DNA of 64,000 nucleotides, taken from NCBI GenBank assembly GCA_016719755.1, contig JADJYM010000016.1, forward strand, positions 496,001 to 560,000, in the 5' to 3' direction. Each line of letters opens with the position of its first letter. The stretch's first letter is position 1. Under the pieces are notes generated by a model, which saw nothing but the letters and a program-made list of their open reading frames with translations, ran no database searches and was not told the DNA's origin. Below are positions 1 to 64,000 of the stretch, in pieces. Made by a program: the position numbers and the translations under genes. Origin of the DNA: Novosphingobium sp. GTDB lineage: Bacteria > Pseudomonadota > Alphaproteobacteria > Sphingomonadales > Sphingomonadaceae.

Positions 1-227
1 GACAGGCCTTCGCGCGGGGTCAGGCAGTGCCAGAACAGGGCGGCCAGCTCGGTCAGCCGCAGCTGGCCCGCCGCCGCGCGTTCGACCAGCGCGAACAGGG
101 GGCCAAGCTCTTCCTCTGCGGCGACCAGCGCGGCGAAGCTGGGGCGCAGGACCCGCGCTTCGCCCGCGATGACCAGCGATGCCTCGCCCCGGTGGGGATT
201 GGCGACTTGCGGGTTGGCGCCGCTCAC
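1..227 (-). CDS. GTA gp10-like protein (Phage_TAC_11 family), partial
   Basis: The first 75 or so codons are present and the gene runs off the left edge. It starts at a GTG that overlaps the stop of the upstream tail-protein gene (GTGA). The N-terminus carries the ANPHRGEA block, followed by an IAGEARVLRPSF-type stretch and an acidic EEELG helix. These are hallmarks of the gene transfer agent gp10 family, a small tail-assembly-chaperone-like protein encoded directly after the major tail protein. The order and overlap with the tail gene support the call. What lies beyond the edge (tape measure, baseplate genes) cannot be seen. Confidence 0.82.
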   Translation of the reverse strand, partial: MSGANPQVANPHRGEASLVIAGEARVLRPSFAALVAAEEELGPLFALVERAAAGQLRLTELAALFWHCLTPREGL

Positions 228-646
228 GCCGCGGCCACCGGGGTGACCGGGCCGGAGCTTTCCAGCTGCAGGGTGTAGTTGCGCTCGCCGTTGAAATCGC
301 CCGAATAGTCGAGCTTCTGGACCAGGAAGCTGCCGCGCAGCTTTTCGCCGTCCTCGAAGCTCAGTTCATAGGCGTCGAGCGTGCCGTTCATCGCATTCGC
401 GCGCAGCTGGGCTTCGGCGGCGCTGCCCAGGAAGATTCCCGCAGCTGTAACCGAGACCGAGCGCACCCCGGCGCCCGAAAGCAGCTCGCGCCAACCGGCG
501 CTGTCCTTGCTGGTGACGACCACGCTGTCGCCGGCAATCGACATCTGGGTGGTGCGAAGGCCGGCGACGGTCTGGTAGACCGGCGGTTCGGCGCCGTTGG
601 TGATCTTGAGCAGGAAGGCGCTGCCTTTCTGTGCGGTCATGGTCAT
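224..646 (-). CDS. GTA/phage major tail protein (TP901-1 family, gp9)
   Basis: A 140-residue protein beginning MTMTAQKGSAFLLKI. It has the family layout: an early FLLKI strand, the VAGLRTTQMSI segment, a middle WRELLSGAGVRSVSVTAAG region, and a C-terminal FLVQKLDYSGDFNGE strand pair. Proteins of this type polymerise into the tail tube of siphovirus-like particles and of Rhodobacter-type gene transfer agents. It sits between the DUF3168 gene and gp10, exactly as in known GTA clusters. The reading frame is intact. The start ATG follows a GGAGC-like ribosome-binding sequence. Confidence 0.88.
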   Translation of the reverse strand: MTMTAQKGSAFLLKITNGAEPPVYQTVAGLRTTQMSIAGDSVVVTSKDSAGWRELLSGAGVRSVSVTAAGIFLGSAAEAQLRANAMNGTLDAYELSFEDGEKLRGSFLVQKLDYSGDFNGERNYTLQLESSGPVTPVAAA

Positions 647-664
647 GCTCCTTGTTGGAAGGGA

Positions 665-1057
665 TCAGTCCGCCATCAGGCGGAAGCGGTATTCGATCAG
701 GATCGCGCGGGTGTTGGCCGCGCGCTGTTCGGCGCGGGCGCGCAGGAACTGCGTGTTCACCACGCGGAAGCCGGCCTGTGCGGCGGGCAGGGCGGCAATC
801 CGCGCCTCGATGGCCGAGGTGAGCAGGGCGGCGGTGTCGGGCCGGTCGCCACGGCAATGCAGTTCCAGCGCGATCCGCACCTCGCGGCCCGCCCGGTCCT
901 TGACCGACCAGTCGGCGCTGGCGCTGGCGGCCACCGCCAGCCAGGGGAGCGCGGTGCGAGAAGGCGCTTCCTCGACAATCGCGTTAAGCTGGCCGGACAG
1001 CGCCGGATCGGCGGCCAGCCAGGCCAGCAGCGCGGCGCGCAGGGCAATTTCCATCAT
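665..1057 (-). CDS. DUF3168 tail-completion protein (GTA gp8)
   Basis: A 130-residue protein (start MMEIALRAALLAWLAADP; a second in-frame ATG lies one codon later). It has the typical DUF3168 features: a helical N-terminus for a base-reactivity domain, the LPWLAVAAS segment, a central ELHCRGDRPDTAALL region, and an IEYRFRL strand at the C-terminus. In the GTA gene order this is gp8, thought to act in tail completion or head-tail joining. It starts 2 bases after the preceding small gene, whose stop region AGGATAG supplies the ribosome-binding site, so the two are likely translationally coupled. Confidence 0.82.
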   Translation of the reverse strand: MMEIALRAALLAWLAADPALSGQLNAIVEEAPSRTALPWLAVAASASADWSVKDRAGREVRIALELHCRGDRPDTAALLTSAIEARIAALPAAQAGFRVVNTQFLRARAEQRAANTRAILIEYRFRLMAD

Positions 1058-1059
1058 GC

Positions 1060-1224
1060 CTATCCTTTGCTGAACAGCGGCCAGAGCAGCGCCGCGCGGC
1101 GCCAGCGTCGGGCGGGATCGCGGCGTTCCATCCGCAGGGTTTCGGCCCGCGCCGCGCCAAGCCGGGCGGCCTGCGCCTGCAGCCGGGTTAGCAACGCGGC
1201 GAAATCGGCGGCGGGATCGCTCAT
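1060..1224 (-). CDS. Small protein in the gp7 position of the GTA cluster
   Basis: A 54-residue frame starting MSDPAADFAALLTRL, overlapping the upstream connector gene by ATGA and followed directly by the DUF3168 gene. It is Ala/Arg-rich, with an amphipathic helix (residues 10-30), a basic RRDPARRWRR stretch and a hydrophobic LLWPLF end. The position corresponds to the head-tail adaptor gp7 of Rhodobacter GTA, but that protein is about twice as long and I see no convincing similarity. The tight overlaps on both sides are the main evidence that it is translated. Function is not assigned. Confidence 0.55.
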   Translation of the reverse strand: MSDPAADFAALLTRLQAQAARLGAARAETLRMERRDPARRWRRAALLWPLFSKG

Positions 1225-1769
1225 GCCAGCCGCAGCCGCCGCCACGGGCGCCACAGCGCCGCAACCGCCGCCGGGGGCAGGGCGGACTGGGCCTCGTCTT
1301 CGCGCAGGCGGTACTGGTGCGCGGCAATCCGCAGCACCCCGTGGCGCAGGGCATCGGGCAGGCCGGCCCAGTCTGCCGCGAGCCCGGCAGAGAAGCGCAC
1401 CGCCACGCGGCCCGCGCTGCCGGGGCGCAGCGTGCCGATCCGCCCGCCGCCATCGGCGTCGAGTTCGATCCGGTAGTCGCCCGCGGCCAGCGCAAAGCGC
1501 GGCCCTTCGGCGGGAATGCCCTGGACCGAAGTAATCGCCTGGACCGGGCGGGCGGAAAGCCGGGTCCATCCGGGCGTGGCGGGCAGCACTTCCTCGCAGA
1601 CCTGCTGCAGCGGCATGGTGCCGGTGAAATCCTCGCACAGGTCAGGCGCCATGCGCAGCAGCGCGGTCAGCTGGGCATCGTCGCCCGGAACGGTAATGCC
1701 CAGCCAGTCCTTGAGCTCGGCCAGCGCGGACGGCGCCAGCACGGCGGGGGTAATGATGGCCCGCTTCAT
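1221..1769 (-). CDS. Head-tail connector protein (gp6, phiE125 gp8 family)
   Basis: A 182-residue protein. The ATG start is preceded by a GGAGA Shine-Dalgarno. The N-terminus (LAELKDWLGI..DDAQLTALL) and the DLCEDFTG region match the head-tail connector / DNA-packaging fold of HK97-type phages and GTAs. The middle carries the RPVQAITSVQGIP segment and the C-terminus the ALRHGVLRIAAHQYRLRED helix. Such proteins form the ring below the portal through which DNA passes into the tail. The gene lies directly after the major capsid gene and overlaps the next small gene by ATGA. The frame is intact. Confidence 0.85.
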   Translation of the reverse strand: MKRAIITPAVLAPSALAELKDWLGITVPGDDAQLTALLRMAPDLCEDFTGTMPLQQVCEEVLPATPGWTRLSARPVQAITSVQGIPAEGPRFALAAGDYRIELDADGGGRIGTLRPGSAGRVAVRFSAGLAADWAGLPDALRHGVLRIAAHQYRLREDEAQSALPPAAVAALWRPWRRLRLA

Positions 1770-1867
1770 GGCGGTCTCCGTGTCTGGGGATGGGAAAGGG
1801 TGCGCCCGCGCCGAAGGGGAGGGGGGCGGCGCGGGCGCGGGGTGCGGCGCCCGGGGGGGCACCGCTG

Positions 1868-1896
1868 GCGGGCGGACTCTAGGAGAATCCGCCCGC
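1868..1896 (-). terminator. Intercistronic hairpin after the capsid gene
   Basis: A perfect 9-bp inverted repeat (GCGGGCGGA / TCCGCCCGC) with an 11-nt loop begins 8 bases after the capsid stop codon on the minus strand. No T-run follows, so it is not a classical intrinsic terminator. It could act as a partial terminator or a 3' mRNA stabiliser that keeps capsid message in excess over downstream tail messages. That role is inference. Confidence 0.45.
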
Positions 1897-1903
1897 GTCA
1901 GGC

Positions 1904-3041
1904 TCAGGTCGAGATCTTCAGCAGCTTGATCGCATCACTATCCAGCACCTGCCCGCCGACGCGCTTGGTGGCGTAGAAGTTGACGAACGGCTTGTTGGTG
2001 AAGGGATCGCGCAGGATCGTGGTCGCCTTGCGTTCCGCGATCAGATAGCCGGCCTTGAAGTTGCCGAAAGCGATCGGGAACGTGCCCGCTGCCACGTCCG
2101 GCATATCCTCGGCCTCGATCACCGGATAGCCCAGCAGGCGCGCAGGCTGGCCGTCAAGGATGCCCGGCTGCCACAGGAAAGTGCCGTCCGCCGCCTTGAA
2201 CTTGCGCACGGTCGCCAGCGTCTTCGAATTCATCACGAAGACCGCGCCCTGGCGGTGCCCGGACTTCAGCGCATGGACAAGATCGATCAGCTTCAGTTCC
2301 GGCGAGGCATCGAAGGCCGAGGCATTACCGCTGGCGAGGAACTGCAGCGTGCCGAACGGACGGGTCGCGTCACTGGTCGCGGCGGTCGGCGCGGCCAAGG
2401 AAGCCCTGGGCTGGTTGGTGCCGGTGCCGCCCACGAAGGCGGCGCCTTCGGCGCGGGCAAACTCCATCGCGATCTCGCTTGCCAGCCAGGCTTCGATATC
2501 GAAGTCGGCATCGTCGAGCATGGCCTGGGTCGCCGCCGGATTGGCGTAGAGCTCGCCCATCGGCGGGGCGATCTCGTTGAACTTGGGCGTGGTGGTTTCC
2601 AGGCCGCGCGGCGACCTCGCTGACCCAGCCAGAGGCCGAACCGCCAGCGGTGACCAGTTTGCGATAGCCCGCGCTGCCGGTCTGGACCACCTGGGCGATG
2701 GCGCGGATCGGGCTGATGGTCTTCAGCTGCTGGGCGATCAGGGCGTCGATCTCACGCGGGACTGCAAAGCCGCCATCGGCGGCAACCGCGCCGCTGATCG
2801 ACTTGAGCTCGGCCTCGCGGCCGCGGCGCAGGTAGCCGTCGACGAAGCCCTTGAGTTCGGGACTGGCCGGGGCACCGCCGCCGATTGCCGGGCGGGCGGC
2901 GGCGCGGCTGACCCGGTCGAGCCGCGATTTCACTTCATCGACATCCGAACGCAGCGCGCCCAGCGCCTGCTCGGCCGCGTCCTGGCGGGCGACGAGATCG
3001 AACGAGGCGTCGAGTGCCTCTTCGGGAAGAGTATTGTCCAT
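1904..3041 (-). CDS. HK97-type major capsid protein (GTA gp5), apparent frameshift
   Basis: HK97-fold capsid protein, about 378 residues once one surplus base is ignored. The N-terminal part (MDNTLPEEALDASFDLVA, a helical delta domain, then DGGFAVPREIDALI and SGWVSEVAARP) is in one frame. The rest (MGELYANPAATQAMLDDADFDIE through NFYATKRVGGQVLD) is in the next. The break is an extra C on the plus strand at about 2599-2600; removing it restores the expected ETTTPKFNEIAPPMGELYA join. The ATG has a good AGGAAAGGG ribosome-binding site. In GTAs this protein forms the small head after cleavage by the upstream protease. Sequencing error seems likelier than a true mutation. Confidence 0.85.
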
Positions 3042-3064
3042 GGGGGTGCCCTTTCCTGTTGAAA

Positions 3065-3187
3065 TCCTCCCCGGTGCGGGGGGACCCCGCAGCATGGTGG
3101 AGGGGCCCTCGATCGGGCGTGGCGTTGGGGGGGGCGTCAGGCGGCGGGCCCCCCGAGCCCTGGGGCTGCCACCCCGTGCGGGAGGAA
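3065..3187. repeat. GC-rich imperfect inverted-repeat (REP-like) element
   Basis: A 120-bp stretch between the protease core and the capsid start. The arms are TCCTCCCCGGTGCGGGG and CCCCGTGCGGGAGGA, and the interior contains GTGGCAGCCCC and TGGTGGAGGGGCC words. It resembles dispersed intergenic palindromes that I associate with sphingomonad genomes. Here it sits inside the capsid operon and contains an 8-G run, a likely site of sequence error. Only one copy was noticed in the window. Confidence 0.5.
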
Positions 3188-3576
3188 TGCTGATCAGATG
3201 CACCCGCGCCGCGTGCTGCATCGGGCGGGTGACCAGGCTGATCTCGAACAGCTCGATGTCGGTCAGCTCGCGCCCGGCCGCATCGCGGGTGAAGCCGCGG
3301 GCGCGGTAGCCGAACGACAGGCCGGTCACCGCCCCGCGCCGCAGCGCCGCGCCCGCGCCGCCGTCCGGATTGTCGATCCGGGCGATGACCCTGAGGCCGC
3401 GCGCGTCTTCGGCCACGCTTTCGATCCAGCCGATCCGCTGGTCCGGCCGGTGCTGCCAGAACAGCGGCAGCGGCTCGGTGCGTTCGGCCAGGGTGCGCGC
3501 GAATGCGCCGGGACGGATCGTGTCGCGTCCGGCATCGCGGCGGCCGAACAGGGCGGCATAAGCCCGCCAGCCTCAC
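3137..3576 (-). CDS. HK97-family prohead protease (GTA gp4), frameshifted, 3' end unclear
   Basis: Processes the capsid delta domain during head maturation. It starts at a GTG overlapping the stop of the preceding gene (GTGA). After VRLAG the frame breaks: removing one base of the AA pair at 3560-3561 gives AGYAALFGRRDAGRDTIRPGAF, then LPLFWQHRPDQRIGWI, GAVTGLSFGYRARG and IELFEISLVTRPMQ. These are the family blocks, including the catalytic-region His after FWQ and the Ser of GLSFGY. The core ends near 3191. As written, this frame runs through the repeat element into the capsid gene without a stop. The end given here uses a nearby out-of-frame TGA and is uncertain. Confidence 0.72.
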
Positions 3577-3881
3577 TTCAGCAGCCCCGTCGCGCCCAGC
3601 CTCCAGGCCATGCCCATCAGCATTAGCGCCAGCGCTCTGCGTACGACCCAGGCGAGCACGGCCCTCCATGCGGCGGTCTTGGCATCGCGCCAGGCCTGAA
3701 GCAGTTCGCGCAGTTCGGACAGGTCGGACAGGGCGGCCTCGTCATCCAGCCCCATCCGGGCCAGCACGCGCTGGGCGCCCAGTTCGCTCGCTTCTTCAAC
3801 GATCGCGCGCAGCGTCACCAGATCGCCCCCGGCATCGGCGGCCTGGGCGATCAGGCGCGCCACCATGTCATCACGGTTCAT
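3573..3881 (-). CDS. DUF6127-like small protein in the GTA head operon
   Basis: A 102-residue protein starting MNRDDMVARLIAQAADAGGDL. It has an acidic helical region (TLRAIVEEASELGAQRVLARMGLDDEAA), a linker helix (LRELLQAWRDAKTAAWRA) and a hydrophobic C-terminus, VRRALALMLMGMAWRLG, that could be a membrane segment. Genes like this lie between portal and prohead protease in many sphingomonad GTA clusters; I recall the family as DUF6127. It overlaps the portal stop (ATGA) and the protease GTG start, so it is embedded in the operon. The molecular role is not known to me. Confidence 0.7.
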   Translation of the reverse strand: MNRDDMVARLIAQAADAGGDLVTLRAIVEEASELGAQRVLARMGLDDEAALSDLSELRELLQAWRDAKTAAWRAVLAWVVRRALALMLMGMAWRLGATGLLK

Positions 3882-5034
3882 GCTTTGTTCCTTGATTGGG
3901 CGGGCGGCAGGCCGATGAGGGCGCGCTTTTCCGCGTCGGTGAGGAAATCGGCGGCGGAAACCTGCGCCCACAGGCGCTCGCGGTCCTCGGCCAGCGCGGG
4001 CACCTGATCGAGATCGATGGCAAGCTTCGCGCCCGGGAACCAGGTCTCCAGCCCCTCGCCCAGGGCCGAGAGGATCTTCGCGGCGAGCGGCAGCAGGGTC
4101 AGCCGCCACAGCGCGCGGTTGGCCTCGCGGTAATTGGCATAGGTCGCGTCCCCCGGCAGGCCCAGCAGCATCGGCGGCACGCCGAAGGCCAGGGCAATGT
4201 CGCGCGCGGCGGCGGCCTTCAGCTCGGCAAAGTCCATGTCCGCCGGGGTCAGGCTGAGCGGCTGCCACTTCAGCCCGCCTTCCAGCAGCATCGGCCGTCC
4301 GGCGTTGAACTGGCCGGAATAGGCCGAGGCAAGTTCCGCCTTCAGCCGGTCGAACTGCTCCGCCGTCAGCCCCGCGCCGTCGCCCGGATCATAGACCAGT
4401 GCGCCCGATGGCCGCGCCGCGTTTTCCAGCAACAGCCGGTTCCACAGCCCCGCCGCGTTGTGGGTCGCCACCGCCTGGTCGGCGGCGGCAAGGCAGCCCG
4501 CGCCGTAGTGATCGTCGCCGGGGTGGAAATGGCGAATGTGGATCAGGTTCGGGCTAGCGTCCTGGTCCTCTGCCGGGATCGTCAGGCTACGTTCGCCGAC
4601 GCGGTAGGCATAGGCGCTGGGCCAGCCATCCTCGCCCGCAACCACGCTGACCCTCTCGGGGCGCAGCGCGAACAGCTCCACCGGCTGGCCCGCGCCGTCG
4701 CGGATGATCTGGACATAGGCATTGCCGTGCAGCAGCAGCTGGCTCGCCAGCGTTTCGAGCAGCGCCTGGCCCGCGCTGGTCGCGCCGACCAGCCGGGCAA
4801 GCACCGGATCGGTGGGCGCCAGCGGCGCGCCGCCGATCCCCTCGGCCACCAGCCGCACGGCACGCTGGGCGACCGGGTTGTCGACATAGGCGCGCTTGAC
4901 GGCTGAAGTGTACTCGAACGGCGCCCGCCCGCCCCCGCCGTCGGCGAAGAACCACGGCGACGAAAAGGACCGTGCCAGCGGCACGCGGCTGCCCCGCCCT
5001 TGAAGGCGGCGGCGATGGTCTGGAGGAAGGACAT
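3878..5034 (-). CDS. Phage/GTA portal protein (HK97 family, gp3)
   Basis: Forms the dodecameric ring through which DNA is packaged. From the GTG at 4984 a 368-residue frame is open: SSPWFFADGGGG, DNPVAQRAVRLVAEGIGGAPL, LLLHGNAYVQIIRD, NLIHIRHFHPGDDHYG and DIALAFGVPPMLLGL are all portal-family blocks. An ATG at 5034 with an AAAGG ribosome-binding site opens MSFLQTIAAAFKGG, the N-terminus typical of GTA portals, but in another frame. One missing base near 4985 would join the two, so the full span is given. If GTG 4984 is the true start the protein is only slightly shorter. Confidence 0.86.
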
Positions 5035-5086
5035 GGCAAGCCTTTCATCAAATGCCCGCCCGCGAATGCGGTAGGCGCGGTTGGTT

Positions 5087-6415
5087 TCATCCCAGCCAGA
5101 CGCGCGGCGCGCCCTGCCGCCCGAGCATCAGCTCGGTCAGCGCCCAGACCAGCGCGTCGGCGCGGTCGGGGCTGCGGCCGGGGCCGTGGTAGCCGCCGCC
5201 GGCCAGCAGTCCGCACAGCTGGTCTTCCAGCGCCGGGAACTGCCCGGCGTGGCGCACGCGGCCCGCTTCGTAGAGCGCGGCGACCGGTTCGGCCCGCGCC
5301 GCCTTGCCTTGCCGCGCGTGAACCAGCCGCACCGGCAGGGCGAGGTCGGCGGCGCGCAGCACGCTTTCGACCATCGCGCCGCCCTGGTTGGCTTCGGCGA
5401 CCACGCGGTCGGCCTGCCAGCCTTGCGCGGTGCGGGCGACGGCGCGCGCCCAGCGTTCGGGGCTCGCCTTTTCCACGCTGGCATCGGCCAGCACCCGTGC
5501 GGTGCCATCCCCGGCCAGCGCGCAGACCACGATCCCGCAGGCATCGCCCGCCGAGGAAGCGGGCGGATCGACGCCCACCACCACCACCCGGGCCCAGCCG
5601 TCAGTGCCGGAAGCTGCCGCATCGCGGCAGGCTTCCAGCAGGGCGCGGGTCCACAGCGCACCTTCGATGTCGGTGATCAGTTCGCCGTCCAGTTCCTGCC
5701 GCCCCAGCGCCGAGCGGCCATATTCGCGCCGAACCGCGGCGATGAAGCGCGGCGGCAGGTTGGCCTTGTTGTCGAACGTCCGCCCGCGCGTCACCGCCAC
5801 TTGCGGATGATCGAGCAGCCGTTTGAGCAGGGGCACCGCGCGCGGGGTGGTGGTTGCCACCGCCTGCGCCCGCTCTCCCAGCCGCAGGCCGAGCAGCAGG
5901 TTGTCCCAGGCGCTTTGCGCTCTGGCACTGTCCCACTTGGCAATCTCGTCGCACCAGGCATGGCTGTGCTGGGGCCGCGCAGGCTTTCCGGCTCACCGGC
6001 TGAATAGAGCGTCGCCTGCGCGCCATTGGGCCAGCGCAGTTGGCGCTTCGACGGTTCGAAGCGCGGCCTCTTCCCGCGCGGGGCGAGCGCCAGCAGTCCG
6101 CTTTCGCCTTCCACCATCACGCTGCGCGCCTCGACCAGCGAAGCGCCGACCAGCGCGATCCGGGCGCCGGGATCGTTCTGGGCAATCGCGCGGACCCATT
6201 CCGCCCCGGCGCGGGTCTTGCCAAACCCGCGCCCAGCCATGATCAGCCAGGCCAGCCAGTCGCCGGGCGGGGGCAACTGGCCGCGATGCGCCCACAGCTG
6301 CCAGTGGTGGCGCAGCGAGCTGCTGGCGCTGGTCCATGCCCGCCAGCAGGGCGGCGCGTTCATGCCTTGGCAGGCCGAGCAGGATCTCCGCCCGGCTGTC
6401 GCCCGCCTTACTCAT
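5087..6415 (-). CDS. Large terminase subunit, ATPase/nuclease (GTA gp2), frameshifted
   Basis: Packages DNA into heads. The ATP-binding part (GDWLAWLIMAGRGFGKTRAGAEW, a Walker A with GRGFGKT, then the LVEARSVMVEGESGLL region) is in one frame. The remainder (ATTTPRAVPLLKRLLDHP, RQELDGEL, and the RNase H-like nuclease segment VVVVGVDPPASS with Asp near its start) is in another. The break is in the GGGG run at 5971-5974, where one base appears missing; repairing it gives LRGPQHSHAWCDEIAKW. A second break near the N-terminus (around 6319-6325) separates MSKAGDSRAEILLGL from LRHHWQLWAHRGQLPP. The ATG overlaps the stop of the upstream gene (ATGAGTAA). Confidence 0.83.
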
Positions 6416-6940
6416 CCGGTCTGTCCCGGCCGTCGCTTTCGCCCAGCTGCGCCGCATTGGCGGCGGCGCGTTCGCGCATCGAATCGATCATCGCGTCAAT
6501 CGAATCGAGCACTTCCTGCTCGCTGCGATCGTCCTGCGCGGCGCGTTCGTGCGCCACCGACTGGCGGTGCTGGGCAAGCAGGCGGATCGCGTTGGCGACG
6601 TCCATCTTCCCGCCCCCATCGGGGTCGCGCAGATAGCCGAGCAGTTCCATTTCCAGGTTCTCGTAGCCCTCGCACAGCGCCTGACGCCATTCGGCGGCAA
6701 AGCCGGGATGCTCGCGCCGCACGCGGTAGACCCGGCTGACCGAGATCCCGGCGCGTTCCGCCGAGCGGGTGACGTTCGATGTTTCGACCAGCGCGGCCAG
6801 GAAATAGGTCCGCCAGTGCTTGTTCAGCCGGTCCTCGCCCTCGCTTTGCGCAGGCGCGGCGGCAGCTTGGTCTGTTTGAGGCGCGCCTTGCCACGCGCTG
6901 CGGACGCAGCGGCGGCAGGCGCGGTTTGCGCCTTGCTCAT
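6408..6940 (-). CDS. Small terminase-like DNA-binding protein (GTA gp1), frameshifted
   Basis: First gene of the GTA-like operon. The C-terminal 140 residues include RLNKHWRTYFLAALVETSN, then a helix-turn-helix (TRSAERAGISVSRVYRVRRE) and an EGYENLEMELLGYLRD helix, as in small terminase or phage-type DNA-recognition proteins. The N-terminus, MSKAQTAPAAAASAARGKARLK, is in another frame. One missing G in the CCC run at 6838-6840 (minus-strand GGG) would join them, giving about 177 residues. Assignment as gp1/TerS rests on the HTH and position before the large terminase. It is divergent from the YqaA gene. Confidence 0.62.
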
Positions 6941-7052
6941 CCAGGGGTTCCTGATTGCCGGAAAGGGGAGGGGCGAAGCGCCGTCGGGCTTCGAATCGGT
7001 TGATCGCGATGTTCCGTATTTGTGCCATAAGAGCGTTACGGTGTCAACATAA

Positions 7053-7069
7053 ATAACCCATATGGTTAT
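7053..7069. promoter_or_regulatory. Palindrome upstream of GTA operon, CtrA-like half-sites
   Basis: An inverted repeat ATAACC-CATAT-GGTTAT lies in the 203-bp divergent gap between the GTA small terminase gene and the YqaA gene. Each arm resembles the CtrA half-site TTAACC with one change. The word CATATGGTTA is shared exactly with the ctrA promoter region in this window. CtrA control of GTA expression is known in Rhodobacterales. Binding here is inference. Confidence 0.42.
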
Positions 7070-7143
7070 ATAAGGCGGATACTTGCCGCCCTGCCGCTGC
7101 GTGGCTAAGCAGGCGCGGAACTGCCGGAAAACAGGGACAAACG

Positions 7144-7787
7144 ATGCTGCGCCGCCTTTACGAATGGACCATGGCCAAGGCATCACACCGCCACGCCGAA
7201 TGGTGGCTGGCACTGTTCGCTTTCATGGAGGCGAGCTTTTTCCCGATCCCGCCGCACCCCTGCTGGGGGATCATGTGCCTGGCCGAACCGAAAAAGGCGG
7301 TGCGCTTTGCCGCGGTTGCCACGCTGGCATCGGTGGCGGGCGGGCTGCTCGGTTATGCGATCGGCTACTTCCTCTATGACACCCTGGGCACCCAGATCCT
7401 CGCGGCGCTGGGGCTGAGCCAGAGCTTCCCGCGCGCAGCCTGCTACCTGCGCGAATACGGGGCCGAGATCATCATGATCAAGGGCGCCACCCCGATCCCC
7501 TTCAAGCTGCTGACGATCACCGCCGGGTTCATCGCCATGCCGGTCTGGATCTTCATTGGCGCATCGATTGTCAGCCGCTCGATCAGCTTCATGATCGTGG
7601 GCGTGCTGTTCCGCCTGTTCGGTGCGCCGATCAAGGCGTTCATCGACAAGTATCTGGGCCTTGCCACCGCGATCTTCGCCGTGGTGGTGGTTGGCGGCTT
7701 CATCGCCGCCGCGATGCTTTCGGGCGGGTCCGGCAGGAAACCAGCGCGGTGTGCGAAGCTGCCGCAGCAGCGGCGCAGGTCCGGTGA
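7144..7787 (+). CDS. YqaA/DedA-family (VTT domain) inner-membrane protein, frameshift near 3' end
   Basis: Integral membrane protein of the SNARE-associated/VTT superfamily, about 214 residues. It carries the family blocks FMEASFFPIPPH, EYGAEIIMIKGATPIPFKLLTITAGFI and FGAPIKAFIDKYLGL, with hydrophobic segments around residues 20-40, 55-75, 115-140 and 180-200. The start ATG has an AGGGAC ribosome-binding site. Two irregularities look like homopolymer errors. HPCWGIM would read HPLLGIM with one C more and one G less at about 7257-7270. One missing base near 7730-7735 would end the gene as SAVCEAAAAAAQVR with a stop overlapping the next GTG. The substrate is unknown; DedA-type proteins have been linked to lipid flipping. 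Confidence 0.8.
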
Positions 7788-8428
7788 GCGCCGCCCCCCG
7801 CATCCACCTCCACCACTGCCGCGACGCGCGTTCGTTTCGCGTGCTGTGGGCGCTGGAGGAACTGGGCCTGCCTTACGAGCTGACCATGATGCCATTTCCG
7901 CCGCGCGTGTTCGTCGAAGGCTACCGCGATGTGAACCCGCTGGGCACCGTGCCCGCTTGCTTCATCGACGGCCAGCTGATGACCGAAAGCGCGGCGATCC
8001 CGCACGTGCTGGCCACGAAATTCGGACCCAGCCCGCTGGCGGTCGCGCCGGACGAGCCGGACTTTCCCGCCTACATGAACTTCCTGATGATGGGCGAGGC
8101 GACGCTGACTTTCCCGCAGACGATCCACCTGCGCTACACCCGGCTGGAGCCGCCCGAGCGCCGCGTGGCCCAGGCGGCCGAGGATTATGCCCAGTGGTTC
8201 GGATCGCGCCTGCGCAATGCCGAAGCGATGATGCAGGGCGACTACGCCGCCGCCGGACGTTTCACCATGGCTGACATTTCGGTGGGCTATGCGGTGATGC
8301 TGGCCCGCCAGATCGGACTGGAAGAGCAGCTGACCCCCGGGATGCAGGCCTATTTCGACCGCCTCAGCCAGCGCGAAGGCTTCCGCCGCGCGCAGGCGGC
8401 GCAGGGGCCGGGCGGGCTGGGGCTGTAA
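7784..8428 (+). CDS. Glutathione S-transferase family protein
   Basis: A 214-residue cytosolic GST. The N-terminal thioredoxin-like domain has HHCRDARSFRVLWALEELGLPYEL, the VNPLGTVPACFIDGQLMTESAAI cis-Pro and Glu-Ser glutathione-binding region, and the C-terminal helical domain has RFTMADISVGYAVMLA (the N-capping motif with Asp). It uses a GTG start overlapping the YqaA stop (GTGA), suggesting co-transcription. It would conjugate or isomerise electrophiles with glutathione; the specific substrate cannot be told from sequence. Confidence 0.85.
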   Translation: MSAAPRIHLHHCRDARSFRVLWALEELGLPYELTMMPFPPRVFVEGYRDVNPLGTVPACFIDGQLMTESAAIPHVLATKFGPSPLAVAPDEPDFPAYMNFLMMGEATLTFPQTIHLRYTRLEPPERRVAQAAEDYAQWFGSRLRNAEAMMQGDYAAAGRFTMADISVGYAVMLARQIGLEEQLTPGMQAYFDRLSQREGFRRAQAAQGPGGLGL

Positions 8429-8437
8429 TCCTGCCGG

Positions 8438-10087
8438 TTACCTGACCAGCGGCGAATCGCGGTCCAGCGCCGTGCGGGCCGCCGCCAGCACCTGCATGGC
8501 CACCGGATCGAGCTGGCGCAGCCGCAGCGATGCTTCGGCCTCGCGCTGGGCACCGGCGGCATCGCCTGCCGCCAACAGCGCCGCCGCCAGATCGCGGCGC
8601 ACCGGATACCAGAACGCGGGCGGATCGGAAAAGTCGGAGAACTCCTCGGTCTCCTCGATCTCGGCGGCCTTGCGGAACAGGTCGGCGGCATCTTTCCAGC
8701 GCGCTTCGGCCATGGCGATCCGCCCTTCCAGCACGGCGCGGGTGATGCCCAGCATCTGTTCGGCGGCCACCGCATCCCGTTCGGGCTTGCCCTGGACCAG
8801 GGTGAGCGGGATCGCTGCCGCTTCGGCCCGCGCCCCGGTCAGGTCGCCCGCCCAGACCAGGCTTTCGCCCCGGGCATAGTGCCAGGCCGCCTTGAGGTAG
8901 CCCAGCTTGGGTTCAGGCAGGGCGCCAACGCTGGCGGGATCGAACCGGGCGAGCGCGAAATAGCCCGAGGCGGCCAGCAGCTGGCTCCACGGCCTGGCCT
9001 TGTCATCGGTGGCGGACCGTTCGACCAGCGGGCGGGCAAGATCCAGCGCGATCCGCGAATCCCCGGCCATCAGCGCGCCGCCCAGTCCATAGATCACGTT
9101 GTGGGCATGATAGGGCAGATCCCAGACCCCCTTGGGATCGGGCAGGCCCAGCGCGCGGGCATTGGCCTTGCCCAGCTCCACCGCCGCGCGGTTGGTCCGG
9201 GCCGCATCCTGATAGCGCCCCACCCAGTACCAGGTGTGGCTGGGCATGTGGACCAGGTGGCTGGCGCGCGGGGCAAGGCCAGCCAGGCGATCGGCATAGG
9301 CTTCGGCAAGTTCGGGTTTGCCGATCACTTCGGTGGCGTGGATATAGAAATGGATCGCGGGGGTATGGTCGGGCGCGCGCTTCAGCACCTTTTCCAGCAG
9401 CACCACGGCGGCCTGCATCGCGGCATGATCATAATCGCTGCCATCGTCGGCAAAGGCCGAAACCATCAGCGCGTCGGCGGCGAGGCCCAGAATCTCGTTG
9501 TCATCGGGAAAGCGCGCCGCGGCGGCCTGCATGGCGGCGGCGTAGCGGTCATCGGCGCGGGCTGTATCCTTTCCCGGCGCATAGCGCAGCACCAGCGCAT
9601 CGGTCAGCGCGCGTTCCTTGGCGGTACCGGAACGCCGCACACCGGCCTGCGCCTCGCGGGCCAGCACCAGCAGCGGTCCGCGCTCCTTGGCATCCTTGCC
9701 ATAGTTGATCGTCGGCCCGTCGGTCAGCGCCAGTCCCCACTTGCACATCGCGCAGGCGGGATCGAGCCGGACCGCCTCGGTCATGGCCGCCACCGCCGCG
9801 CGGTGGGCGAAGGCGGCGTGGAGCTCAAGCCCGTTGGCGAAGAACTTCTGCGCTTCGGCATTGCCGGTGCTGACCGCAAAGCCGCCGTTGCCATAACCGG
9901 GCAGCAGCGTCGCGGTGCGGGGAACCATGGCATCGTCGTGGCGGTGCTGCTGGTCCTGCGCTTCGGCTGCGGGGGCGGCGGGATGCTGCGCGTGGTCCTG
10001 GCCGTGAAGGTCCTGCGCCAGCGCGCCCGTCGGCGCGCCCAGCGCCAGCAAAAGGCCGCCCAGCCAGCCCGCGCCATGGTGTCGCAT
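8438..10087 (-). CDS. Exported TPR-repeat protein with His-rich N-terminus
   Basis: About 549 residues. The ATG has a strong GGGGGAGAG ribosome-binding site and opens a signal peptide (MRHHGAGWLGGLLLALGAPTGALAQ, cleavage near residue 25). Residues 28-51 hold about seven His in an Asp/Gln/His-rich stretch. A CxxC pair (C112/C115) lies in DPACAMCKWGLAL, and tetratricopeptide-like helix pairs fill the rest (for example HTPAIHFYIHATEVIGKPE and HLVHMPSHTWYWVGRYQDA, itself rich in conserved His). Periplasmic location is likely. The His-rich tail and CxxC suggest metal or heme contact, which is inference. It follows the SDR gene on the same strand. Confidence 0.72.
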   Translation of the reverse strand: MRHHGAGWLGGLLLALGAPTGALAQDLHGQDHAQHPAAPAAEAQDQQHRHDDAMVPRTATLLPGYGNGGFAVSTGNAEAQKFFANGLELHAAFAHRAAVAAMTEAVRLDPACAMCKWGLALTDGPTINYGKDAKERGPLLVLAREAQAGVRRSGTAKERALTDALVLRYAPGKDTARADDRYAAAMQAAAARFPDDNEILGLAADALMVSAFADDGSDYDHAAMQAAVVLLEKVLKRAPDHTPAIHFYIHATEVIGKPELAEAYADRLAGLAPRASHLVHMPSHTWYWVGRYQDAARTNRAAVELGKANARALGLPDPKGVWDLPYHAHNVIYGLGGALMAGDSRIALDLARPLVERSATDDKARPWSQLLAASGYFALARFDPASVGALPEPKLGYLKAAWHYARGESLVWAGDLTGARAEAAAIPLTLVQGKPERDAVAAEQMLGITRAVLEGRIAMAEARWKDAADLFRKAAEIEETEEFSDFSDPPAFWYPVRRDLAAALLAAGDAAGAQREAEASLRLRQLDPVAMQVLAAARTALDRDSPLVR

Positions 10088-10154
10088 CGCACTCTCCCCC
10101 AGATGATCGGGCAAAGCTTGCAGGTTTCAGGGCGCTTGTCACCTGCGGCGGCGA

Positions 10155-10921
10155 TCAGGGGGCGGTGGGGGGCACCGTATAGTTCAGCCCCAGCCGTCCG
10201 CCATCGGGGTAGATCGTCTGCCCGGTGACATAGGAGCTTTCGCCGCAGGCCAGGAACACGGCAATCGCCGCGACTTCCTCCGGCTCGCCGCAGCGGCCCA
10301 GCGGCGTGCGGGAAAGGATGCGCTCCTCCGCCGCGCGGTCGGACATGATGGTGCGCAGCATCTCGGTCAGGATCGATCCCGGGCCGATCGCGTTGACCCG
10401 GATCCCGCGCGGGCGAGCGCCAGCGCGGTGACATTGGTCAGCTGCTTCATCGCGCCCTTGCTGATCGCGTAGGGAATTTGGTCAGGGATCGCCAGCACGG
10501 CGTTGACCGAGCTCATGTTCACCACGGCGGCGCCTTCGCCCATCAGCCGCGCCGCGCCCTGCGTGGCCCACAGCGCGGACTTGAGGTTGGTGGCGAAGAC
10601 CCGGTCGAAGTCCTCCTCGGTCAGGGCGTCGAGGCTGGCGGCGTGGGTGATCCCGGCATTGTTGACCAGCACGTCCAGCCCGCCCCAGCGCGCGGCGGCG
10701 CGTTCCATCAGGCGCTCGACCTCGGCCTTGCGGGACACGTCGCAGGTGAAGGCTTCGCCGCCCAGTTCCGCCGCCGTCGCGGACAGGGCTGCGGCATCGA
10801 TGTCGGCCAGCAGCAGCTGCGCGCCCTCGGCGGCGAAGGCGGTGGCGATCGCCTTGCCGATCCCGCGCGCCGCGCCGGTGATGATCGCGCGCTTGCCCGC
10901 CAGGCGCTGCTGGGCAATCAT
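10155..10921 (-). CDS. Short-chain dehydrogenase/reductase (SDR), apparent frameshift
   Basis: A classical SDR of about 255 residues. It has the nucleotide-binding IITGAARGIGKAIA glycine motif, LVNNAGIT, catalytic Ser in VVNMSSVNAV, and the Tyr-Lys pair in PYAISKGAMKQL. The frame breaks after TALALA: one missing base in the GGG run at 10411-10413 would give ALAPRGIRVNAIGPG and continue into the intact C-terminus (LGRCGEPEEVAAIAVFLACGESSYVTGQTI). It lies 7 bases downstream of the lipoprotein gene. The substrate is unknown. Proximity to serine palmitoyltransferase makes a sphingoid-base reductase role conceivable but unproven. Confidence 0.8.
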
Positions 10922-10928
10922 CGCCCGG

Positions 10929-11816
10929 TCAGTACGCCGAGAGGTAGTTCTGCAACTGCCCCATCCGGTTCTGGGCTTCGTTGGCCTGGCAATTGAGCGT
11001 GGCCACGGCCTGACCGGTCGGGTCGGTCGCGCTTTGCAGGCCGTGGACCTTGCAGGACGCATCCTTGCGCTTGATCCAGACGCGCTGTTCGGCCAGCAGC
11101 TGTTGGCGCACTTCGGGCGAGAGGCCCTGCCACACGGCCGTCAGCGCCTCGTCCGCCGTCTTGCGGGCCAGGGTCGCCTGTTCGATCGAGGCGCGGTTGG
11201 CGGCGTTGATCGCCTCCTCTTCCTGCTTGGCGGCCAGCGCCGCGTTCTCGGCCTCCATCCGCTGCCGGTTTTCCAGGTTGGAGCGCAGCAGCGATGCGGC
11301 CAGCACTTCTCCGAAGACGCCCAGCTTGGCATCGGCGTCCTCGAATTCGGCAACGATCTTGGTGCCATCGTCGGTCGGCTGGACGCTGTAGTCGAGATCG
11401 CCGGTCAGGTAATCGGCGCCCTTGTCTACCCCGGCGGCATCGGCGGCATCGTCAAGGCCGGGAAGTCCGGCGATCTCGCGGGCCTTGGCGGCATCGTCGA
11501 ACACGTTCGTGCCGAACACGATCTTGAGGTTGCCGGTGCAGAACCGCTTGGTGCTGTTGGGATCTTCCTTGGTGGTCCGGATATTCTCGATCACCAGCTT
11601 GAGATCGGCAATCGCCGCACGGACTTTCGATCCGCCCACCGCCAGCTTGCCGTCGCTTCCCTTTGCATTGGCAAGGACGATCTTCTGAAGGCTGTCGCGG
11701 ATGGCGATTTCCAGCGCGGCCTTGGCATCCTCGTCGGAACAGGTGGTGTTGGCCTTGCCGCAGGCACCCAGCGCCAGCGCCGAAACGATGGCCAAGATCA
11801 GCCGGAACCTTTTCAC
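10929..11816 (-). CDS. Lipoprotein with C-terminal LprI/DUF1311-like domain
   Basis: A 295-residue secreted lipoprotein. The N-terminus MKRFRLILAIVSALALGAC is a lipobox with Cys19. The middle (TTCSDEDAKAALEIAIRDSL and a LDYSVQPTDDG region) has no family I recognise. Residues 205-250 form an alpha-helical, Ala/Glu-rich stretch, followed by LSPEVRQQLLAEQRVWIKRKDASC and CQANEAQNRMGQLQ, which resembles the DUF1311/LprI domain with its paired Cys. Homologues are periplasmic and some inhibit lysozyme. It is encoded between serine palmitoyltransferase and an SDR. Confidence 0.68.
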   Translation of the reverse strand: MKRFRLILAIVSALALGACGKANTTCSDEDAKAALEIAIRDSLQKIVLANAKGSDGKLAVGGSKVRAAIADLKLVIENIRTTKEDPNSTKRFCTGNLKIVFGTNVFDDAAKAREIAGLPGLDDAADAAGVDKGADYLTGDLDYSVQPTDDGTKIVAEFEDADAKLGVFGEVLAASLLRSNLENRQRMEAENAALAAKQEEEAINAANRASIEQATLARKTADEALTAVWQGLSPEVRQQLLAEQRVWIKRKDASCKVHGLQSATDPTGQAVATLNCQANEAQNRMGQLQNYLSAY

Positions 11817-11895
11817 ATCTGCCCCCTGCGTTCAAGCGCTTCAGGGCTTTAGTGCATCAGCGGACCTGCATGCGTCAACACGGCTTGCCGCGCGC

Positions 11896-13094
11896 TCAGA
11901 TGATCCCGACAGTCTTCCCGGCGCGTTCGAACATGCCGATGATGGTCTGGACCTGCTCGGCGCTGTGTTCCGCGCAAAGCGAGCAGCGCAGCAGGGTCAT
12001 GCCCGCAGGCGTTGCGGGCGGGCGGGCGAGGTTGACGTAAAGCCCTTCGTGCAGCAGCGCTTCCCACATTGCCGCGCCGCGCTCCAGATCGGGCATGATC
12101 ACCGCGATGATCGCCGACTGCGGTTCTTCGGTGCCAAGCTGGAAGCCCTTGTCCCGCAGGCCCTTGTGCAGGGTCTTGGAATTCTCCCACAAATGGGCGC
12201 GCTTGTTGCCCGCGTGCATCAGCTTGCGGATCGAGGTGCAGGCGGTGGCGACCACTGATGGCGGCAGGCTGGCGGTGAAGACATGGGGGCGGCAGACCAG
12301 CCGCATGATCTCGAACTTGGGATGGTTCGATACGCAGAAGCCGCCGACCGTGCCAACCGACTTGGAAAAGGTGCCGATCACGAAGTCGACATCGTCCAGC
12401 ACGCCCTGGTCCTCGGCCACGCCGCGCCCGTTGGGGCCGATGAAGCCCATCGAATGCGCCTCGTCCACCAGCACCATCGCGCCGTTTTCCTTGGCGACCC
12501 GGATCATCTCCTTCAGCGGGGCGATGTCGCCCAGCATCGAATAGACGCCTTCCAGCACGACCAGCTTGCCCGCGCCTTCGGGAATGCGCTTCAGGCGCTT
12601 TTCCATCGCCACGATGTCATTGTGCTTGAAGGGCACGACCTCGGCATCGCCCATCTTGCAGCCATCCCAGATCGAGGCGTGGCTGTCGATGTCGAGGACG
12701 ATGTAATCGCCCTTTCCGGCAATCGTCGAAATGATTCCGAGGTTGGCCTGGTAGCCGGTCGAGAACACCATGGCGTGATCCATGGCGTAGAATTCCTTGA
12801 GCGCTTCCTCGACGGCGCGGTGCCCGGCATAGGTGCCGTTGAGCACGCGGCTGCCGGTGGTGCCCGAGCCGAAATCGTCAAGCGCCTGTTTTCCGGCCTC
12901 GATCACGTCGGGATCGAAGGTCATCCCCATGTAGTTGTAGGTGCCCAGCAGGATCGTCTCGCGCCCGTTGCACACCGCGACCGTGGGCGAGAGAACCTTT
13001 CCATCACCAGGCTGAACGGGTCTTCCACCCCGGAAGCCAGCAGGTTGGCGCGCATCTCGATCAGCGGATCGAACTTGGAGAACAGGTCGGTCAT
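11896..13094 (-). CDS. spt: Serine palmitoyltransferase, apparent frameshift
   Basis: A PLP-dependent alpha-oxoamine synthase joining L-serine and a fatty acyl thioester to give 3-ketosphinganine, the first step of sphingolipid synthesis. Blocks seen are ETILLGTYNYMGMTFDPDV, FGSGTTGSRVLNGTY, DIDSHASIWDGC, VDEAHSMGFIGPNGRG, the PLP-lysine GTFSKSVGTVGGF and RPPATPAGMTLLRCSLCAEH. Close recall of the Sphingomonas enzyme separates it from 5-aminolevulinate synthase. The first 33 residues (MTDLFSKFDPLIEMRANLL) are out of frame: one missing base in the TTT run at 12998-13000 restores VMEKVLSPTVAV. About 399 residues. The ACP gene is 9 bases upstream. Confidence 0.9.
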
Positions 13095-13103
13095 GGTCGG
13101 TCC

Positions 13104-13343
13104 TCAGCCCTGCAGCTTGGTCACGGCGTCGATCAGCTGGCCGTAGTTCTCGATCTCGGCCTGCTGGTTCATGCTGATGATGATGTCGAATGCATCCTCG
13201 ATCTCGGCGACGAAATCCATCACGGTCAGGCTGTCGAATTCCAGATCGCCGGCAAAGGTGGTCGTATCGGTGACCTCTACGCCCTTCTTGTTGAAGGGCT
13301 CGATCAGTGCGGCGATCTTCGCGGCGGTTGCGGCGCGGTCCAT
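13104..13343 (-). CDS. Acyl carrier protein dedicated to sphingolipid synthesis
   Basis: A 79-residue acidic ACP. The 4'-phosphopantetheine site is Ser38 in GDLEFDSLTVMDFV, followed by the acidic recognition helix EIEDAFDIIISMNQ. It is encoded 9 bases before serine palmitoyltransferase. In Caulobacter and Sphingomonas an ACP in this position delivers the acyl chain to SPT in place of acyl-CoA, so a paired function is likely. It differs from housekeeping AcpP, which carries GADSLD and a different C-terminus. Confidence 0.88.
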   Translation of the reverse strand: MDRAATAAKIAALIEPFNKKGVEVTDTTTFAGDLEFDSLTVMDFVAEIEDAFDIIISMNQQAEIENYGQLIDAVTKLQG

Positions 13344-13417
13344 GATATCAATGCTCCCGAAGGTGTTGCCCGGCGCAATGGCCTAAGAATGGGGCGGAAT
13401 ATAGGCGAAAATACGCT

Positions 13418-13795
13418 TCAGGCGGCCGTCTTTTCGACCAGGCCCTTCACAGCGGCCATGAAAGGACCGATCGAAACGGGCTTGGCGAGATAGCCTTCGG
13501 CACCCGCATCCCTGATGCGTTCCTCGTCGCCCTTGCCGGCATAGGCGGTTACCGCAAGCACCGGAATCGCCCGTAGCGTGCTGTCGCGCTTGGCCGCTTC
13601 GATCAGATCCAGCCCGGAAACATTGGGCAACTGGATGTCCATGATGATCAGGTTGGGCACGAACTGTCGCGCCCGGTCGAGCGCTTCAAGGCCATCGGCG
13701 CAGGGCTCCACGGCATAGCCCTGGCTTTTCAGCACATCGCAGAACAGCTTGCGGTTGAGGTCGTTGTCCTCGACAACGAGAATGCGCTTTGCCAT
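13418..13795 (-). CDS. divK: Single-domain response regulator DivK
   Basis: A 125-residue receiver domain with no output domain. The acidic pocket is E9/D10, the phosphoacceptor is Asp53 (LIIMDIQLPNVSG), followed by VLAVTAYAGKGDEERIRDAGAEGYLAKP with the conserved Thr and Lys. Length and the MDIQLP, AGKGDEERIRDAG and SIGPF blocks match DivK, the cell-cycle regulator that controls DivL/CckA and so CtrA phosphorylation. ctrA lies 7 kb away in this window. Divergent from the DUF3572 gene with essentially no gap. Confidence 0.87.
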   Translation of the reverse strand: MAKRILVVEDNDLNRKLFCDVLKSQGYAVEPCADGLEALDRARQFVPNLIIMDIQLPNVSGLDLIEAAKRDSTLRAIPVLAVTAYAGKGDEERIRDAGAEGYLAKPVSIGPFMAAVKGLVEKTAA

Positions 13796-14106
13796 TGATC
13801 CGCACTACCCCCCTGCAAACGAGGCTGACAATTCTTCGCGAACCCCAATCCCCCGCTCCCGATGCGGCCGTTCTGGCGCTGTCCGCGCTTGGCTGGCTGC
13901 TGGGCGATGGGCCGCGTGCCGAGCGGTTGCTGGCGCTGACTGGCCTGACCCCCGATGCGCTGCGCGGCGGCCTTGGCGATCCCGCCATGCTGGGCGCCGT
14001 GCTGGATTTCCTCTGCGCGCACGAGCCGGATCTGGTTGCGGCAGCCGAGGCACTGAGGGTGCAGCCGCAGAACCTCGTTTCCGCACGCGAAAGTCTGAAT
14101 TCATGA
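13789..14106 (+). CDS. DUF3572 family protein
   Basis: About 100 residues, alpha-helical, beginning near AAVLALSALGWLLGDGPRAERLLALTGLTPDALRGGL and ending AHEPDLVAAAEALRVQPQNLV, the pattern of DUF3572 proteins found next to divK in alphaproteobacteria. The start is uncertain: TTG codons at 13789 and 13795 lie at or inside the divK start on the other strand, and a shorter start is possible. The stop overlaps the next ATG (ATGA). The function of the family is unknown to me. Confidence 0.72.
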   Translation: MPLIRTTPLQTRLTILREPQSPAPDAAVLALSALGWLLGDGPRAERLLALTGLTPDALRGGLGDPAMLGAVLDFLCAHEPDLVAAAEALRVQPQNLVSARESLNS

Positions 14107-14726
14107 GCAAACCCCTGATCATCAGCGACTGCGACGAGGTGCTGCTGCACATGGTCGTGCCGTTCGGCGAGTGGTTGAACGAGACCCAGGGCGTGTCGTT
14201 CAAGCTGGTCGGCAACGATTTTGCCAAGGCGATCCGCAATCGGGATACCGGCGAGCCGGTCGAACCGGCGGAGATCTGGCGCCTGCTCAATGGTTTCTTC
14301 GACAACGAAATGCACCGCCAGACCCCGATCGCGGGCGCGGTTCCCGCGATCAACGCGCTGAAGGACCATGCCGACGTGGTGATCCTGACCAACCTGCACG
14401 ACAAGCATAACGAGGCCCGTGCGCGCCAGCTGGCAGAGCACGGGATCGAGGCGCGGGTTTTCACCAACCAGGGGCCAAAGGGCCCGGCGCTGCAGGCGAT
14501 CCTGGCCGAATATCGCCCCAGCAAGGCGATCTTCATCGACGATCTGGCGCAGCATCACGGCTCGGCGGCGGAAATGGTTCCGCATATCGACCGCCTGCAC
14601 CTGTGCGGTGAGCCGACTCTGGCCCCCCACATCACTTGCGGGTTCGAATCGGGCCACGCCCATGCCCGCATTGACACCTGGGAGCATGCCCTGCCGTGGC
14701 TGCTTTCGCGCATTCAGGAGAAATAG
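14103..14726 (+). CDS. HAD-superfamily hydrolase
   Basis: A 207-residue HAD-like phosphatase. Motif I is SDCDEVLLH (nucleophile Asp9, acid Asp11), motif II is VILTNLHDKHNEARA, and the Lys and acidic motifs are in QGPKGPAL and AIFIDDLAQHHGSAAE. The start overlaps the preceding DUF3572 gene by ATGA. It is probably a small-molecule phosphatase; the substrate is unknown. Followed after 1 base by a RidA gene, suggesting one transcript. Confidence 0.82.
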   Translation: MSKPLIISDCDEVLLHMVVPFGEWLNETQGVSFKLVGNDFAKAIRNRDTGEPVEPAEIWRLLNGFFDNEMHRQTPIAGAVPAINALKDHADVVILTNLHDKHNEARARQLAEHGIEARVFTNQGPKGPALQAILAEYRPSKAIFIDDLAQHHGSAAEMVPHIDRLHLCGEPTLAPHITCGFESGHAHARIDTWEHALPWLLSRIQEK

Positions 14727-14727
14727 G

Positions 14728-15189
14728 ATGAGCATCGAAGCGAAACTGGCCGAACTCGGCCTGACCCTGCCGGAAGCAGCCGCACCGGTTGCCGCCTATG
14801 TGCCGGTCGTGGTTGCAGGCGGACTTGCGCACGTGTCGGGACAGGTCTCGATCGTCGGCGGACAGCTGCTCAAGGGGCGGCTGGGCGAGGATCTCACCCT
14901 CGAACAGGGGGTAGAGGGTGCGCAGGCGTGCGCGCTGATGATCCTGGCGCAGCTCAAGGCAGCGCTCGGTTCGCTCGACCGGGTCGAGCGGGTGGTGAAG
15001 CTTGGCGCCTTCGTCAACAGCACGGCGGCTTTCACCGACCAGCCCAAGGTCGCCAACGGGGCCTCCGAACTGATGGTCGCGGTATTCGGCGAGGCTGGCA
15101 AGCACGCCCGCAGCGCGGTCGGCGTGCCCAGTCTCCCGCTCGGCGTCGCGGTCGAAGTGGATGCCATCGTTGCCGTTCGCGCTGATTGA
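14728..15189 (+). CDS. RidA family (YjgF/YER057c) protein
   Basis: A 153-residue protein of the atypical, longer RidA branch: AYVPVVVAGGLAHVSGQVSIVGGQLLKG, LKAALGSLDRVERVVKLGAFVNST, and GEAGKHARSAVGVPSLPLGVAVEVDAI. Canonical RidA hydrolyses reactive enamine/imine intermediates formed by PLP enzymes, using an Arg in the xRxxVGVxxLP region; here it is ARSAVGVPSLP. Good AGGAG ribosome-binding site. The 3' end overlaps the following GDPD gene by 29 bases. Confidence 0.88.
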   Translation: MSIEAKLAELGLTLPEAAAPVAAYVPVVVAGGLAHVSGQVSIVGGQLLKGRLGEDLTLEQGVEGAQACALMILAQLKAALGSLDRVERVVKLGAFVNSTAAFTDQPKVANGASELMVAVFGEAGKHARSAVGVPSLPLGVAVEVDAIVAVRAD

Positions 15190-15940
15190 TCGCTGGCGGG
15201 CACCCGCGCCCCGGCCTGAAAAAGTCGCCTGGCTGGGTGAGTGCGACTATGCCCACCGGGGGCTGCATGGCGCCGGAGTGCCTGAAAACTCGCCAGCTGC
15301 TTTCGCCGGGGCCATCGCGCGGGGCATGGGGATCGAATGCGATGTGCGCCGCTCTCTCGACGGGCAGGCGATGGTGTTTCACGACGCAACGCTGGAACGG
15401 ATGACGGGTGAGACCGGATCTGTCCGCCAGCGCAGTGCGGAGGAACTGGGCCGGATCGTGCTTGCGGGTGGCAGTGACACGATCCCCACGCTGCGCCAGG
15501 TTCTGGACCAGATCGCCGGACAGGTTCCGGTGCTGATCGAGATCAAGTCGCAGCAGGGATCGCGCGGGCGGGTATCGGCGCTGTGCCTGGCGGTGCGCCG
15601 GGTCCTGGAAGGCTATCAGGGGCTTCATGCGGTGATGAGCTTCGATCCGCGCGTGGTGCGCTGGTTTGCGGACCATTCCCCGCTGACGGTACGCGGCCTG
15701 GTCGTCACCGAAGAGGATGACAAGGCGCTGCCCGGCATGGTCCGGCGCCGCCTGGCACTGTGGCACGCGCGGCCCGATTTCCTTGCCTACGACGTGCGCG
15801 ACCTGCCCAGCCGCTTTGCCGCTGCCCAGCGTCGGCGCGGCCTGCCGGTGACGACCTGGACGGTCAAGAGCGCCGAACACCGCGAGCGCGCGAGCGCCCA
15901 TGCCGATGCGCCGATTGCGGAGGGCGCGGGCGTCCAGTGA
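15161..15940 (+). CDS. Glycerophosphodiester phosphodiesterase family protein
   Basis: A 259-residue TIM-barrel phosphodiesterase. The catalytic pair is seen in YAHRGLHGAGVPENS (HRG) and IECDVRRSLDGQAMVFHDATLERMTG (E-x-D and FHD), with VPVLIEIKSQQG as the metal-binding Glu strand. It has no signal peptide, so it is probably cytoplasmic; the family hydrolyses glycerophosphodiesters to glycerol-3-phosphate. The C-terminus (TTWTVKSAEHRERASAHAD) is typical. It overlaps the gene on each side. Confidence 0.87.
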   Translation: MPSLPFALIDRWRAPAPRPEKVAWLGECDYAHRGLHGAGVPENSPAAFAGAIARGMGIECDVRRSLDGQAMVFHDATLERMTGETGSVRQRSAEELGRIVLAGGSDTIPTLRQVLDQIAGQVPVLIEIKSQQGSRGRVSALCLAVRRVLEGYQGLHAVMSFDPRVVRWFADHSPLTVRGLVVTEEDDKALPGMVRRRLALWHARPDFLAYDVRDLPSRFAAAQRRRGLPVTTWTVKSAEHRERASAHADAPIAEGAGVQ

Positions 15941-17064
15941 CCGAGATCGTGGCCCGGCTGGCCGGTTCCTATGGCGAATTTGATGCCGGTGAATGGGATG
16001 CGCTGGCTGGCGGCAATCCGTTCCTTTCGCACGCTTTCCTGAGCGCGCTCGAGGATTCGGGCAGTGTCGGACCGGAAAGTGGCTGGAAGGCCGCGCCGAT
16101 CGTGATCGCTGGCGGCGATGGCCGGCTCGCCGCTGCGCTTCCGGGCTGGCTGAAAAGCCACAGCCAGGGCGAATACGTGTTCGACCACGCCTGGGCCGAT
16201 GCCTGGCACCGCGCAGGCGGCGACTATTACCCCAAGCTCCAGATTGCCGTGCCGTTCACCCCCGCGACCGGGCCGCGCCTGCTGCTGGCGGATCAGGCGC
16301 TCGCCCTGCCGCTGCTGCGCGCGGCCGAGCAGCTCTGCGCGGCCAACGGGCTGTCATCGGCCCATGCGACCTTCATCGATCCGGCCCAGTTGCCGCTGTT
16401 CGAGGCCGCTGGCTGGCTGACGCGCAGCGATATCCAGTTCCACTGGTTCAATCGCGGCTATGCCAGTTTCGATGATTTCCTGGCCCAGCTATCCTCGCGC
16501 AAGCGCAAGGATCTGCGCAAGGAACGCGCCGCCGCCCAGTCAGGCGTGGAAATCCGCTGCCTGTCCGGCGCCGACATCCGCGAGGAGCATTGGGATGCCT
16601 TCTGGGTTTTCTACCAGGACACCGGCGCGCGCAAATGGGGCCGTCCCTACCTGACGCGCGAAGCCTTCTCGCTGATGGGGCAGCGGCTGGGGGAGCGAAT
16701 CCTGCTGGTTCTGGCCTGTGTCGAGGGACGCCCGATCGCGGGCGCGCTCAACTTCATCGGGCCCGATGCGCTGTACGGCCGCTACTGGGGGGCACTGGTC
16801 GACAAGCCGTTCCTGCACTTCGAGCTGTGCTATTATCAGGCGATCGACGCGGCGATCCAGCTGGGCCTGCCGCGGGTGGAAGCGGGTGCGCAAGGCGGAC
16901 ACAAGCTGGCGCGCGGGTATGAACCGGTACAGACCTGGTCCGCGCATCATATCGTGCATCCCGGGTTCCGCAACGCGGTTGCGGAGTTCCTTGAGCGGGA
17001 GCGGGCCGGCGTGGCTGCGGACCAGCTCTATCTCGGTGAACGCACGCCGTTCAGAAAGGGTTGA
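15937..17064 (+). CDS. FemAB-like / DUF482 GNAT-fold acyltransferase
   Basis: A 375-residue protein starting at a GTG that overlaps the GDPD stop. It shows the DUF482 (peptidoglycan biosynthesis-like) pattern: NPFLSHAFLSALEDSGSVG, GEYVFDHAWADAWHRAGGDYYPKLQIAVPFTPATGPRLL in pieces, SSRKRKDLRKERAAA, and RYWGALVDKPFLHFELCYYQAIDAAI. Members belong to the acyl-CoA N-acyltransferase fold and are widespread in alphaproteobacteria; their acceptor is not established. It ends the compact plus-strand run begun at the DUF3572 gene. Confidence 0.78.
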   Translation: MTEIVARLAGSYGEFDAGEWDALAGGNPFLSHAFLSALEDSGSVGPESGWKAAPIVIAGGDGRLAAALPGWLKSHSQGEYVFDHAWADAWHRAGGDYYPKLQIAVPFTPATGPRLLLADQALALPLLRAAEQLCAANGLSSAHATFIDPAQLPLFEAAGWLTRSDIQFHWFNRGYASFDDFLAQLSSRKRKDLRKERAAAQSGVEIRCLSGADIREEHWDAFWVFYQDTGARKWGRPYLTREAFSLMGQRLGERILLVLACVEGRPIAGALNFIGPDALYGRYWGALVDKPFLHFELCYYQAIDAAIQLGLPRVEAGAQGGHKLARGYEPVQTWSAHHIVHPGFRNAVAEFLERERAGVAADQLYLGERTPFRKG

Positions 17065-17101
17065 GCGCGGGGACCTGGCGAATGCGAAGGCGCCTCGGCG
17101 A

Positions 17102-17440
17102 TCAAGCCGCCCGGCGGCTGGTCGCGGCGATCCACTCGCGGGCGCGGCGCTGGGCTTCGGCGATTTCGCGGGCGGTCATCTCGTCCGAGATGTCGGCGCG
17201 GCACAGCTGTGCTTCGCCATGGCCGCCGACAGCGGCAAGGTTGAACCACTTGTGCGCCTCGATCAGGTCGCAATCGACGCCGTGGCTGCCGGTCGAATAG
17301 GCGACGCCAAGATCGTAATAGGCGCTGACGTCACCCGCCGCGGCCGCCGCGAGGCAGGTCGCGACCAGCAGGTCTTCGCTGTGGCTGGCCGCCGGACTGG
17401 TGGCGGAAAATGCGGTGGAATGGATCCAGGTGGTGGTCAT
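17102..17440 (-). CDS. Short Sel1-repeat protein
   Basis: A 112-residue protein with one to two Sel1-like repeats: DVSAYYDLGVAYSTGSHGVDCDLIEAHKWFNLAAVGGH matches the A-x-x-x-LG-x-x-Y..D...A..W...AA consensus. The C-terminal helix is charged (DEMTAREIAEAQRRAREWI). No signal peptide. Sel1 proteins are adaptors. A CtrA-like site lies about 65 bases upstream of its start. Confidence 0.75.
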   Translation of the reverse strand: MTTTWIHSTAFSATSPAASHSEDLLVATCLAAAAAGDVSAYYDLGVAYSTGSHGVDCDLIEAHKWFNLAAVGGHGEAQLCRADISDEMTAREIAEAQRRAREWIAATSRRAA

Positions 17441-17737
17441 GTGATCTGCCCCTCAAGTCAGCGGGCTGCGTCCCGCCGTGAAGGTCAAAATCTCCCTGTC
17501 ATGGTCAACAAATGGTTAACGCCGGTAACGATTTGTCTCCCTTCGGGAAAAACCCCTGGATTCCGGTGGCCCGATGACCTTCCCGAATGGGTGCCAGCCA
17601 TTTGCAAACCTTTCGCAGGATTGGAGCTTGTGCCGGTTTATGCCCAGCCCTATAGGCGCGCTCGAACCGGAGGGGTCGGACGGGAACACCTGCAACCCCG
17701 TCGTCCAGTCGGTCGGCCGGTCTGATGTGGAGAGTAT
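17441..17737. other. Non-coding gap between Sel1 and DksA genes
   Basis: About 300 bases without a convincing gene. It separates two divergent genes and holds the CtrA-like site given separately. The part nearest the DksA gene is a GC-rich leader ending with a GGAGAG Shine-Dalgarno. Confidence 0.5.
17505..17519 (-). promoter_or_regulatory. CtrA-like site upstream of the Sel1 gene
   Basis: On the minus strand the sequence reads TTAA-CCATTTG-TTGA, seven of eight fixed bases of the CtrA consensus TTAA-N7-TTAA with the exact 7-base spacing. It lies about 65 bases upstream of the Sel1-repeat gene and 220 bases upstream of the divergent DksA-like gene. Binding is inference. Confidence 0.4.
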
Positions 17738-18196
17738 ATGGCGAGCGTTCTCGGTGATGAGATTGACGTCCTGGCCAAGGCCAAGCGGGCGATTGCCGGC
17801 GACTATGCTCCAAGCGACAGCGAACCCTACATGTGCGAAGCACAGCTGGATTATTACCGGCGGCTTCTGCTCGAATGGAAAAAGCTGATCCATTCCGCAG
17901 CGCAGGACACCCTGCAGCAGTTGCAGGACGGCCCGATCCGCGAGCCCGATCTTAACGATCGCGCCTCGAGCGAGACGGACTGGGGCATCGAACTTCGCAC
18001 CCGCGACCGCCAGCGCAAGCTGATTGCCAAGATCGATTCGGCGCTGCGCCGGATCGAGGACGGCGAATACGGCTATTGCGAGGTTACGGGCGAACCCATC
18101 GGTCTCGGGCGCCTTTCCGCCCGTCCGATCGCGACGATGACTGTCGAAGCGCAGGAAGCGCATGAGCGGCGCGAGAAGATTTCCCGAGACGATTGA
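17738..18196 (+). CDS. dksA: DksA/TraR family RNA polymerase-binding protein
   Basis: A 152-residue protein with the coiled-coil arm (residues 35-110) tipped by DLNDRAS (D71, D74, A76: the DxxDxA motif that enters the polymerase secondary channel). The C-terminal globular part is YGYCEVTGEPIGLGRLSARPIATMTVEAQE. Only one Cys (C114) remains of the classical four-Cys zinc site, as is common in alphaproteobacterial DksA. With ppGpp, DksA retunes stable RNA and amino acid promoters. Confidence 0.88.
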   Translation: MASVLGDEIDVLAKAKRAIAGDYAPSDSEPYMCEAQLDYYRRLLLEWKKLIHSAAQDTLQQLQDGPIREPDLNDRASSETDWGIELRTRDRQRKLIAKIDSALRRIEDGEYGYCEVTGEPIGLGRLSARPIATMTVEAQEAHERREKISRDD

Positions 18197-18320
18197 GCCA
18201 CTTGGCCGCGTTAACGGCTTGTTTGCCAATCCCGTTTAGCTTCCAGCGAGTTTGCGGCAGATAGACTGCCCGCGAACGACGACCGGATTGTCGGTCGGCA
18301 CAGGGAGTGCAGAGGCGGAA

Positions 18321-18695
18321 ATGGGCGACAACGAGCATAGGCAGATCGCGCGCGACAGCCTGTTCGTCATGGCCGAATTGCGCGTGGATGGCTTGCCCGG
18401 CGAACACCGGGTCCGGGTCCGCAACCTCTCTGCCGGCGGTCTGATGGCGGAAGGCCCGCTTACCGTGCAGCGCGGGCAGATGGTCACGATCAAGCTGCGC
18501 AATCTCGGCTGGGTCGAAGGGTCTGTCGCCTGGGTCCAGGATTCGCGCTTTGGCATCGCCTTCCGCACCGAAATCGACCCCAAGATCGCGCGCGCACCCG
18601 CAACCAGCCACGATCCCGATTCGCAGCTGCGCCGCAAGCTGCTGGCCGGAGTGCTGAACACCGGAATGATGAACGGGCCGCTGCGCAAGCTCTGA
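18321..18695 (+). CDS. PilZ domain protein
   Basis: A 124-residue single-domain PilZ protein. The c-di-GMP contacts are present: RQIAR (RxxxR, residues 7-11) and NLSAGG (D/NxSxxG), followed by GLMAEGPLTVQRGQMVTIKLRNLGWVEGSVAWVQ strands and RFGIAFR. A helical tail (SQLRRKLLAGVLNTG) follows. It probably senses cyclic di-GMP and acts on a partner; the partner is unknown. Located between dksA and a solute-binding lipoprotein. Confidence 0.82.
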   Translation: MGDNEHRQIARDSLFVMAELRVDGLPGEHRVRVRNLSAGGLMAEGPLTVQRGQMVTIKLRNLGWVEGSVAWVQDSRFGIAFRTEIDPKIARAPATSHDPDSQLRRKLLAGVLNTGMMNGPLRKL

Positions 18696-18767
18696 TTGCT
18701 GGCTAGGCATGGCACGGTTGCGATGCCACCTGTGCGAAACTGCGAAACTTCGTTAGACCGGCGCGCT

Positions 18768-20225
18768 ATGGCCGCCCCTCTGCTCAGAAAGCTGCTGCTT
18801 GTGCCCTTGCTCGCCCTTGCGGCTTGCGGCGGCGATGCCGACCGGCCGGTGGAGGTGGCGGCGATCGGCGAAGCCGGCTCGCCCTTCGCGCTTGGTGCCC
18901 GGTTGCCGGTGGCCGCACAGCTTGTTCGCTCCGCAACTGCCGAGGGACTGGTCGCCTTCGACGGGCAGGGCCGGGTTATTCCCGCGCTCGCGGATCGCTG
19001 GATCGTCACAGACGATGGACTGTCCTACATCTTTCGCCTGCGCGATGGCCGCTGGGCCGATGGCACGCCGATCACCGGCGACAACGCCCGGACAGCCCTG
19101 AACGAGGCAATCGGCCGCGTGCGGGGGACTGCCCTGGGGTTGGACCTTGCCCCGATCGACGAGGTTCGGACCATGGCCGGGCGCGTGATCGAGATCAGGC
19201 TCAAGCGGCAGGCGCCGGACTTCCTCCAGCTGCTCGCCCAGCCTGAACTAGGCCTGCTGCGACGGGATCGCGGCGCCGGACCCATGCGGTTGGTCCGCCA
19301 GAAGCAGAGCGCGTTGCTGACCCCGATCGCGCCCGAGGATCGCGGGCTGCCGCAGCAACCGGACTGGGACCAGAGGACCCGCAACCTGCGCCTGGCCGCC
19401 CTGCCTGCGGCAGAGGCAATTGCGCGGTTCAACGCGGGTGACGCCGACATCGTGCTGGGCGGCAGGTTCGAGGATTTCCCCCGGCTGGATGCTGGCGGCG
19501 TGTCGCGCGGCGCTATCCGGCTCGATCCCGTTGCAGGCCTGTTCGGCCTTGCGATTGTTGGTCGGCCAGGCTTTCTTTCGTTGCCTGAGAACCGCGAAGC
19601 GTTGTCGATGGCGATCGACCGCGAAGCCATCGAGACTGCCCTTGGGGTCGGCGGTTGGACTGCAACGACCCGGCTGGTCAATCCGGGCCTGGCCGATGAC
19701 AACGGCACTGTCGGTGAGCGCTGGCCCGGCCGCTCGGTGGCAGAGCGGCAGGCCCAGGCGGCGGCACGGGTCGCGCGCTGGAATAACGATGTTCAGCTGA
19801 AGGTCGCGCTGCCTGCGGGTCCTGGTGCGGACCAGATCTTCGCGCGGCTGCAGGCCGACTGGGCGGCCATCGGCGTAAAGGCGATCCGCGTGGCAGAGGG
19901 CGCTGCGGCAGATCTGGTGATGGTCGATACCGTGGCACGCTATGCCCGCGCTGACTGGTTTCTCAACCAGCTCAGCTGCGTTGCGGCCCGGGGCGTCTGC
20001 GATTCCACCGCAGACCGGCTGGCGAGCCAGGCGCGCACGGAGCCGGATGCCGATAAGCGTGCGGAACTGCATGCCGAAGCCGAAGCGAGACTGACCATCG
20101 CCAACGGCTTCATTCCGCTGGGAGTGCCGATCCGGTGGTCGCTGGTCAGCGGCCGCGCTTCCGGTCTGTCCCCCAATCCCTGGAGCGTCCATCCCTTGAT
20201 GCCGATGACCATCCGCACCAAATAG
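18768..20225 (+). CDS. ABC-type solute-binding lipoprotein (SBP family 5-like)
   Basis: A 485-residue lipoprotein: MAAPLLRKLLLVPLLALAAC gives a lipobox with Cys20. The periplasmic part has family-5 (oligopeptide/dipeptide/nickel) features: ATAEGLVAFDGQGRVIPALADRWIVTDDGLSYIFRLRDGRWADGTPIT in pieces, ENREALSMAIDREAI, and NPWSVHPLM at the end. No permease or ATPase gene is adjacent, so it is an orphan binding protein and its ligand is unknown. The chosen ATG fits the signal peptide. Confidence 0.8.
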   Translation: MAAPLLRKLLLVPLLALAACGGDADRPVEVAAIGEAGSPFALGARLPVAAQLVRSATAEGLVAFDGQGRVIPALADRWIVTDDGLSYIFRLRDGRWADGTPITGDNARTALNEAIGRVRGTALGLDLAPIDEVRTMAGRVIEIRLKRQAPDFLQLLAQPELGLLRRDRGAGPMRLVRQKQSALLTPIAPEDRGLPQQPDWDQRTRNLRLAALPAAEAIARFNAGDADIVLGGRFEDFPRLDAGGVSRGAIRLDPVAGLFGLAIVGRPGFLSLPENREALSMAIDREAIETALGVGGWTATTRLVNPGLADDNGTVGERWPGRSVAERQAQAAARVARWNNDVQLKVALPAGPGADQIFARLQADWAAIGVKAIRVAEGAAADLVMVDTVARYARADWFLNQLSCVAARGVCDSTADRLASQARTEPDADKRAELHAEAEARLTIANGFIPLGVPIRWSLVSGRASGLSPNPWSVHPLMPMTIRTK

Positions 20226-20267
20226 ATGCTGGCGGCCGCTGGAGGCCGGCATGACGAAGGGTTGTCG

Positions 20268-20681
20268 ATGGAACAGACCAAGGTCCGGCGGATGACCGCC
20301 GAATTGCCGCTGGGCAACGATGCGCACTCGGTTCGCCGCAGGGTCGAAGCGCTGGAGCATCTGCTGGAAGGTCTGGTGCGCGTGCCGTTGCTCGGCCGCA
20401 AGGTCGGGCTGGACGCCATTGCCGGTCTGGTTCCGGTTGCCGGCGATGTCATTACCGCGGCCATGGGCCTTTACCTGGTCTGGGAGGCCCGCAACCTGGG
20501 CATGTCGCGCTGGCAGCTGGCGCGGATGCTTGGCAATGTCGGGCTGGATACGCTGCTTGGCTCCGTGCCGGTCGCGGGTGACCTGTTCGATCTGCTCTAC
20601 GCCTCGAACACAAAGAACCTGCGGATCATCAAGCGTCACCTCGACAAGCACCACCCGGCAACCCGGGTCATCGAGGGCTAG
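20268..20681 (+). CDS. DUF4112 membrane protein
   Basis: About 137 residues, with the DUF4112 pattern RVPLLGRKVGLDAIAGLVPVAGDVITAAMGLYLVWEAR and a second copy-like segment NVGLDTLLGSVPVAGDLFDLLYASNTKNLRIIKRHL. The two GLxxxxGxxPVAGD turns probably flank membrane-embedded hairpins. The internal ATG after GTTGTCG is preferred; an upstream ATG at 20226 would add 14 residues. Function unknown. Confidence 0.78.
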   Translation: MEQTKVRRMTAELPLGNDAHSVRRRVEALEHLLEGLVRVPLLGRKVGLDAIAGLVPVAGDVITAAMGLYLVWEARNLGMSRWQLARMLGNVGLDTLLGSVPVAGDLFDLLYASNTKNLRIIKRHLDKHHPATRVIEG

Positions 20682-20711
20682 GCGTTCCGGCCTCTCCTGA
20701 CCTGCCGCCTT

Positions 20712-20735
20712 GAATCTCCGCGACTCGCCGGATTC
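20712..20735. promoter_or_regulatory. Triple GANTC (CcrM-type) cluster upstream of ctrA
   Basis: Three GANTC sites (GAATC, GACTC, GATTC) occur within 24 bases, about 115-140 bases before the ctrA start. GANTC is the CcrM methyltransferase target in alphaproteobacteria and methylation state tunes ctrA and GcrA-dependent promoters in Caulobacter. Such density is unusual in GC-rich DNA. Confidence 0.55.
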
Positions 20736-20752
20736 CCGCCGTTTACGAGAAA

Positions 20753-20785
20753 TTAACCTTTCCTCTTCATTGGTCATATGGTTAA
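20753..20785. promoter_or_regulatory. Paired inverted CtrA half-sites upstream of ctrA
   Basis: TTAACC and GGTTAA (inside CATATGGTTAATGG) form an inverted pair with 21 bases between them, about 65-95 bases before the ctrA start. Each matches the conserved CtrA half-site TTAACC; autoregulation of ctrA is known in related bacteria. Binding here is inference. Confidence 0.55.
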
Positions 20786-20797
20786 TGGCGAGCAATG

Positions 20798-20813
20798 ACC
20801 CTTTCCGAAGGGT
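20798..20813. promoter_or_regulatory. Small inverted repeat in the ctrA leader
   Basis: ACCCTT-TCCG-AAGGGT, a perfect 6-bp inverted repeat with a 4-base centre, lies 35 bases before the ctrA start codon. It may be a leader-RNA hairpin or a protein site; nothing more can be said from sequence. Confidence 0.35.
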
Positions 20814-20848
20814 TATCGCACGGAAAACGGGGCAAAGGGGGACTACCC

Positions 20849-21544
20849 ATGCGCGTGTTGCTGATCGAGGACGAGCCTACCACGGCGCGAGCCATCGAAC
20901 TGATGCTGACGACCGAAGGGTTCAATGTCTATTCGACCGATCTGGGCGAAGAAGGCTTGGATCTGGGCAAGCTGTATGATTACGACATCATCCTGCTCGA
21001 TCTGAATCTGCCCGACATGCACGGGTACGACGTGCTGAAGAAGCTGCGCGTCGCCAAGGTGCAGACCCCGGTTCTGATTCTGTCCGGCATTTCCGAGATG
21101 GATTCGAAGGTCCGCTCGTTCGGTTTCGGCGCTGACGATTATGTCACCAAGCCGTTCCACCGCGAGGAACTGGTCGCCCGCATCCATGCCGTGGTGCGCC
21201 GTTCCAAGGGCCACTCGCAGTCGGTCATCCGCACCGGCAAGCTGGCCGTGAACCTTGATGCCAAGACTGTCGAGGTCGATGGCGCGCGGGTTCACCTGAC
21301 CGGCAAGGAATATGCGATGCTCGAGCTGCTTTCGCTGCGAAAGGGCACCACGCTGACCAAGGAAATGTTCCTCAACCATCTCTATGGCGGGATGGACGAG
21401 CCGGAACTCAAGATCATCGACGTCTTCATCTGCAAGCTGCGCAAGAAGCTGGCGCACGCCTGCGAGGGCGAGAACTACATCGAGACCGTCTGGGGTCGCG
21501 GCTATGTGCTGCGCGATCCTGAGGACAAGGCGGAAGCCGCCTGA
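20849..21544 (+). CDS. ctrA: Cell-cycle response regulator CtrA
   Basis: A 231-residue OmpR-type master regulator. The receiver has Asp51 ([20 protein letters not shown]) and the Lys switch in [19 protein letters not shown]. The winged helix has [38 protein letters not shown] and [14 protein letters not shown], near-identical to Caulobacter CtrA as I recall it. The C-terminus ends in Ala-Ala, the ClpXP degron of CtrA. It binds TTAA-N7-TTAA sites and controls division, motility and, in several alphaproteobacteria, GTA genes. The ATG follows AAAGGGGGA. Confidence 0.95.
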
Positions 21545-21569
21545 TCGAGCGATCATTCGTCACGGCCAC

Positions 21570-21597
21570 GGCCCGTCTCCCCCCAGGGAGGCGGGCC
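21570..21597 (+). terminator. Hairpin downstream of ctrA
   Basis: GGCCCGTCTCCC pairs with GGGAGGCGGGCC around a short CCCA loop, followed after AAAGC by TTTT. It is placed between ctrA and trmB and probably terminates ctrA transcription. The T-run is short, so termination may be partial. Confidence 0.6.
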
Positions 21598-21649
21598 AAA
21601 GCTTTTCAGGGGCTGGACGATCCCGTGCCGGGGCTTTAGCGGCCAGACC

Positions 21650-22366
21650 ATGACTGCCTACAAATCCGGCGATCCGACCACGATCAACCGCCTCTATGGC
21701 CGCTCCAAGGGCAAGCCGCTCCGCACCGCACAGCAGGACCTGGTGGAGCAACTGCTGCCGCAGATCGCCGTGCCTGCGGAGGGCGAGGTGACTGCGGAAC
21801 GGTTGTTCGGCCAACCCTGCACGCTGCATTTCGAGATCGGCTTTGGCGGCGGCGAGCATATGGCGGCGCGTGCCGACTTGCTGCCGGATCATGGTTTCAT
21901 CGGTGCTGAACCGTTCCTCAACGGCGTCGCGCAGGCACTGACCCACGTTTCAGGTGACAATGGCGCGCACCCGCCGCTCGGCAATGTCCGGATCTTCCAC
22001 GGCGACGCGCTCGACGTGCTGCGCCGCCTTCCTGACGGGTCGCTTTCGTTCGTCTATCTGCTCCATCCGGACCCCTGGCCCAAGGCGCGCCATGCCAAGC
22101 GGCGGATGATGAACGACGGGCCGGTCGATCTGATCGCGGCCAAGCTGCGCCCCGGCGGCGAGTTCCGCTTTGGCACCGACCACGCAGTTTACGTCCGTCA
22201 TGCGCTGATGGTGATGCGCCGCCACACTGGCCAGTTCGAGTGGCTGTGCGATGGGCCGCAGAACTTCCAGAATCGCCCGGGCAGCTGGCCGGAAACCCGC
22301 TACGAGGCCAAGGCCCGCAATGTCTACGGGCATGAGGTCTGGTACTTCCGCTACCGGCGGCGTTAA
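21650..22366 (+). CDS. trmB: tRNA (guanine-N7-)-methyltransferase
   Basis: A 238-residue SAM-dependent enzyme forming m7G46 in tRNA. The SAM-binding motif is LHFEIGFGGGEHMAARA, followed by FIGAEPFLNGVAQAL, VRIFHGDALDVLRRL and the family signature LLHPDPWPKARHAKRRMM with its catalytic Asp. C-terminal TRYEAKARNVYGHEVWYF is typical. Complete. Its TAA overlaps the stop of the convergent lyase gene. Confidence 0.93.
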   Translation: MTAYKSGDPTTINRLYGRSKGKPLRTAQQDLVEQLLPQIAVPAEGEVTAERLFGQPCTLHFEIGFGGGEHMAARADLLPDHGFIGAEPFLNGVAQALTHVSGDNGAHPPLGNVRIFHGDALDVLRRLPDGSLSFVYLLHPDPWPKARHAKRRMMNDGPVDLIAAKLRPGGEFRFGTDHAVYVRHALMVMRRHTGQFEWLCDGPQNFQNRPGSWPETRYEAKARNVYGHEVWYFRYRRR

Positions 22367-23232
22367 GGCGCCGCGATTGCCCCGGCGATCGCCAGCACGC
22401 GCCGGGCCTGGTCGAGGTGGAGCAGCTCGACCATCTTGCCATCCACCTTGATTACGCCCTTGCCGACGTTTTCCGGCTGGCTGAAGGCGGCCACCACCCC
22501 CTCGGCCCAGGCAATCTCCTCAGCACCGGGCGAGAACACGGAATTGCAGGGTGCGATCTGATCGGGGTGGATCAGGGTCTTGCCGTCAAAGCCAAACTCC
22601 AGTCCCTGCCGCGCTTCGGCGCTGAAGGCGGTCAGATCGCGGAATTCGTTGCAGACCCCGTCCAGCACCACCAGCCCGTGTGCCCGCGCGGCGCAGACGG
22701 CGGCGGTGAGGACGGGAAGGAACGGGGTGCGGGCGGGTGTCAGCCGGGCGCGCATTTCCTTGGCCAGATCGTTGGTGCCCAGCACGAACCCGGCAAGGCG
22801 GCTGGAGGCGGCGCAAGCGGCAACAGCGTCAAGCCGGGGAACCACCGCGCAGGTTTCGACCATCACCCACAGCCGGGTATGGGCCGGAGCATTGCCCAGC
22901 GCGTGGTCATAGGCGGCGATGTCTTCCACCCCGGCGATCTTGGGAACGAGTACCGCGTCCGGTCCGGCGGCGGCCAGCGCGGCGAGATCGTCCGCACCCC
23001 ACTCGGTCGACAGGGCATTGGCGCGCACCACCAGTTCGCGTCGGCCGAACCCGCCCTCGGCAACGGCGGCAACAGCAGCGGCACGGGCCTCGCCCTTTGC
23101 TTCTGGAGCGACCGCATCTTCGAGATCGAGGATCACCACGTCCGCATCCAGGGTGCGGGCCTTGGCCAGCGCCTTGGGATTAGAGGCGGGCAGGTAAAGC
23201 GCGGAACGGCGTGGGCGCAGGGTTTCAGTCAT
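22363..23232 (-). CDS. HpcH/HpaI aldolase / citrate lyase beta-like (CitE family)
   Basis: A 289-residue TIM-barrel lyase: RRSALYLPASNPKALAKAR, VVILDLEDAVAPEAKGEAR (metal-binding region), VLVPKIAGVEDIAAY, VMVETCAVV with the metal-binding Glu, GTNDLAKEMRARL, and GFDGKTLIHPDQI. The family cleaves CoA thioesters such as malyl-CoA, methylmalyl-CoA or citramalyl-CoA. No citrate lyase alpha or gamma gene is nearby, so true citrate lyase is unlikely. It is divergent from the TSUP permease gene. Confidence 0.83.
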   Translation of the reverse strand: MTETLRPRRSALYLPASNPKALAKARTLDADVVILDLEDAVAPEAKGEARAAAVAAVAEGGFGRRELVVRANALSTEWGADDLAALAAAGPDAVLVPKIAGVEDIAAYDHALGNAPAHTRLWVMVETCAVVPRLDAVAACAASSRLAGFVLGTNDLAKEMRARLTPARTPFLPVLTAAVCAARAHGLVVLDGVCNEFRDLTAFSAEARQGLEFGFDGKTLIHPDQIAPCNSVFSPGAEEIAWAEGVVAAFSQPENVGKGVIKVDGKMVELLHLDQARRVLAIAGAIAAP

Positions 23233-23392
23233 GGCGTGGTTCTCCGGTGGGCGGATTGGCTTGCGCGCTCAGCCATTGCAAGCATCCTGCCGCAGGAAAA
23301 TTTCGTTTCGGCGCCTGCGGCAAAACTTTCTCGCGGCACATGCGTATAAACTCTATCGAAATGGTCGAGATGGCCAAGCGGGAGACGAAGTG

Positions 23393-24160
23393 ATGCCGGA
23401 CCTGTTGCACCTGGATCTCTCGGCCCTGCTGCCGTTCATCCTGGTCGGCTTCGCGGCGCAGCTGGTTGATGGTGCGCTGGGCATGGCCTTCGGGGTGATA
23501 ACCAACACACTGATGGTTGGGTTCCTGGGCGTTCCACCTGCTCAGGCATCGCAGCGGGTCCATATCGTCGAATGTTTCACCACTGCCACTTCGGCGGTCA
23601 GTCACCTGCTCCACGGCAATATCGACAAGGTGCTGTTCTTCCGCCTGTTGATTCCTGGCGTGATCGGCGGGGTGCTGGGCGCCTATGTCCTGTCCTCGCT
23701 CGACGCGGCCGTGGTGAAGCCCTTCGTGATGCTCTACCTCACCTCGATCGGGCTCTACATCCTGATCCGGGGACTGCTTTATCCACCCAAGATCAAGGAG
23801 GCGAAGTTCATCGCCCCGCTCGGCCTGTTTGGTGGTTTCCTCGATGCTGCGGGCGGAGGCGGCTGGGGGCCGGTGGTGACGTCCAACCTCCTCATTCAGG
23901 GCGCTGATCCGCGCAAGGTGGTGGGCACGGTCAACTCGGTCGAATTCTTCCTGACGCTGACCGTTTCGGCCGCCTTCATCTGGCATCTGGGCATTGCCGA
24001 CGTTGCCGGGGCCACGCTTGGCCTGCTGATCGGCGGGGTCATCGCGGCGCCGATCGGCGCCTGGGCGGCCAAGCACTTCAACCCCAAGACCATGCTGATC
24101 CTGGTAGGCATCGTGCTGACCGTGACCAGCGGCTTTGGTGTCTGGCGCGCCTGGGCCTGA
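23393..24160 (+). CDS. TSUP (TauE/SafE) family anion permease
   Basis: A 255-residue polytopic protein with the two inverted TSUP halves: FAAQLVDGALGMAFGVITNTLMVGFLGV with SQRVHIVECFTTATSA, and FGGFLDAAGGGGWGPVVTSNLL with VVGTVNSVEFFLTLTVS. Around 8 hydrophobic segments. The family moves sulfite, sulfonates or related anions; the substrate is not predictable. Start ATG follows GGGAGACGAAGTG. A strong terminator follows. Confidence 0.86.
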   Translation: MPDLLHLDLSALLPFILVGFAAQLVDGALGMAFGVITNTLMVGFLGVPPAQASQRVHIVECFTTATSAVSHLLHGNIDKVLFFRLLIPGVIGGVLGAYVLSSLDAAVVKPFVMLYLTSIGLYILIRGLLYPPKIKEAKFIAPLGLFGGFLDAAGGGGWGPVVTSNLLIQGADPRKVVGTVNSVEFFLTLTVSAAFIWHLGIADVAGATLGLLIGGVIAAPIGAWAAKHFNPKTMLILVGIVLTVTSGFGVWRAWA

Positions 24161-24186
24161 CCAGGCTGAAACGCTCTGCGCCAGCC

Positions 24187-24237
24187 GGATCGGGGAAACG
24201 CGGCCATTGCCGCAGTTCCCCGATCCGGGCCGGTTTT

Positions 24238-24239
<2 letters not shown>
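24187..24239 (+). terminator. Intrinsic terminator after the TSUP gene
   Basis: GGATCGGGGAA and TTCCCCGATCC form a perfect 11-bp stem enclosing an 18-base loop, then GGGCCGG and a run of six T. It lies between the convergent TSUP and malic enzyme genes and reaches the malic enzyme stop codon. Confidence 0.75.
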
Positions 24240-26505
<2,266 letters not shown>

Positions 26506-26609
26506 CTCCTGAAATCGGCCCTGCCCTAACGAATGCAGGCGCGACGCGATAGGGGAAAGGTTGGGACGACTGCTTCCCGAATCGTGGATGGAACCGCTAA
26601 CCCGTACTC

Positions 26610-29213
26610 ATGTCCGCACCCGCCACCCCGATGATGGTCCAGTACCTCGCGCTCAAGGCAGAGGCGGGGGATTGCCTGCTGTTCTACCGGATGGGCGATT
26701 TCTTCGAACTGTTCTTCGACGATGCCCGCACGGCGGCGCAGATCCTCGATATCGCGCTCACCAGCCGGGGCGAGCATCTGGGCGTGCCGATCCCGATGTG
26801 CGGAGTGCCGGTCCATGCGGCGGAAGGCTATCTGGCCCGGCTGATCAAGGCCGGATGCCGGGTCGCCATCGCCGAGCAGACCGAGACGCCGGAGGAGGCG
26901 AAGAAACGCGGCGGATCGAAAGCATTGGTAGCGCGCGGAATTGTCCGCTTCGTCACGGCGGGCACCCTGACCGAGGAAGCGCTGCTGGAGCCGCGCCGCG
27001 CCAACGTGCTGGCGGCGGTCTGCGAGGTGCGCGGTGCCGTGGGGGTTGCGGCCTGCGACATCTCGACCGGGCGGATGGAACTGGAACAATGCCCGCCTGA
27101 ACGGCTGGGCGCGGCGCTTGCCCGGCTGGGGGCCAGCGAGATCGTGACGCCCGAAGGCTGGGAGCTTGCCCCGCACGATGCTATTCCCCGCCCGTCGCGC
27201 GATTTTTCCAGCGACGGGGGCGAGGTGCGGCTCAGAACGCTCCACGGTGTCGCGACGCTCGATGGGTTCGGCCAGTTCGACCGGGCGATGCTGGCGGCGG
27301 CGGGCGGGCTGATCGCCTATCTCGACCATGTCGGACGCGGGCGCCTTCCGCTGCTGCTGCCTCCGGTGGCCATCTCCGGCGAATCGCGACTGGCGATGGA
27401 CGAAGCCACCCGCGCAAGTCTGGAGATTCTCTCTGCGAGTGGCGGGGGGCGGCGCGGCAGCCTGATCGAGGCGGTTGATCGCTGCGTTACCGGGGCCGGC
27501 TCGCGGCTGCTGGCCGACGACCTTTCGGCGCCGCTCACCGATGCGGATGGGATCGAGGCGCGACTGGCGCTGGTTCAGTGGCTGCTCGATGATCCGCTGT
27601 TGCGCGGCGACCTGCGCACCGTGCTGCGCGCTTTGCCTGACATTGGCCGGGCGCTTGGCCGGGTGGTTGCCGGGCGGGGTTCTCCGCGCGATCTCGGCCA
27701 GCTGCGCGACGGGCTGGCCGAAGCCCGGCGGGTTCACGATCATCTCGCCAGGCGCCAGGACAAGCCCGCGCTGCTGGAGGATCTGCTCCCCAGCCTGTCG
27801 GGCCACGGTGCGCTGACCGATCTCTATTCCCGCGCGCTGGTTCCCGCGCCGCCGACCGAGCGGGGGCAGGGCGGGTTCATCGCCGAGGGCTATGATCATG
27901 CGCTCGATGAATTGCGCCGCATTTCCGGCGATGCCCGCCGCGCAATCGCGGCGCTGGAAGCGAAGTACCGTGATCAGACCGGCATTTCCGCGCTCAAGAT
28001 CCGCCATAACGGGGTTCTGGGCTACTTCGTGGAGGTTCCCGCCCGGCACGGCGACGTGCTGATGGCGCCCGAAAGCGGCTTTACCCATCGCCAGACCATG
28101 GCCGGGGCCGTGCGGTTCAACGCCCTTGCGCTGCATGAAGAGGCAAGCCGGATCGCCGAGGCGGGCGGGCATGCGCTGGCCGCCGAGGAAGCGCATTTCG
28201 AGGAACTGATCGCCGAGGCCGTCAAGGCCCGCCACGCCATCGCCGCTACTGCCCAGGCGCTCGCCCGGATCGACGTTGCGGCAGGGCAGGCGGAACGCGC
28301 GGCGGAAGGCGGCTGGTGCAGACCGGAGATCGCGGCCGACCCTGTGCTGGAGATCGAACAGGGGCGCCACCCGGTGGTCGAGGCGGCCTTGGCGGCGAGG
28401 GGCGAGCGCTTCGTCGCCAATGACTGCCACCTCGCGCCGCAGGACCGGCTGTGGCTGGTTGGCGGGCCGAACATGGGCGGCAAATCGACCTTCCTGCGCC
28501 AGAACGCGTTGATCATTCTGCTGGCCCAGGCGGGCGGTTTCGTGCCTGCGGGGCGGGCGCGGCTGGGGCTGGTCGACCGCCTGTTCAGCCGGGTCGGCGC
28601 CTCTGACAACCTCGCGCGCGGGCGTTCGACCTTCATGGTCGAAATGGTCGAGACCGCCGCGATCCTCGCCCAGGCGAGCGAGCGCAGCTTCGTGATCCTC
28701 GACGAGGTCGGGCGCGGCACCTCGACCTACGACGGGCTGGCGCTGGCCTGGGCGGTGGTCGAGGCGGTGCACGGGGTCAACCGCTGCCGCTGCCTGTTCG
28801 CCACGCATTACCACGAACTCGCGCGGCTGGCTGACAGCTGCGAGGCGCTGAGCCTTCACCATGTCCGCGCGCGTGAGTGGAAAGGCGAACTGGTGCTGCT
28901 GCACGAGCTGGCGCCGGGGCCGGCCGAGAGTTCGTTCGGCCTGGCCGTGGCCAAGCTGGCGGGTGTGCCCGCGCCGGTGGTGGCCCGCGCCCGCACCGTG
29001 CTCGAACGACTGGAGAAGGGCCGCGCGGAAACCGGCGGGATCGCGGCCGGACTTGGCGACCTTCCATTGTTCGCCGCCGCTGCCGAAGCCCGGCGGGAGA
29101 GCGTCGATGCGGTGCGCGAACGACTCGCGGCGCTTGACATCGACGCGCTCTCCCCGCGCGAGGCGCTGGACCTGCTCTACGAGTTGAAGCGCGAGGCCGA
29201 AAACCTTCCTTAA
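26610..29213 (+). CDS. mutS: DNA mismatch repair protein MutS
   Basis: An 867-residue complete MutS. The mismatch-recognition Phe-x-Glu lies in YRMGDFFELFFDDA near the N-terminus, followed by connector, core and clamp domains (DQTGISALKIRHNGVLGYF). The ATPase has Walker A VGGPNMGGKSTFLRQ, the Walker B and signature region VILDEVGRGTSTYDGLALAW, and FATHYHELARLA. C-terminal helix-turn-helix for dimerisation (LSPREALDLLYELKREAE). It binds base mismatches and recruits MutL. Confidence 0.96.
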   Translation: MSAPATPMMVQYLALKAEAGDCLLFYRMGDFFELFFDDARTAAQILDIALTSRGEHLGVPIPMCGVPVHAAEGYLARLIKAGCRVAIAEQTETPEEAKKRGGSKALVARGIVRFVTAGTLTEEALLEPRRANVLAAVCEVRGAVGVAACDISTGRMELEQCPPERLGAALARLGASEIVTPEGWELAPHDAIPRPSRDFSSDGGEVRLRTLHGVATLDGFGQFDRAMLAAAGGLIAYLDHVGRGRLPLLLPPVAISGESRLAMDEATRASLEILSASGGGRRGSLIEAVDRCVTGAGSRLLADDLSAPLTDADGIEARLALVQWLLDDPLLRGDLRTVLRALPDIGRALGRVVAGRGSPRDLGQLRDGLAEARRVHDHLARRQDKPALLEDLLPSLSGHGALTDLYSRALVPAPPTERGQGGFIAEGYDHALDELRRISGDARRAIAALEAKYRDQTGISALKIRHNGVLGYFVEVPARHGDVLMAPESGFTHRQTMAGAVRFNALALHEEASRIAEAGGHALAAEEAHFEELIAEAVKARHAIAATAQALARIDVAAGQAERAAEGGWCRPEIAADPVLEIEQGRHPVVEAALAARGERFVANDCHLAPQDRLWLVGGPNMGGKSTFLRQNALIILLAQAGGFVPAGRARLGLVDRLFSRVGASDNLARGRSTFMVEMVETAAILAQASERSFVILDEVGRGTSTYDGLALAWAVVEAVHGVNRCRCLFATHYHELARLADSCEALSLHHVRAREWKGELVLLHELAPGPAESSFGLAVAKLAGVPAPVVARARTVLERLEKGRAETGGIAAGLGDLPLFAAAAEARRESVDAVRERLAALDIDALSPREALDLLYELKREAENLP

Positions 29214-29238
29214 CCGGGTGGGCGCTAGGCTGCGCGCC

Positions 29239-29433
29239 ATGTTCGGCTTCGGACCCCGCCTGACCACCGTATTCGCCAGCCGCTGGAAGGCGCTGCTGTG
29301 GTCGGCCGGCATCCTGCTGACCGCCTATTGCACCGTACCGTCCGCAGAGCAGACCGCCCAGAAGGAAGCTGCCCAGACAGCAGCCGCGCAGCCAGCCGCC
29401 GCGCCCCACAAGTCGCCCTGGGCCAAGGACTGA
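29239..29433 (+). CDS. Small single-span membrane protein
   Basis: A 64-residue frame directly after mutS, starting MFGFGPRLTTVFASRWKALLW. It has one hydrophobic segment (about residues 15-33, ending AYCTVPS) and then an Ala/Gln/Lys tail (AEQTAQKEAAQTAAAQPAAAP). An ATG with a preceding GGGTGGGC stretch is weak as a ribosome site; translation may be coupled to mutS. No family recognised. A lipoprotein reading around the Cys is possible but the lipobox is poor. Confidence 0.5.
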   Translation: MFGFGPRLTTVFASRWKALLWSAGILLTAYCTVPSAEQTAQKEAAQTAAAQPAAAPHKSPWAKD

Positions 29434-29436
29434 GCC

Positions 29437-30672
29437 TCAGAGCCGGTCCATCTCGGCCACTGCTCGGGCGATGATCGCATCCTTGCTCCAGCGTTCCTCG
29501 GCCCGCCGTCGTGCTTCTGCGCCCAGCCTTTCGCGGGCATCGGGATCATCCGCCAGCGCGGTGATCGAAGCGGCGAGCGCTGCGGCATCCCCCGGTGCCG
29601 ACAGCGCACCGCAGCCGTCGACTTCGGCGTAGAGTCCAGTTCCGGGCTCGGTCGTCGCCACCACGGGCCTGCCCGAGGCGAGCATGTTGGTGAGCTTGGA
29701 CGGCAGCACCAGGTCCGCTGCCCCCGCGATCTGGGGCAGGAGGTGCAGGTCGGCCACGGCGAGCATCGCCCCCATCCGTTCCGCTGGCTGAAGGTCGTGC
29801 AGCTGGATATTGGTCAGGCCCTTCGCCTGTGCCTCCAGCGCCGCGCGGTTCGGACCTTCGCCGCAGATGACGAAGGCAATGTCGCTGCGGTTCGCCAGCA
29901 GCCGGGCAGCCTCGACCAGGATCTCGATGCCCTGCTTGCGTGCGATATTGCCTGAATAGAGCGCGACGACGCGCTGCCCCAGTCCCCATTCGTTCCGGAT
30001 CTGCTCTGCCCCCGCCGGATCGGGAACGAAGCGCGCGTCAGCCCAGTTGCGCAGCTCCACCACACGGTCGCGGGGGATGCCCTTGGCCGCCAGCTTGGCG
30101 CACATCTGCGGGCTGATCGTCGAAACCCGGTCGCCCAGGCGCAGCAGGCGGGCTTCCAGCCAGCGGGCCAGCCGCGCGGGCAGGCCCTGGGTCTTGAGCA
30201 GCCCGGTCGCAAGCGCGGCTTCGACCTCGAAGTCCTGGACATGGATCCACAGCTTCGCGCCGGCCAGCCGCGCCGCGATCCAGGCGGTGATTACGCCAAG
30301 CAGGGCCGGGGCCACCGTGATGACCAGCTGCGGTCTCGCTTGACGTGAGCGCAGCGCCCGCCCCAGCGCAGGCCCCAGCGCGGAGAGCGCGAAGCTGGCG
30401 AGGTGGATGATCCGCTTTGCCCCGCCCGGATCGGCCGGGATGTAGTGCGGACAGCGAGTGACGGCGATGCCGCTTTCCGTGGCCGTGCGCCAGGCGCTCG
30501 CGGGATAGCCCGGGTAGGGGCGCCACTGCGGGTAGTAGGGCTGTCCGGCAATTACTTCCAACACCGCGCCATGCTGTGCCAGCGCTTCGGCCAGCCCTTG
30601 CGTATAAGGCCCGATGCCGACCGGCTCGGGCGCATAGTTCAATCCGATTACCAGAATGCGATCCCGTTTCAT
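29437..30672 (-). CDS. Glycosyltransferase family 4, WcaI-like
   Basis: A 411-residue GT-B glycosyltransferase. The N-terminal Rossmann domain starts ILVIGLNYAPEPVGIGPYTQGLAEAL, the WcaI-type opening seen in colanic acid synthesis, with GQPYYPQWRPYPGYP. The C-terminal donor domain has ALYSGNIARKQGIEILVEAA, FVICGEGPNRAALE and LVLPSKLTNMLASGRPVVAT with the E/P-rich donor site. It overlaps the nucleotidyltransferase gene upstream by ATGA and probably acts in exopolysaccharide assembly. Confidence 0.83.
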   Translation of the reverse strand: MKRDRILVIGLNYAPEPVGIGPYTQGLAEALAQHGAVLEVIAGQPYYPQWRPYPGYPASAWRTATESGIAVTRCPHYIPADPGGAKRIIHLASFALSALGPALGRALRSRQARPQLVITVAPALLGVITAWIAARLAGAKLWIHVQDFEVEAALATGLLKTQGLPARLARWLEARLLRLGDRVSTISPQMCAKLAAKGIPRDRVVELRNWADARFVPDPAGAEQIRNEWGLGQRVVALYSGNIARKQGIEILVEAARLLANRSDIAFVICGEGPNRAALEAQAKGLTNIQLHDLQPAERMGAMLAVADLHLLPQIAGAADLVLPSKLTNMLASGRPVVATTEPGTGLYAEVDGCGALSAPGDAAALAASITALADDPDARERLGAEARRRAEERWSKDAIIARAVAEMDRL

Positions 30673-31847
30673 GCCGCGCCGTCGAACCAGCGGCTGAGCC
30701 GGGCCAGCTCGCGCGACTGGCGGCGCACATCGGCGCGGGAAAGGTCGCCCGCCACCCGGCCAAGCCGCGATAGCGCCCAGCCGAGCCGCCCGCCCTCGCT
30801 GGCCATTTCGCGCACGGCTGGCGCCTCGCCGTCAGCGGTGCGGGTGCCGCTCATGCGGGTGACCAGGCCCCGCCAGCCGCCCTTGAGCACGGTTGCGGCA
30901 AATCCCGCAGTCGCGCAGCTATCCGGCTCCTGGAACAGCAGCTGGACCGTGCCGTCCAGCACGGCGATCGGTGGAGGCGGGCCGGAGTCAGCCGTATAGT
31001 CGATGGGAACGTCCGCGCGGTTGAGCGCGGTGAGGTCCAGCACCAGCCGCGCGCCGTCGCGCCAGCCTTCGTCCCGGCCGCGCTGCCAGAACGCCGCCCA
31101 GTCGATCCGTTCCCTGCGCAGCAGAAAATCGATGTCCGCCAGCACGCGTGGCCCGCAATCGAACCGGTGCGCATAGGCGGCGTGAATGATCAGATGAACC
31201 AGCATATCCTCTGCGCCGGGGTAGGATACGCCGTCAATCCGCACCGCGCGGGCGCGCACGGCCGTCTCGTCAGGCTCCGGGCTGAAATGGTCCAGCGCGC
31301 CATGGGGATCGGCCATGCGGTGGTGAAGTTCGATCATGGAACCGCGCGGACCGACCAGGGTGGGCAGATGCTTTTCAAGCCGGACCATGTCGGCCAGCGG
31401 AATTTCCTCAGGGTAAGCCTGGGCATAGCCGGCGCGCTTGAGCAGGGCATAGCCTTCCAGCACGGTTTCAGTGTCGAGCAGCACATCCAGATCGTACATC
31501 GGCCGCTGGGCGGGATCGGGATAGGCATAGGGTGCAAGCCAGGCGCCTTTCAGCGCCAGCGGCGCGAAGCCTGCGCTTTCCAGCAGCGCGGTGCAGTCCT
31601 TCAGTTCCGCCGTGCGCGCCAGCGCGAGCAGGGCCGCTTCGCGGAAGGCCGCGCGCCAGTTTGCGGCGATCTGTTCCGGGATTGCCGGATTGTCCTGGTG
31701 CTGGGCATGAAGCAGCGGCTGCAGGCGGCGCAGTGCGGCCATGCGGTCGATCCAGTCCCAGTCAGCATCGTTCAGTCCGCCCAGGTCCGGCTGACGGACA
31801 TTGCCGAACAGGTCGAGCAGCACCCGCCGCAGCGCACCGGGCGGCAT
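30669..31847 (-). CDS. Nucleotidyltransferase-fold protein (NTP_transf_5 family)
   Basis: A 392-residue protein with the NTP_transf_5 core: FAPLALKGAWLAPYAYPDPAQRPMYDLDVLL in two pieces, where MYDLDVL supplies the metal-binding Asp pair, plus IELHHRMADPHGALDHF and a HLIIHAAYAHRFDCGPRVLADIDFLL region. The family occurs in polysaccharide clusters, including exosortase-A loci; its reaction is not established. Starts 12 bases after lptA and overlaps the following glycosyltransferase, so the five minus-strand genes from rnd appear to be one transcript. Confidence 0.78.
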   Translation of the reverse strand: MPPGALRRVLLDLFGNVRQPDLGGLNDADWDWIDRMAALRRLQPLLHAQHQDNPAIPEQIAANWRAAFREAALLALARTAELKDCTALLESAGFAPLALKGAWLAPYAYPDPAQRPMYDLDVLLDTETVLEGYALLKRAGYAQAYPEEIPLADMVRLEKHLPTLVGPRGSMIELHHRMADPHGALDHFSPEPDETAVRARAVRIDGVSYPGAEDMLVHLIIHAAYAHRFDCGPRVLADIDFLLRRERIDWAAFWQRGRDEGWRDGARLVLDLTALNRADVPIDYTADSGPPPPIAVLDGTVQLLFQEPDSCATAGFAATVLKGGWRGLVTRMSGTRTADGEAPAVREMASEGGRLGWALSRLGRVAGDLSRADVRRQSRELARLSRWFDGAA

Positions 31848-31859
31848 GGCAGATCGAGC

Positions 31860-32429
31860 TCAGTTGCCGCGCTTGGGGACCGAGAAGCTCCCCGAGACGC
31901 GCCCGCCGGAAGTGGAGCCGACCCCGCTGGCCGAAGAGCCGCCGCCAGCGCGTCCATCGACACTTGCGACTCCGCTGTCGAGATCGATCACCAGTCGGCC
32001 GCCGTTCAGCGTGTCGCCCCCGCGCCGCAGCGCGACATTGCCGGCCAGCGTGATGATCCGGCGGTCGAAATCGTAGATCGCCACATCGCCCCGCGCGCTT
32101 TCGCCGCCGCGATTGACCTGGACCCCGCCGGTCGCGTCGATGCGGTGGATCTGGAGCGATCCCGTATCGCTGAAGGCAACCGTGGTGCGGGCCGCCTGCA
32201 ACCGCAGCCCGCCCTGGCTGATGTCGACATTGCCGGCCAGCACCACGCGGTTCTGGCGATCCTGTAGCTCGATATGATCGGCGGCATAGCTGACAGGGGC
32301 ATCGCTGTTGTGGCCGGAAAGCGCCTGGGCACCGCTCTGGCTGATCGCCACGATTCCGAGAGTGCCGATGGCGAAGCCGCCCAGCAGAGAGCGCAGCGCG
32401 AGCGAGACAGTCGAAGCCTTGGCCATCAC
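31860..32429 (-). CDS. lptA: LPS transport periplasmic protein LptA
   Basis: A 189-residue exported protein of the OstA/LptA fold. A hydrophobic leader covers residues 8-36 (ALRSLLGGFAIGTLGIVAI). The beta-jellyroll has the family phrases YAADHIELQDRQNRVVLAGNVDISQGGLRLQA, RIDATGGVQVNRGGESARGD and RIITLAGNVALRRGGDTLNGGRLVIDL. LptA bridges LptC and LptD to carry LPS (or, in LPS-poor sphingomonads, related lipids) across the periplasm. A Gly/Ser-rich tail follows. Start is one of two tandem ATGs overlapping the lptC stop. Confidence 0.88.
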   Translation of the reverse strand: MMAKASTVSLALRSLLGGFAIGTLGIVAISQSGAQALSGHNSDAPVSYAADHIELQDRQNRVVLAGNVDISQGGLRLQAARTTVAFSDTGSLQIHRIDATGGVQVNRGGESARGDVAIYDFDRRIITLAGNVALRRGGDTLNGGRLVIDLDSGVASVDGRAGGGSSASGVGSTSGGRVSGSFSVPKRGN

Positions 32430-33070
32430 GGCATCCTCAATTTGCCGGGCGCCATCAGCAGCCGGGCATTGCCATCAAGCGCGACAGTGCGCGCTTCAAG
32501 GTCGGCCACTATCCGCTCGGCGCTGAAAGTGCCAGCGGGAATGGCTCCCGAAACCCCGCCGGAACCGGTCACCCGGCGTCCCTTGAGGTCAATTTCGACA
32601 TTGCGCGAGGTCATGCGGTACCCGTCGGCGGCGGTGAAGGTCACCGGGCCGGTCACGGTCACTTCCTCGGTATCGTAGTCATAGGCGCCGCCAATCGCGG
32701 AAAGCTGCGCCAGCCCGTCGCTCAGCAGGATTCGCGCGGCCAGGTTTTCCATCTTCACCACCGGTTCGGCAGATGAGACCTGGACAGCAGAACCGGCAGT
32801 AACGGTGAAGGGGCGACCCTCGTTGTCCACCCCGCGATACATCGCGTTGGAGACGCGCAGCCGTTCGCTGACCACGGCCACCTTGGTCCGGTCGAGCAGA
32901 AAGCTGATTTCGTTCTTGGGAAACAGCGGACCGACGATCATCGCCGCCGCAACCACGCCGACCGCGCCCGGCAGCCACTTTGCCAGTAGACGCACACGGC
33001 GGTCGTGCGAGCCCCCCGGGGCTGCCCAGTGGCGGCGCTGGTCGCGGATCTTGTCGGCGGCTTCGGTCAT
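32426..33070 (-). CDS. lptC: LPS export protein LptC
   Basis: A 214-residue single-span inner-membrane protein. The transmembrane segment is at about residues 33-50 (LPGAVGVVAAAMIVGPLF), followed by a periplasmic beta-jellyroll (VSNAMYRGVDNEGRPFTVTAGSAVQ, ENLAARILLSDGLAQLSAIGG, GYRMTSRNVEIDLKGRRVTG). It hands lipid from LptBFG to LptA. Overlaps lptA by ATGATGG, confirming the pair. Confidence 0.87.
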   Translation of the reverse strand: MTEAADKIRDQRRHWAAPGGSHDRRVRLLAKWLPGAVGVVAAAMIVGPLFPKNEISFLLDRTKVAVVSERLRVSNAMYRGVDNEGRPFTVTAGSAVQVSSAEPVVKMENLAARILLSDGLAQLSAIGGAYDYDTEEVTVTGPVTFTAADGYRMTSRNVEIDLKGRRVTGSGGVSGAIPAGTFSAERIVADLEARTVALDGNARLLMAPGKLRMP

Positions 33071-33091
33071 TGCGGGGTCAGGCCGGAATGC

Positions 33092-33712
33092 TCATGATTC
33101 GTGGCTGAAGATGTCTTTGTCGGCCCAGCCGGCAAGATCAAGCCGCGCGCGGTGGGGCAGATAGTCGAACGCGGCCTGAGCTGCCTCGGTGCGGTGCTCG
33201 CGCGCAAGCCGCTCGATCAGGATTGTGTGCATGGCGTGGAGATAGCGCACATCCGATGCGGCATATTCACGCTGCGCCTCGCTCAGTTCAGGTGCGCCCC
33301 AGTCGCTCGACTGCTGCTGCTTGGACAGTTCCTTGCCCAGCAATTCACGCACCAGATCCTTCAGGCCATGCCGGTCGGTATAGGTGCGGGTCAGCTTGCT
33401 GGCGATCTTGGTGCAGAACACCGGGGCGGCGGTGACGCCCAGGTAATGCTCGATCGCGGCAAGATCGAATCGCGCAAAGTGATAGAGCTTCACGCGGTCC
33501 GGATCGGCCAGCACGGCCTTTAGGTTGGGCGCATCGAAGCGTGAATCCGGCGCGAAGCGGACAAGATGCTCGTCGCCCCTGCCGTCGGAAATCTGCACCA
33601 GGCACAGCCGGTCGCGCGGGGTGATCAGCCCCATGGTTTCGGTATCGACCGCAACCGGCCCGGGCGCGAGCACGCCTTCGGGGAGATCTTCTTCGTGGAG
33701 ATAGACAGCCAT
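33092..33712 (-). CDS. rnd: Ribonuclease D-type 3'-5' exonuclease
   Basis: A 206-residue DEDDy exonuclease containing only the catalytic domain, without HRDC, as usual in alphaproteobacteria. Exo I is AVDTETMGL (D23, E25), Exo II is YHFARFDLAAIEHYLG, and Exo III is YAASDVRYLHAMH with the Tyr-x3-Asp pair. The middle has KIASKLTRTYTDRHGLKDL. It acts in tRNA or RNA 3' processing. The ATG chosen fits family length. Confidence 0.88.
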   Translation of the reverse strand: MAVYLHEEDLPEGVLAPGPVAVDTETMGLITPRDRLCLVQISDGRGDEHLVRFAPDSRFDAPNLKAVLADPDRVKLYHFARFDLAAIEHYLGVTAAPVFCTKIASKLTRTYTDRHGLKDLVRELLGKELSKQQQSSDWGAPELSEAQREYAASDVRYLHAMHTILIERLAREHRTEAAQAAFDYLPHRARLDLAGWADKDIFSHES

Positions 33713-33778
33713 ATCGCCAAAGTGCTTAGGCCGATCCGCGCGGCGTGGAAAGCCCCGCAATCATGGGAGTGTGCGGGC

Positions 33779-34468
33779 GTGGCCAACAGCGATGCGGTTC
33801 CCGAAAGCTGGCGAGAGGCGCTGGCCCCGGTCCTGGCCAGTTCGAAGTCGCGCGCGCTGGGCGGTTTCCTCACCGCCGAGGAGGCGGGCGGCAAGCGAAT
33901 CTACCCGCCGCGTGGGTGCAGGCTGGCGGCCCTGGAGCTCACTCCGCTCGATCGGGTCAAGGTTGTGATCCTGGGCCAGGATCCCTACCACGGGCCAGGC
34001 CAGGCGCACGGCCTGTCGTTTTCGGTGCAGGACGGCGTGAAAGTGCCCCCTAGCCTGCTGAACATCTACAAGGAACTGGAAAGCGACCTTGGCCTGCCGC
34101 GTCCCGCGCATGGCAACCTGACCAGCTGGGCGCGCCAGGGCGTGCTGCTGCTCAACGCCGCGCTGACCGTGGAGGACGGCAAGCCCGCATCGCACCAGGG
34201 CAAGGGGTGGGAGGAGATCACCGATGCGGTGGTCGCCGCAGTTGCCGCCAAGGCGGACCCTTGCGTTTTCCTGCTGTGGGGCAGCCATGCCCGCAAAAAG
34301 GCGGCGAGCGTCCCGGGGCTGGGGGCGGGCACCCATCACCTGGTTCTCACCGCACCGCATCCCAGCCCGTTATCTGCCCATTCCGGCTGGTTCGGCTGCC
34401 GCCATTTCAGTAAGGCCAATGCCTTTCTGGAGGAACAAGGACGCGGCGCGGTGGACTGGCGTGTCTGA
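33779..34468 (+). CDS. ung: Uracil-DNA glycosylase
   Basis: A 229-residue family-1 UDG. The water-activating loop is LGQDPYHGPGQAHGLSFSV (catalytic Asp68), the uracil-specificity and minor-groove segments are VLLLNAALTVEDGKPASH and FLLWGSHARKKA, and the leucine loop is HPSPLSAHSGWFG with catalytic His. A GTG start is used; it gives the normal family length, and the region upstream overlaps the divergent rnd promoter. Removes uracil from DNA in base excision repair. Confidence 0.93.
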   Translation: MANSDAVPESWREALAPVLASSKSRALGGFLTAEEAGGKRIYPPRGCRLAALELTPLDRVKVVILGQDPYHGPGQAHGLSFSVQDGVKVPPSLLNIYKELESDLGLPRPAHGNLTSWARQGVLLLNAALTVEDGKPASHQGKGWEEITDAVVAAVAAKADPCVFLLWGSHARKKAASVPGLGAGTHHLVLTAPHPSPLSAHSGWFGCRHFSKANAFLEEQGRGAVDWRV

Positions 34469-34471
34469 CGA

Positions 34472-37168
34472 TCACTCCCAGACGGAGTAGCGGTCAACCC
34501 GGCGCTGAAACCCGGCTGCGAACGATCGGGCGCGGGCACGCAGCAGGATCAGGCGCCCCTCTGCGGAGCGGGTATAGACCAGCCGGGCCGACCCGACCCG
34601 CGCGCACCATTCGCGGTGGAACACCTCTGCCGAAGCTTTCTGCCGTCCGATCGCTTCGGGTACCGCATGGTAATCGGTGCGGCGGTGCAATCCCAGCCAA
34701 GAACGGCGGACCAGCAGGTAGCGTGGGTTGCGCACATGCCCCAAGGCTTCGGCCAGCGCTTCCAGCACGGCGCGTTCGCCGGCGCGGGGGAGGCCTTCGA
34801 CCAGGACGTCGACCCGCCCCGAGGCCGAGCGGCGGGTCACTACCCGGGCCTGCCAGGCCTGAAACCCGTCGAGCGCGCCAGCCGCGACCAGCCCGGCGAT
34901 CACTGCTTCGCCAACCTGCCTGACGCTCGCTTCAAGCGATCCGCTGCGCCACAGCAGCCGCAGGCCAAGCAGCAGTTTTGGCAGGCTGGCGAGCATGGCG
35001 GCTCCGGCCACGGCCATCCCGGCCGTGCCAAGCGAGGCCCAGTTGCCCGCATGCCGCAGCTGCGCCGCTCCGGCCAGTGCGCCGCCTGAAAGGCCGCTGA
35101 CCGCAAGCCAGCCCAGCGTGTCATACCAGGACAGGCGATGAGGCGCCTGGCTGGGCGAGGCGCATTCGCGCACCCGCGCGCGGGTTGCGGCATTGCCCAG
35201 CGATTGCTGCCAGCGGCGGGCAATTGTGCCCCGGTCCGCAGCCAGTGCAAGTGTGCGGGCATTGCAGGCCTCCAGTCCTTCGGCCTCCCACAGTCCGAGC
35301 CGCTCGATCCCGCTGGAGATGGCTGGCGGGCCATGATTGGCGATTCCTTCGAAGGCGCGAAAGCGCCGGGTCAGCAGATCCCAGTCCGAGGAGGACGCCT
35401 CTCCCGGATCGAGCGCCCCCCAGTCGAGCCGGTTGGCGAGGCCATGCAAGGGGCCAGGCGGAGGGGCTTCGACGGCCGCGAGATGCCAGATGTTGGCAAC
35501 CTTTTCCGGATCGGCGGGATCGAGCCGGATGGCCCGCCCGCGCATCTGGTTGGACAGCATGAAAGCCGCCGAATTGCTGGCCAGGACCAGGCTGTTGACC
35601 GTCGGCGCATCCCAGCCCTCGCCCAGCAGGGCCTGAGTGCCGACAAGGATCCTGATTGCCCCGCTTGCGAACAATGCGCTGACCAGCGTCACCAGCGCTT
35701 CACCCGTCTTGCCTCCCGCTTCCACCCGGGCGTGGCCAGGGCAGCCGGCGAGGGGCACCAGCCGCAATTCCCCTGCGTCTAGGCCCTGCTCTGTGGCGAG
35801 GCGGCGCAGGTCTTCCTCCAGATCGACAGGCAGAATCACCAGGGTTCCGGTCAGCACGCCAATCGTCAGTTTGATGCCAAGCGCCCGGCGCAGGGTTTCG
35901 AACACCGGAACCACGCCGAGACGCGAAGGCTGGTAGTCGGCCGCTGGTGCACGGGGCAACTCGTCGGCCCGGACGTGATCGGACAGGATCAGCAACCGCA
36001 GCCGCTCGCCCAGCGCCGCAGCTTCCGACCGGGCGATTGCCACTATGGAATCGAGCTTGGCGAGGCTTCCGGCCATGGCCTTGAAGATCCGGCGGCTTTC
36101 ACCGAGCCTGACCCGGCCTCCCTCGATCAGTCCCGCCTCGCTGAGCCGCGCGCGAAGCAGCCGCGTACGCTCCGCGCCGATGGCCATGACCTCGGCATGG
36201 CTGAACAGCCAGCCGTTCAGCAGAACCTCAAGCCACCAGGGCGACAGGTCCGGCAGTTCTGCCCGTCCCACGCCGAGCAGTTTGAGTGGGGCAGTGGGAA
36301 ACGGACGCCCGGCGCTGGCGAGCAGCACCAGGGTTGCGGTCAGCAGTTCCGGGGCTTCCAGCAAGGCTTCGACGTGATCGGCGGGCGATATCAGCCAAGG
36401 GTGGCCCGCAAGGTGATCGAGCAGCACGGCATCCTGCTGCAACGCGGTCAGCAGTCCGGCGATCCCGGCGCGCCGGGCATCGAGCAGGTCAAGAGCATCC
36501 CGACCCGGCGAGGCGAGCACGACATGGTCCTGATGCGGTGCAAGATCGCCAGCACGGACCAGTTCCGGCGCGCCAATCTCAAGATCGATCGGTCCGCACA
36601 TCCCCTCATAGCGCGCCCATTCGGCGCCCGGTGCGTCATAAGGCGGGGTCGCCGTAAGCGCGATCACAGTCGCGTCGGGAAGCGCGGCTGTCAGCGCCTG
36701 CAAGGCAGACCACCATTCGCGCCGCAAGTGGTGAGCCTCGTCCAGCACCAGGGTTACCGGGCCAGCCGCGTTCAATGCCGCGACAAGCGCAGCAAAGCGC
36801 GTGCCATCGGCGTCGGCCCAGTGGGCGTGGAGCGCCTGATAGGTAGTGCACGTCAGTGCGGCAGGCGCGGAGAGATCGCGCGAAAACTCCCCAGGGGCGG
36901 GCGGCTGGTCGAGGAACAGGGGAACCAGCCGTGCGCTCCACTGGTCACGGATCGTGCGCGTGGGCGCAAGGACCAGCGCAGGATGGCCGATCCGGCGCAC
37001 CAGTTCGAGCCCCAGCACCGTCTTGCCCGAACCCGGAGCGGCCACCACATGTATCCGGCGGTCGGCGGCATGATCCGCAAATTCGTCCAGCACGCGCTGC
37101 TGATAGTCCCGCCATGCGCCGGAAAAGCGCATCCGCTGCAGCAGCGCTGGCAGGACGGTGGTTGTCAT
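34472..37168 (-). CDS. Superfamily 2 DEAH helicase with C-terminal membrane hairpin
   Basis: An 898-residue protein of a family I cannot name. The motor is complete: Q-like WRDYQQRVLDEF (19-30), Walker A APGSGKT (44-50), Ia LVLAPTRTIRDQW, DEAH (143-146), TAT (172-174), motif V LVGTQALLGEGWDAP (508-522) and motif VI QMRGRAIR (541-548). An insert of about 200 residues separates the two RecA domains. After residue 570 come two hydrophobic segments (about 681-704 and 711-738) and a basic, Arg-rich domain. Membrane-anchored SF2 helicases are rare. Overlaps the upstream ATP-grasp gene by ATGA. A defence or nucleic-acid import role is speculation. Confidence 0.8.
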   Translation of the reverse strand: MTTTVLPALLQRMRFSGAWRDYQQRVLDEFADHAADRRIHVVAAPGSGKTVLGLELVRRIGHPALVLAPTRTIRDQWSARLVPLFLDQPPAPGEFSRDLSAPAALTCTTYQALHAHWADADGTRFAALVAALNAAGPVTLVLDEAHHLRREWWSALQALTAALPDATVIALTATPPYDAPGAEWARYEGMCGPIDLEIGAPELVRAGDLAPHQDHVVLASPGRDALDLLDARRAGIAGLLTALQQDAVLLDHLAGHPWLISPADHVEALLEAPELLTATLVLLASAGRPFPTAPLKLLGVGRAELPDLSPWWLEVLLNGWLFSHAEVMAIGAERTRLLRARLSEAGLIEGGRVRLGESRRIFKAMAGSLAKLDSIVAIARSEAAALGERLRLLILSDHVRADELPRAPAADYQPSRLGVVPVFETLRRALGIKLTIGVLTGTLVILPVDLEEDLRRLATEQGLDAGELRLVPLAGCPGHARVEAGGKTGEALVTLVSALFASGAIRILVGTQALLGEGWDAPTVNSLVLASNSAAFMLSNQMRGRAIRLDPADPEKVANIWHLAAVEAPPPGPLHGLANRLDWGALDPGEASSSDWDLLTRRFRAFEGIANHGPPAISSGIERLGLWEAEGLEACNARTLALAADRGTIARRWQQSLGNAATRARVRECASPSQAPHRLSWYDTLGWLAVSGLSGGALAGAAQLRHAGNWASLGTAGMAVAGAAMLASLPKLLLGLRLLWRSGSLEASVRQVGEAVIAGLVAAGALDGFQAWQARVVTRRSASGRVDVLVEGLPRAGERAVLEALAEALGHVRNPRYLLVRRSWLGLHRRTDYHAVPEAIGRQKASAEVFHREWCARVGSARLVYTRSAEGRLILLRARARSFAAGFQRRVDRYSVWE

Positions 37169-38046
37169 CCGCCCAGTCCCAGCAGCGCCTCGGCCAGCAT
37201 TGCGCCAAGGCGCGGGCCCTGTTCGGGATAGAGGTAGGGCTCGATCAGTTCGGCCTCGATGACCGCCAGGTGGCCGGATGGCAGGCGCACCATGTCGATC
37301 CGGGCGTAGACTGGCGGGCGGGCGAAGGGCAGCATCGCCATCACCGCTTCGGCTGCTTCGCGGTCACCCGGTGCCGGATCAAGCGCCGTCTCGCGCCCGC
37401 CGTAGAGCGACTGGATGCGGTAATCGCCGGGTGCGGCGCGCTTGACCAGTCCATGGCTGAGCTGCCCGGCGACGAAGATGAAGCTGAATTCGCCTTCCTG
37501 CTGGATCGCGGGCAGGAACGGCTGGATCATGGCTGGCTGGTCCATCCGCCAGCCTGCGGGCACTTCCCCGCGCGTGAAGCAGTGCTGCCCGATGGCTCCG
37601 GCGCCGACCCGGCGCTTGACCACCGCCTTGTCGCAAGCGAAGTGATCAAAGGCCGCTTCCACAGTGTCGGCATCGGCAGCTTCCGGCCAGAGCGTCGGGA
37701 TCGTGGTCGCGCCCCGTTCCGCCAGGCTGCGCAGGTAGAGCTTGTCGGCGTTCCAGCGCACGACTTCTTGCGGGTTGGCCACGATCACCCCCAAGTCTTC
37801 CAGCTCCGCGAGGCGGGCAAGGAACTCGTCCTTCGCCTCGGTATAGTTCCAGGGTGTGCCAAGCAGCGCGACATCGAACCGGCGCAGATCCGCGATCGGT
37901 ACCCGCCAGTCGACTGCCACTACCTCCGCGCGGCTTGCCAGCCCCTCGCGCAGCGCCCCGATCTGGAGATCGTGCTCAAAGGCATCGGGCCGCCGCGTAA
38001 GTGATCCCGGCAAGGTTTCGGGGCAGGCGAGAAAGGCAATGCGCAA
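37165..38046 (-). CDS. ATP-grasp family protein (glutathione synthetase/DcsG-like)
   Basis: A 293-residue ATP-grasp ligase. It has an N-terminal pre-grasp domain (MRIAFLACPETLPGS, LLGTPWNYTEAKDEFL), then VRWNADKLYLRSLAERG, the ATP-binding KAVVKRRVGAGAIGQHCF strand, PAMIQPFLPAIQQEGEFSFIFV with its acidic Glu, and the metal-binding end VYARIDMVRLPSGHLAVIEAELIEP. The layout resembles DcsG and prokaryotic glutathione synthetase-like ligases that join carboxylate and amine substrates; substrate unknown. Translationally coupled to the membrane helicase, a surprising pairing. Confidence 0.78.
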   Translation of the reverse strand: MRIAFLACPETLPGSLTRRPDAFEHDLQIGALREGLASRAEVVAVDWRVPIADLRRFDVALLGTPWNYTEAKDEFLARLAELEDLGVIVANPQEVVRWNADKLYLRSLAERGATTIPTLWPEAADADTVEAAFDHFACDKAVVKRRVGAGAIGQHCFTRGEVPAGWRMDQPAMIQPFLPAIQQEGEFSFIFVAGQLSHGLVKRAAPGDYRIQSLYGGRETALDPAPGDREAAEAVMAMLPFARPPVYARIDMVRLPSGHLAVIEAELIEPYLYPEQGPRLGAMLAEALLGLGG

Positions 38047-38422
38047 GGGAACGGCTCCACTGGGTTCAAGGCGTTAATGGGAATGGCTATGCTTGCCACG
38101 GTCGCGGCGATGAAGCGTGTCCCGACTTTCATGTGTCTCTACCATCAGGCAAGTCAATTGCCCGTGGGCAGCTGGCCCTGGACGCGATGCATCGCCTCAC
38201 CGCATTTTCCAGTTTTCCGCGCCAGTGGTGTTGCCGCGATCCAGCGTGAGCCCGATCGGCCTTCGGCAAAGCTCAGTCGATCGCCTGGCGCGATCGCGGA
38301 ACGCTCAAACGCACGCTGCGATTGGTTGCGGTCGTCTCGCCAGTCAGGTGAAACGGCCAAAAAAAGTCGCCCTCCCGAGCGGGGAGGGCGACCTTGTGTC
38401 CGGAGTTGTCCGGGAAACTAAA
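38047..38422. other. Non-coding gap upstream of the ATP-grasp/helicase operon
   Basis: About 375 bases holding the presumed promoter of the ATP-grasp/helicase pair and the gltD terminator (listed separately). Short frames are present on both strands; one minus-strand frame from 38132 begins with a hydrophobic MKVGTRFIAATVASIAIPI stretch but runs into the ATP-grasp gene in another frame. No convincing gene was seen. Confidence 0.45.
38359..38392 (-). terminator. Intrinsic terminator downstream of gltD
   Basis: On the minus strand GTCGCCCTCCC pairs perfectly with GGGAGGGCGAC over a 5-base loop and is followed by seven T. It lies 30 bases after the gltD stop and ends the gltB-gltD transcript. 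Confidence 0.88.
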
Positions 38423-39859
38423 TCAGCGCGGCAGTTCGCTCGACCCCATCAGCATTTCGTCGACCGCGCGGGCAGCCTGGCGGCCTTCGCGGATCGCCCA
38501 GACGACCAGGCTCTGGCCGCGGCGCATGTCGCCGCAGGCAAAGATCTTGGGGTCGCTGGTGCGATAGTCGACGACGTTGGCGGCTACGTTTCCGCGCGCG
38601 TCGAGCGATACGCCGGCCTGGTCGACCAGACCCTGCTTCTTCGGGCCAAGGAAGCCCATCGCCAGCAGGATCAGATCGGCCTTGAGCGTGAATTCGCTTC
38701 CCGCGATTTCCTGCATCTTGCCGCCGACCCATTCGACGCGGACACAATCGAGGCCGGTGACCTGCCCGTCCGTGCCAGCGACGCGCTTGGTCAGAATCGC
38801 CCAGTCGCGCTCGCAGCCTTCCTCGTGGCTGGACGAGGTGCGCAGCTTCATCGGCCAGTCGGGCCAGGTCAGCGCCTTGTCTTCCTTGGCAGGCGGCTTG
38901 GGCATGATCTCGATCTGCGTGACCGAGGCCGCGCCCTGGCGGATCGAGGTGCCGACGCAGTCGCTGCCCGTGTCGCCGCCGCCGATCACCACCACGTGCT
39001 TGCCCGTGGCGGTCAGCGATCCGCGCGGCGCGGCGCGGATTTCATCGTCGCCGGCATTGCGCTTGTTCTGCTGGGTCAGAAACTCCATCGCGAAGCGCAC
39101 GCCCGGAAGCTCGAAGCCCGGGATTTCCAGCGGACGCGGATCTTCCGCACCGCCCGAAAGCACCACCGCGTCGAAGTTTTCCTTCAGCGAGGCAACCGAA
39201 ATGGTTACACCGATCTCTGTCGAAGTGCGGAACTGGACGCCTTCGGCTTCCATTTGCACGATCCGGCGGTTGATCAGGTGCTTTTCCAGCTTGAAATCGG
39301 GAATGCCGTAGCGCAGCAGCCCGCCGACGCGGTCTGCCTTTTCGAACAGGGTCACCGAATGGCCGGCGCGGGCCAGCTGCTGGGCAGCGGCCATGCCGGC
39401 GGGTCCGGAGCCAACCACGGCAACCGACTTGCCGGTGCGCCTGGTGGGCACCTGCGGCACGATCCAGCCGTTCTCCCAGCCCTTGTCGACGATCGCGCAT
39501 TCGATCGACTTGATCGTCACCGGCTGGTCGGTGATGTTCAGGGTGCAGCTCGCCTCGCACGGGGCGGGGCAGATGCGGCCGGTGAATTCGGGGAAGTTGT
39601 TGGTCGAGTGCAGCACTTCCAGTGCCGACTGCCAGTCACCTTCGTAGACCAGGTGGTTCCAGTCCGGGATGATGTTGTTCACCGGACAGCCGTTGTGACA
39701 GTACGGAATCCCGCAATTCATGCAGCGCGAAGCCTGCGCCTTCAGCGCCGGTTCGGGCTGCGGAATCACGAATTCCTTGTAGTGCTTCACCCGTTCGCTG
39801 GCGTCCGCATAGGTGCGGTCCTGGCGGTCGAGCTCGAGAAAGCCGGTTTCCTTGCCCAT
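38423..39859 (-). CDS. gltD: Glutamate synthase small (beta) subunit
   Basis: A 478-residue NADPH-dependent flavoprotein feeding electrons to GltB. The N-terminal 4Fe-4S ligands are in [17 protein letters not shown] and [12 protein letters not shown]. The FAD-binding fold is [29 protein letters not shown], the NAD(P) fold is [14 protein letters not shown], and the C-terminal FAD motif is [21 protein letters not shown]. Complete; 11 bases after gltB and followed by a strong terminator. Confidence 0.95.
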
Positions 39860-39870
39860 CTGTCTGACCC

Positions 39871-44511
<4,641 letters not shown>

Positions 44512-44707
44512 CGATACTTCCATCCTGTGTCTGGCGCCGCAGCCGGCGATTCGCGCCAAAACGGGGCGCTAATCGCTGATTTCCGGCAATTAAGCGCAAC
44601 TTCCCCAGCCGCGAAAAGCAGCGAAAATTGCGCGAGGATTCCCCTTGGCGACAGGAAGGTGTTTTTGCAACCGCGAAAAGGCGGGCAGAAGCCCCAAATA
44701 CCGCGAA

Positions 44708-44735
44708 CGCTCCGCCGGGCAAGCCCGGAGGAGCG
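44708..44735 (-). terminator. Hairpin downstream of the 716-residue protein gene
   Basis: CGCTCC-G-CCGGGC pairs with GCCCGG-A-GGAGCG around AA, a 12-bp stem with one mismatch, 40 bases after the stop of the minus-strand membrane-protein gene and 200 bases before gltB. No strong T-run follows, so the terminator role is tentative. Confidence 0.45.
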
Positions 44736-44772
44736 CTTCGCTGCAAGATTGCCGACTGTTCCGGTTAACGGA

Positions 44773-46923
44773 TCAGGCTGCGCCGCTCATCCGCTGCAGG
44801 CTGGCAAGGGCCGAGCGCAGGGCCCGCTCGGTCTCGACGGGGTCGAGCGCGGGGCTGGGCGCGGGCGCAGCGGCAACGGGCTGGCCCTGACCTGCCTGGG
44901 CAGGAGCGTCGAAGCGGCGGAATGAGGCCACTTCGCCGGGCTCGGTCATCGCCGGAGCGCTGGCCGCCGGAGCGGCGAACTGTGCGGGCGGGGCGAACTG
45001 CGCTGGGATCGGCGCCGGACGGCTGGCCTGACCCGGGAAGATCACCACCGGTTCGACCGCCTGGCCTTCCGCTTCCGGCTCCTCGATTCGCACGAAGGGA
45101 CTGGCGGCTGACAGCCTGCCCAGTTCGAGCAGCGAGCCATAGTTGTCTTCCTTAGCCTCGGCATCGTCCGGTTCGCTCTCGGCGCTCTCGGCGTTTGGCT
45201 GGGAAGTCTCCGCGACGGGTGCCGCAAAGGGAGCGACCACAGGGGCGATGGGTTCGGGCTGGTCCCTGGCAATCGTCTCGGATTCGGACTCGGGCGCCGG
45301 GATCGTCATCCGCCGCGGAGGCAGGAGGCTGTCGAGCGGATCGTCATCGCCAAGGTCGTCGAACTGCAGCGGACGAAGTGCTGCCGGCATGGCGAGCGGC
45401 ACGCCCGGGATCACCGGTTGGGTCTGTTCGACCGGCTCGGGCACGATGATCGGCGGCAGGTTCGCGAACGGGTCGAAGCGCGGCGGCGGCAAAGGTGCGG
45501 TTGTTTCGGCCGGCTGGTTCTGGACTTCCGGTTCGGCAAGAGCCTCCGCTTCGGCAAGGACCTCCGCTTCGGCCAGCGCCGACTGGGCGAGGTCGGGCTC
45601 GCCGGGTTGATCGGCGGCATTCTGCTGCGCGACCGGCGCGCTGACCACCATTGTGGCTGCTTCGCGGGCGGCCCGGCGGCGGCGCATGGATTCAGCGAGG
45701 CGTGCGGCGAGATCGTCCATTGCCAGGCCCGATGGGCTCGGCAGCGGGTCAGGCGCGGGCGCTGCGGTTGCGGCCAGCGCTGCAACACTGACAGGGGTTT
45801 CGGGGCTGACAGGAACTTCGGACAGGGGCGCGCGATCGAACAGCGGAGCCGGTTCCGGCGTGTCGAACACCGAAACCTGATACCCGGCGGCCTTCACCGC
45901 ATCGCGCGGGACGGAGCCATCGACCACGGGCAAGCCGAAGATCTGGCGGTGATCCTCCGGGTCAGCGGGTTCGGGCCGAGCGTAGCTAGGGGCCGTATTT
46001 CCGTTGCTGGTTTCCGGATCGAAGCCTACCGCGTCATGGCTATCAACCGGTGCGGTCAAGCTGGTGCCGCCAAAGCTGGTGTCTGCCACGTCACCCGGTT
46101 CGACCGGCTGCGGCTGGAACATCTGGCGGTTCGGGACTACGGGATCGCTGCCCGCAAAGAGGCGCGGCGGCGTTACCGCATCGAGGATGCCGTCGCCGGG
46201 CAGGATCGGCTTGGCCTGCGACCAGTCAAGCTCGACGGAACCGGTAGCTGCGGCGGGGGCAGCGGCATGCGTCGCGACAGTGGCTGGCGCGGCCTGGGGT
46301 TCGGCGAATCCGCCCAGGTCAAGCGGTTCGGCCTGCGATTTGGCAGCAGCGGCACCGAATTCGTCGCCACCAACGTCAAGGATCTGGAGGTGCCCTCCGG
46401 GGAGCGGGGCAGTATCGTATGGCACGAAGTCTCCCTCGTCATGGTCAATCGCAAGCGCGCGGCGGCGGCCACCCAGGGCGACCTGCGGTTCGTTCGTATC
46501 GAGACTTTCGGAACCCAGCTCTTCGTGAGCCGAAATCGGCTGGCGCATCGGCGCGTCGATCACGCTGCCGTTGAGGCGGGGTGCGGCCGGTTCGGCATCG
46601 AGGCTGGCGGCGCCGCGCTTGCGCTGGCGGACCTCCTGCTTGGGCCGCGCGATCCGGCGGGCGATCATGGTGCCGATTACCGCACCCAGTGCCGAAAGCA
46701 CTAGTGCGATCAGAATTCGCGCGGTCACGCCGAGCGGCGGGGCCGCGGCCGGGATCACCAGGTCGATCTTGCTGGCAATCACCGCCTGCTCGATCAGCGA
46801 GGGGCGGATCGCCAGGCTGCCAAGTCCGAACAACGCCCCGAACCACAAGGCCAGGACAGCCGGAAACAGCTGATGGCTGGTGATGGGCCTGGCCTTGCCG
46901 GTCCTGCGCTTGTTCTTGGCCAC
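44773..46923 (-). CDS. Pro/Ala-rich membrane protein, no recognised family
   Basis: A 716-residue protein. The N-terminal 95 residues hold two hydrophobic segments (about 19-42, FPAVLALWFGALFGLGSLAI; about 66-88, ARILIALVLSALGAVIGTMI) flanked by basic stretches (AKNKRRTGKAR; RRIARPKQEVRQRKRG). The remaining 600 residues are acidic, Pro/Ala/Glu-rich and probably disordered, with repeated AEAEVLAEAEALAEPEV-like words and an SMRRRRAAREAA patch. A short Arg/Leu helix (ERALRSALASLQRMSG) closes it. It would anchor a long disordered domain at the membrane. Function unknown; gltB is downstream on the same strand. Confidence 0.72.
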   Translation of the reverse strand: MAKNKRRTGKARPITSHQLFPAVLALWFGALFGLGSLAIRPSLIEQAVIASKIDLVIPAAAPPLGVTARILIALVLSALGAVIGTMIARRIARPKQEVRQRKRGAASLDAEPAAPRLNGSVIDAPMRQPISAHEELGSESLDTNEPQVALGGRRRALAIDHDEGDFVPYDTAPLPGGHLQILDVGGDEFGAAAAKSQAEPLDLGGFAEPQAAPATVATHAAAPAAATGSVELDWSQAKPILPGDGILDAVTPPRLFAGSDPVVPNRQMFQPQPVEPGDVADTSFGGTSLTAPVDSHDAVGFDPETSNGNTAPSYARPEPADPEDHRQIFGLPVVDGSVPRDAVKAAGYQVSVFDTPEPAPLFDRAPLSEVPVSPETPVSVAALAATAAPAPDPLPSPSGLAMDDLAARLAESMRRRRAAREAATMVVSAPVAQQNAADQPGEPDLAQSALAEAEVLAEAEALAEPEVQNQPAETTAPLPPPRFDPFANLPPIIVPEPVEQTQPVIPGVPLAMPAALRPLQFDDLGDDDPLDSLLPPRRMTIPAPESESETIARDQPEPIAPVVAPFAAPVAETSQPNAESAESEPDDAEAKEDNYGSLLELGRLSAASPFVRIEEPEAEGQAVEPVVIFPGQASRPAPIPAQFAPPAQFAAPAASAPAMTEPGEVASFRRFDAPAQAGQGQPVAAAPAPSPALDPVETERALRSALASLQRMSGAA

Positions 46924-46970
46924 GATACGTAAACCCCTGTCAGTCCTGTGCGATGCGCAAACCTTTGTGC

Positions 46971-48200
46971 CTAAGCGGCTTTGCGGATGGCGCTATCCAG
47001 ACTTCGGGTTATCAGTCTTTGGTAAACATCCTGATAACGATGTATGTTCCGGGCCCAGTCATGATTGACCGCAACGTGGGCCCGTCCGGCAATGCGGCGC
47101 GCATCCCAGACCTCGCGATTGGCCAGGAGCTCGGCCAGAGCGGTGGCGCAAGCGGCGGGATCGTCGGCCGCAAACAGCGTGCCGGTCAGCCCGTCAGCGA
47201 TCAGTTCGCGGTGCCCGCCAACCGCAGAGGCGGCAACCAGCTTGCCCTGGGCCATGGCCTCCAGCGGCTTGAGCGGGGTGACCAGTTCGGTCAGGCGGCT
47301 CGCCTTGCGGGGATAGGCCATGACATCCATCAGGGCGTAGTAGCGTTCGACCTCATGGTGCGGCACGCGGCCCACAAAGTGGATTGCCCGCGCGGCGGGA
47401 GAGGCTTCGGCCAGGGTTTTAAGCGCATCGGCGCAGGGACCGCCGCCGACCAGCAGCAGCCGGGCATTAGGCACGCGCTCGACCAGGGCCGGCATGGCCG
47501 CGATCAGATCGTCGAGTCCCTCGTAGTCATAGAAGCTGCCGATGAAGCCGACCACCGGCCCGTCGCCCAGGCCAAGCTCGGCCGCCAGCGCCGGTTCACG
47601 GGGGGCTTCCTCGCCGAACAGCGCCAGATCGACGCCATTGGGGCTGATCGTGATCTTCGCGGGATCGGTCCCGCGCAGGACCAGGTCATCCTTCAGACCC
47701 TGGCAGATCGTCACCACCGCATCGGCCTGAGCAACCACATGGTTTTCCAGGGCGCGAGTCAGGCGGTACTTGAGGCCGCGTTCGTGGCTTGTGCCGTTCG
47801 AAACGGCAGCGTCCTCCCAGAAGGCGCGAATTTCGTAGACCACCGGAATGCCCAGGCGGTTTCCCGCGATCAGCGCGGCCTTTCCGCACAGGGCCGGGGA
47901 GTGGGCGTGGAGCACGTCCGGGCGCCAGGTGCCAGCCAGCTGTTCGATGGCTGCGGCGAGAGCGGTAATTTCGCGCCATTCGCGCCATGCCGGTGGGCCG
48001 CTGGCTGCGCCCGGGGTGCGGTGAAACGTCAGGCCATCAACGGTTTCCGGATCCGGTCCCTCTCCAAGATGCCTGAGGCCGGTGATCCCGCGCACTTCGT
48101 AGCCCGCAGCCGCCTGTGCGGTGAGGATCGCGCGAGTGCGAAAAGTGTAGCCGCTGTGAAGCGGGAGCGAGTGATCGAGAACGTGCAAGACCCTGGTCAT
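46971..48200 (-). CDS. Exosortase A-associated glycosyltransferase (TIGR04063-like)
   Basis: A 409-residue GT4-type enzyme. The opening LHVLDHSLPLHSGYTFRTRAIL is the signature of glycosyltransferases linked to exosortase A/PEP-CTERM loci. Further blocks: DVLHAHSPALCGKAALIAG, GIPVVYEIRAFWEDAAV, ISPNGVDLALF, GFIGSFYDYEGLDDLI and LTELVTPLKPLEAMAQGKLV in the donor domain. It likely adds a sugar during exopolysaccharide synthesis. Divergent from the small protein/O-antigen ligase genes. The exosortase gene itself is not in the window. Confidence 0.85.
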   Translation of the reverse strand: MTRVLHVLDHSLPLHSGYTFRTRAILTAQAAAGYEVRGITGLRHLGEGPDPETVDGLTFHRTPGAASGPPAWREWREITALAAAIEQLAGTWRPDVLHAHSPALCGKAALIAGNRLGIPVVYEIRAFWEDAAVSNGTSHERGLKYRLTRALENHVVAQADAVVTICQGLKDDLVLRGTDPAKITISPNGVDLALFGEEAPREPALAAELGLGDGPVVGFIGSFYDYEGLDDLIAAMPALVERVPNARLLLVGGGPCADALKTLAEASPAARAIHFVGRVPHHEVERYYALMDVMAYPRKASRLTELVTPLKPLEAMAQGKLVAASAVGGHRELIADGLTGTLFAADDPAACATALAELLANREVWDARRIAGRAHVAVNHDWARNIHRYQDVYQRLITRSLDSAIRKAA

Positions 48201-48264
48201 CGCCAGTGCTCCTAGGGCAATAGCCTTAACGTGCCGTCAACTCAGCCCTGCTAATCCGCCGCGA

Positions 48265-48420
48265 ATGATCGACAATTTCGCCCTGGCGCTGACGCATGGC
48301 CTGATTGTGGTGGCGTTCTGGCGCCTCCTGCAAAGCGATGCGCTGGACCACGAGGTCCGGTCGGGCGAGGCGCCGGAGGATGTCCCACCTTCGCCCGGCG
48401 GGAAAAGCCCCCGTGCTTGA
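48265..48420 (+). CDS. 51-residue small protein upstream of the polysaccharide ligase
   Basis: A short frame starting ATG ATC GAC (MIDNFALALTHGLIVVAFWRL) with one hydrophobic helix, then an acidic QSDALDHEVRSGEAPEDV stretch and a SPGGKSPRA end. Its stop overlaps the GTG start of the ligase gene by 8 bases, which argues for translational coupling. I recall short proteins of this shape in the same position in other sphingomonad exosortase-A loci, but cannot name the family. Confidence 0.55.
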   Translation: MIDNFALALTHGLIVVAFWRLLQSDALDHEVRSGEAPEDVPPSPGGKSPRA

Positions 48421-49774
48421 TCTGGCGATCACCGGCTTCACGCTCGCGCTTCTGGTCGCGGGGCTGCGGCGGCCGTTCCTGTGGGTGCTGGCCTATCTCT
48501 ACATCGACATCCTGCTGCCGCAGAAGATCAGCTGGTCGCTCCTTGCCTCGCTGCCGATCTCGCTGATTGCCTTTGTGCTGGCCTTTCTTGGCTGGCTGCT
48601 GCTCGACGCAAAGGAAGACAGTCGCTTTACCCTGCGCCAGGCGCTGATCGTGGTCCTGCTGGCCTATTGCGGGATCACCACCACCATGGCGGACTTTCCC
48701 GAACCGGCGCTGGAAAAGTGGGCATGGGTCTGGAAATCGCTTGTTTTCGCGGTGTTCCTGCCGCTCACCCTGCGCACGCGGCTCAGGATCGAGGCGGCAG
48801 TGCTGGTCATGGTATTGACTGCCGGCGCGATCATCATCAGCGGCGGGATCAAGACACTGGGCGGCGGCGGCGGATACGGTACGCTGCGCCTGTTTGTCGC
48901 TGACAACGCCGGGCTCTACGAAGGCTCCACCCTGTCGATGGTTGCGGTTGCCATGATTCCGCTGGTGTGGTGGGTCGCGCGGCATTCCACGATTTTTCCG
49001 GCGGAGTGGCGGACCAGGCTTTTCGCGCTCGCGCTTACTTTCGCCTGTCTGCTGATCCCGATTGGCACCCAGACCCGCACCGGTCTGCTCTGCATCGCCC
49101 TGCTCGCGGTGCTCTCGCTGCGCAGTGTCAAGCGGCGGTTCCTCTACATCGCCATGGCCGGGGTCGTTGCCCTGGCGGCGATTCCGTTCCTGCCCGAAAG
49201 CTATACCCAGCGAATGAGCACGATCGAGAACCACAAGGCCGATCAGTCGGCCTCCACCCGCGTCGCGGTGTGGATGTGGACGCTCGATTACGTGGAGCAC
49301 AACCCCTTCGGCGGCGGGTTTGATGCTTATCGCGGCAACAAGATCAAGGTCGAGATGCGCGACGTGGAAGGCAGCGGAAACAACGTCTCGGTCGATGTCA
49401 ACGAAGCCTACGACGAATCGCGCGCCTACCATTCCAGCTATTTCGAGATGCTGGGCGAACAGGGCTGGCCGGGCCTCTCGCTGTGGCTGTGGCTGCATGC
49501 ACTGGGCCTGTGGCAGATGGAGCGGATCCGCGCCCGCTGGAGTAAGCGCACCGGCCCGGGCACCGGCTGGCAGGCACCGCTGGCCAATGCGCTGCAACAG
49601 GCGCAACTGGTCTACCTTGCCGGATCGCTGTTTGTCGGGATCGCCTTCCAGCCGTTCATCTTCATGCTGATCGGGCTGCAGTGCGGGCTGTGGAGTTACC
49701 TCAAGCGGATCGACGCGCCCAGTCGCCCGCCCGCGATCCGCCGCGCGCCAGTGCTGCGCACCGAGACGGCATGA
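48413..49774 (+). CDS. O-antigen ligase family protein, exosortase A-associated (TIGR03097-like)
   Basis: A 453-residue polytopic protein with about 11 hydrophobic segments, starting at a GTG (VLDLAITGFTLALLVAGL). The PFLWVLAYLYIDILLPQKISW opening, the large periplasmic loop with TRVAVWMWTLDYVEHNPFGGGFDAYRG and ESRAYHSSYFEMLGEQGWPGL match putative O-glycosylation ligases of exosortase-A loci; Wzy/WaaL-type catalytic Arg and His residues lie in this loop. It would polymerise or transfer glycan at the outer face of the inner membrane. Confidence 0.86.
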   Translation: MLDLAITGFTLALLVAGLRRPFLWVLAYLYIDILLPQKISWSLLASLPISLIAFVLAFLGWLLLDAKEDSRFTLRQALIVVLLAYCGITTTMADFPEPALEKWAWVWKSLVFAVFLPLTLRTRLRIEAAVLVMVLTAGAIIISGGIKTLGGGGGYGTLRLFVADNAGLYEGSTLSMVAVAMIPLVWWVARHSTIFPAEWRTRLFALALTFACLLIPIGTQTRTGLLCIALLAVLSLRSVKRRFLYIAMAGVVALAAIPFLPESYTQRMSTIENHKADQSASTRVAVWMWTLDYVEHNPFGGGFDAYRGNKIKVEMRDVEGSGNNVSVDVNEAYDESRAYHSSYFEMLGEQGWPGLSLWLWLHALGLWQMERIRARWSKRTGPGTGWQAPLANALQQAQLVYLAGSLFVGIAFQPFIFMLIGLQCGLWSYLKRIDAPSRPPAIRRAPVLRTETA

Positions 49775-50871
49775 GCGGCGCCGCGCCCCGCCACCTCGAT
49801 GCGCTGACCGGGATTCGCGGGATCGCTGCCTGGGGCGTCGTGTTGTACCACATCCGCCTCTCGCTTGTTTCCGTGCTGCCCGAGCCGGTGATCGATGCGC
49901 TGGGCAAGGGCTACCTTGCGGTCGATCTGTTCTTCATCCTTTCGGGCTTCGTGATCTGGTATAACTACGCCGCGCGGTTGCAGATGGGCGGCTGGCACGA
50001 GGCCCGGCTGTTCCTGTGGCGGCGCTTTGCCCGGGTCTGGCCGCTGCATGGCGCGATTCTCGGCGCTTTCGTTGTATTCGCAGCCATGCTGCTGGCGACA
50101 GGGCGGGACACATCGGGCTACCCGCTGGCCGAACTGCCGCTCCATATCCTGCTGATCCAGAACTGGGGCCTGACGGATGAGCTCGCCTGGAACCACCCGG
50201 CCTGGTCCATCAGCACCGAATTTGCCGCCTATCTGCTGTTCCCGCTGCTGGTCTTTGCCGCGCGGTGGGATCGGCTGTCCTCCCGTGTACTGCTGGCGCT
50301 GGCGGCGCTTCTGGCGGCGGGGCTGCACCTGCTGTTCGCGCTGACCGGGCGCGATTCGCTGGGTGCGGACATTGCACGGATGGGGCTGTGGCGCTGCCTC
50401 GCCGGATTTGTGATGGGCATGATTCTGTGTCTGCTGTGGCAGCGCTGGCGGGATGCGTGGCGTAGAGTAGCGCCCGCTGCCGCTACCGCCTGCGCCGCAA
50501 TCGTCGCGTCGGCCTGGACGCTGGACCTGCCCGAGACTGGCTGGGTTCCGGCCGCCTTCCTTACCGGTCTGCTGGCTCTTGCCCTTGGGCGCGGACCGCT
50601 GGCGCGGATCATGGGCAGCCCGGCGCTGACCTGGCTGGGCGAGATCAGCTATTCGACCTATCTGGCCCATTTCCTGCTGTTCATCCTTTACAAGATCGCA
50701 TTTGTCGATGCCTCGCTCCAGCTCGGCTGGGCAGGCCTGGCAGGCTATCTGGCGCTGGTGCTCGGCGCTTCGGCCGGGCTCTACTACGGGCTGGAAAAAC
50801 CCGCCCAGCGCTGGCTCAACCGGCACCCGCCGCGCTGGGCCCGGGCACCCGATCCGCTTCCGGCCGAGTGA
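49771..50871 (+). CDS. Acyltransferase family 3 (OafA/YrhL-like) membrane protein
   Basis: A 366-residue, ten-span membrane O-acyltransferase. Signature regions: LDALTGIRGIAAWGVVLYHI with the catalytic-region His and Arg, GYLAVDLFFILSGFVIWYNY, LWRRFARVWPLHG, and WSISTEFAAYLLFPLLV. It acetylates or acylates polysaccharide sugars using cytoplasmic acyl-CoA. Overlaps the ligase stop by ATGA, so it belongs to the exopolysaccharide operon. Confidence 0.88.
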   Translation: MSGAAPRHLDALTGIRGIAAWGVVLYHIRLSLVSVLPEPVIDALGKGYLAVDLFFILSGFVIWYNYAARLQMGGWHEARLFLWRRFARVWPLHGAILGAFVVFAAMLLATGRDTSGYPLAELPLHILLIQNWGLTDELAWNHPAWSISTEFAAYLLFPLLVFAARWDRLSSRVLLALAALLAAGLHLLFALTGRDSLGADIARMGLWRCLAGFVMGMILCLLWQRWRDAWRRVAPAAATACAAIVASAWTLDLPETGWVPAAFLTGLLALALGRGPLARIMGSPALTWLGEISYSTYLAHFLLFILYKIAFVDASLQLGWAGLAGYLALVLGASAGLYYGLEKPAQRWLNRHPPRWARAPDPLPAE

Positions 50872-50989
50872 TTCGCCGCGTCCGCGCGCAGGGGCCATCC
50901 GCCTTGCCGTAACGGCGCGCTGCACCAAGTTGCACTGACGCGCGGCTTGGGCCATGACATCGCCTTTCAAGCCATACGAGGAGAGGCGC

Positions 50990-51439
50990 ATGACTCCGCA
51001 GGAACTGCAGGCCAAGGTCGGCCAGATGATCGGGACTTCGGACTGGTTCGAGGTTACCCAGGAACGCATCAACAAGTTCGCCGAGGCGACCGGTGACTTC
51101 CAGTTCATCCACATCGACGAGGAAAAGGCCAAGCTGACCCCGTTCGGCGGGACCATCGCCCACGGATTCCTGACCCTGTCGCTGATCCCGGTGTTGAGCG
51201 CGATGACCGAAGGCGCGCGCGTCACCGATGTGAAGATGGGCGTCAACTATGGCGGCAACAAGACCCGCTTCATCTCGCCGGTCCGCGCCGGCAAGCGCGT
51301 CCGCGCCCACGTCAAGCTGCTCGATCTGGTGGAGAAGCGCCCCGGCCAGTGGCAACAGACCAACGAGTACACGATCGAGATCGAAGGCGAGGACAAGCCC
51401 GCGCTGATCGCCGAATGGGTGATGCAGTTTTTCGTTTGA
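50990..51439 (+). CDS. MaoC family (R)-enoyl-CoA hydratase-like protein
   Basis: A 149-residue hot-dog fold hydratase. The catalytic Asp/His pair is in TGDFQFIHIDEEKA and PFGGTIAHGFLTLSLIP. The ATG follows a perfect GAGGAGAG ribosome-binding site. It hydrates 2-enoyl-CoA to (R)-3-hydroxyacyl-CoA, which can feed PHA synthesis or act in oxidation. Next to a thiolase and near an intracellular PHA depolymerase. Confidence 0.87.
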   Translation: MTPQELQAKVGQMIGTSDWFEVTQERINKFAEATGDFQFIHIDEEKAKLTPFGGTIAHGFLTLSLIPVLSAMTEGARVTDVKMGVNYGGNKTRFISPVRAGKRVRAHVKLLDLVEKRPGQWQQTNEYTIEIEGEDKPALIAEWVMQFFV

Positions 51440-51493
51440 AGCCACGTCCTCCCCGGGATCCGTTCGTCCCAACAGCTATCCAAGGAACACACC

Positions 51494-52672
51494 ATGTCAC
51501 GTGACGCAGTCATCGTTGCCGCCGCCCGCACGCCGATCGGTCGGGCCTATCGCGGCGCCTTCAACGCCACTCCGGGCGCCACGCTCGGTGCGCTCAGCCT
51601 GGAAGCGGCGATTGCCCGTGCCGGGATCGAAGGCGCGGAAGTCGACGACGTGGTCTGGGGCTCGGCGCTCCAGCAGGGTGCGCAGGGCGGCAACATCGGC
51701 CGCCAGGTTGCGCTGCGCGCCGGCCTGCCGGTCACTGTCTCGGCAATGAGCATGGACCGCCAGTGCTCTTCAGGCCTGATGTCGATTGCCACGGCCAGCA
51801 AGCAGGTGGTGTTTGACCGTATGGATGTGGTTGCCGCCGGCGGGCAGGAATCGATCAGCCTGGTCCAGACCAAGGAAATGCGGGTCCAGCCTGATCCCAG
51901 CCTGATGGCGATGCATGGCGCGATCTACATGCCCATGCTGCAGACTGCCGAGATCGTCGGCAAGCGCTATGGCATCAGCCGCGATGCCTGCGACGAATAT
52001 GCCCTGCAGTCGCAGCAGCGCACCGCTGCCGCCCAGGCCGCGAACCTCTTCGCGGACGAGATCGTCCCCTGCACCGCGACCATGGCCGTCACCAACAAGG
52101 AGACCGGCGAAGTCACGATGAAGGAAGTGACCCTGGCGAAGGACGAGGGCAACCGCCCAGAAACCACGCTGGAAGGCCTCAAGTCGCTCGGTCCGGTGCT
52201 GCCGGACGGCATCGTCACCGCCGGTAACGCCAGCCAGCTGTCCGACGGTTCGGCCGCGGTGGTGGTGATGGAAGCCGCGCTTGCCGCGAAGAAGGGTCTG
52301 GCCCCGCTCGGCCGCTATGTCGGCATGGCCGTGGCGGGTACCGAACCCGACGAAATGGGCATCGGCCCGGTCTTCGCGATTCCCAAGGTGCTGAGCCGCT
52401 TCGGCGTCAGCATGGACGATGTCGGCGTGTGGGAACTGAACGAAGCCTTCGCGGTGCAGGTGCTTTACTGCCGCGACCGGCTGGGCATTCCTGATGACCG
52501 ACTGAACGTCAACGGCGGCTCGATCTCGATCGGCCACCCTTATGGCATGACCGGCGCGCGCTGCACGATTCATGCGCTGCTGGAAGGCAAGCGCCGCGGT
52601 GCGAAGTATGTGGTCGTCACCATGTGCGTCGGCGGCGGGATGGGCGCGGCCGGTCTGTTCGAGGTCCTCTGA
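51494..52672 (+). CDS. Acetyl-CoA C-acyltransferase (thiolase)
   Basis: A 392-residue thiolase. The acyl-carrying Cys91 is in [15 protein letters not shown], the second active site is [16 protein letters not shown] with its His, and the general base Cys is in [23 protein letters not shown] is also present. It splits or forms 3-ketoacyl-CoA; the neighbouring MaoC and CMD genes suggest degradation of an unusual acyl-CoA or PHA monomers. Complete, with coupling to the next gene through TGATG. Confidence 0.92.
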
Positions 52673-53235
52673 TGCGGCTCCCCGCGCCCCGGATCGCCCC
52701 GCTCGGTGACGGCGAGCTTGATCCGGCGGCGCGGGAAGCGCTTGCCGCGCTGCCGGAATATGCACGCGGTTTCAATATCTTCCGCACCATGGCTAATGCC
52801 CCGGATTCGTTCGGAGCATTTCTTGCCTGGGGCAACTACATTCTTTCGCGCAGCAACAGTCTGTCGGAGCGCCAGCGCGAACTGGCGATCCTGCGCACGG
52901 GCTTTCTGTGCGGCGCGGGCTATGAGTGGGCGCAGCACTGCGTAATCGGGCGGCAGGCCGGGCTCAACGAGGCGGAAATCGCTGCGATCAAACAGGGGGC
53001 CGGGGCGCCCGGCTGGGACCCGCTCGATGCCGCGATCCTGGCCGCCTGTGACGATCTGGTGCGAGATCATCATGTTTCTACCCCGGTGTGGCAGGCATTG
53101 GAGCCGCTGGGAGACCGTGGGCGGATGGATCTTGTCTACACGGTCGGTCAGTATACCCAGGTCTCGATGCTGCTCAATTCCTTCGGCGTGCAACTTGATC
53201 CGGGGCTGGTGCCTGATCCGGACCTTGCCCGCTAG
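52672..53235 (+). CDS. Carboxymuconolactone decarboxylase (CMD/AhpD-like) family protein
   Basis: A 187-residue all-helical protein: FNIFRTMANAPDSFGAFLAWGNYIL, LSERQRELAILRTGFLCGAGYEWAQHCVIGRQAGLNEAEIAAI with Cys, Glu and His in the family position (CGAGYEWAQH), and DLVYTVGQYTQVSMLLN. Related proteins are decarboxylases or peroxidatic thiol proteins; only one Cys of the AhpD CxxC pair is present. Overlaps the thiolase stop. Confidence 0.83.
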   Translation: MRLPAPRIAPLGDGELDPAAREALAALPEYARGFNIFRTMANAPDSFGAFLAWGNYILSRSNSLSERQRELAILRTGFLCGAGYEWAQHCVIGRQAGLNEAEIAAIKQGAGAPGWDPLDAAILAACDDLVRDHHVSTPVWQALEPLGDRGRMDLVYTVGQYTQVSMLLNSFGVQLDPGLVPDPDLAR

Positions 53236-53298
53236 GCTTGCCAAGCGCGCGGTCCGCGCGCATCCTTCGCCGCCCGGGCAGCTTGGGGGAGAGGCGCC

Positions 53299-53910
53299 AT
53301 GACCGGACAGATGGGCATTGTCGAAATCCTGGGACTTGCGGCCAGCGTCAGCCTGCTGTCGGGCTGGCGGCTCTACCTGTGCGTGCTGGCGACGGGCCTT
53401 GCCATGCATTTCGACATGTTGCCGCTGCCGGAGCATCTCGCCGCGCTGAAGGTGCTGGCCAGTCCGTGGGTAATGGGCGCTGCCGGACTGGCCGCTTTCG
53501 TCGAGTTCTTCGCCGACAAGATCGCCTGGCTCGATTCGGCCTGGGACACGCTCCACACGGTGATCCGGCCGCTTGGCGGCGCACTGCTGGCTCTCGCCGT
53601 GGTCGATCCCGCTGATCCGGCGACCCAGGCGATTGCCTTCATCCTTGGAGGCGGGGCGACGCTGCTGGCCCACGGCGGCAAGGCCAGCGCCCGCGCGGCA
53701 GTCAACACCAGCCCCGAGCCGTTCAGCAACGTGGTGGTTTCAACCGCCGAGGATGTGGTGGCTGGCGGCCTGCTGGTCCTTGCCTACACCTACCCCGCCG
53801 CCGCCGGGGTGATGGCGCTGGCGTTGCTGGCGCTGACGATCTGGCTTCTGCTGCTGGCCCGCCGGGTGCTGAAACGGATTTTCGGGGCCAGGGCCCCGGG
53901 CAAGCCTTAG
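53299..53910 (+). CDS. DUF4126 membrane protein
   Basis: A 203-residue inner-membrane protein with 4-5 hydrophobic segments. Family phrases: GWRLYLCVLATGLAMHF, FVEFFADKIAWLDSAWDTLHTVIRPLGGALLAL, HGGKASARAAVNTSPEPFSNVVVSTAEDVVAGGLL. A charged GARAPGKP end follows. Function unknown. The stop overlaps the end of the convergent depolymerase gene by 4 bases. Confidence 0.85.
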   Translation: MTGQMGIVEILGLAASVSLLSGWRLYLCVLATGLAMHFDMLPLPEHLAALKVLASPWVMGAAGLAAFVEFFADKIAWLDSAWDTLHTVIRPLGGALLALAVVDPADPATQAIAFILGGGATLLAHGGKASARAAVNTSPEPFSNVVVSTAEDVVAGGLLVLAYTYPAAAGVMALALLALTIWLLLLARRVLKRIFGARAPGKP

Positions 53911-55151
53911 GCGACCACCTTCAGCGCCGGGCGGTCGTGCCGGGCAATCCATTCCTCGAGCACCGGGGCGATCTTCTCGCGCCACTTGCTGCCGTTGAAG
54001 ATGCCGTAATGGCCAACTTCGGGGGCAAGGTGGTACTGCTTCTTCGCCGCGGCGAGGCCGGTGGCAAGATGCAGCGCAGCCTTCGTCTGGCCGATCCCGG
54101 AAATGTCATCGCGCTCACCCTCGACCGCGAGCAGTGCGGTGTCCTTGATCTTGCCAAGGTCGACCGTTCTGCCGCGATGGACGAAAGTGCCGTTCGGCAG
54201 CGAATGCTTCTGGAACACTTCCTCCACCGTCTGGAGGTAGTAGGAGGCGTTGAGATCGCAGACCGCGCGGTATTCATCGTAGAAGGCCTTGGTGGAATCG
54301 GCGCTTTCGCCGTCACCATCCACCAGGTGCTTGAACATATGGTAGTGGCTGAGCATGTGATTGCCCAGGTTCATGCTCATGAACCCGGCAAGCTGCATGA
54401 AGCCCGGATAGACCTGCCGACCCGCCCCGGGGTACTGGAGCGGGACCGTGCCGATTACCGTATGGCGGAACCATTCGATCGGACGCTGCATGGCAAGGTC
54501 ATTGACGGTGGTCGGCGCCTCGCGCGTGTCGATCGGGCCACCCATCATGGTCAGGGTTGCGGGGCGACAGGGATGCCCCCCCTCGTTCAGGATCGCCGTT
54601 GCAGCCAGTGCCGGAACCGAGGGCTGGCACACGGCAAGCATGTGGGCACCGGGGCCGATATGTTCCAGAAAGCCGATCAGGTAGTCGATATAATCGTCAA
54701 GATCGAACTCGCCTTCCTTGAGCGGGACGACCTTGGCGTCGGCCCAGTCGGTGATGAACACTTCGCAGCGTTCTATCATCCGGGCCACCGTGCCGCGCAG
54801 CAGGGTAGCGAAATGGCCGCTCATCGGTGCCACGATCAGCAGGCGCGGGGCATTCTCGGGCAGGCCCGGGTGGGTGAAGCGCAGCAGGTTGCCCCAGGGG
54901 CGGTGGACCACGATCGCCTCGGTTACCGGATGGACCGTTCCATCCACCTCGACCGTTTCGATATCGAAGGCCGGCTTGCCATAGGCCGCGCTGGCATGGG
55001 CAAACACCTCCAGTGCCGATGACATCACCGGGGCGAGACCGGTATAACCGAAGGGCATTGCCGGATTGTTCAACATCTGCGCCCCTACCGAGGCCCAGGT
55101 GCTGGCGGCGTTCATCCAGGAGCGTTGCAGTTCGTAAGCGGTATAAAGCAC
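53907..55151 (-). CDS. phaZ: Intracellular polyhydroxyalkanoate depolymerase
   Basis: A 414-residue alpha/beta-hydrolase of the PhaZ (TIGR01849-like) family. It begins VLYTAYELQRSWMNAASTWA at a GTG with GGGGAAC upstream, then FDIETVEVDGTVHPV, LIVAPMSGHFATLLRGTVARMI, VFITDWADAKVVPL, the nucleophile region LAVCQPSVPALAA, and RDDISGIGQTKAALHLA with LAPEVGHYGIFNGSKWRE supplying the acid and His. It mobilises PHA granules. A palindrome lies 67 bases upstream. Confidence 0.9.
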   Translation of the reverse strand: MLYTAYELQRSWMNAASTWASVGAQMLNNPAMPFGYTGLAPVMSSALEVFAHASAAYGKPAFDIETVEVDGTVHPVTEAIVVHRPWGNLLRFTHPGLPENAPRLLIVAPMSGHFATLLRGTVARMIERCEVFITDWADAKVVPLKEGEFDLDDYIDYLIGFLEHIGPGAHMLAVCQPSVPALAATAILNEGGHPCRPATLTMMGGPIDTREAPTTVNDLAMQRPIEWFRHTVIGTVPLQYPGAGRQVYPGFMQLAGFMSMNLGNHMLSHYHMFKHLVDGDGESADSTKAFYDEYRAVCDLNASYYLQTVEEVFQKHSLPNGTFVHRGRTVDLGKIKDTALLAVEGERDDISGIGQTKAALHLATGLAAAKKQYHLAPEVGHYGIFNGSKWREKIAPVLEEWIARHDRPALKVVA

Positions 55152-55217
55152 GATTTTGGTTCCCCGCACACCGGCCACAGCCGGTTTCCTTGGCTCTACC
55201 GTGCCGCCAAACGCGCT

Positions 55218-55234
55218 ATTGTGCAATGCACAAT
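55218..55234. promoter_or_regulatory. Palindrome upstream of phaZ
   Basis: ATTGTGC-AAT-GCACAAT, a perfect 7-bp inverted repeat with a 3-base centre, lies in the 157-bp gap between phaZ and the divergent ABC exporter. Size and AT-rich ends suit a dimeric repressor. A regulator of PHA metabolism such as PhaR is one candidate, by location only. Confidence 0.45.
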
Positions 55235-55308
55235 CTGCGCTGCGGCGCACAAGCGGGTACCGCGCATTTCCCGCTTACGCGTTCACCGGAAAGTGCTAGG
55301 GCGCGGCG

Positions 55309-57144
55309 ATGAGTTCCGAACCGGTCGGCGCAGCCCCCGCGCCCAGCTCTTCCAGCGAACCCGAAGCCAGGCCCGCGCGCACGCTCGGCCCGCTGCGGAT
55401 GATCTGGCGTGAAACAGCGAAATATCCCAAACAGGTGGGCATCGCCCTGCTGGCTCTGCTGACCACTTCCACGGCGACCATCGCGATCCCCGCGCGCTTC
55501 AAGGTGATTGTCGACCAGGCTTTCGGGCCGGGTGCCAATCCCCAAACCATCGCCAGTTCGTTTCATTACCTGCTGATGATCGTGGTGGTGCTGGGTCTGG
55601 CGACGGCGCTGCGCTTCTACTTCGTGTCGTGGCTGGGCGAGCGGGTGGTGGGCGACATCCGCTACAGCGTGCAGTCCAACCTGCTGCGCTTGCCGCCCAG
55701 CTTCTTCGAGGCGAACAGCCCGAAGGAAATTTCCTCGCGGATGACCTCGGACACGGCGGTCATCGAACAGGTGGTGGGCACCACCGTGTCGGTAGCGCTG
55801 CGCAATCTGATCACCGGGATCGGCGGCATCACCTATCTGTTCTTCCTCGCTCCGAAACTCACGGCTATCCTCGTGCTGGGCATTCCGCTGGTGATCCTGC
55901 CGATCACCTGGTTCGGGCGGCGGCTGCGCAATGTCTCGCGCACCAGCCAGGACCGGGTGGCCGACATCGGCGCGCGGACCGCCGAAGTGCTGGGCGCGAT
56001 GCGGGTGGTCCAGGCCTTCAACCAGGAAGAGCACGAACGCGCGGCCTTCAGCCGGGTGGTGGAACAGACCTTTGCTACCGCCAAGCGCCGGATCCTGATC
56101 CGCGCGGTGATGACTGCGGTGGTCATTCTGCTGGTGTTCGGCGGAATTACCATGCTGATGTGGGAAGGCGCGCTGAGCGTGGCCGAGGGCAAGGTTTCGG
56201 GCGGCACTATCGCCGCCTTCGTCTTCACCGGCGGGATCGTCGCCGGGGCCTTCGGCGCCCTGACCGAGGTCTATGGCGACCTGCTGCGCGGAGCGGGCGC
56301 TGCCAGCCGGCTCAATGAACTGCTGAACGAACGTGCCGCGATCGCCGCTCCGGCCCGCCCGCAGACCCTGCCGGAACCGGCGCGCGGCAAGCTGGCTTTC
56401 GAGAATGTCAGCTTCCGCTATCCGACACGGCTGGAAATGGCCGCCCTTGCCGATTTCACGCTGACGGTGGAGCCGGGCGAGACCGTGGCGATCGTCGGCC
56501 CCTCGGGCGCGGGCAAGTCGACCCTGTTCCAGCTGGCCGAGCGGTTTTACGATCCGCAGGCGGGGATTATCAAGCTCGATGGTGTGCCGCTGACCGCCGT
56601 TGATCCCGCCGAAGTGCGCCGCCGCATGGCGCTTGTGCCGCAGGAAGGCGTGCTGTTTGCCGCCAATGCGCGCGACAACCTGCGCTATGGTAACTGGGCG
56701 GCGGGCGACGAGCAGATCTGGGAAGCAGCGCGCGCGGCCAATGCGGAAGGCTTTCTGCGCGAACTGCCCGAGGGGCTCGACACGTTCCTTGGCGAAGGGG
56801 GGGCGCGGCTGTCGGGCGGGCAGCGCCAGCGCATCGCCATCGCTCGCGCCGTGCTGCGCGAAGCGCCGATCCTGTTGCTCGACGAGGCGACCAGCGCGCT
56901 CGATGCGGAAAGCGAGCGACTGGTGCAGGACGCGCTCGACCGCCTGATGCAAAGCCGCACCACGCTGGTTATCGCCCACCGCCTTGCCACCGTGCGCGGG
57001 GCGGACCGGATCGTGGTGATGGACAAGGGTCGGATCGTCGAGCAGGGCAAGCACGATGAATTGACCCGCGCCGGCGGGCTCTATGCGCGCCTTGCGGCCC
57101 TGCAGTTCGATGAACGCGCCTACGCCGCCGCCGGAGACCAGTGA
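55309..57144 (+). CDS. ABC exporter, fused permease and ATPase (MsbA/lipid-type)
   Basis: A 611-residue half-transporter. Six transmembrane helices occupy about residues 35-320 (with SWLGERVVGDIRYSVQSNLLRLPPSFFE). The nucleotide-binding domain has FRYPTRLEMAALADF, Walker A IVGPSGAGKSTLFQL, signature RLSGGQRQRIAIARAVL, Walker B ILLLDEATSALDAES and the H-loop VIAHRLATVRGAD. It would export a lipid or hydrophobic compound as a homodimer. Stop overlaps the uppP start. Confidence 0.9.
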   Translation: MSSEPVGAAPAPSSSSEPEARPARTLGPLRMIWRETAKYPKQVGIALLALLTTSTATIAIPARFKVIVDQAFGPGANPQTIASSFHYLLMIVVVLGLATALRFYFVSWLGERVVGDIRYSVQSNLLRLPPSFFEANSPKEISSRMTSDTAVIEQVVGTTVSVALRNLITGIGGITYLFFLAPKLTAILVLGIPLVILPITWFGRRLRNVSRTSQDRVADIGARTAEVLGAMRVVQAFNQEEHERAAFSRVVEQTFATAKRRILIRAVMTAVVILLVFGGITMLMWEGALSVAEGKVSGGTIAAFVFTGGIVAGAFGALTEVYGDLLRGAGAASRLNELLNERAAIAAPARPQTLPEPARGKLAFENVSFRYPTRLEMAALADFTLTVEPGETVAIVGPSGAGKSTLFQLAERFYDPQAGIIKLDGVPLTAVDPAEVRRRMALVPQEGVLFAANARDNLRYGNWAAGDEQIWEAARAANAEGFLRELPEGLDTFLGEGGARLSGGQRQRIAIARAVLREAPILLLDEATSALDAESERLVQDALDRLMQSRTTLVIAHRLATVRGADRIVVMDKGRIVEQGKHDELTRAGGLYARLAALQFDERAYAAAGDQ

Positions 57145-57953
57145 TGGACCCTATCGTTACCGCGATCCTGCTGGGTATTGTTGAAGGGGTGACCGAATTC
57201 ATCCCGGTTTCCTCCACCGGACACCTCGTGCTCGCCTCGGAGGTCTTCGGCTATGATGCGAAGACCTGGGCCGTGTTCAACGTGGTGATCCAGCTTGGCG
57301 CGATTCTGGCCGTGGTGGTGCAATACTGGCGCACATTCTGGGCCGTTGGCATGGGGCTGTTGCGGCTTGAGCCGATGAGCATTGCCTTCGTGCGCAACAT
57401 CCTGCTTGCCTTCCTGCCCTCGGCGGTACTCGGCCTGCTGCTCAAGGACTATATCCATATTCTGCTGGGCAGTCCCTTGGTGGTGGCCTGGGCCCTGATC
57501 CTGGGCGGCATCGCGATCCTGGCAATCGAGCGCTGGGCCAAGCCGGGAGGCCCGAGCGGCGTGGCGCAATTGCCCGCACGGCAAGCGCTGGGCGTCGGGC
57601 TGGTGCAATGCATCTCGATGATTCCGGGCGTCAGCCGCTCCGGCGCGACGATCATGGGGGCGCTGGCGATGGGGATCGAGCGGCGCACCGCAGCCGAATT
57701 CAGCTTCTTCCTTGCCATCCCGACGATGCTGGGGGCGACGACGCTGGAACTGATCGACAACCGTGCGAATCTGATGGCGGGCACCGGCCCGGTCGGCTGG
57801 ACCGAGATCGCGGTCGGCTTCGCGGTGTCGTTTGTGGTGGCATTGGCGGTGATCCGCCTGTTCGTTGCCTATGTCAGCCGCGCGGGCTTTGCACCGTTCG
57901 CCTGGTACCGGATCGTTGCGGGCGCGCTGGCGGTGGTCCTGCTGACGCGCTGA
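57144..57953 (+). CDS. uppP: Undecaprenyl-diphosphatase UppP (BacA)
   Basis: A 269-residue polytopic enzyme recycling the C55 carrier lipid. Consensus boxes: GIVEGVTEFIPVSSTGHLVLA with catalytic Glu and Ser, and MIPGVSRSGATIMGALAMGI with the Arg of the second box. ILLAFLPSAVLGLLLKDYI is also typical. It supports peptidoglycan and exopolysaccharide synthesis. The ATG overlaps the exporter stop (GTGATGG). Confidence 0.94.
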   Translation: MDPIVTAILLGIVEGVTEFIPVSSTGHLVLASEVFGYDAKTWAVFNVVIQLGAILAVVVQYWRTFWAVGMGLLRLEPMSIAFVRNILLAFLPSAVLGLLLKDYIHILLGSPLVVAWALILGGIAILAIERWAKPGGPSGVAQLPARQALGVGLVQCISMIPGVSRSGATIMGALAMGIERRTAAEFSFFLAIPTMLGATTLELIDNRANLMAGTGPVGWTEIAVGFAVSFVVALAVIRLFVAYVSRAGFAPFAWYRIVAGALAVVLLTR

Positions 57954-57960
57954 AGGCGGT

Positions 57961-58884
57961 TTAGACCGGCCTTGATCCGCTGCCCCGCCCGCCGCGCAGC
58001 AGGTATTCCTGCGTGCCGCGGTGAAGCACATCGTCGACGTCGATCACTGCCGTGTTGGCATAGGTGAAGCCCGGGCCGAGGCTGCGATAGAGGCGGTCGA
58101 AATCGCGTTCGACCGTATCGTGGTAAAGCTCGGAAAAGCTCTCGATCACGAAATAGGTCGGTTGCAGGTCGTTTATCACATAGTCGGTGCGCATCACCCG
58201 GTCGACGTTCAGCATGATCCGGTTGGGGCTTTCGGCCTCAAGGCAATAGACCGCCTCGGCCGGGCCGGAGAGAATCCCGGCGCCATAGGCGCGCAGGCCG
58301 TCCGCTTCCAGGATCAGCCCGAATTCGACCGTGTACCAGTAGAGCGCACCAAGTGCCTTCAGCCGATTGTGGCGCATCGCCTTCCATCCGGCGCGTCCGT
58401 ATTCCTGCATGTAATCGGCGAAGGTCGGGTCGGCCAGCATCGGCACGTGGCCGAACACGTCATGGAACACGTCCGGTTCCTGGATATAGTCGAAGCATTC
58501 GCGCGTGCGGATGAAATTGCCTGCCGGGAAACGGCGGTTGGCCAGGTGCCAGAAGAACACGTGATCCGGGATCAGCATCGGTACCGGCACGACGCTCCAC
58601 CCCGTGAGTGCGCCGAGTTCGGCGGAAAGCCGGACGAAGTCCGGCACTCCGCCTCGCCCGAGGGCGAGCCTGTCGAGGCCGCGCAGGAACGTGCTCGCGG
58701 CCTGGCCGGGAAGAATTTCCAGTTGGCGGGCATAGAGATCGTCCCACACGCGATGTTCTTCCGCCGTGTAGGCGCGCTGGGCCGGTTCAAGCCAGTCCTC
58801 GCCGACATGTGCCGGACGCTGGAGCGGAGCGGTGAATACCCCGGGGCCGGGATCGGGCAGGGTGGCGAATGGATTGGCCGACAT
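57961..58884 (-). CDS. phhA: Phenylalanine 4-monooxygenase
   Basis: A 307-residue bacterial-type aromatic amino acid hydroxylase containing only the catalytic domain. Iron ligands are in EPDVFHDVFGHVPML (two His) and YWYTVEFGLI (Glu); the pterin region is GWSVVPVPMLIPDHVFFWHLANRRFP in part. The ATG of MSANPFATLPDPGPG gives family length. It converts phenylalanine to tyrosine using tetrahydrobiopterin. Divergent from ppk2. Confidence 0.93.
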   Translation of the reverse strand: MSANPFATLPDPGPGVFTAPLQRPAHVGEDWLEPAQRAYTAEEHRVWDDLYARQLEILPGQAASTFLRGLDRLALGRGGVPDFVRLSAELGALTGWSVVPVPMLIPDHVFFWHLANRRFPAGNFIRTRECFDYIQEPDVFHDVFGHVPMLADPTFADYMQEYGRAGWKAMRHNRLKALGALYWYTVEFGLILEADGLRAYGAGILSGPAEAVYCLEAESPNRIMLNVDRVMRTDYVINDLQPTYFVIESFSELYHDTVERDFDRLYRSLGPGFTYANTAVIDVDDVLHRGTQEYLLRGGRGSGSRPV

Positions 58885-58990
58885 GGTTGCAATTGTAACT
58901 TTACCGAAGCGGGACGGCAACGCCGAATCGTCGCCGTTGCGCATGACGTGCAGGCGGCGCAAGCTGGCCCCAGCAAGGGAATCGCACACC

Positions 58991-59782
58991 ATGAAGCCAC
59001 TATCCCGCAAGAAGTTCGAGAAGCACTATGCCCCGATGGAGGAGGAACTGGTCGCCATGGCCCGCTGGGCAGCCAAGACCGGCGCGCGCGTGCTGGTGCT
59101 GTTCGAGGGGCGCGATACCGCCGGCAAGGGCGGGGCGATCCAGGCGCTCGCGCGTCCGCTCAATCCGCGCCAGTGCAGGGTCGTCGCCCTGTCGAAGCCG
59201 TCCGAGCGCGAGCGGAGCGAATGGTACTTCCAGCGCTATGTCCCGCACCTGCCGGCTGCGGGCGAGATCGTGCTGTTCGACCGTTCGTGGTACAACCGCG
59301 CCGGGGTGGAAAAGGTCATGGGTTTTGCCAGCGAGGCACAAGTCGAGGCATTCCTCGAGCAGGCTCCGGTGTTCGAGCGGCAACTGATCAACGACGGAAT
59401 CCTGCTGTTCAAGTACTGGCTGACCACTGACCAGTCGCGGCAGGAAGAGCGCTTTGCCGAGCGGCTGGAAGATCCGCTGAAGCGCTGGAAGCTCTCTCCG
59501 GTCGATCTCGCGGCCCGGGCGAAGTACGCTGACTATACCGCCGCCCGCGAGGCGATGCTGCGGGCCACCCATAATCCTCACGCACCCTGGACCCTGGTCG
59601 ATTTCAACGACCAGCGGCGCGGGCGCCTGACCGTGATTCGCGACCTGCTCGACCGGCTACCGGATACGCGGGTCGATCCGGAGGAGATCGAATGGGCAAC
59701 GCTGGGCCACGATCCGCTGGCCGAAAGCTATGGCGTGCTGCAGCCGATAGAACCGTTTCGCGGAAAAGCTGCGCGGCCTTGA
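58991..59782 (+). CDS. ppk2: Polyphosphate kinase 2 family protein
   Basis: A 263-residue PPK2 of the single-domain class. Walker A is LVLFEGRDTAGKGGAIQAL, the lid and Walker B region is VLFDRSWYNRAGVEKVMGF, and KYWLTTDQSRQEERFAERLEDPLKRWKLS and LVDFNDQRRGRLTVIRDLL follow. It transfers phosphate between polyphosphate and nucleotides (ADP or GDP). The direction and base preference cannot be told from sequence. Confidence 0.9.
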   Translation: MKPLSRKKFEKHYAPMEEELVAMARWAAKTGARVLVLFEGRDTAGKGGAIQALARPLNPRQCRVVALSKPSERERSEWYFQRYVPHLPAAGEIVLFDRSWYNRAGVEKVMGFASEAQVEAFLEQAPVFERQLINDGILLFKYWLTTDQSRQEERFAERLEDPLKRWKLSPVDLAARAKYADYTAAREAMLRATHNPHAPWTLVDFNDQRRGRLTVIRDLLDRLPDTRVDPEEIEWATLGHDPLAESYGVLQPIEPFRGKAARP

Positions 59783-59893
59783 CTTTGGCGCCCTTGTGCC
59801 GCATTGGCGCGGGCCTTCGGGGCGGCCGCTTGCGCCGCCCCACGAGTTTTTGTGCGGCTTCGGCTGCGAATCGGAAAGTTCAGGACAAACGCC

Positions 59894-60061
59894 ATGGCGA
59901 AGCCCGCAACCGTCAAGATCCGGCTGGTTTCCACTGCCGACACCGGTTTCTTCTATGTCACCAAGAAGAACCCGCGCAACACGACCGAGAAGATGGTCTT
60001 CAAGAAGTACGATCCCGTCGTGCGCAAGCACGTCGAGTTCAAGGAAGCCAAGATCAAGTAA
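59894..60061 (+). CDS. rpmG: 50S ribosomal protein L33
   Basis: A 55-residue basic protein: [41 protein letters not shown], ending EFKEAKIK. It is the Cys-less (zinc-independent) type of L33, as usual in alphaproteobacteria. Stands alone between ppk2 and lolA. Confidence 0.95.
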
Positions 60062-60102
60062 GTTCAGCGCGAGTTCAAACCCCGTCTGACAGGACGCGCG
60101 GC

Positions 60103-60765
60103 ATGAACCGACTGACACTTATCTCCCGCTTTCTCGCAGGTGCCGCCGTTTCGGCGGCGCTTGTCGTTTCCGCTCCGCTGACGGTTGCTCCCGCCTTCGC
60201 CCAGGCCCCTGCGGCATCGGTGCAGGGGGATCTGGCCGGTGCTGTCGCGGCGTTGCGCGCGATCGGCACGATGCGGGCCGATTTCGTCCAGACCGATCGC
60301 AATGGCCAGCGCCTGCGCGGCGTGCTCACGCTCAAGCGCCCCGGCAAGATCCGCTTCCAGTATGAAAAGGGCGTGCCGATGCTGATCGTCTCGGACGGCA
60401 GCGCGCTCAGCTTCATCGATTATGAAGTGCGGCAGGTTCAGCGGTGGCCGATTCGCAACAGCCCGCTGGGCGCCCTGCTCGATCCCAACCGCGATGTCAT
60501 GCGCTTCGGCAAACTGGTGCCATCGGGCCAGCCCGGCGTGGTCAGCGTCGAGGTGCGCGACAAGGCCCATCCCGAGTACGGCGTGATCACCCTGGTGTTT
60601 ATCCGCAAGCCGGGCGCTCCTGGCGGAATGGAGCTGTCCAGCTGGGCCTCGCTCGATTCGCAGAACACGCGCACGATCGTCAGCCTCACGAATCAGCAGT
60701 ATGGCGTGGCGGTGCCTGACAACACCTTCCGCTTCAACGATCCGCGCGGCGCTACTCGTCGATGA
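60103..60765 (+). CDS. lolA: Outer-membrane lipoprotein carrier LolA
   Basis: A 220-residue periplasmic chaperone. Signal peptide to about residue 34 (ending APAFAQ). Mature blocks: RAIGTMRADFVQTDRNGQRLRGVLTLKRPGKIRF in part, GSALSFIDYEVRQVQRWPI, and LSSWASLDSQNTRTIVSL with YGVAVPDNTFRFNDPR. It carries lipoproteins from LolCDE to the outer membrane. Confidence 0.92.
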   Translation: MNRLTLISRFLAGAAVSAALVVSAPLTVAPAFAQAPAASVQGDLAGAVAALRAIGTMRADFVQTDRNGQRLRGVLTLKRPGKIRFQYEKGVPMLIVSDGSALSFIDYEVRQVQRWPIRNSPLGALLDPNRDVMRFGKLVPSGQPGVVSVEVRDKAHPEYGVITLVFIRKPGAPGGMELSSWASLDSQNTRTIVSLTNQQYGVAVPDNTFRFNDPRGATRR

Positions 60766-60849
60766 TAGCCAACGGCCCGGCGCGGGCTGTGCCGGACCTG
60801 CGACAAACTGCGACAAAACCGGCGCGATTGTTCATGGGCCAGCAAGCGA

Positions 60850-60990
60850 AAATGGCCTAGATATGTTCTCGACGGCGCGGCTTGAGGCGGGTTTCCCCCC
60901 TGTTGCCCGAGCCTCCTTACAGGTCGCTCCGTCAAGCGTGACGAACGCACAATGGAACCCTCGGTCCAATGCCCCCGGACCGAGGGTTTT
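60850..60990 (+). ncRNA. Candidate small RNA with intrinsic terminator
   Basis: Between lolA and xthA, following a TAGATAT box that could serve as a -10 element, about 120 bases can fold: GGCTTGAGGC faces GCCCGAGCC around a CCCCCC-rich loop, and the stretch ends in a strong terminator hairpin. No open frame with a ribosome site explains the terminator, which is 190 bases away from lolA. Identity unknown; an extended lolA 3' end is the alternative. Confidence 0.33.
60958..60990 (+). terminator. Intrinsic terminator between lolA and xthA
   Basis: CCCTCGGTCC and GGACCGAGGG form a perfect 10-bp stem with a 9-base loop followed by TTTT and CCTTT. It lies 190 bases past lolA, so it ends either a long lolA transcript or a small RNA. 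Confidence 0.78.
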
Positions 60991-61184
60991 CCTTTGCGTC
61001 GAGCCGGATTGGCGCAGAAGTGGCGGCGAAAGGCGGCCAGCTGCGCTTCCGGTGCTCATGACCCACAATGTCGCTGCGCGCCGGTTCTCGCCGACCACCT
61101 TTCTGGCTCCCTCCTACGCCAATCCGGCTCGCCGCAAGACCAAGGCGGTTGCGGCGCGGCGAAAGCGCTCTAAAGCCTCCACCC

Positions 61185-61976
61185 ATGGTTTCGATTGCCA
61201 CCTGGAACATCAATTCCGTCCGCCTGCGCATCGATCAGGTCGAACGTTTCCTGACCGAGCAGGCGCCCGATGTGCTCTGCCTGCAGGAGATCAAGTGCGC
61301 CGAGCACATGTTCCCCCACGATGCCTTCGAACGGATGGGCTATGTCCACCGCGCGGTCCACGGGCAGAAAGGCTATCACGGGGTGGCCACGGTCAGCCGG
61401 ATACCGCTGCGCGAACTGACCCGCAACGACTGGCAGGCCAATGGCGAGGCCCGCCATGTCGGGGTTGAACTGCTGGGGCCGGGCCAGGGACTGGTGCTGG
61501 AGAATGTCTACATCCCCGCAGGCGGCGATATCCCCGACCGCGAGGTCAATCCCAAATTCGGCCAGAAGCTGGACTTTCTGGAGCGGATGACGCGCTGGTC
61601 CGATTCGCTTGACCGGCCGACGCTGCTGGTGGGCGATTTCAACATCGCCCCGCTGGAATGCGATGTCTATGATCACAAGGCGCTGCTCAAGGTGGTCAGC
61701 CATACGCCGATCGAGATCGAGGCGCTGGGGCGGCTGGCCGACGCGCACGGCTGGGTGGATCTGGGCCGCAAGCACATTCCGGCGCCGCAGCGCAACTGGA
61801 CCTGGTGGTCCTACCGCACCTTCTGGCAGGAAAAGGACCGCGGCCGCCGGCTCGATCACATGTGGGCTTCGCCCGGGCTAGCGGCTCAGTCGGTCGGTCA
61901 CCGCTTTGTCGAGGAGACGCGCCGCTGGGAGCAGCCGAGCGACCATGTCCCGCTGATCACGGAGTTCGCGCTGTGA
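61185..61976 (+). CDS. xthA: Exodeoxyribonuclease III
   Basis: A 263-residue AP endonuclease/exonuclease of the EEP fold: ATWNINSVRLRIDQV, LCLQEIKCAEHMFP with catalytic Glu, VENVYIPAGGDI-like region, VGDFNIAPLECDVYD with Asp and Asn, WWSYRTFW, RLDHMWAS and PSDHVPLITEF with Asp-His. It repairs abasic sites, complementing ung in this window. The stop overlaps ribA by GTGA. Confidence 0.93.
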   Translation: MVSIATWNINSVRLRIDQVERFLTEQAPDVLCLQEIKCAEHMFPHDAFERMGYVHRAVHGQKGYHGVATVSRIPLRELTRNDWQANGEARHVGVELLGPGQGLVLENVYIPAGGDIPDREVNPKFGQKLDFLERMTRWSDSLDRPTLLVGDFNIAPLECDVYDHKALLKVVSHTPIEIEALGRLADAHGWVDLGRKHIPAPQRNWTWWSYRTFWQEKDRGRRLDHMWASPGLAAQSVGHRFVEETRRWEQPSDHVPLITEFAL

Positions 61977-63025
61977 GCGAGAGCCGCCGCGTTGCACTGG
62001 CGCTCGATGCGCTGCGCCACGGGTGGCCGCTTTGCGTTGACGGAGTGCTGACACTGCTGCCGTCAGAAACCGGCTTCGCGCCCGGAGCGACGGCGCCGCG
62101 GATGCTGATCTCGGCGGCGCGGGCGGTTACGCTGAAGCTTGCCAACCAGCGTGAGGCCGCCGTGCCGGAAGCGCCGGTGCAGATTCGCGGAGCGGAGCCG
62201 TTCGATCTTGATCTCGCCCGCGCCGTTGCCGATCCCGCGCTTGACCTCGCGCGCCCGTTCAAGGGGCCATTCCTGGCCGACCCGCTGGAGGCGCCAGAGG
62301 CCGCTGTGACCGCGCTGGAACTGGCCCGGCTGGCCGGCATCCTTCCCGCCTTTCTGATTGACCCCACCCCGGTTGGCGAGACTCAGGCGGTATCCAGCGC
62401 TGACCTTGCCGACTGGAAGGACGCGCGCCATCTCGCCGTGGCGAGCCGTGCCCGGCTGCCCGTCGCTGCGGCGGAGCAGGCCGAAATCGTGGCCTTTCGC
62501 TCGGCCGACGATCTGCGCGAGCATGTCGCGCTGGTGATCGGGCGGCAGCAGGCTGAACGCGCGCCGCTGGTGCGGCTTCATTCCGAATGCCTGACCGGCG
62601 ACGTGCTTGGCAGCCTGAAGTGCGATTGCGGCCCGCAGTTGGACGCTGCTTTGGAGGCGATGGCCGGTGAGGCCCGGACAGGCGGCTGGGGCATATTGCT
62701 CTACTTGCGCCAGGAAGGGCGCGGGATCGGCCTGATCAACAAGCTGCGCGCCTATCAGTTGCAGGACCAGGGGTTCGACACGGTTGACGCCAACAACCGC
62801 CTTGGCCTGCCGACCGAGGCGCGCGATTTCCCGGTTGCGGCGCGGATGCTCCAGCTGCTGGGCGTGGGGCCGATCCGGTTGATGACCAACAACCCGGCCA
62901 AGGTTGAAGCACTATCGGCTGCCGGGGTGGCTGTAGTGGAGCGGGTGCCGCACCAGCTTCCGCCCAATCCGCACAATGCCCGCTATCTCGACACGAAACG
63001 CGACCGCACCGGGCATCTGCTGTGA
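61973..63025 (+). CDS. ribA: GTP cyclohydrolase II with N-terminal extension
   Basis: A 350-residue protein starting at GTG. The C-terminal 200 residues are RibA: zinc Cys in HSECLTGDVLGSLKCDCGPQL, YLRQEGRGIGLINKLRAYQLQD, TNNPAKVEALSAAGVAVVERV. This enzyme opens GTP to start riboflavin synthesis. The first 150 residues (ALALDALRHGWPLCVDGVLTLL) are extra relative to the E. coli enzyme, lack the DHBP synthase motifs of RibBA, and have no clear function. Overlaps genes on both sides by GTGA. Confidence 0.92.
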   Translation: MSESRRVALALDALRHGWPLCVDGVLTLLPSETGFAPGATAPRMLISAARAVTLKLANQREAAVPEAPVQIRGAEPFDLDLARAVADPALDLARPFKGPFLADPLEAPEAAVTALELARLAGILPAFLIDPTPVGETQAVSSADLADWKDARHLAVASRARLPVAAAEQAEIVAFRSADDLREHVALVIGRQQAERAPLVRLHSECLTGDVLGSLKCDCGPQLDAALEAMAGEARTGGWGILLYLRQEGRGIGLINKLRAYQLQDQGFDTVDANNRLGLPTEARDFPVAARMLQLLGVGPIRLMTNNPAKVEALSAAGVAVVERVPHQLPPNPHNARYLDTKRDRTGHLL

Positions 63026-63528
63026 TCAACTACGCGATTCGTCCCGAACAGAGCGGCGACGAAGCGGCAATCCACGATCTTGTGCGGCGCGCCTTTGAGC
63101 CAATGTGGTTCAGTGATGGCAGTGAGCCCGATCTGGTCGATGCCCTGCGCGCAGCCGGCGATCTGGCGCTGTCACTGGTGGCAGTGACTGCACAAGGCGG
63201 GGTGATCGGGCATATTGGGTTCAGCCCGGTTACCATCGATCAGCGCGAGTGCGGCTGGTTCCAGATGGCGCCCGTTTCGGTTCTGCCGGAACTTCAGCTC
63301 AAGGGAATCGGATCGGCACTGATTGCTGCCGGCATCGCCGCGATGCGCCGGGTTGGTGCGCGAGGCGTCGCCGTGGTCGGCAATCCGGCCTATTATGAAC
63401 GCTTTGGCTTTCGGACCATTCCCGGATTGTCCCCGCTGGCCGATCACGATGCGCAGTATTTCCGCGCGCAGGATTTTGACGCAGCCCCGCCCAGTGGTGT
63501 GCTGCGCTATGCTCCGGCCTTCGGCTGA
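63022..63528 (+). CDS. GNAT family N-acetyltransferase
   Basis: A 168-residue GNAT, YhbS-like: MINYAIRPEQSGDEAAIHDLV, VIGHIGFSPV, then the acetyl-CoA-binding MAPVSVLPELQLKGIGSALIAAGIAAMRRVGARGVAVVG in part (Q-x-x-G-I-G) and PAYYERFGFRTIPG. GTG start overlapping the ribA stop. The acceptor is unknown. Confidence 0.87.
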   Translation: MINYAIRPEQSGDEAAIHDLVRRAFEPMWFSDGSEPDLVDALRAAGDLALSLVAVTAQGGVIGHIGFSPVTIDQRECGWFQMAPVSVLPELQLKGIGSALIAAGIAAMRRVGARGVAVVGNPAYYERFGFRTIPGLSPLADHDAQYFRAQDFDAAPPSGVLRYAPAFG

Positions 63529-63530
63529 GC

Positions 63531-64000
63531 TCAGCGCCGGTCGTTGCGTTTGAGGTTCGCGGCAAGGCGGTTCTGGCCGATCTGCACCGGATCGTCGGTC
63601 CAGTTGGCTACAAAGGTGCTGGGCCATTCGACACCCGGTGCAAAGCGCGCATCGTTGCCTTCAATCACAAGTCCAGCGGAACTGTGCTGGCGCCCCTCGG
63701 GGGCAACGGTGATGAAGGCCGAATGGTTTTCCTTGTTCGTCCCTTGCACGAACCAGTTGTTCGCGATCCGCCCCGAGGCGCCGCCCGGCAGGTCGATCAT
63801 GTAATTGGTCCCGCGCCCTGCCGAATCGTCGAAGCTGCAGCCAAGAACGGCAATCTGTGCGGCACGGCTTTTCACGTAGTGCCCGCCGCGTCCGGCTTCG
63901 AAGCGGCTGCGGGTGATGGTCACGGTGCCGTACTCGCCCAGGTAAAGCGAATGGGCGCAGCCGCCAGGCCCTTCGCAGGTGCCCAGCCGCGTAAAGGTCG
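63531..64000 (-). CDS. Right-handed parallel beta-helix protein, partial
   Basis: The C-terminal 155 or so residues of a gene that enters from the right edge; the frame stays open to the last base. It shows repeated short strands with Asn/Gly turns (SLYLGEYGTVTITRSRFEAG, GHYVKSRAAQIAVLGCSF, GRIANNWFVQGT, GLVIEGNDARFAPG), the pattern of pectate-lyase-like beta-helix proteins, and HYVKSRA as in polysaccharide-binding members. A secreted or cell-surface role is probable; the N-terminus is not visible. Confidence 0.72.
   Translation of the reverse strand, partial: TFTRLGTCEGPGGCAHSLYLGEYGTVTITRSRFEAGRGGHYVKSRAAQIAVLGCSFDDSAGRGTNYMIDLPGGASGRIANNWFVQGTNKENHSAFITVAPEGRQHSSAGLVIEGNDARFAPGVEWPSTFVANWTDDPVQIGQNRLAANLKRNDRR

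Follow-up and report, generated by a model that had tools for sequence, protein, structure and literature searches.

The locus described here raises the question of whether a run of phage-type head and tail genes in a Novosphingobium sp. chromosome is a prophage or a gene transfer agent (GTA), and, if it is a GTA, whether it is maintained and how closely it follows RcGTA, the agent of Rhodobacter capsulatus. The window, a stretch of 64,000 nucleotides of contig C16, probably carries the promoter-proximal half of an RcGTA-like cluster, chromosomally located and with a divergent tail tip, whose frame shifts in this copy are best read as assembly errors.

Gene content and order

Eleven minus-strand head and tail genes occupy positions 1–6940 of the window in an RcGTA-like order, as read from open reading frames and from matches to Pfam, TIGRFAM and PHROG profiles (Table 1). 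The cluster lies far above chance, the portal matching at 2.3e-74; in the portal and TerS queries, part of the N-terminus was read in a shifted frame. The content, strand and order given in the initial annotation are borne out by these matches, but the intactness of all genes is not, as several frames are shifted. That annotation had also proposed extending the contig leftward, and gp11–gp15 are found there: a tape measure gene, gp12, gp13, the gp14 peptidase and gp15 are followed by a DUF2793 gene, whose product is named a tail fibre (PMC10883770), and then by ordinary chromosomal genes. The order from gp2 to gp15 plus DUF2793 agrees with the annotated cluster of S. parapaucimobilis.

Clusters of this kind have been counted before, with 132 RcGTA-like clusters reported in 207 Sphingomonadales genomes under a criterion of at least six genes classified as GTA (Kogay et al., 2019; PMC6821227). 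Clustered RcGTA homologues are present in order here, as judged by homology and order rather than by the classifier of that study. Viswanathan et al. (2017), as cited in PMC6821227, described such a Sphingomonadales element as an “ancient prophage”. The head-tail cluster is thus of an already known kind, an RcGTA-like element of Sphingomonadales and a chromosomally inherited domesticated phage. Homologues of the regulator gene gafA have been reported in 196 of 208 GTA genomes (PMC9765227). By analogy with RcGTA, the cluster would be transcribed as one unit, and its products would assemble into a small head with a short non-contractile tail that packages fragments of host DNA.

Table 1. Features of the cluster and its conserved neighbours, in window coordinates.
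Feature	Position	Strand	Evidence
gp10 (GTA-gp10, Phage_TAC_11), 5' part	1..227, on to L001:15889 left of the window	-	PF11836 3.3e-21 for the whole gene; open 112-aa frame
Tail tube protein (gp9)	224..646	-	PF06199 1.3e-40; TIGR02126
DUF3168/tail completion protein (gp8), Tail_completion_gp17	665..1054	-	PF11367 1.4e-14
Tiny 54-aa ORF in the place of gp7	1060..1224	-	Frame read; no Pfam match
Head-tail connector (gp6)	1221..1769	-	TIGR02215 2.9e-23; phrog_442
Major capsid protein (gp5), HK97, shifted near 2600	1904..3041	-	tblastn with L003, L005 and L011 capsids: two frames; open part of C2 copy PF05065 2.4e-40
HK97 prohead protease (gp4), shifted near 3560, 3' end disturbed near 3190–3045	3045..3573	-	C2 copy PF04586 1.3e-24; TIGR01543
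Small protein with DUF6127, encoded between the portal and protease genes	3573..3884	-	PF19622 3.5e-26
HK97 portal protein (gp3), with an open frame from 4984 and the 5' end shifted near 4995	3878..5035	-	PF04860 2.3e-74; TIGR01537
Terminase large subunit TerL (gp2), shifted near 6320 and 5970	5087..6457	-	C2 copy open: PF03237, PF17289 (Terminase_6N/6C)
Terminase small subunit TerS, shifted near 6850	6408..6940	-	phrog_4044 3.6e-09; compared with L003 start
DedA-type gene, conserved chromosomal neighbour	7144..7800	+	C2 copy VTT domain PF09335 1.1e-08
Class-I/II aminotransferase, conserved neighbour, shifted near 13000	11896..13020	-	C2 copy PF00155 1.1e-51

Chromosomal locus and inheritance

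A prophage, whether remnant or functional, would also account for genes of phage origin. Contigs of 13–15 kb listed as viral in IMG/VR carry clusters that share this gp12, a caution that a public collection files GTA clusters of this kind under viruses. The prophage explanation is very improbable. Pfam searches of seven left-flank and six right-flank proteins (one of the six without a match) returned no mobile-element genes, and in particular no integrase and no integration, replication or immunity genes beside the cluster. Neither locus L001 nor the window contains a tRNA. No att-like repeat was found, the longest direct match between the flanks being 11 bases against a mean of 12.4 for random pairs. 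The flanking genes are ordinary chromosomal ones, as initially annotated; we read the aminotransferase as serine-palmitoyltransferase-like. In most relatives, across genera, the cluster is flanked by the same neighbours, and of the 64 loci whose upstream flank is 9 kb or longer, 60 have a DedA homologue and 52 an aminotransferase homologue.

Portal comparisons also set the cluster apart from known phages. The portal is 93% identical to that of a Novosphingobium metagenome-assembled contig and 82% identical to that of the isolate N. kunmingense (L011), whose cluster is intact, whereas in all 765 matching phage records it is less than 60% identical, the best listed reaching 49%. A portal match was found in 49 of 61 related genomes, some of the matches being weak and possibly to prophage portals, and 12 had none.

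The GTA tree partly tracks the flank genes, which likewise argues against a prophage. In trees built on 46 of 80 loci, with the flank tree drawn from two genes, 16 of 43 splits are in common (label shuffles: mean 0.16, maximum 2), 71% of 20,000 quartets are concordant, and the Mantel r of 0.70 was reached by none of 2000 permutations. Among well-supported splits, the flank tree recovers 13 of the 31 in the GTA tree, and the GTA tree 9 of the 24 in the flank tree, so that exchange, or weakness of the two-gene flank tree, has to be reckoned with. With this partial agreement between the trees, the cluster is largely vertically inherited at a fixed locus. Together, gp11–gp15, the chromosomal flanks, the shared neighbours, the partly congruent trees and the distant phage portals support well the earlier choice of a GTA over an ordinary prophage.

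Frame shifts and maintenance of the cluster

In this copy, frames change in TerS, TerL, the 5' end of the portal gene, the protease, the capsid and, left of the window, the tape measure gene, whereas the portal body, DUF6127, connector, DUF3168, tail tube, gp10, gp12, gp13, gp14 and gp15 are open. TerL, protease and capsid could not be made from this copy as assembled. If all of these shifts were real mutations, the cluster would be decaying in this strain and would yield no particles any more; the number of shifts within its genes and the existence of relatives with partial clusters (L044, L051 and L056) fit such a course, which we nevertheless consider unlikely on the evidence of a second contig. 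This contig, C2, is allelic to C16 and about 1.5% diverged from it by substitutions; its TerL and protease frames are open, but other genes are broken in it. The substitutions between the two fall 24:22:108 over the codon positions, so they reflect real haplotypes, while the genes disrupted by indels differ from one copy to the other. Because C2 opens some genes and breaks others, and because the conserved aminotransferase gene in the flank is shifted too, we infer that the frame shifts are assembly errors, made where the two haplotypes competed for reads. Less probably, they mark a truly decaying copy in one of two strains. Programmed frameshifting in TerL or capsid was weighed and set aside, since the genes that carry shifts differ between C16 and C2 and include the flank gene.

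A frame-shift scan also speaks against decay. It returned 48 calls in 14 contig-start stretches or whole short contigs (263 kb; 17 calls in one, none in four), compared with three calls, all in L134, among seven 20-kb stretches elsewhere on C16 and four in 20 control loci from isolates (417 kb). The filter behind these counts was picked after the results of two earlier versions had been seen, and the scan is insensitive, missing the shifts in TerS, protease and the first in TerL. The three calls retained in the window (2609–12998) lie within the part covered by C2. The first version was dropped after 14 self-trained isolate control loci (290 kb) had produced 70 calls, ascribed to opposite-strand shadow frames; the second filter was too strict, giving one call in all and missing known shifts. 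In addition, most of C14, a short contig, duplicates sequence of two other contigs.

The two contigs could instead represent two paralogous GTA clusters within one cell, as C2 has a second portal (99%), the substitutions favour third codon positions, and a 0.9-kb gene with an LprI domain is present in C16 and absent from C2. This is very unlikely, however, because C2 (18.8 kb) keeps its homology to C16 over almost its whole length, including the flank genes; C14 shows a comparable overlap with larger contigs, and C9 a partial one; and GTA clusters are reported to be single-copy (PMC6821227). A mixture of two strains is the simpler explanation.

The cluster is maintained by purifying selection, TerS excepted against distant relatives. 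Pairwise dN/dS against L003 ranges from 0.08 to 0.36 across the eleven GTA genes measured, the protease being without a value. With L011 and L006, which are more distant, the values rise to 0.18–0.43 for most genes and to 0.76 and 1.00 for TerS, whose N-terminus was partly in a shifted frame. Of four orders compared, sphingomonads are reported to have the GTA genes most strongly selected for translation (PMC9765227). Assembly frame shifts can make a maintained GTA appear dead, which calls for caution.

A divergent tail tip

The gp12 protein (778 aa) consists of an N-terminal module of 560 aa, with both an NCTSP_N domain and an NCTSP TIM barrel, fused to a distal tail protein (PF23844, 1.2e-97; PF23845, 8.9e-165; PF09343, 1.7e-74). 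The module is homologous to Gp64 in PDB 9lc0 (1.9e-40) and to a non-contractile tail sheath (2.6e-14). Across 46 gp12 proteins, the glutamates of its motifs YELL, QIGEPWWW and QxEDYDW never vary, and Gp64 of phage N4 retains them. Among 432 phage records that match gp12, a single one, an unannotated contig of 5.4 kb, covers at least 80% of it in one place.

The gp15 protein (the megatron; 742 aa) is without a GTA_TIM domain and scores 360 bits on the NCBIfam profile GTA_megatron (NF048004), for which the cut-off is 800. GTA_TIM (PF13547) occurs in none of 196 Sphingomonadales genomes, this one included, and the N4-type barrel PF23845 in 99 of them. In a sample of the class, PF23845 was found in 4 of 289 genomes (among them that of the window), PF13547 in 29 and both together in none. 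Portal-bearing genomes of the order without the N4-type module also exist: it is absent from all nine checked, as is GTA_TIM. We do not claim that a domain moved from the megatron to gp12, because a profile comparison of the NCTSP barrel with GTA_TIM found no relation (probability 0.2%).

RcGTA has one distal-tail hexamer, and by analogy six copies of the module would ring the tail tip. There, the module may putatively bind a surface or cut a glycan before DNA delivery. The tail sheath gp65 of N4 binds the receptor NfrA (PMC12892993); NfrA as the receptor for this module family is not supported, as NfrA_C was not found in this genome. A search for published descriptions of the gp12 fusion or the missing GTA_TIM found none, Viswanathan et al. 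(2017) lying outside that search, and the available portion of PMC6821227 mentions neither.

To our knowledge, little is known of how GTAs choose recipient cells outside Rhodobacter. It is an even call whether the host-contact tip of Sphingomonadales GTAs was rebuilt once, early in the history of the order, when the distal tail ring gained by fusion an N4-type adsorption module whose TIM barrel is glycosidase-like, with the megatron GTA_TIM absent or lost; their sugar receptor or glycan-cutting step, and hence their recipient range, would then differ from those of Rhodobacter-type GTAs. A relative of an N4 receptor-binding protein, present in about half of the sampled genomes of the order where Rhodobacter-type GTAs have their own domain, gives one protein to study in sphingomonads.

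Comparison with known GTAs and phages

The cluster read here is one of the RcGTA-like clusters reported for Sphingomonadales (PMC6821227). With RcGTA it has in common the gene families and their order from terminase to gp15, the single direction, the chromosomal place and DUF2793. The initial match to Rhodobacter-type GTAs therefore stands for gene order and fails at the tail tip, which is not of the Rhodobacter type. RcGTA gp12 is without the extra 560-aa N-terminal module carried by sphingomonad gp12. Conversely, the RcGTA megatron has GTA_TIM, which probably sits in its peripheral domain (residues 230–744; PMC7296036), and sphingomonad gp15 does not. The closest parallels to the module are phage tail proteins: N4 Gp64, the N4 tail sheath gp65 and phi92 gp142 have a homologous N-domain and TIM barrel, but the GTA version differs in being joined to the distal tail protein.

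Gene content of the cluster

The window spans C16:496001-560000 in a 3.7-Mb assembly of 16 contigs. The initial annotation described eleven head and tail genes on the minus strand, from the small terminase to gp10, and both their identity and their order are borne out by matches to the expected families (those for TerL, protease and capsid were obtained with the copies on contig C2). Following the contig leftward into L001, as had been suggested, recovers the remaining tail genes, followed by chromosomal ones: an OmpA-type gene beyond DUF2793 and then superoxide dismutase, an MFS transporter, QueC, Hsp33, ornithine carbamoyltransferase and an aminotransferase.

Tail genes in L001, the contig DNA left of the window
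Feature	Position	Strand
gp10 remainder	L001, to 15889	-
Tape measure, frame shifted	L001 about 14909-15690	-
gp12	L001 12551-14887	-
gp13	L001 11730-12554	-
gp14 NlpC/P60 peptidase	L001 about 11341-11733	-
gp15	L001 9129-11357	-
DUF2793	L001 8659-9111	-

Probable inheritance with the chromosome

Relatives were gathered through the portal protein, which has a match in 49 of 61 genomes (own genome and some weak matches counted), and 80 of 126 loci were kept. Their titles name mostly Novosphingobium, Erythrobacter and kin, and some only Pseudomonadota, Proteobacteria or Alphaproteobacteria. Of these loci, 64 extend 9 kb or more upstream; a DedA gene recurs in 60 of them and the aminotransferase in 52. 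Trees of six GTA proteins and of two flank proteins, built from the 46 of 80 loci having all eight required genes, share 16 of 43 splits (label shuffles: mean 0.16, maximum 2), including, of those supported at 0.9 or higher, 13 of 31 in the GTA tree and 9 of 24 in the flank tree, and they agree in 71% of 20,000 quartets. Across eleven GTA genes, dN/dS is 0.08 to 0.36 against the relative L003 and mostly 0.18-0.43 against the more distant L011 (N. kunmingense) and L006, with TerS at 0.76 and 1.00. The portals of all 765 matching phage records are less than 60% identical (49% being the best among the matches listed). ARAGORN detected tRNA genes in neither the window nor L001, and the longest direct match between 2.0 kb of left flank and 2.6 kb of right flank, an att-like repeat being sought, is 11 bases (mean for 50 random pairs, 12.4). 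Thus, neighbours, trees, dN/dS, distant phage portals and the lack of a tRNA or long flank repeat all fit the proposed gene transfer agent rather than a prophage, that is, an RcGTA-like element passed on as part of the chromosome. Such inheritance has been reported for Sphingomonadales (PMC6821227). Four loci (L044, L050, L051 and L056) carry partial clusters in which several head or tail genes were not found and the neighbours are unchanged; that of L050 is truncated by the contig end.

Broken reading frames and a second copy

Searched by tblastn with relatives' proteins, TerL, protease, capsid and tape measure each need more than one frame in the window copy, and TerS and the portal start are also shifted when compared with C2 and L003. 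C2 (18,847 bases) is a second copy that aligns with C16, the window's contig, over almost its whole length, including the flank genes. The sole large mismatch is a roughly 1-kb segment carrying one LprI-domain gene (PF07007; window 10929-11816), which in C16 sits between two neighbours and in C2 is missing, a gene-content difference between the haplotypes. Within eleven gene ranges, substitutions fall on codon positions 1, 2 and 3 as 24:22:108, a spread indicating that the divergence is real; there are also 24 gap openings. In C2, TerL and protease are open, and breaks occur in the DUF3168 gene, tail tube, gp10, tape measure, gp12 and capsid (at a site different from that in C16). The aminotransferase of the flank has a broken frame in C16 and an open one in C2. 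A codon-usage scan kept three calls in the window (2609 to 12998), all within the part covered by C2, and gave seven in C2, three in seven further C16 stretches (140 kb; all in one of them, L134), 48 in 14 contig-start stretches or entire short contigs (263 kb; one of them has 17 and four have none) and four in 20 isolate loci (417 kb). Of two other short contigs compared, C14 mostly duplicates the beginning of C15 and the end of C13, and C9 partly duplicates C12. Because the breaks differ between C16 and C2, affect a flank gene as well and accompany these scan calls and redundant short contigs, we read the frame shifts as probable consensus errors that remain where two haplotypes are in competition.

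The gp12 fusion protein

The 778-aa gp12 joins NCTSP_N and an NCTSP TIM barrel (PF23845) to a DUF2460 distal tail protein. Residues 1-560 match Gp64 (residues 274-558) and the non-contractile tail sheath (residues 6-90, 214-313) of PDB 9lc0, which we take from its names to be phage N4; phi92 gp142 gives a 33% match over 97% of the 562-aa query. Among 110 loci searched (L003-L112), 68 hold 69 gp12-type ORFs; all 68 come from the portal-collected set, and none from L083-L112. Both modules are present in 64 of the 69 ORFs and the first alone in five: two of these reach the end of the available DNA, another two end no more than 140 bases short of that point, and in the fifth (L012) the gp12 gene is split in two. 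The glutamates of YELL, GEPWWW and EDYDW are invariant in 46 aligned gp12 proteins (64 available) and also present in Gp64; the GEP motif is presumably similar to the acid/base motif found in clan GH-A glycosidases.

In IMG/VR, at least 598 candidate stretches encode gp12 relatives (598 of the 600 listed); among the 80 loci kept (L160-L239), the portal is found in 49 and gp13 in 78, and one contig matches Novosphingobium kunmingense gp12 at 100%. By gene content, many 13-15 kb "viral" contigs there look like GTA clusters.

In RcGTA, the distal tail protein forms a hexamer whose N-terminus contacts hub and megatron, and sugar binding by its distal tail, hub, megatron and fibre proteins is a proposed aid to passage through the capsule (PMC7296036). 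N4 gp65 is reported to bind NfrA, which transports a surface glycan (PMC12892993, PMC8669472). By analogy with the RcGTA hexamer and N4 gp65, sphingomonad gp12 would equip the tail tip with six adsorption modules. A search of the window's genome for NfrA gave no match. NfrA_C, of the N4 receptor partner, occurs in 32 of 196 genomes of the order, 28 of them outside the window's family; 26 of these 28 also have the barrel, an overlap confounded with kinship.

Barrel and GTA_TIM across the order and class

The barrel occurs in 99 of 196 genomes sampled from Sphingomonadales, and GTA_TIM (PF13547), the Rhodobacter-type domain, in none of 196 in a sample of equal size. Class-wide (n=289), the barrel is found in four genomes (three from the window's family, own genome counted), GTA_TIM in 29 and both together in none. 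Eleven genomes outside the window's family turned up in both the portal and the barrel searches: nine with the barrel 7 to 14 kb downstream on the same strand, two with the genes on separate contigs. Profile comparison detected no similarity between NCTSP barrel and GTA_TIM. In the window cluster's gp15, profile position 214 falls at residue 219, and Phage-tail_3 follows from residue 246. Direct searches of nine genomes of the order with a portal relative, none of them among the barrel carriers (G040, G041, G043, with a weak portal match, G044, G046, G050, G052, G055 and G057) found neither barrel (0/9) nor GTA_TIM (0/9); thus, a third tail-tip arrangement may exist, or some of the nine portals may belong to prophages rather than to a GTA.

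Comparison with known systems

The head-tail cluster is of a known kind. No description of the gp12 fusion and GTA_TIM loss was found in the available parts of the literature searched; a 2017 paper on the element, outside that search, may have one. Sphingomonas parapaucimobilis (L159, NZ_CP155752.1) has an annotated cluster of identical gene order, with DUF2793 and OmpA at its end. That cluster looks intact and sits on a 395-kb plasmid record (which also encodes dihydroorotase and nicotinate phosphoribosyltransferase), with a site-specific integrase about 1.8 kb upstream of the terminase and a toprim gene also just upstream.
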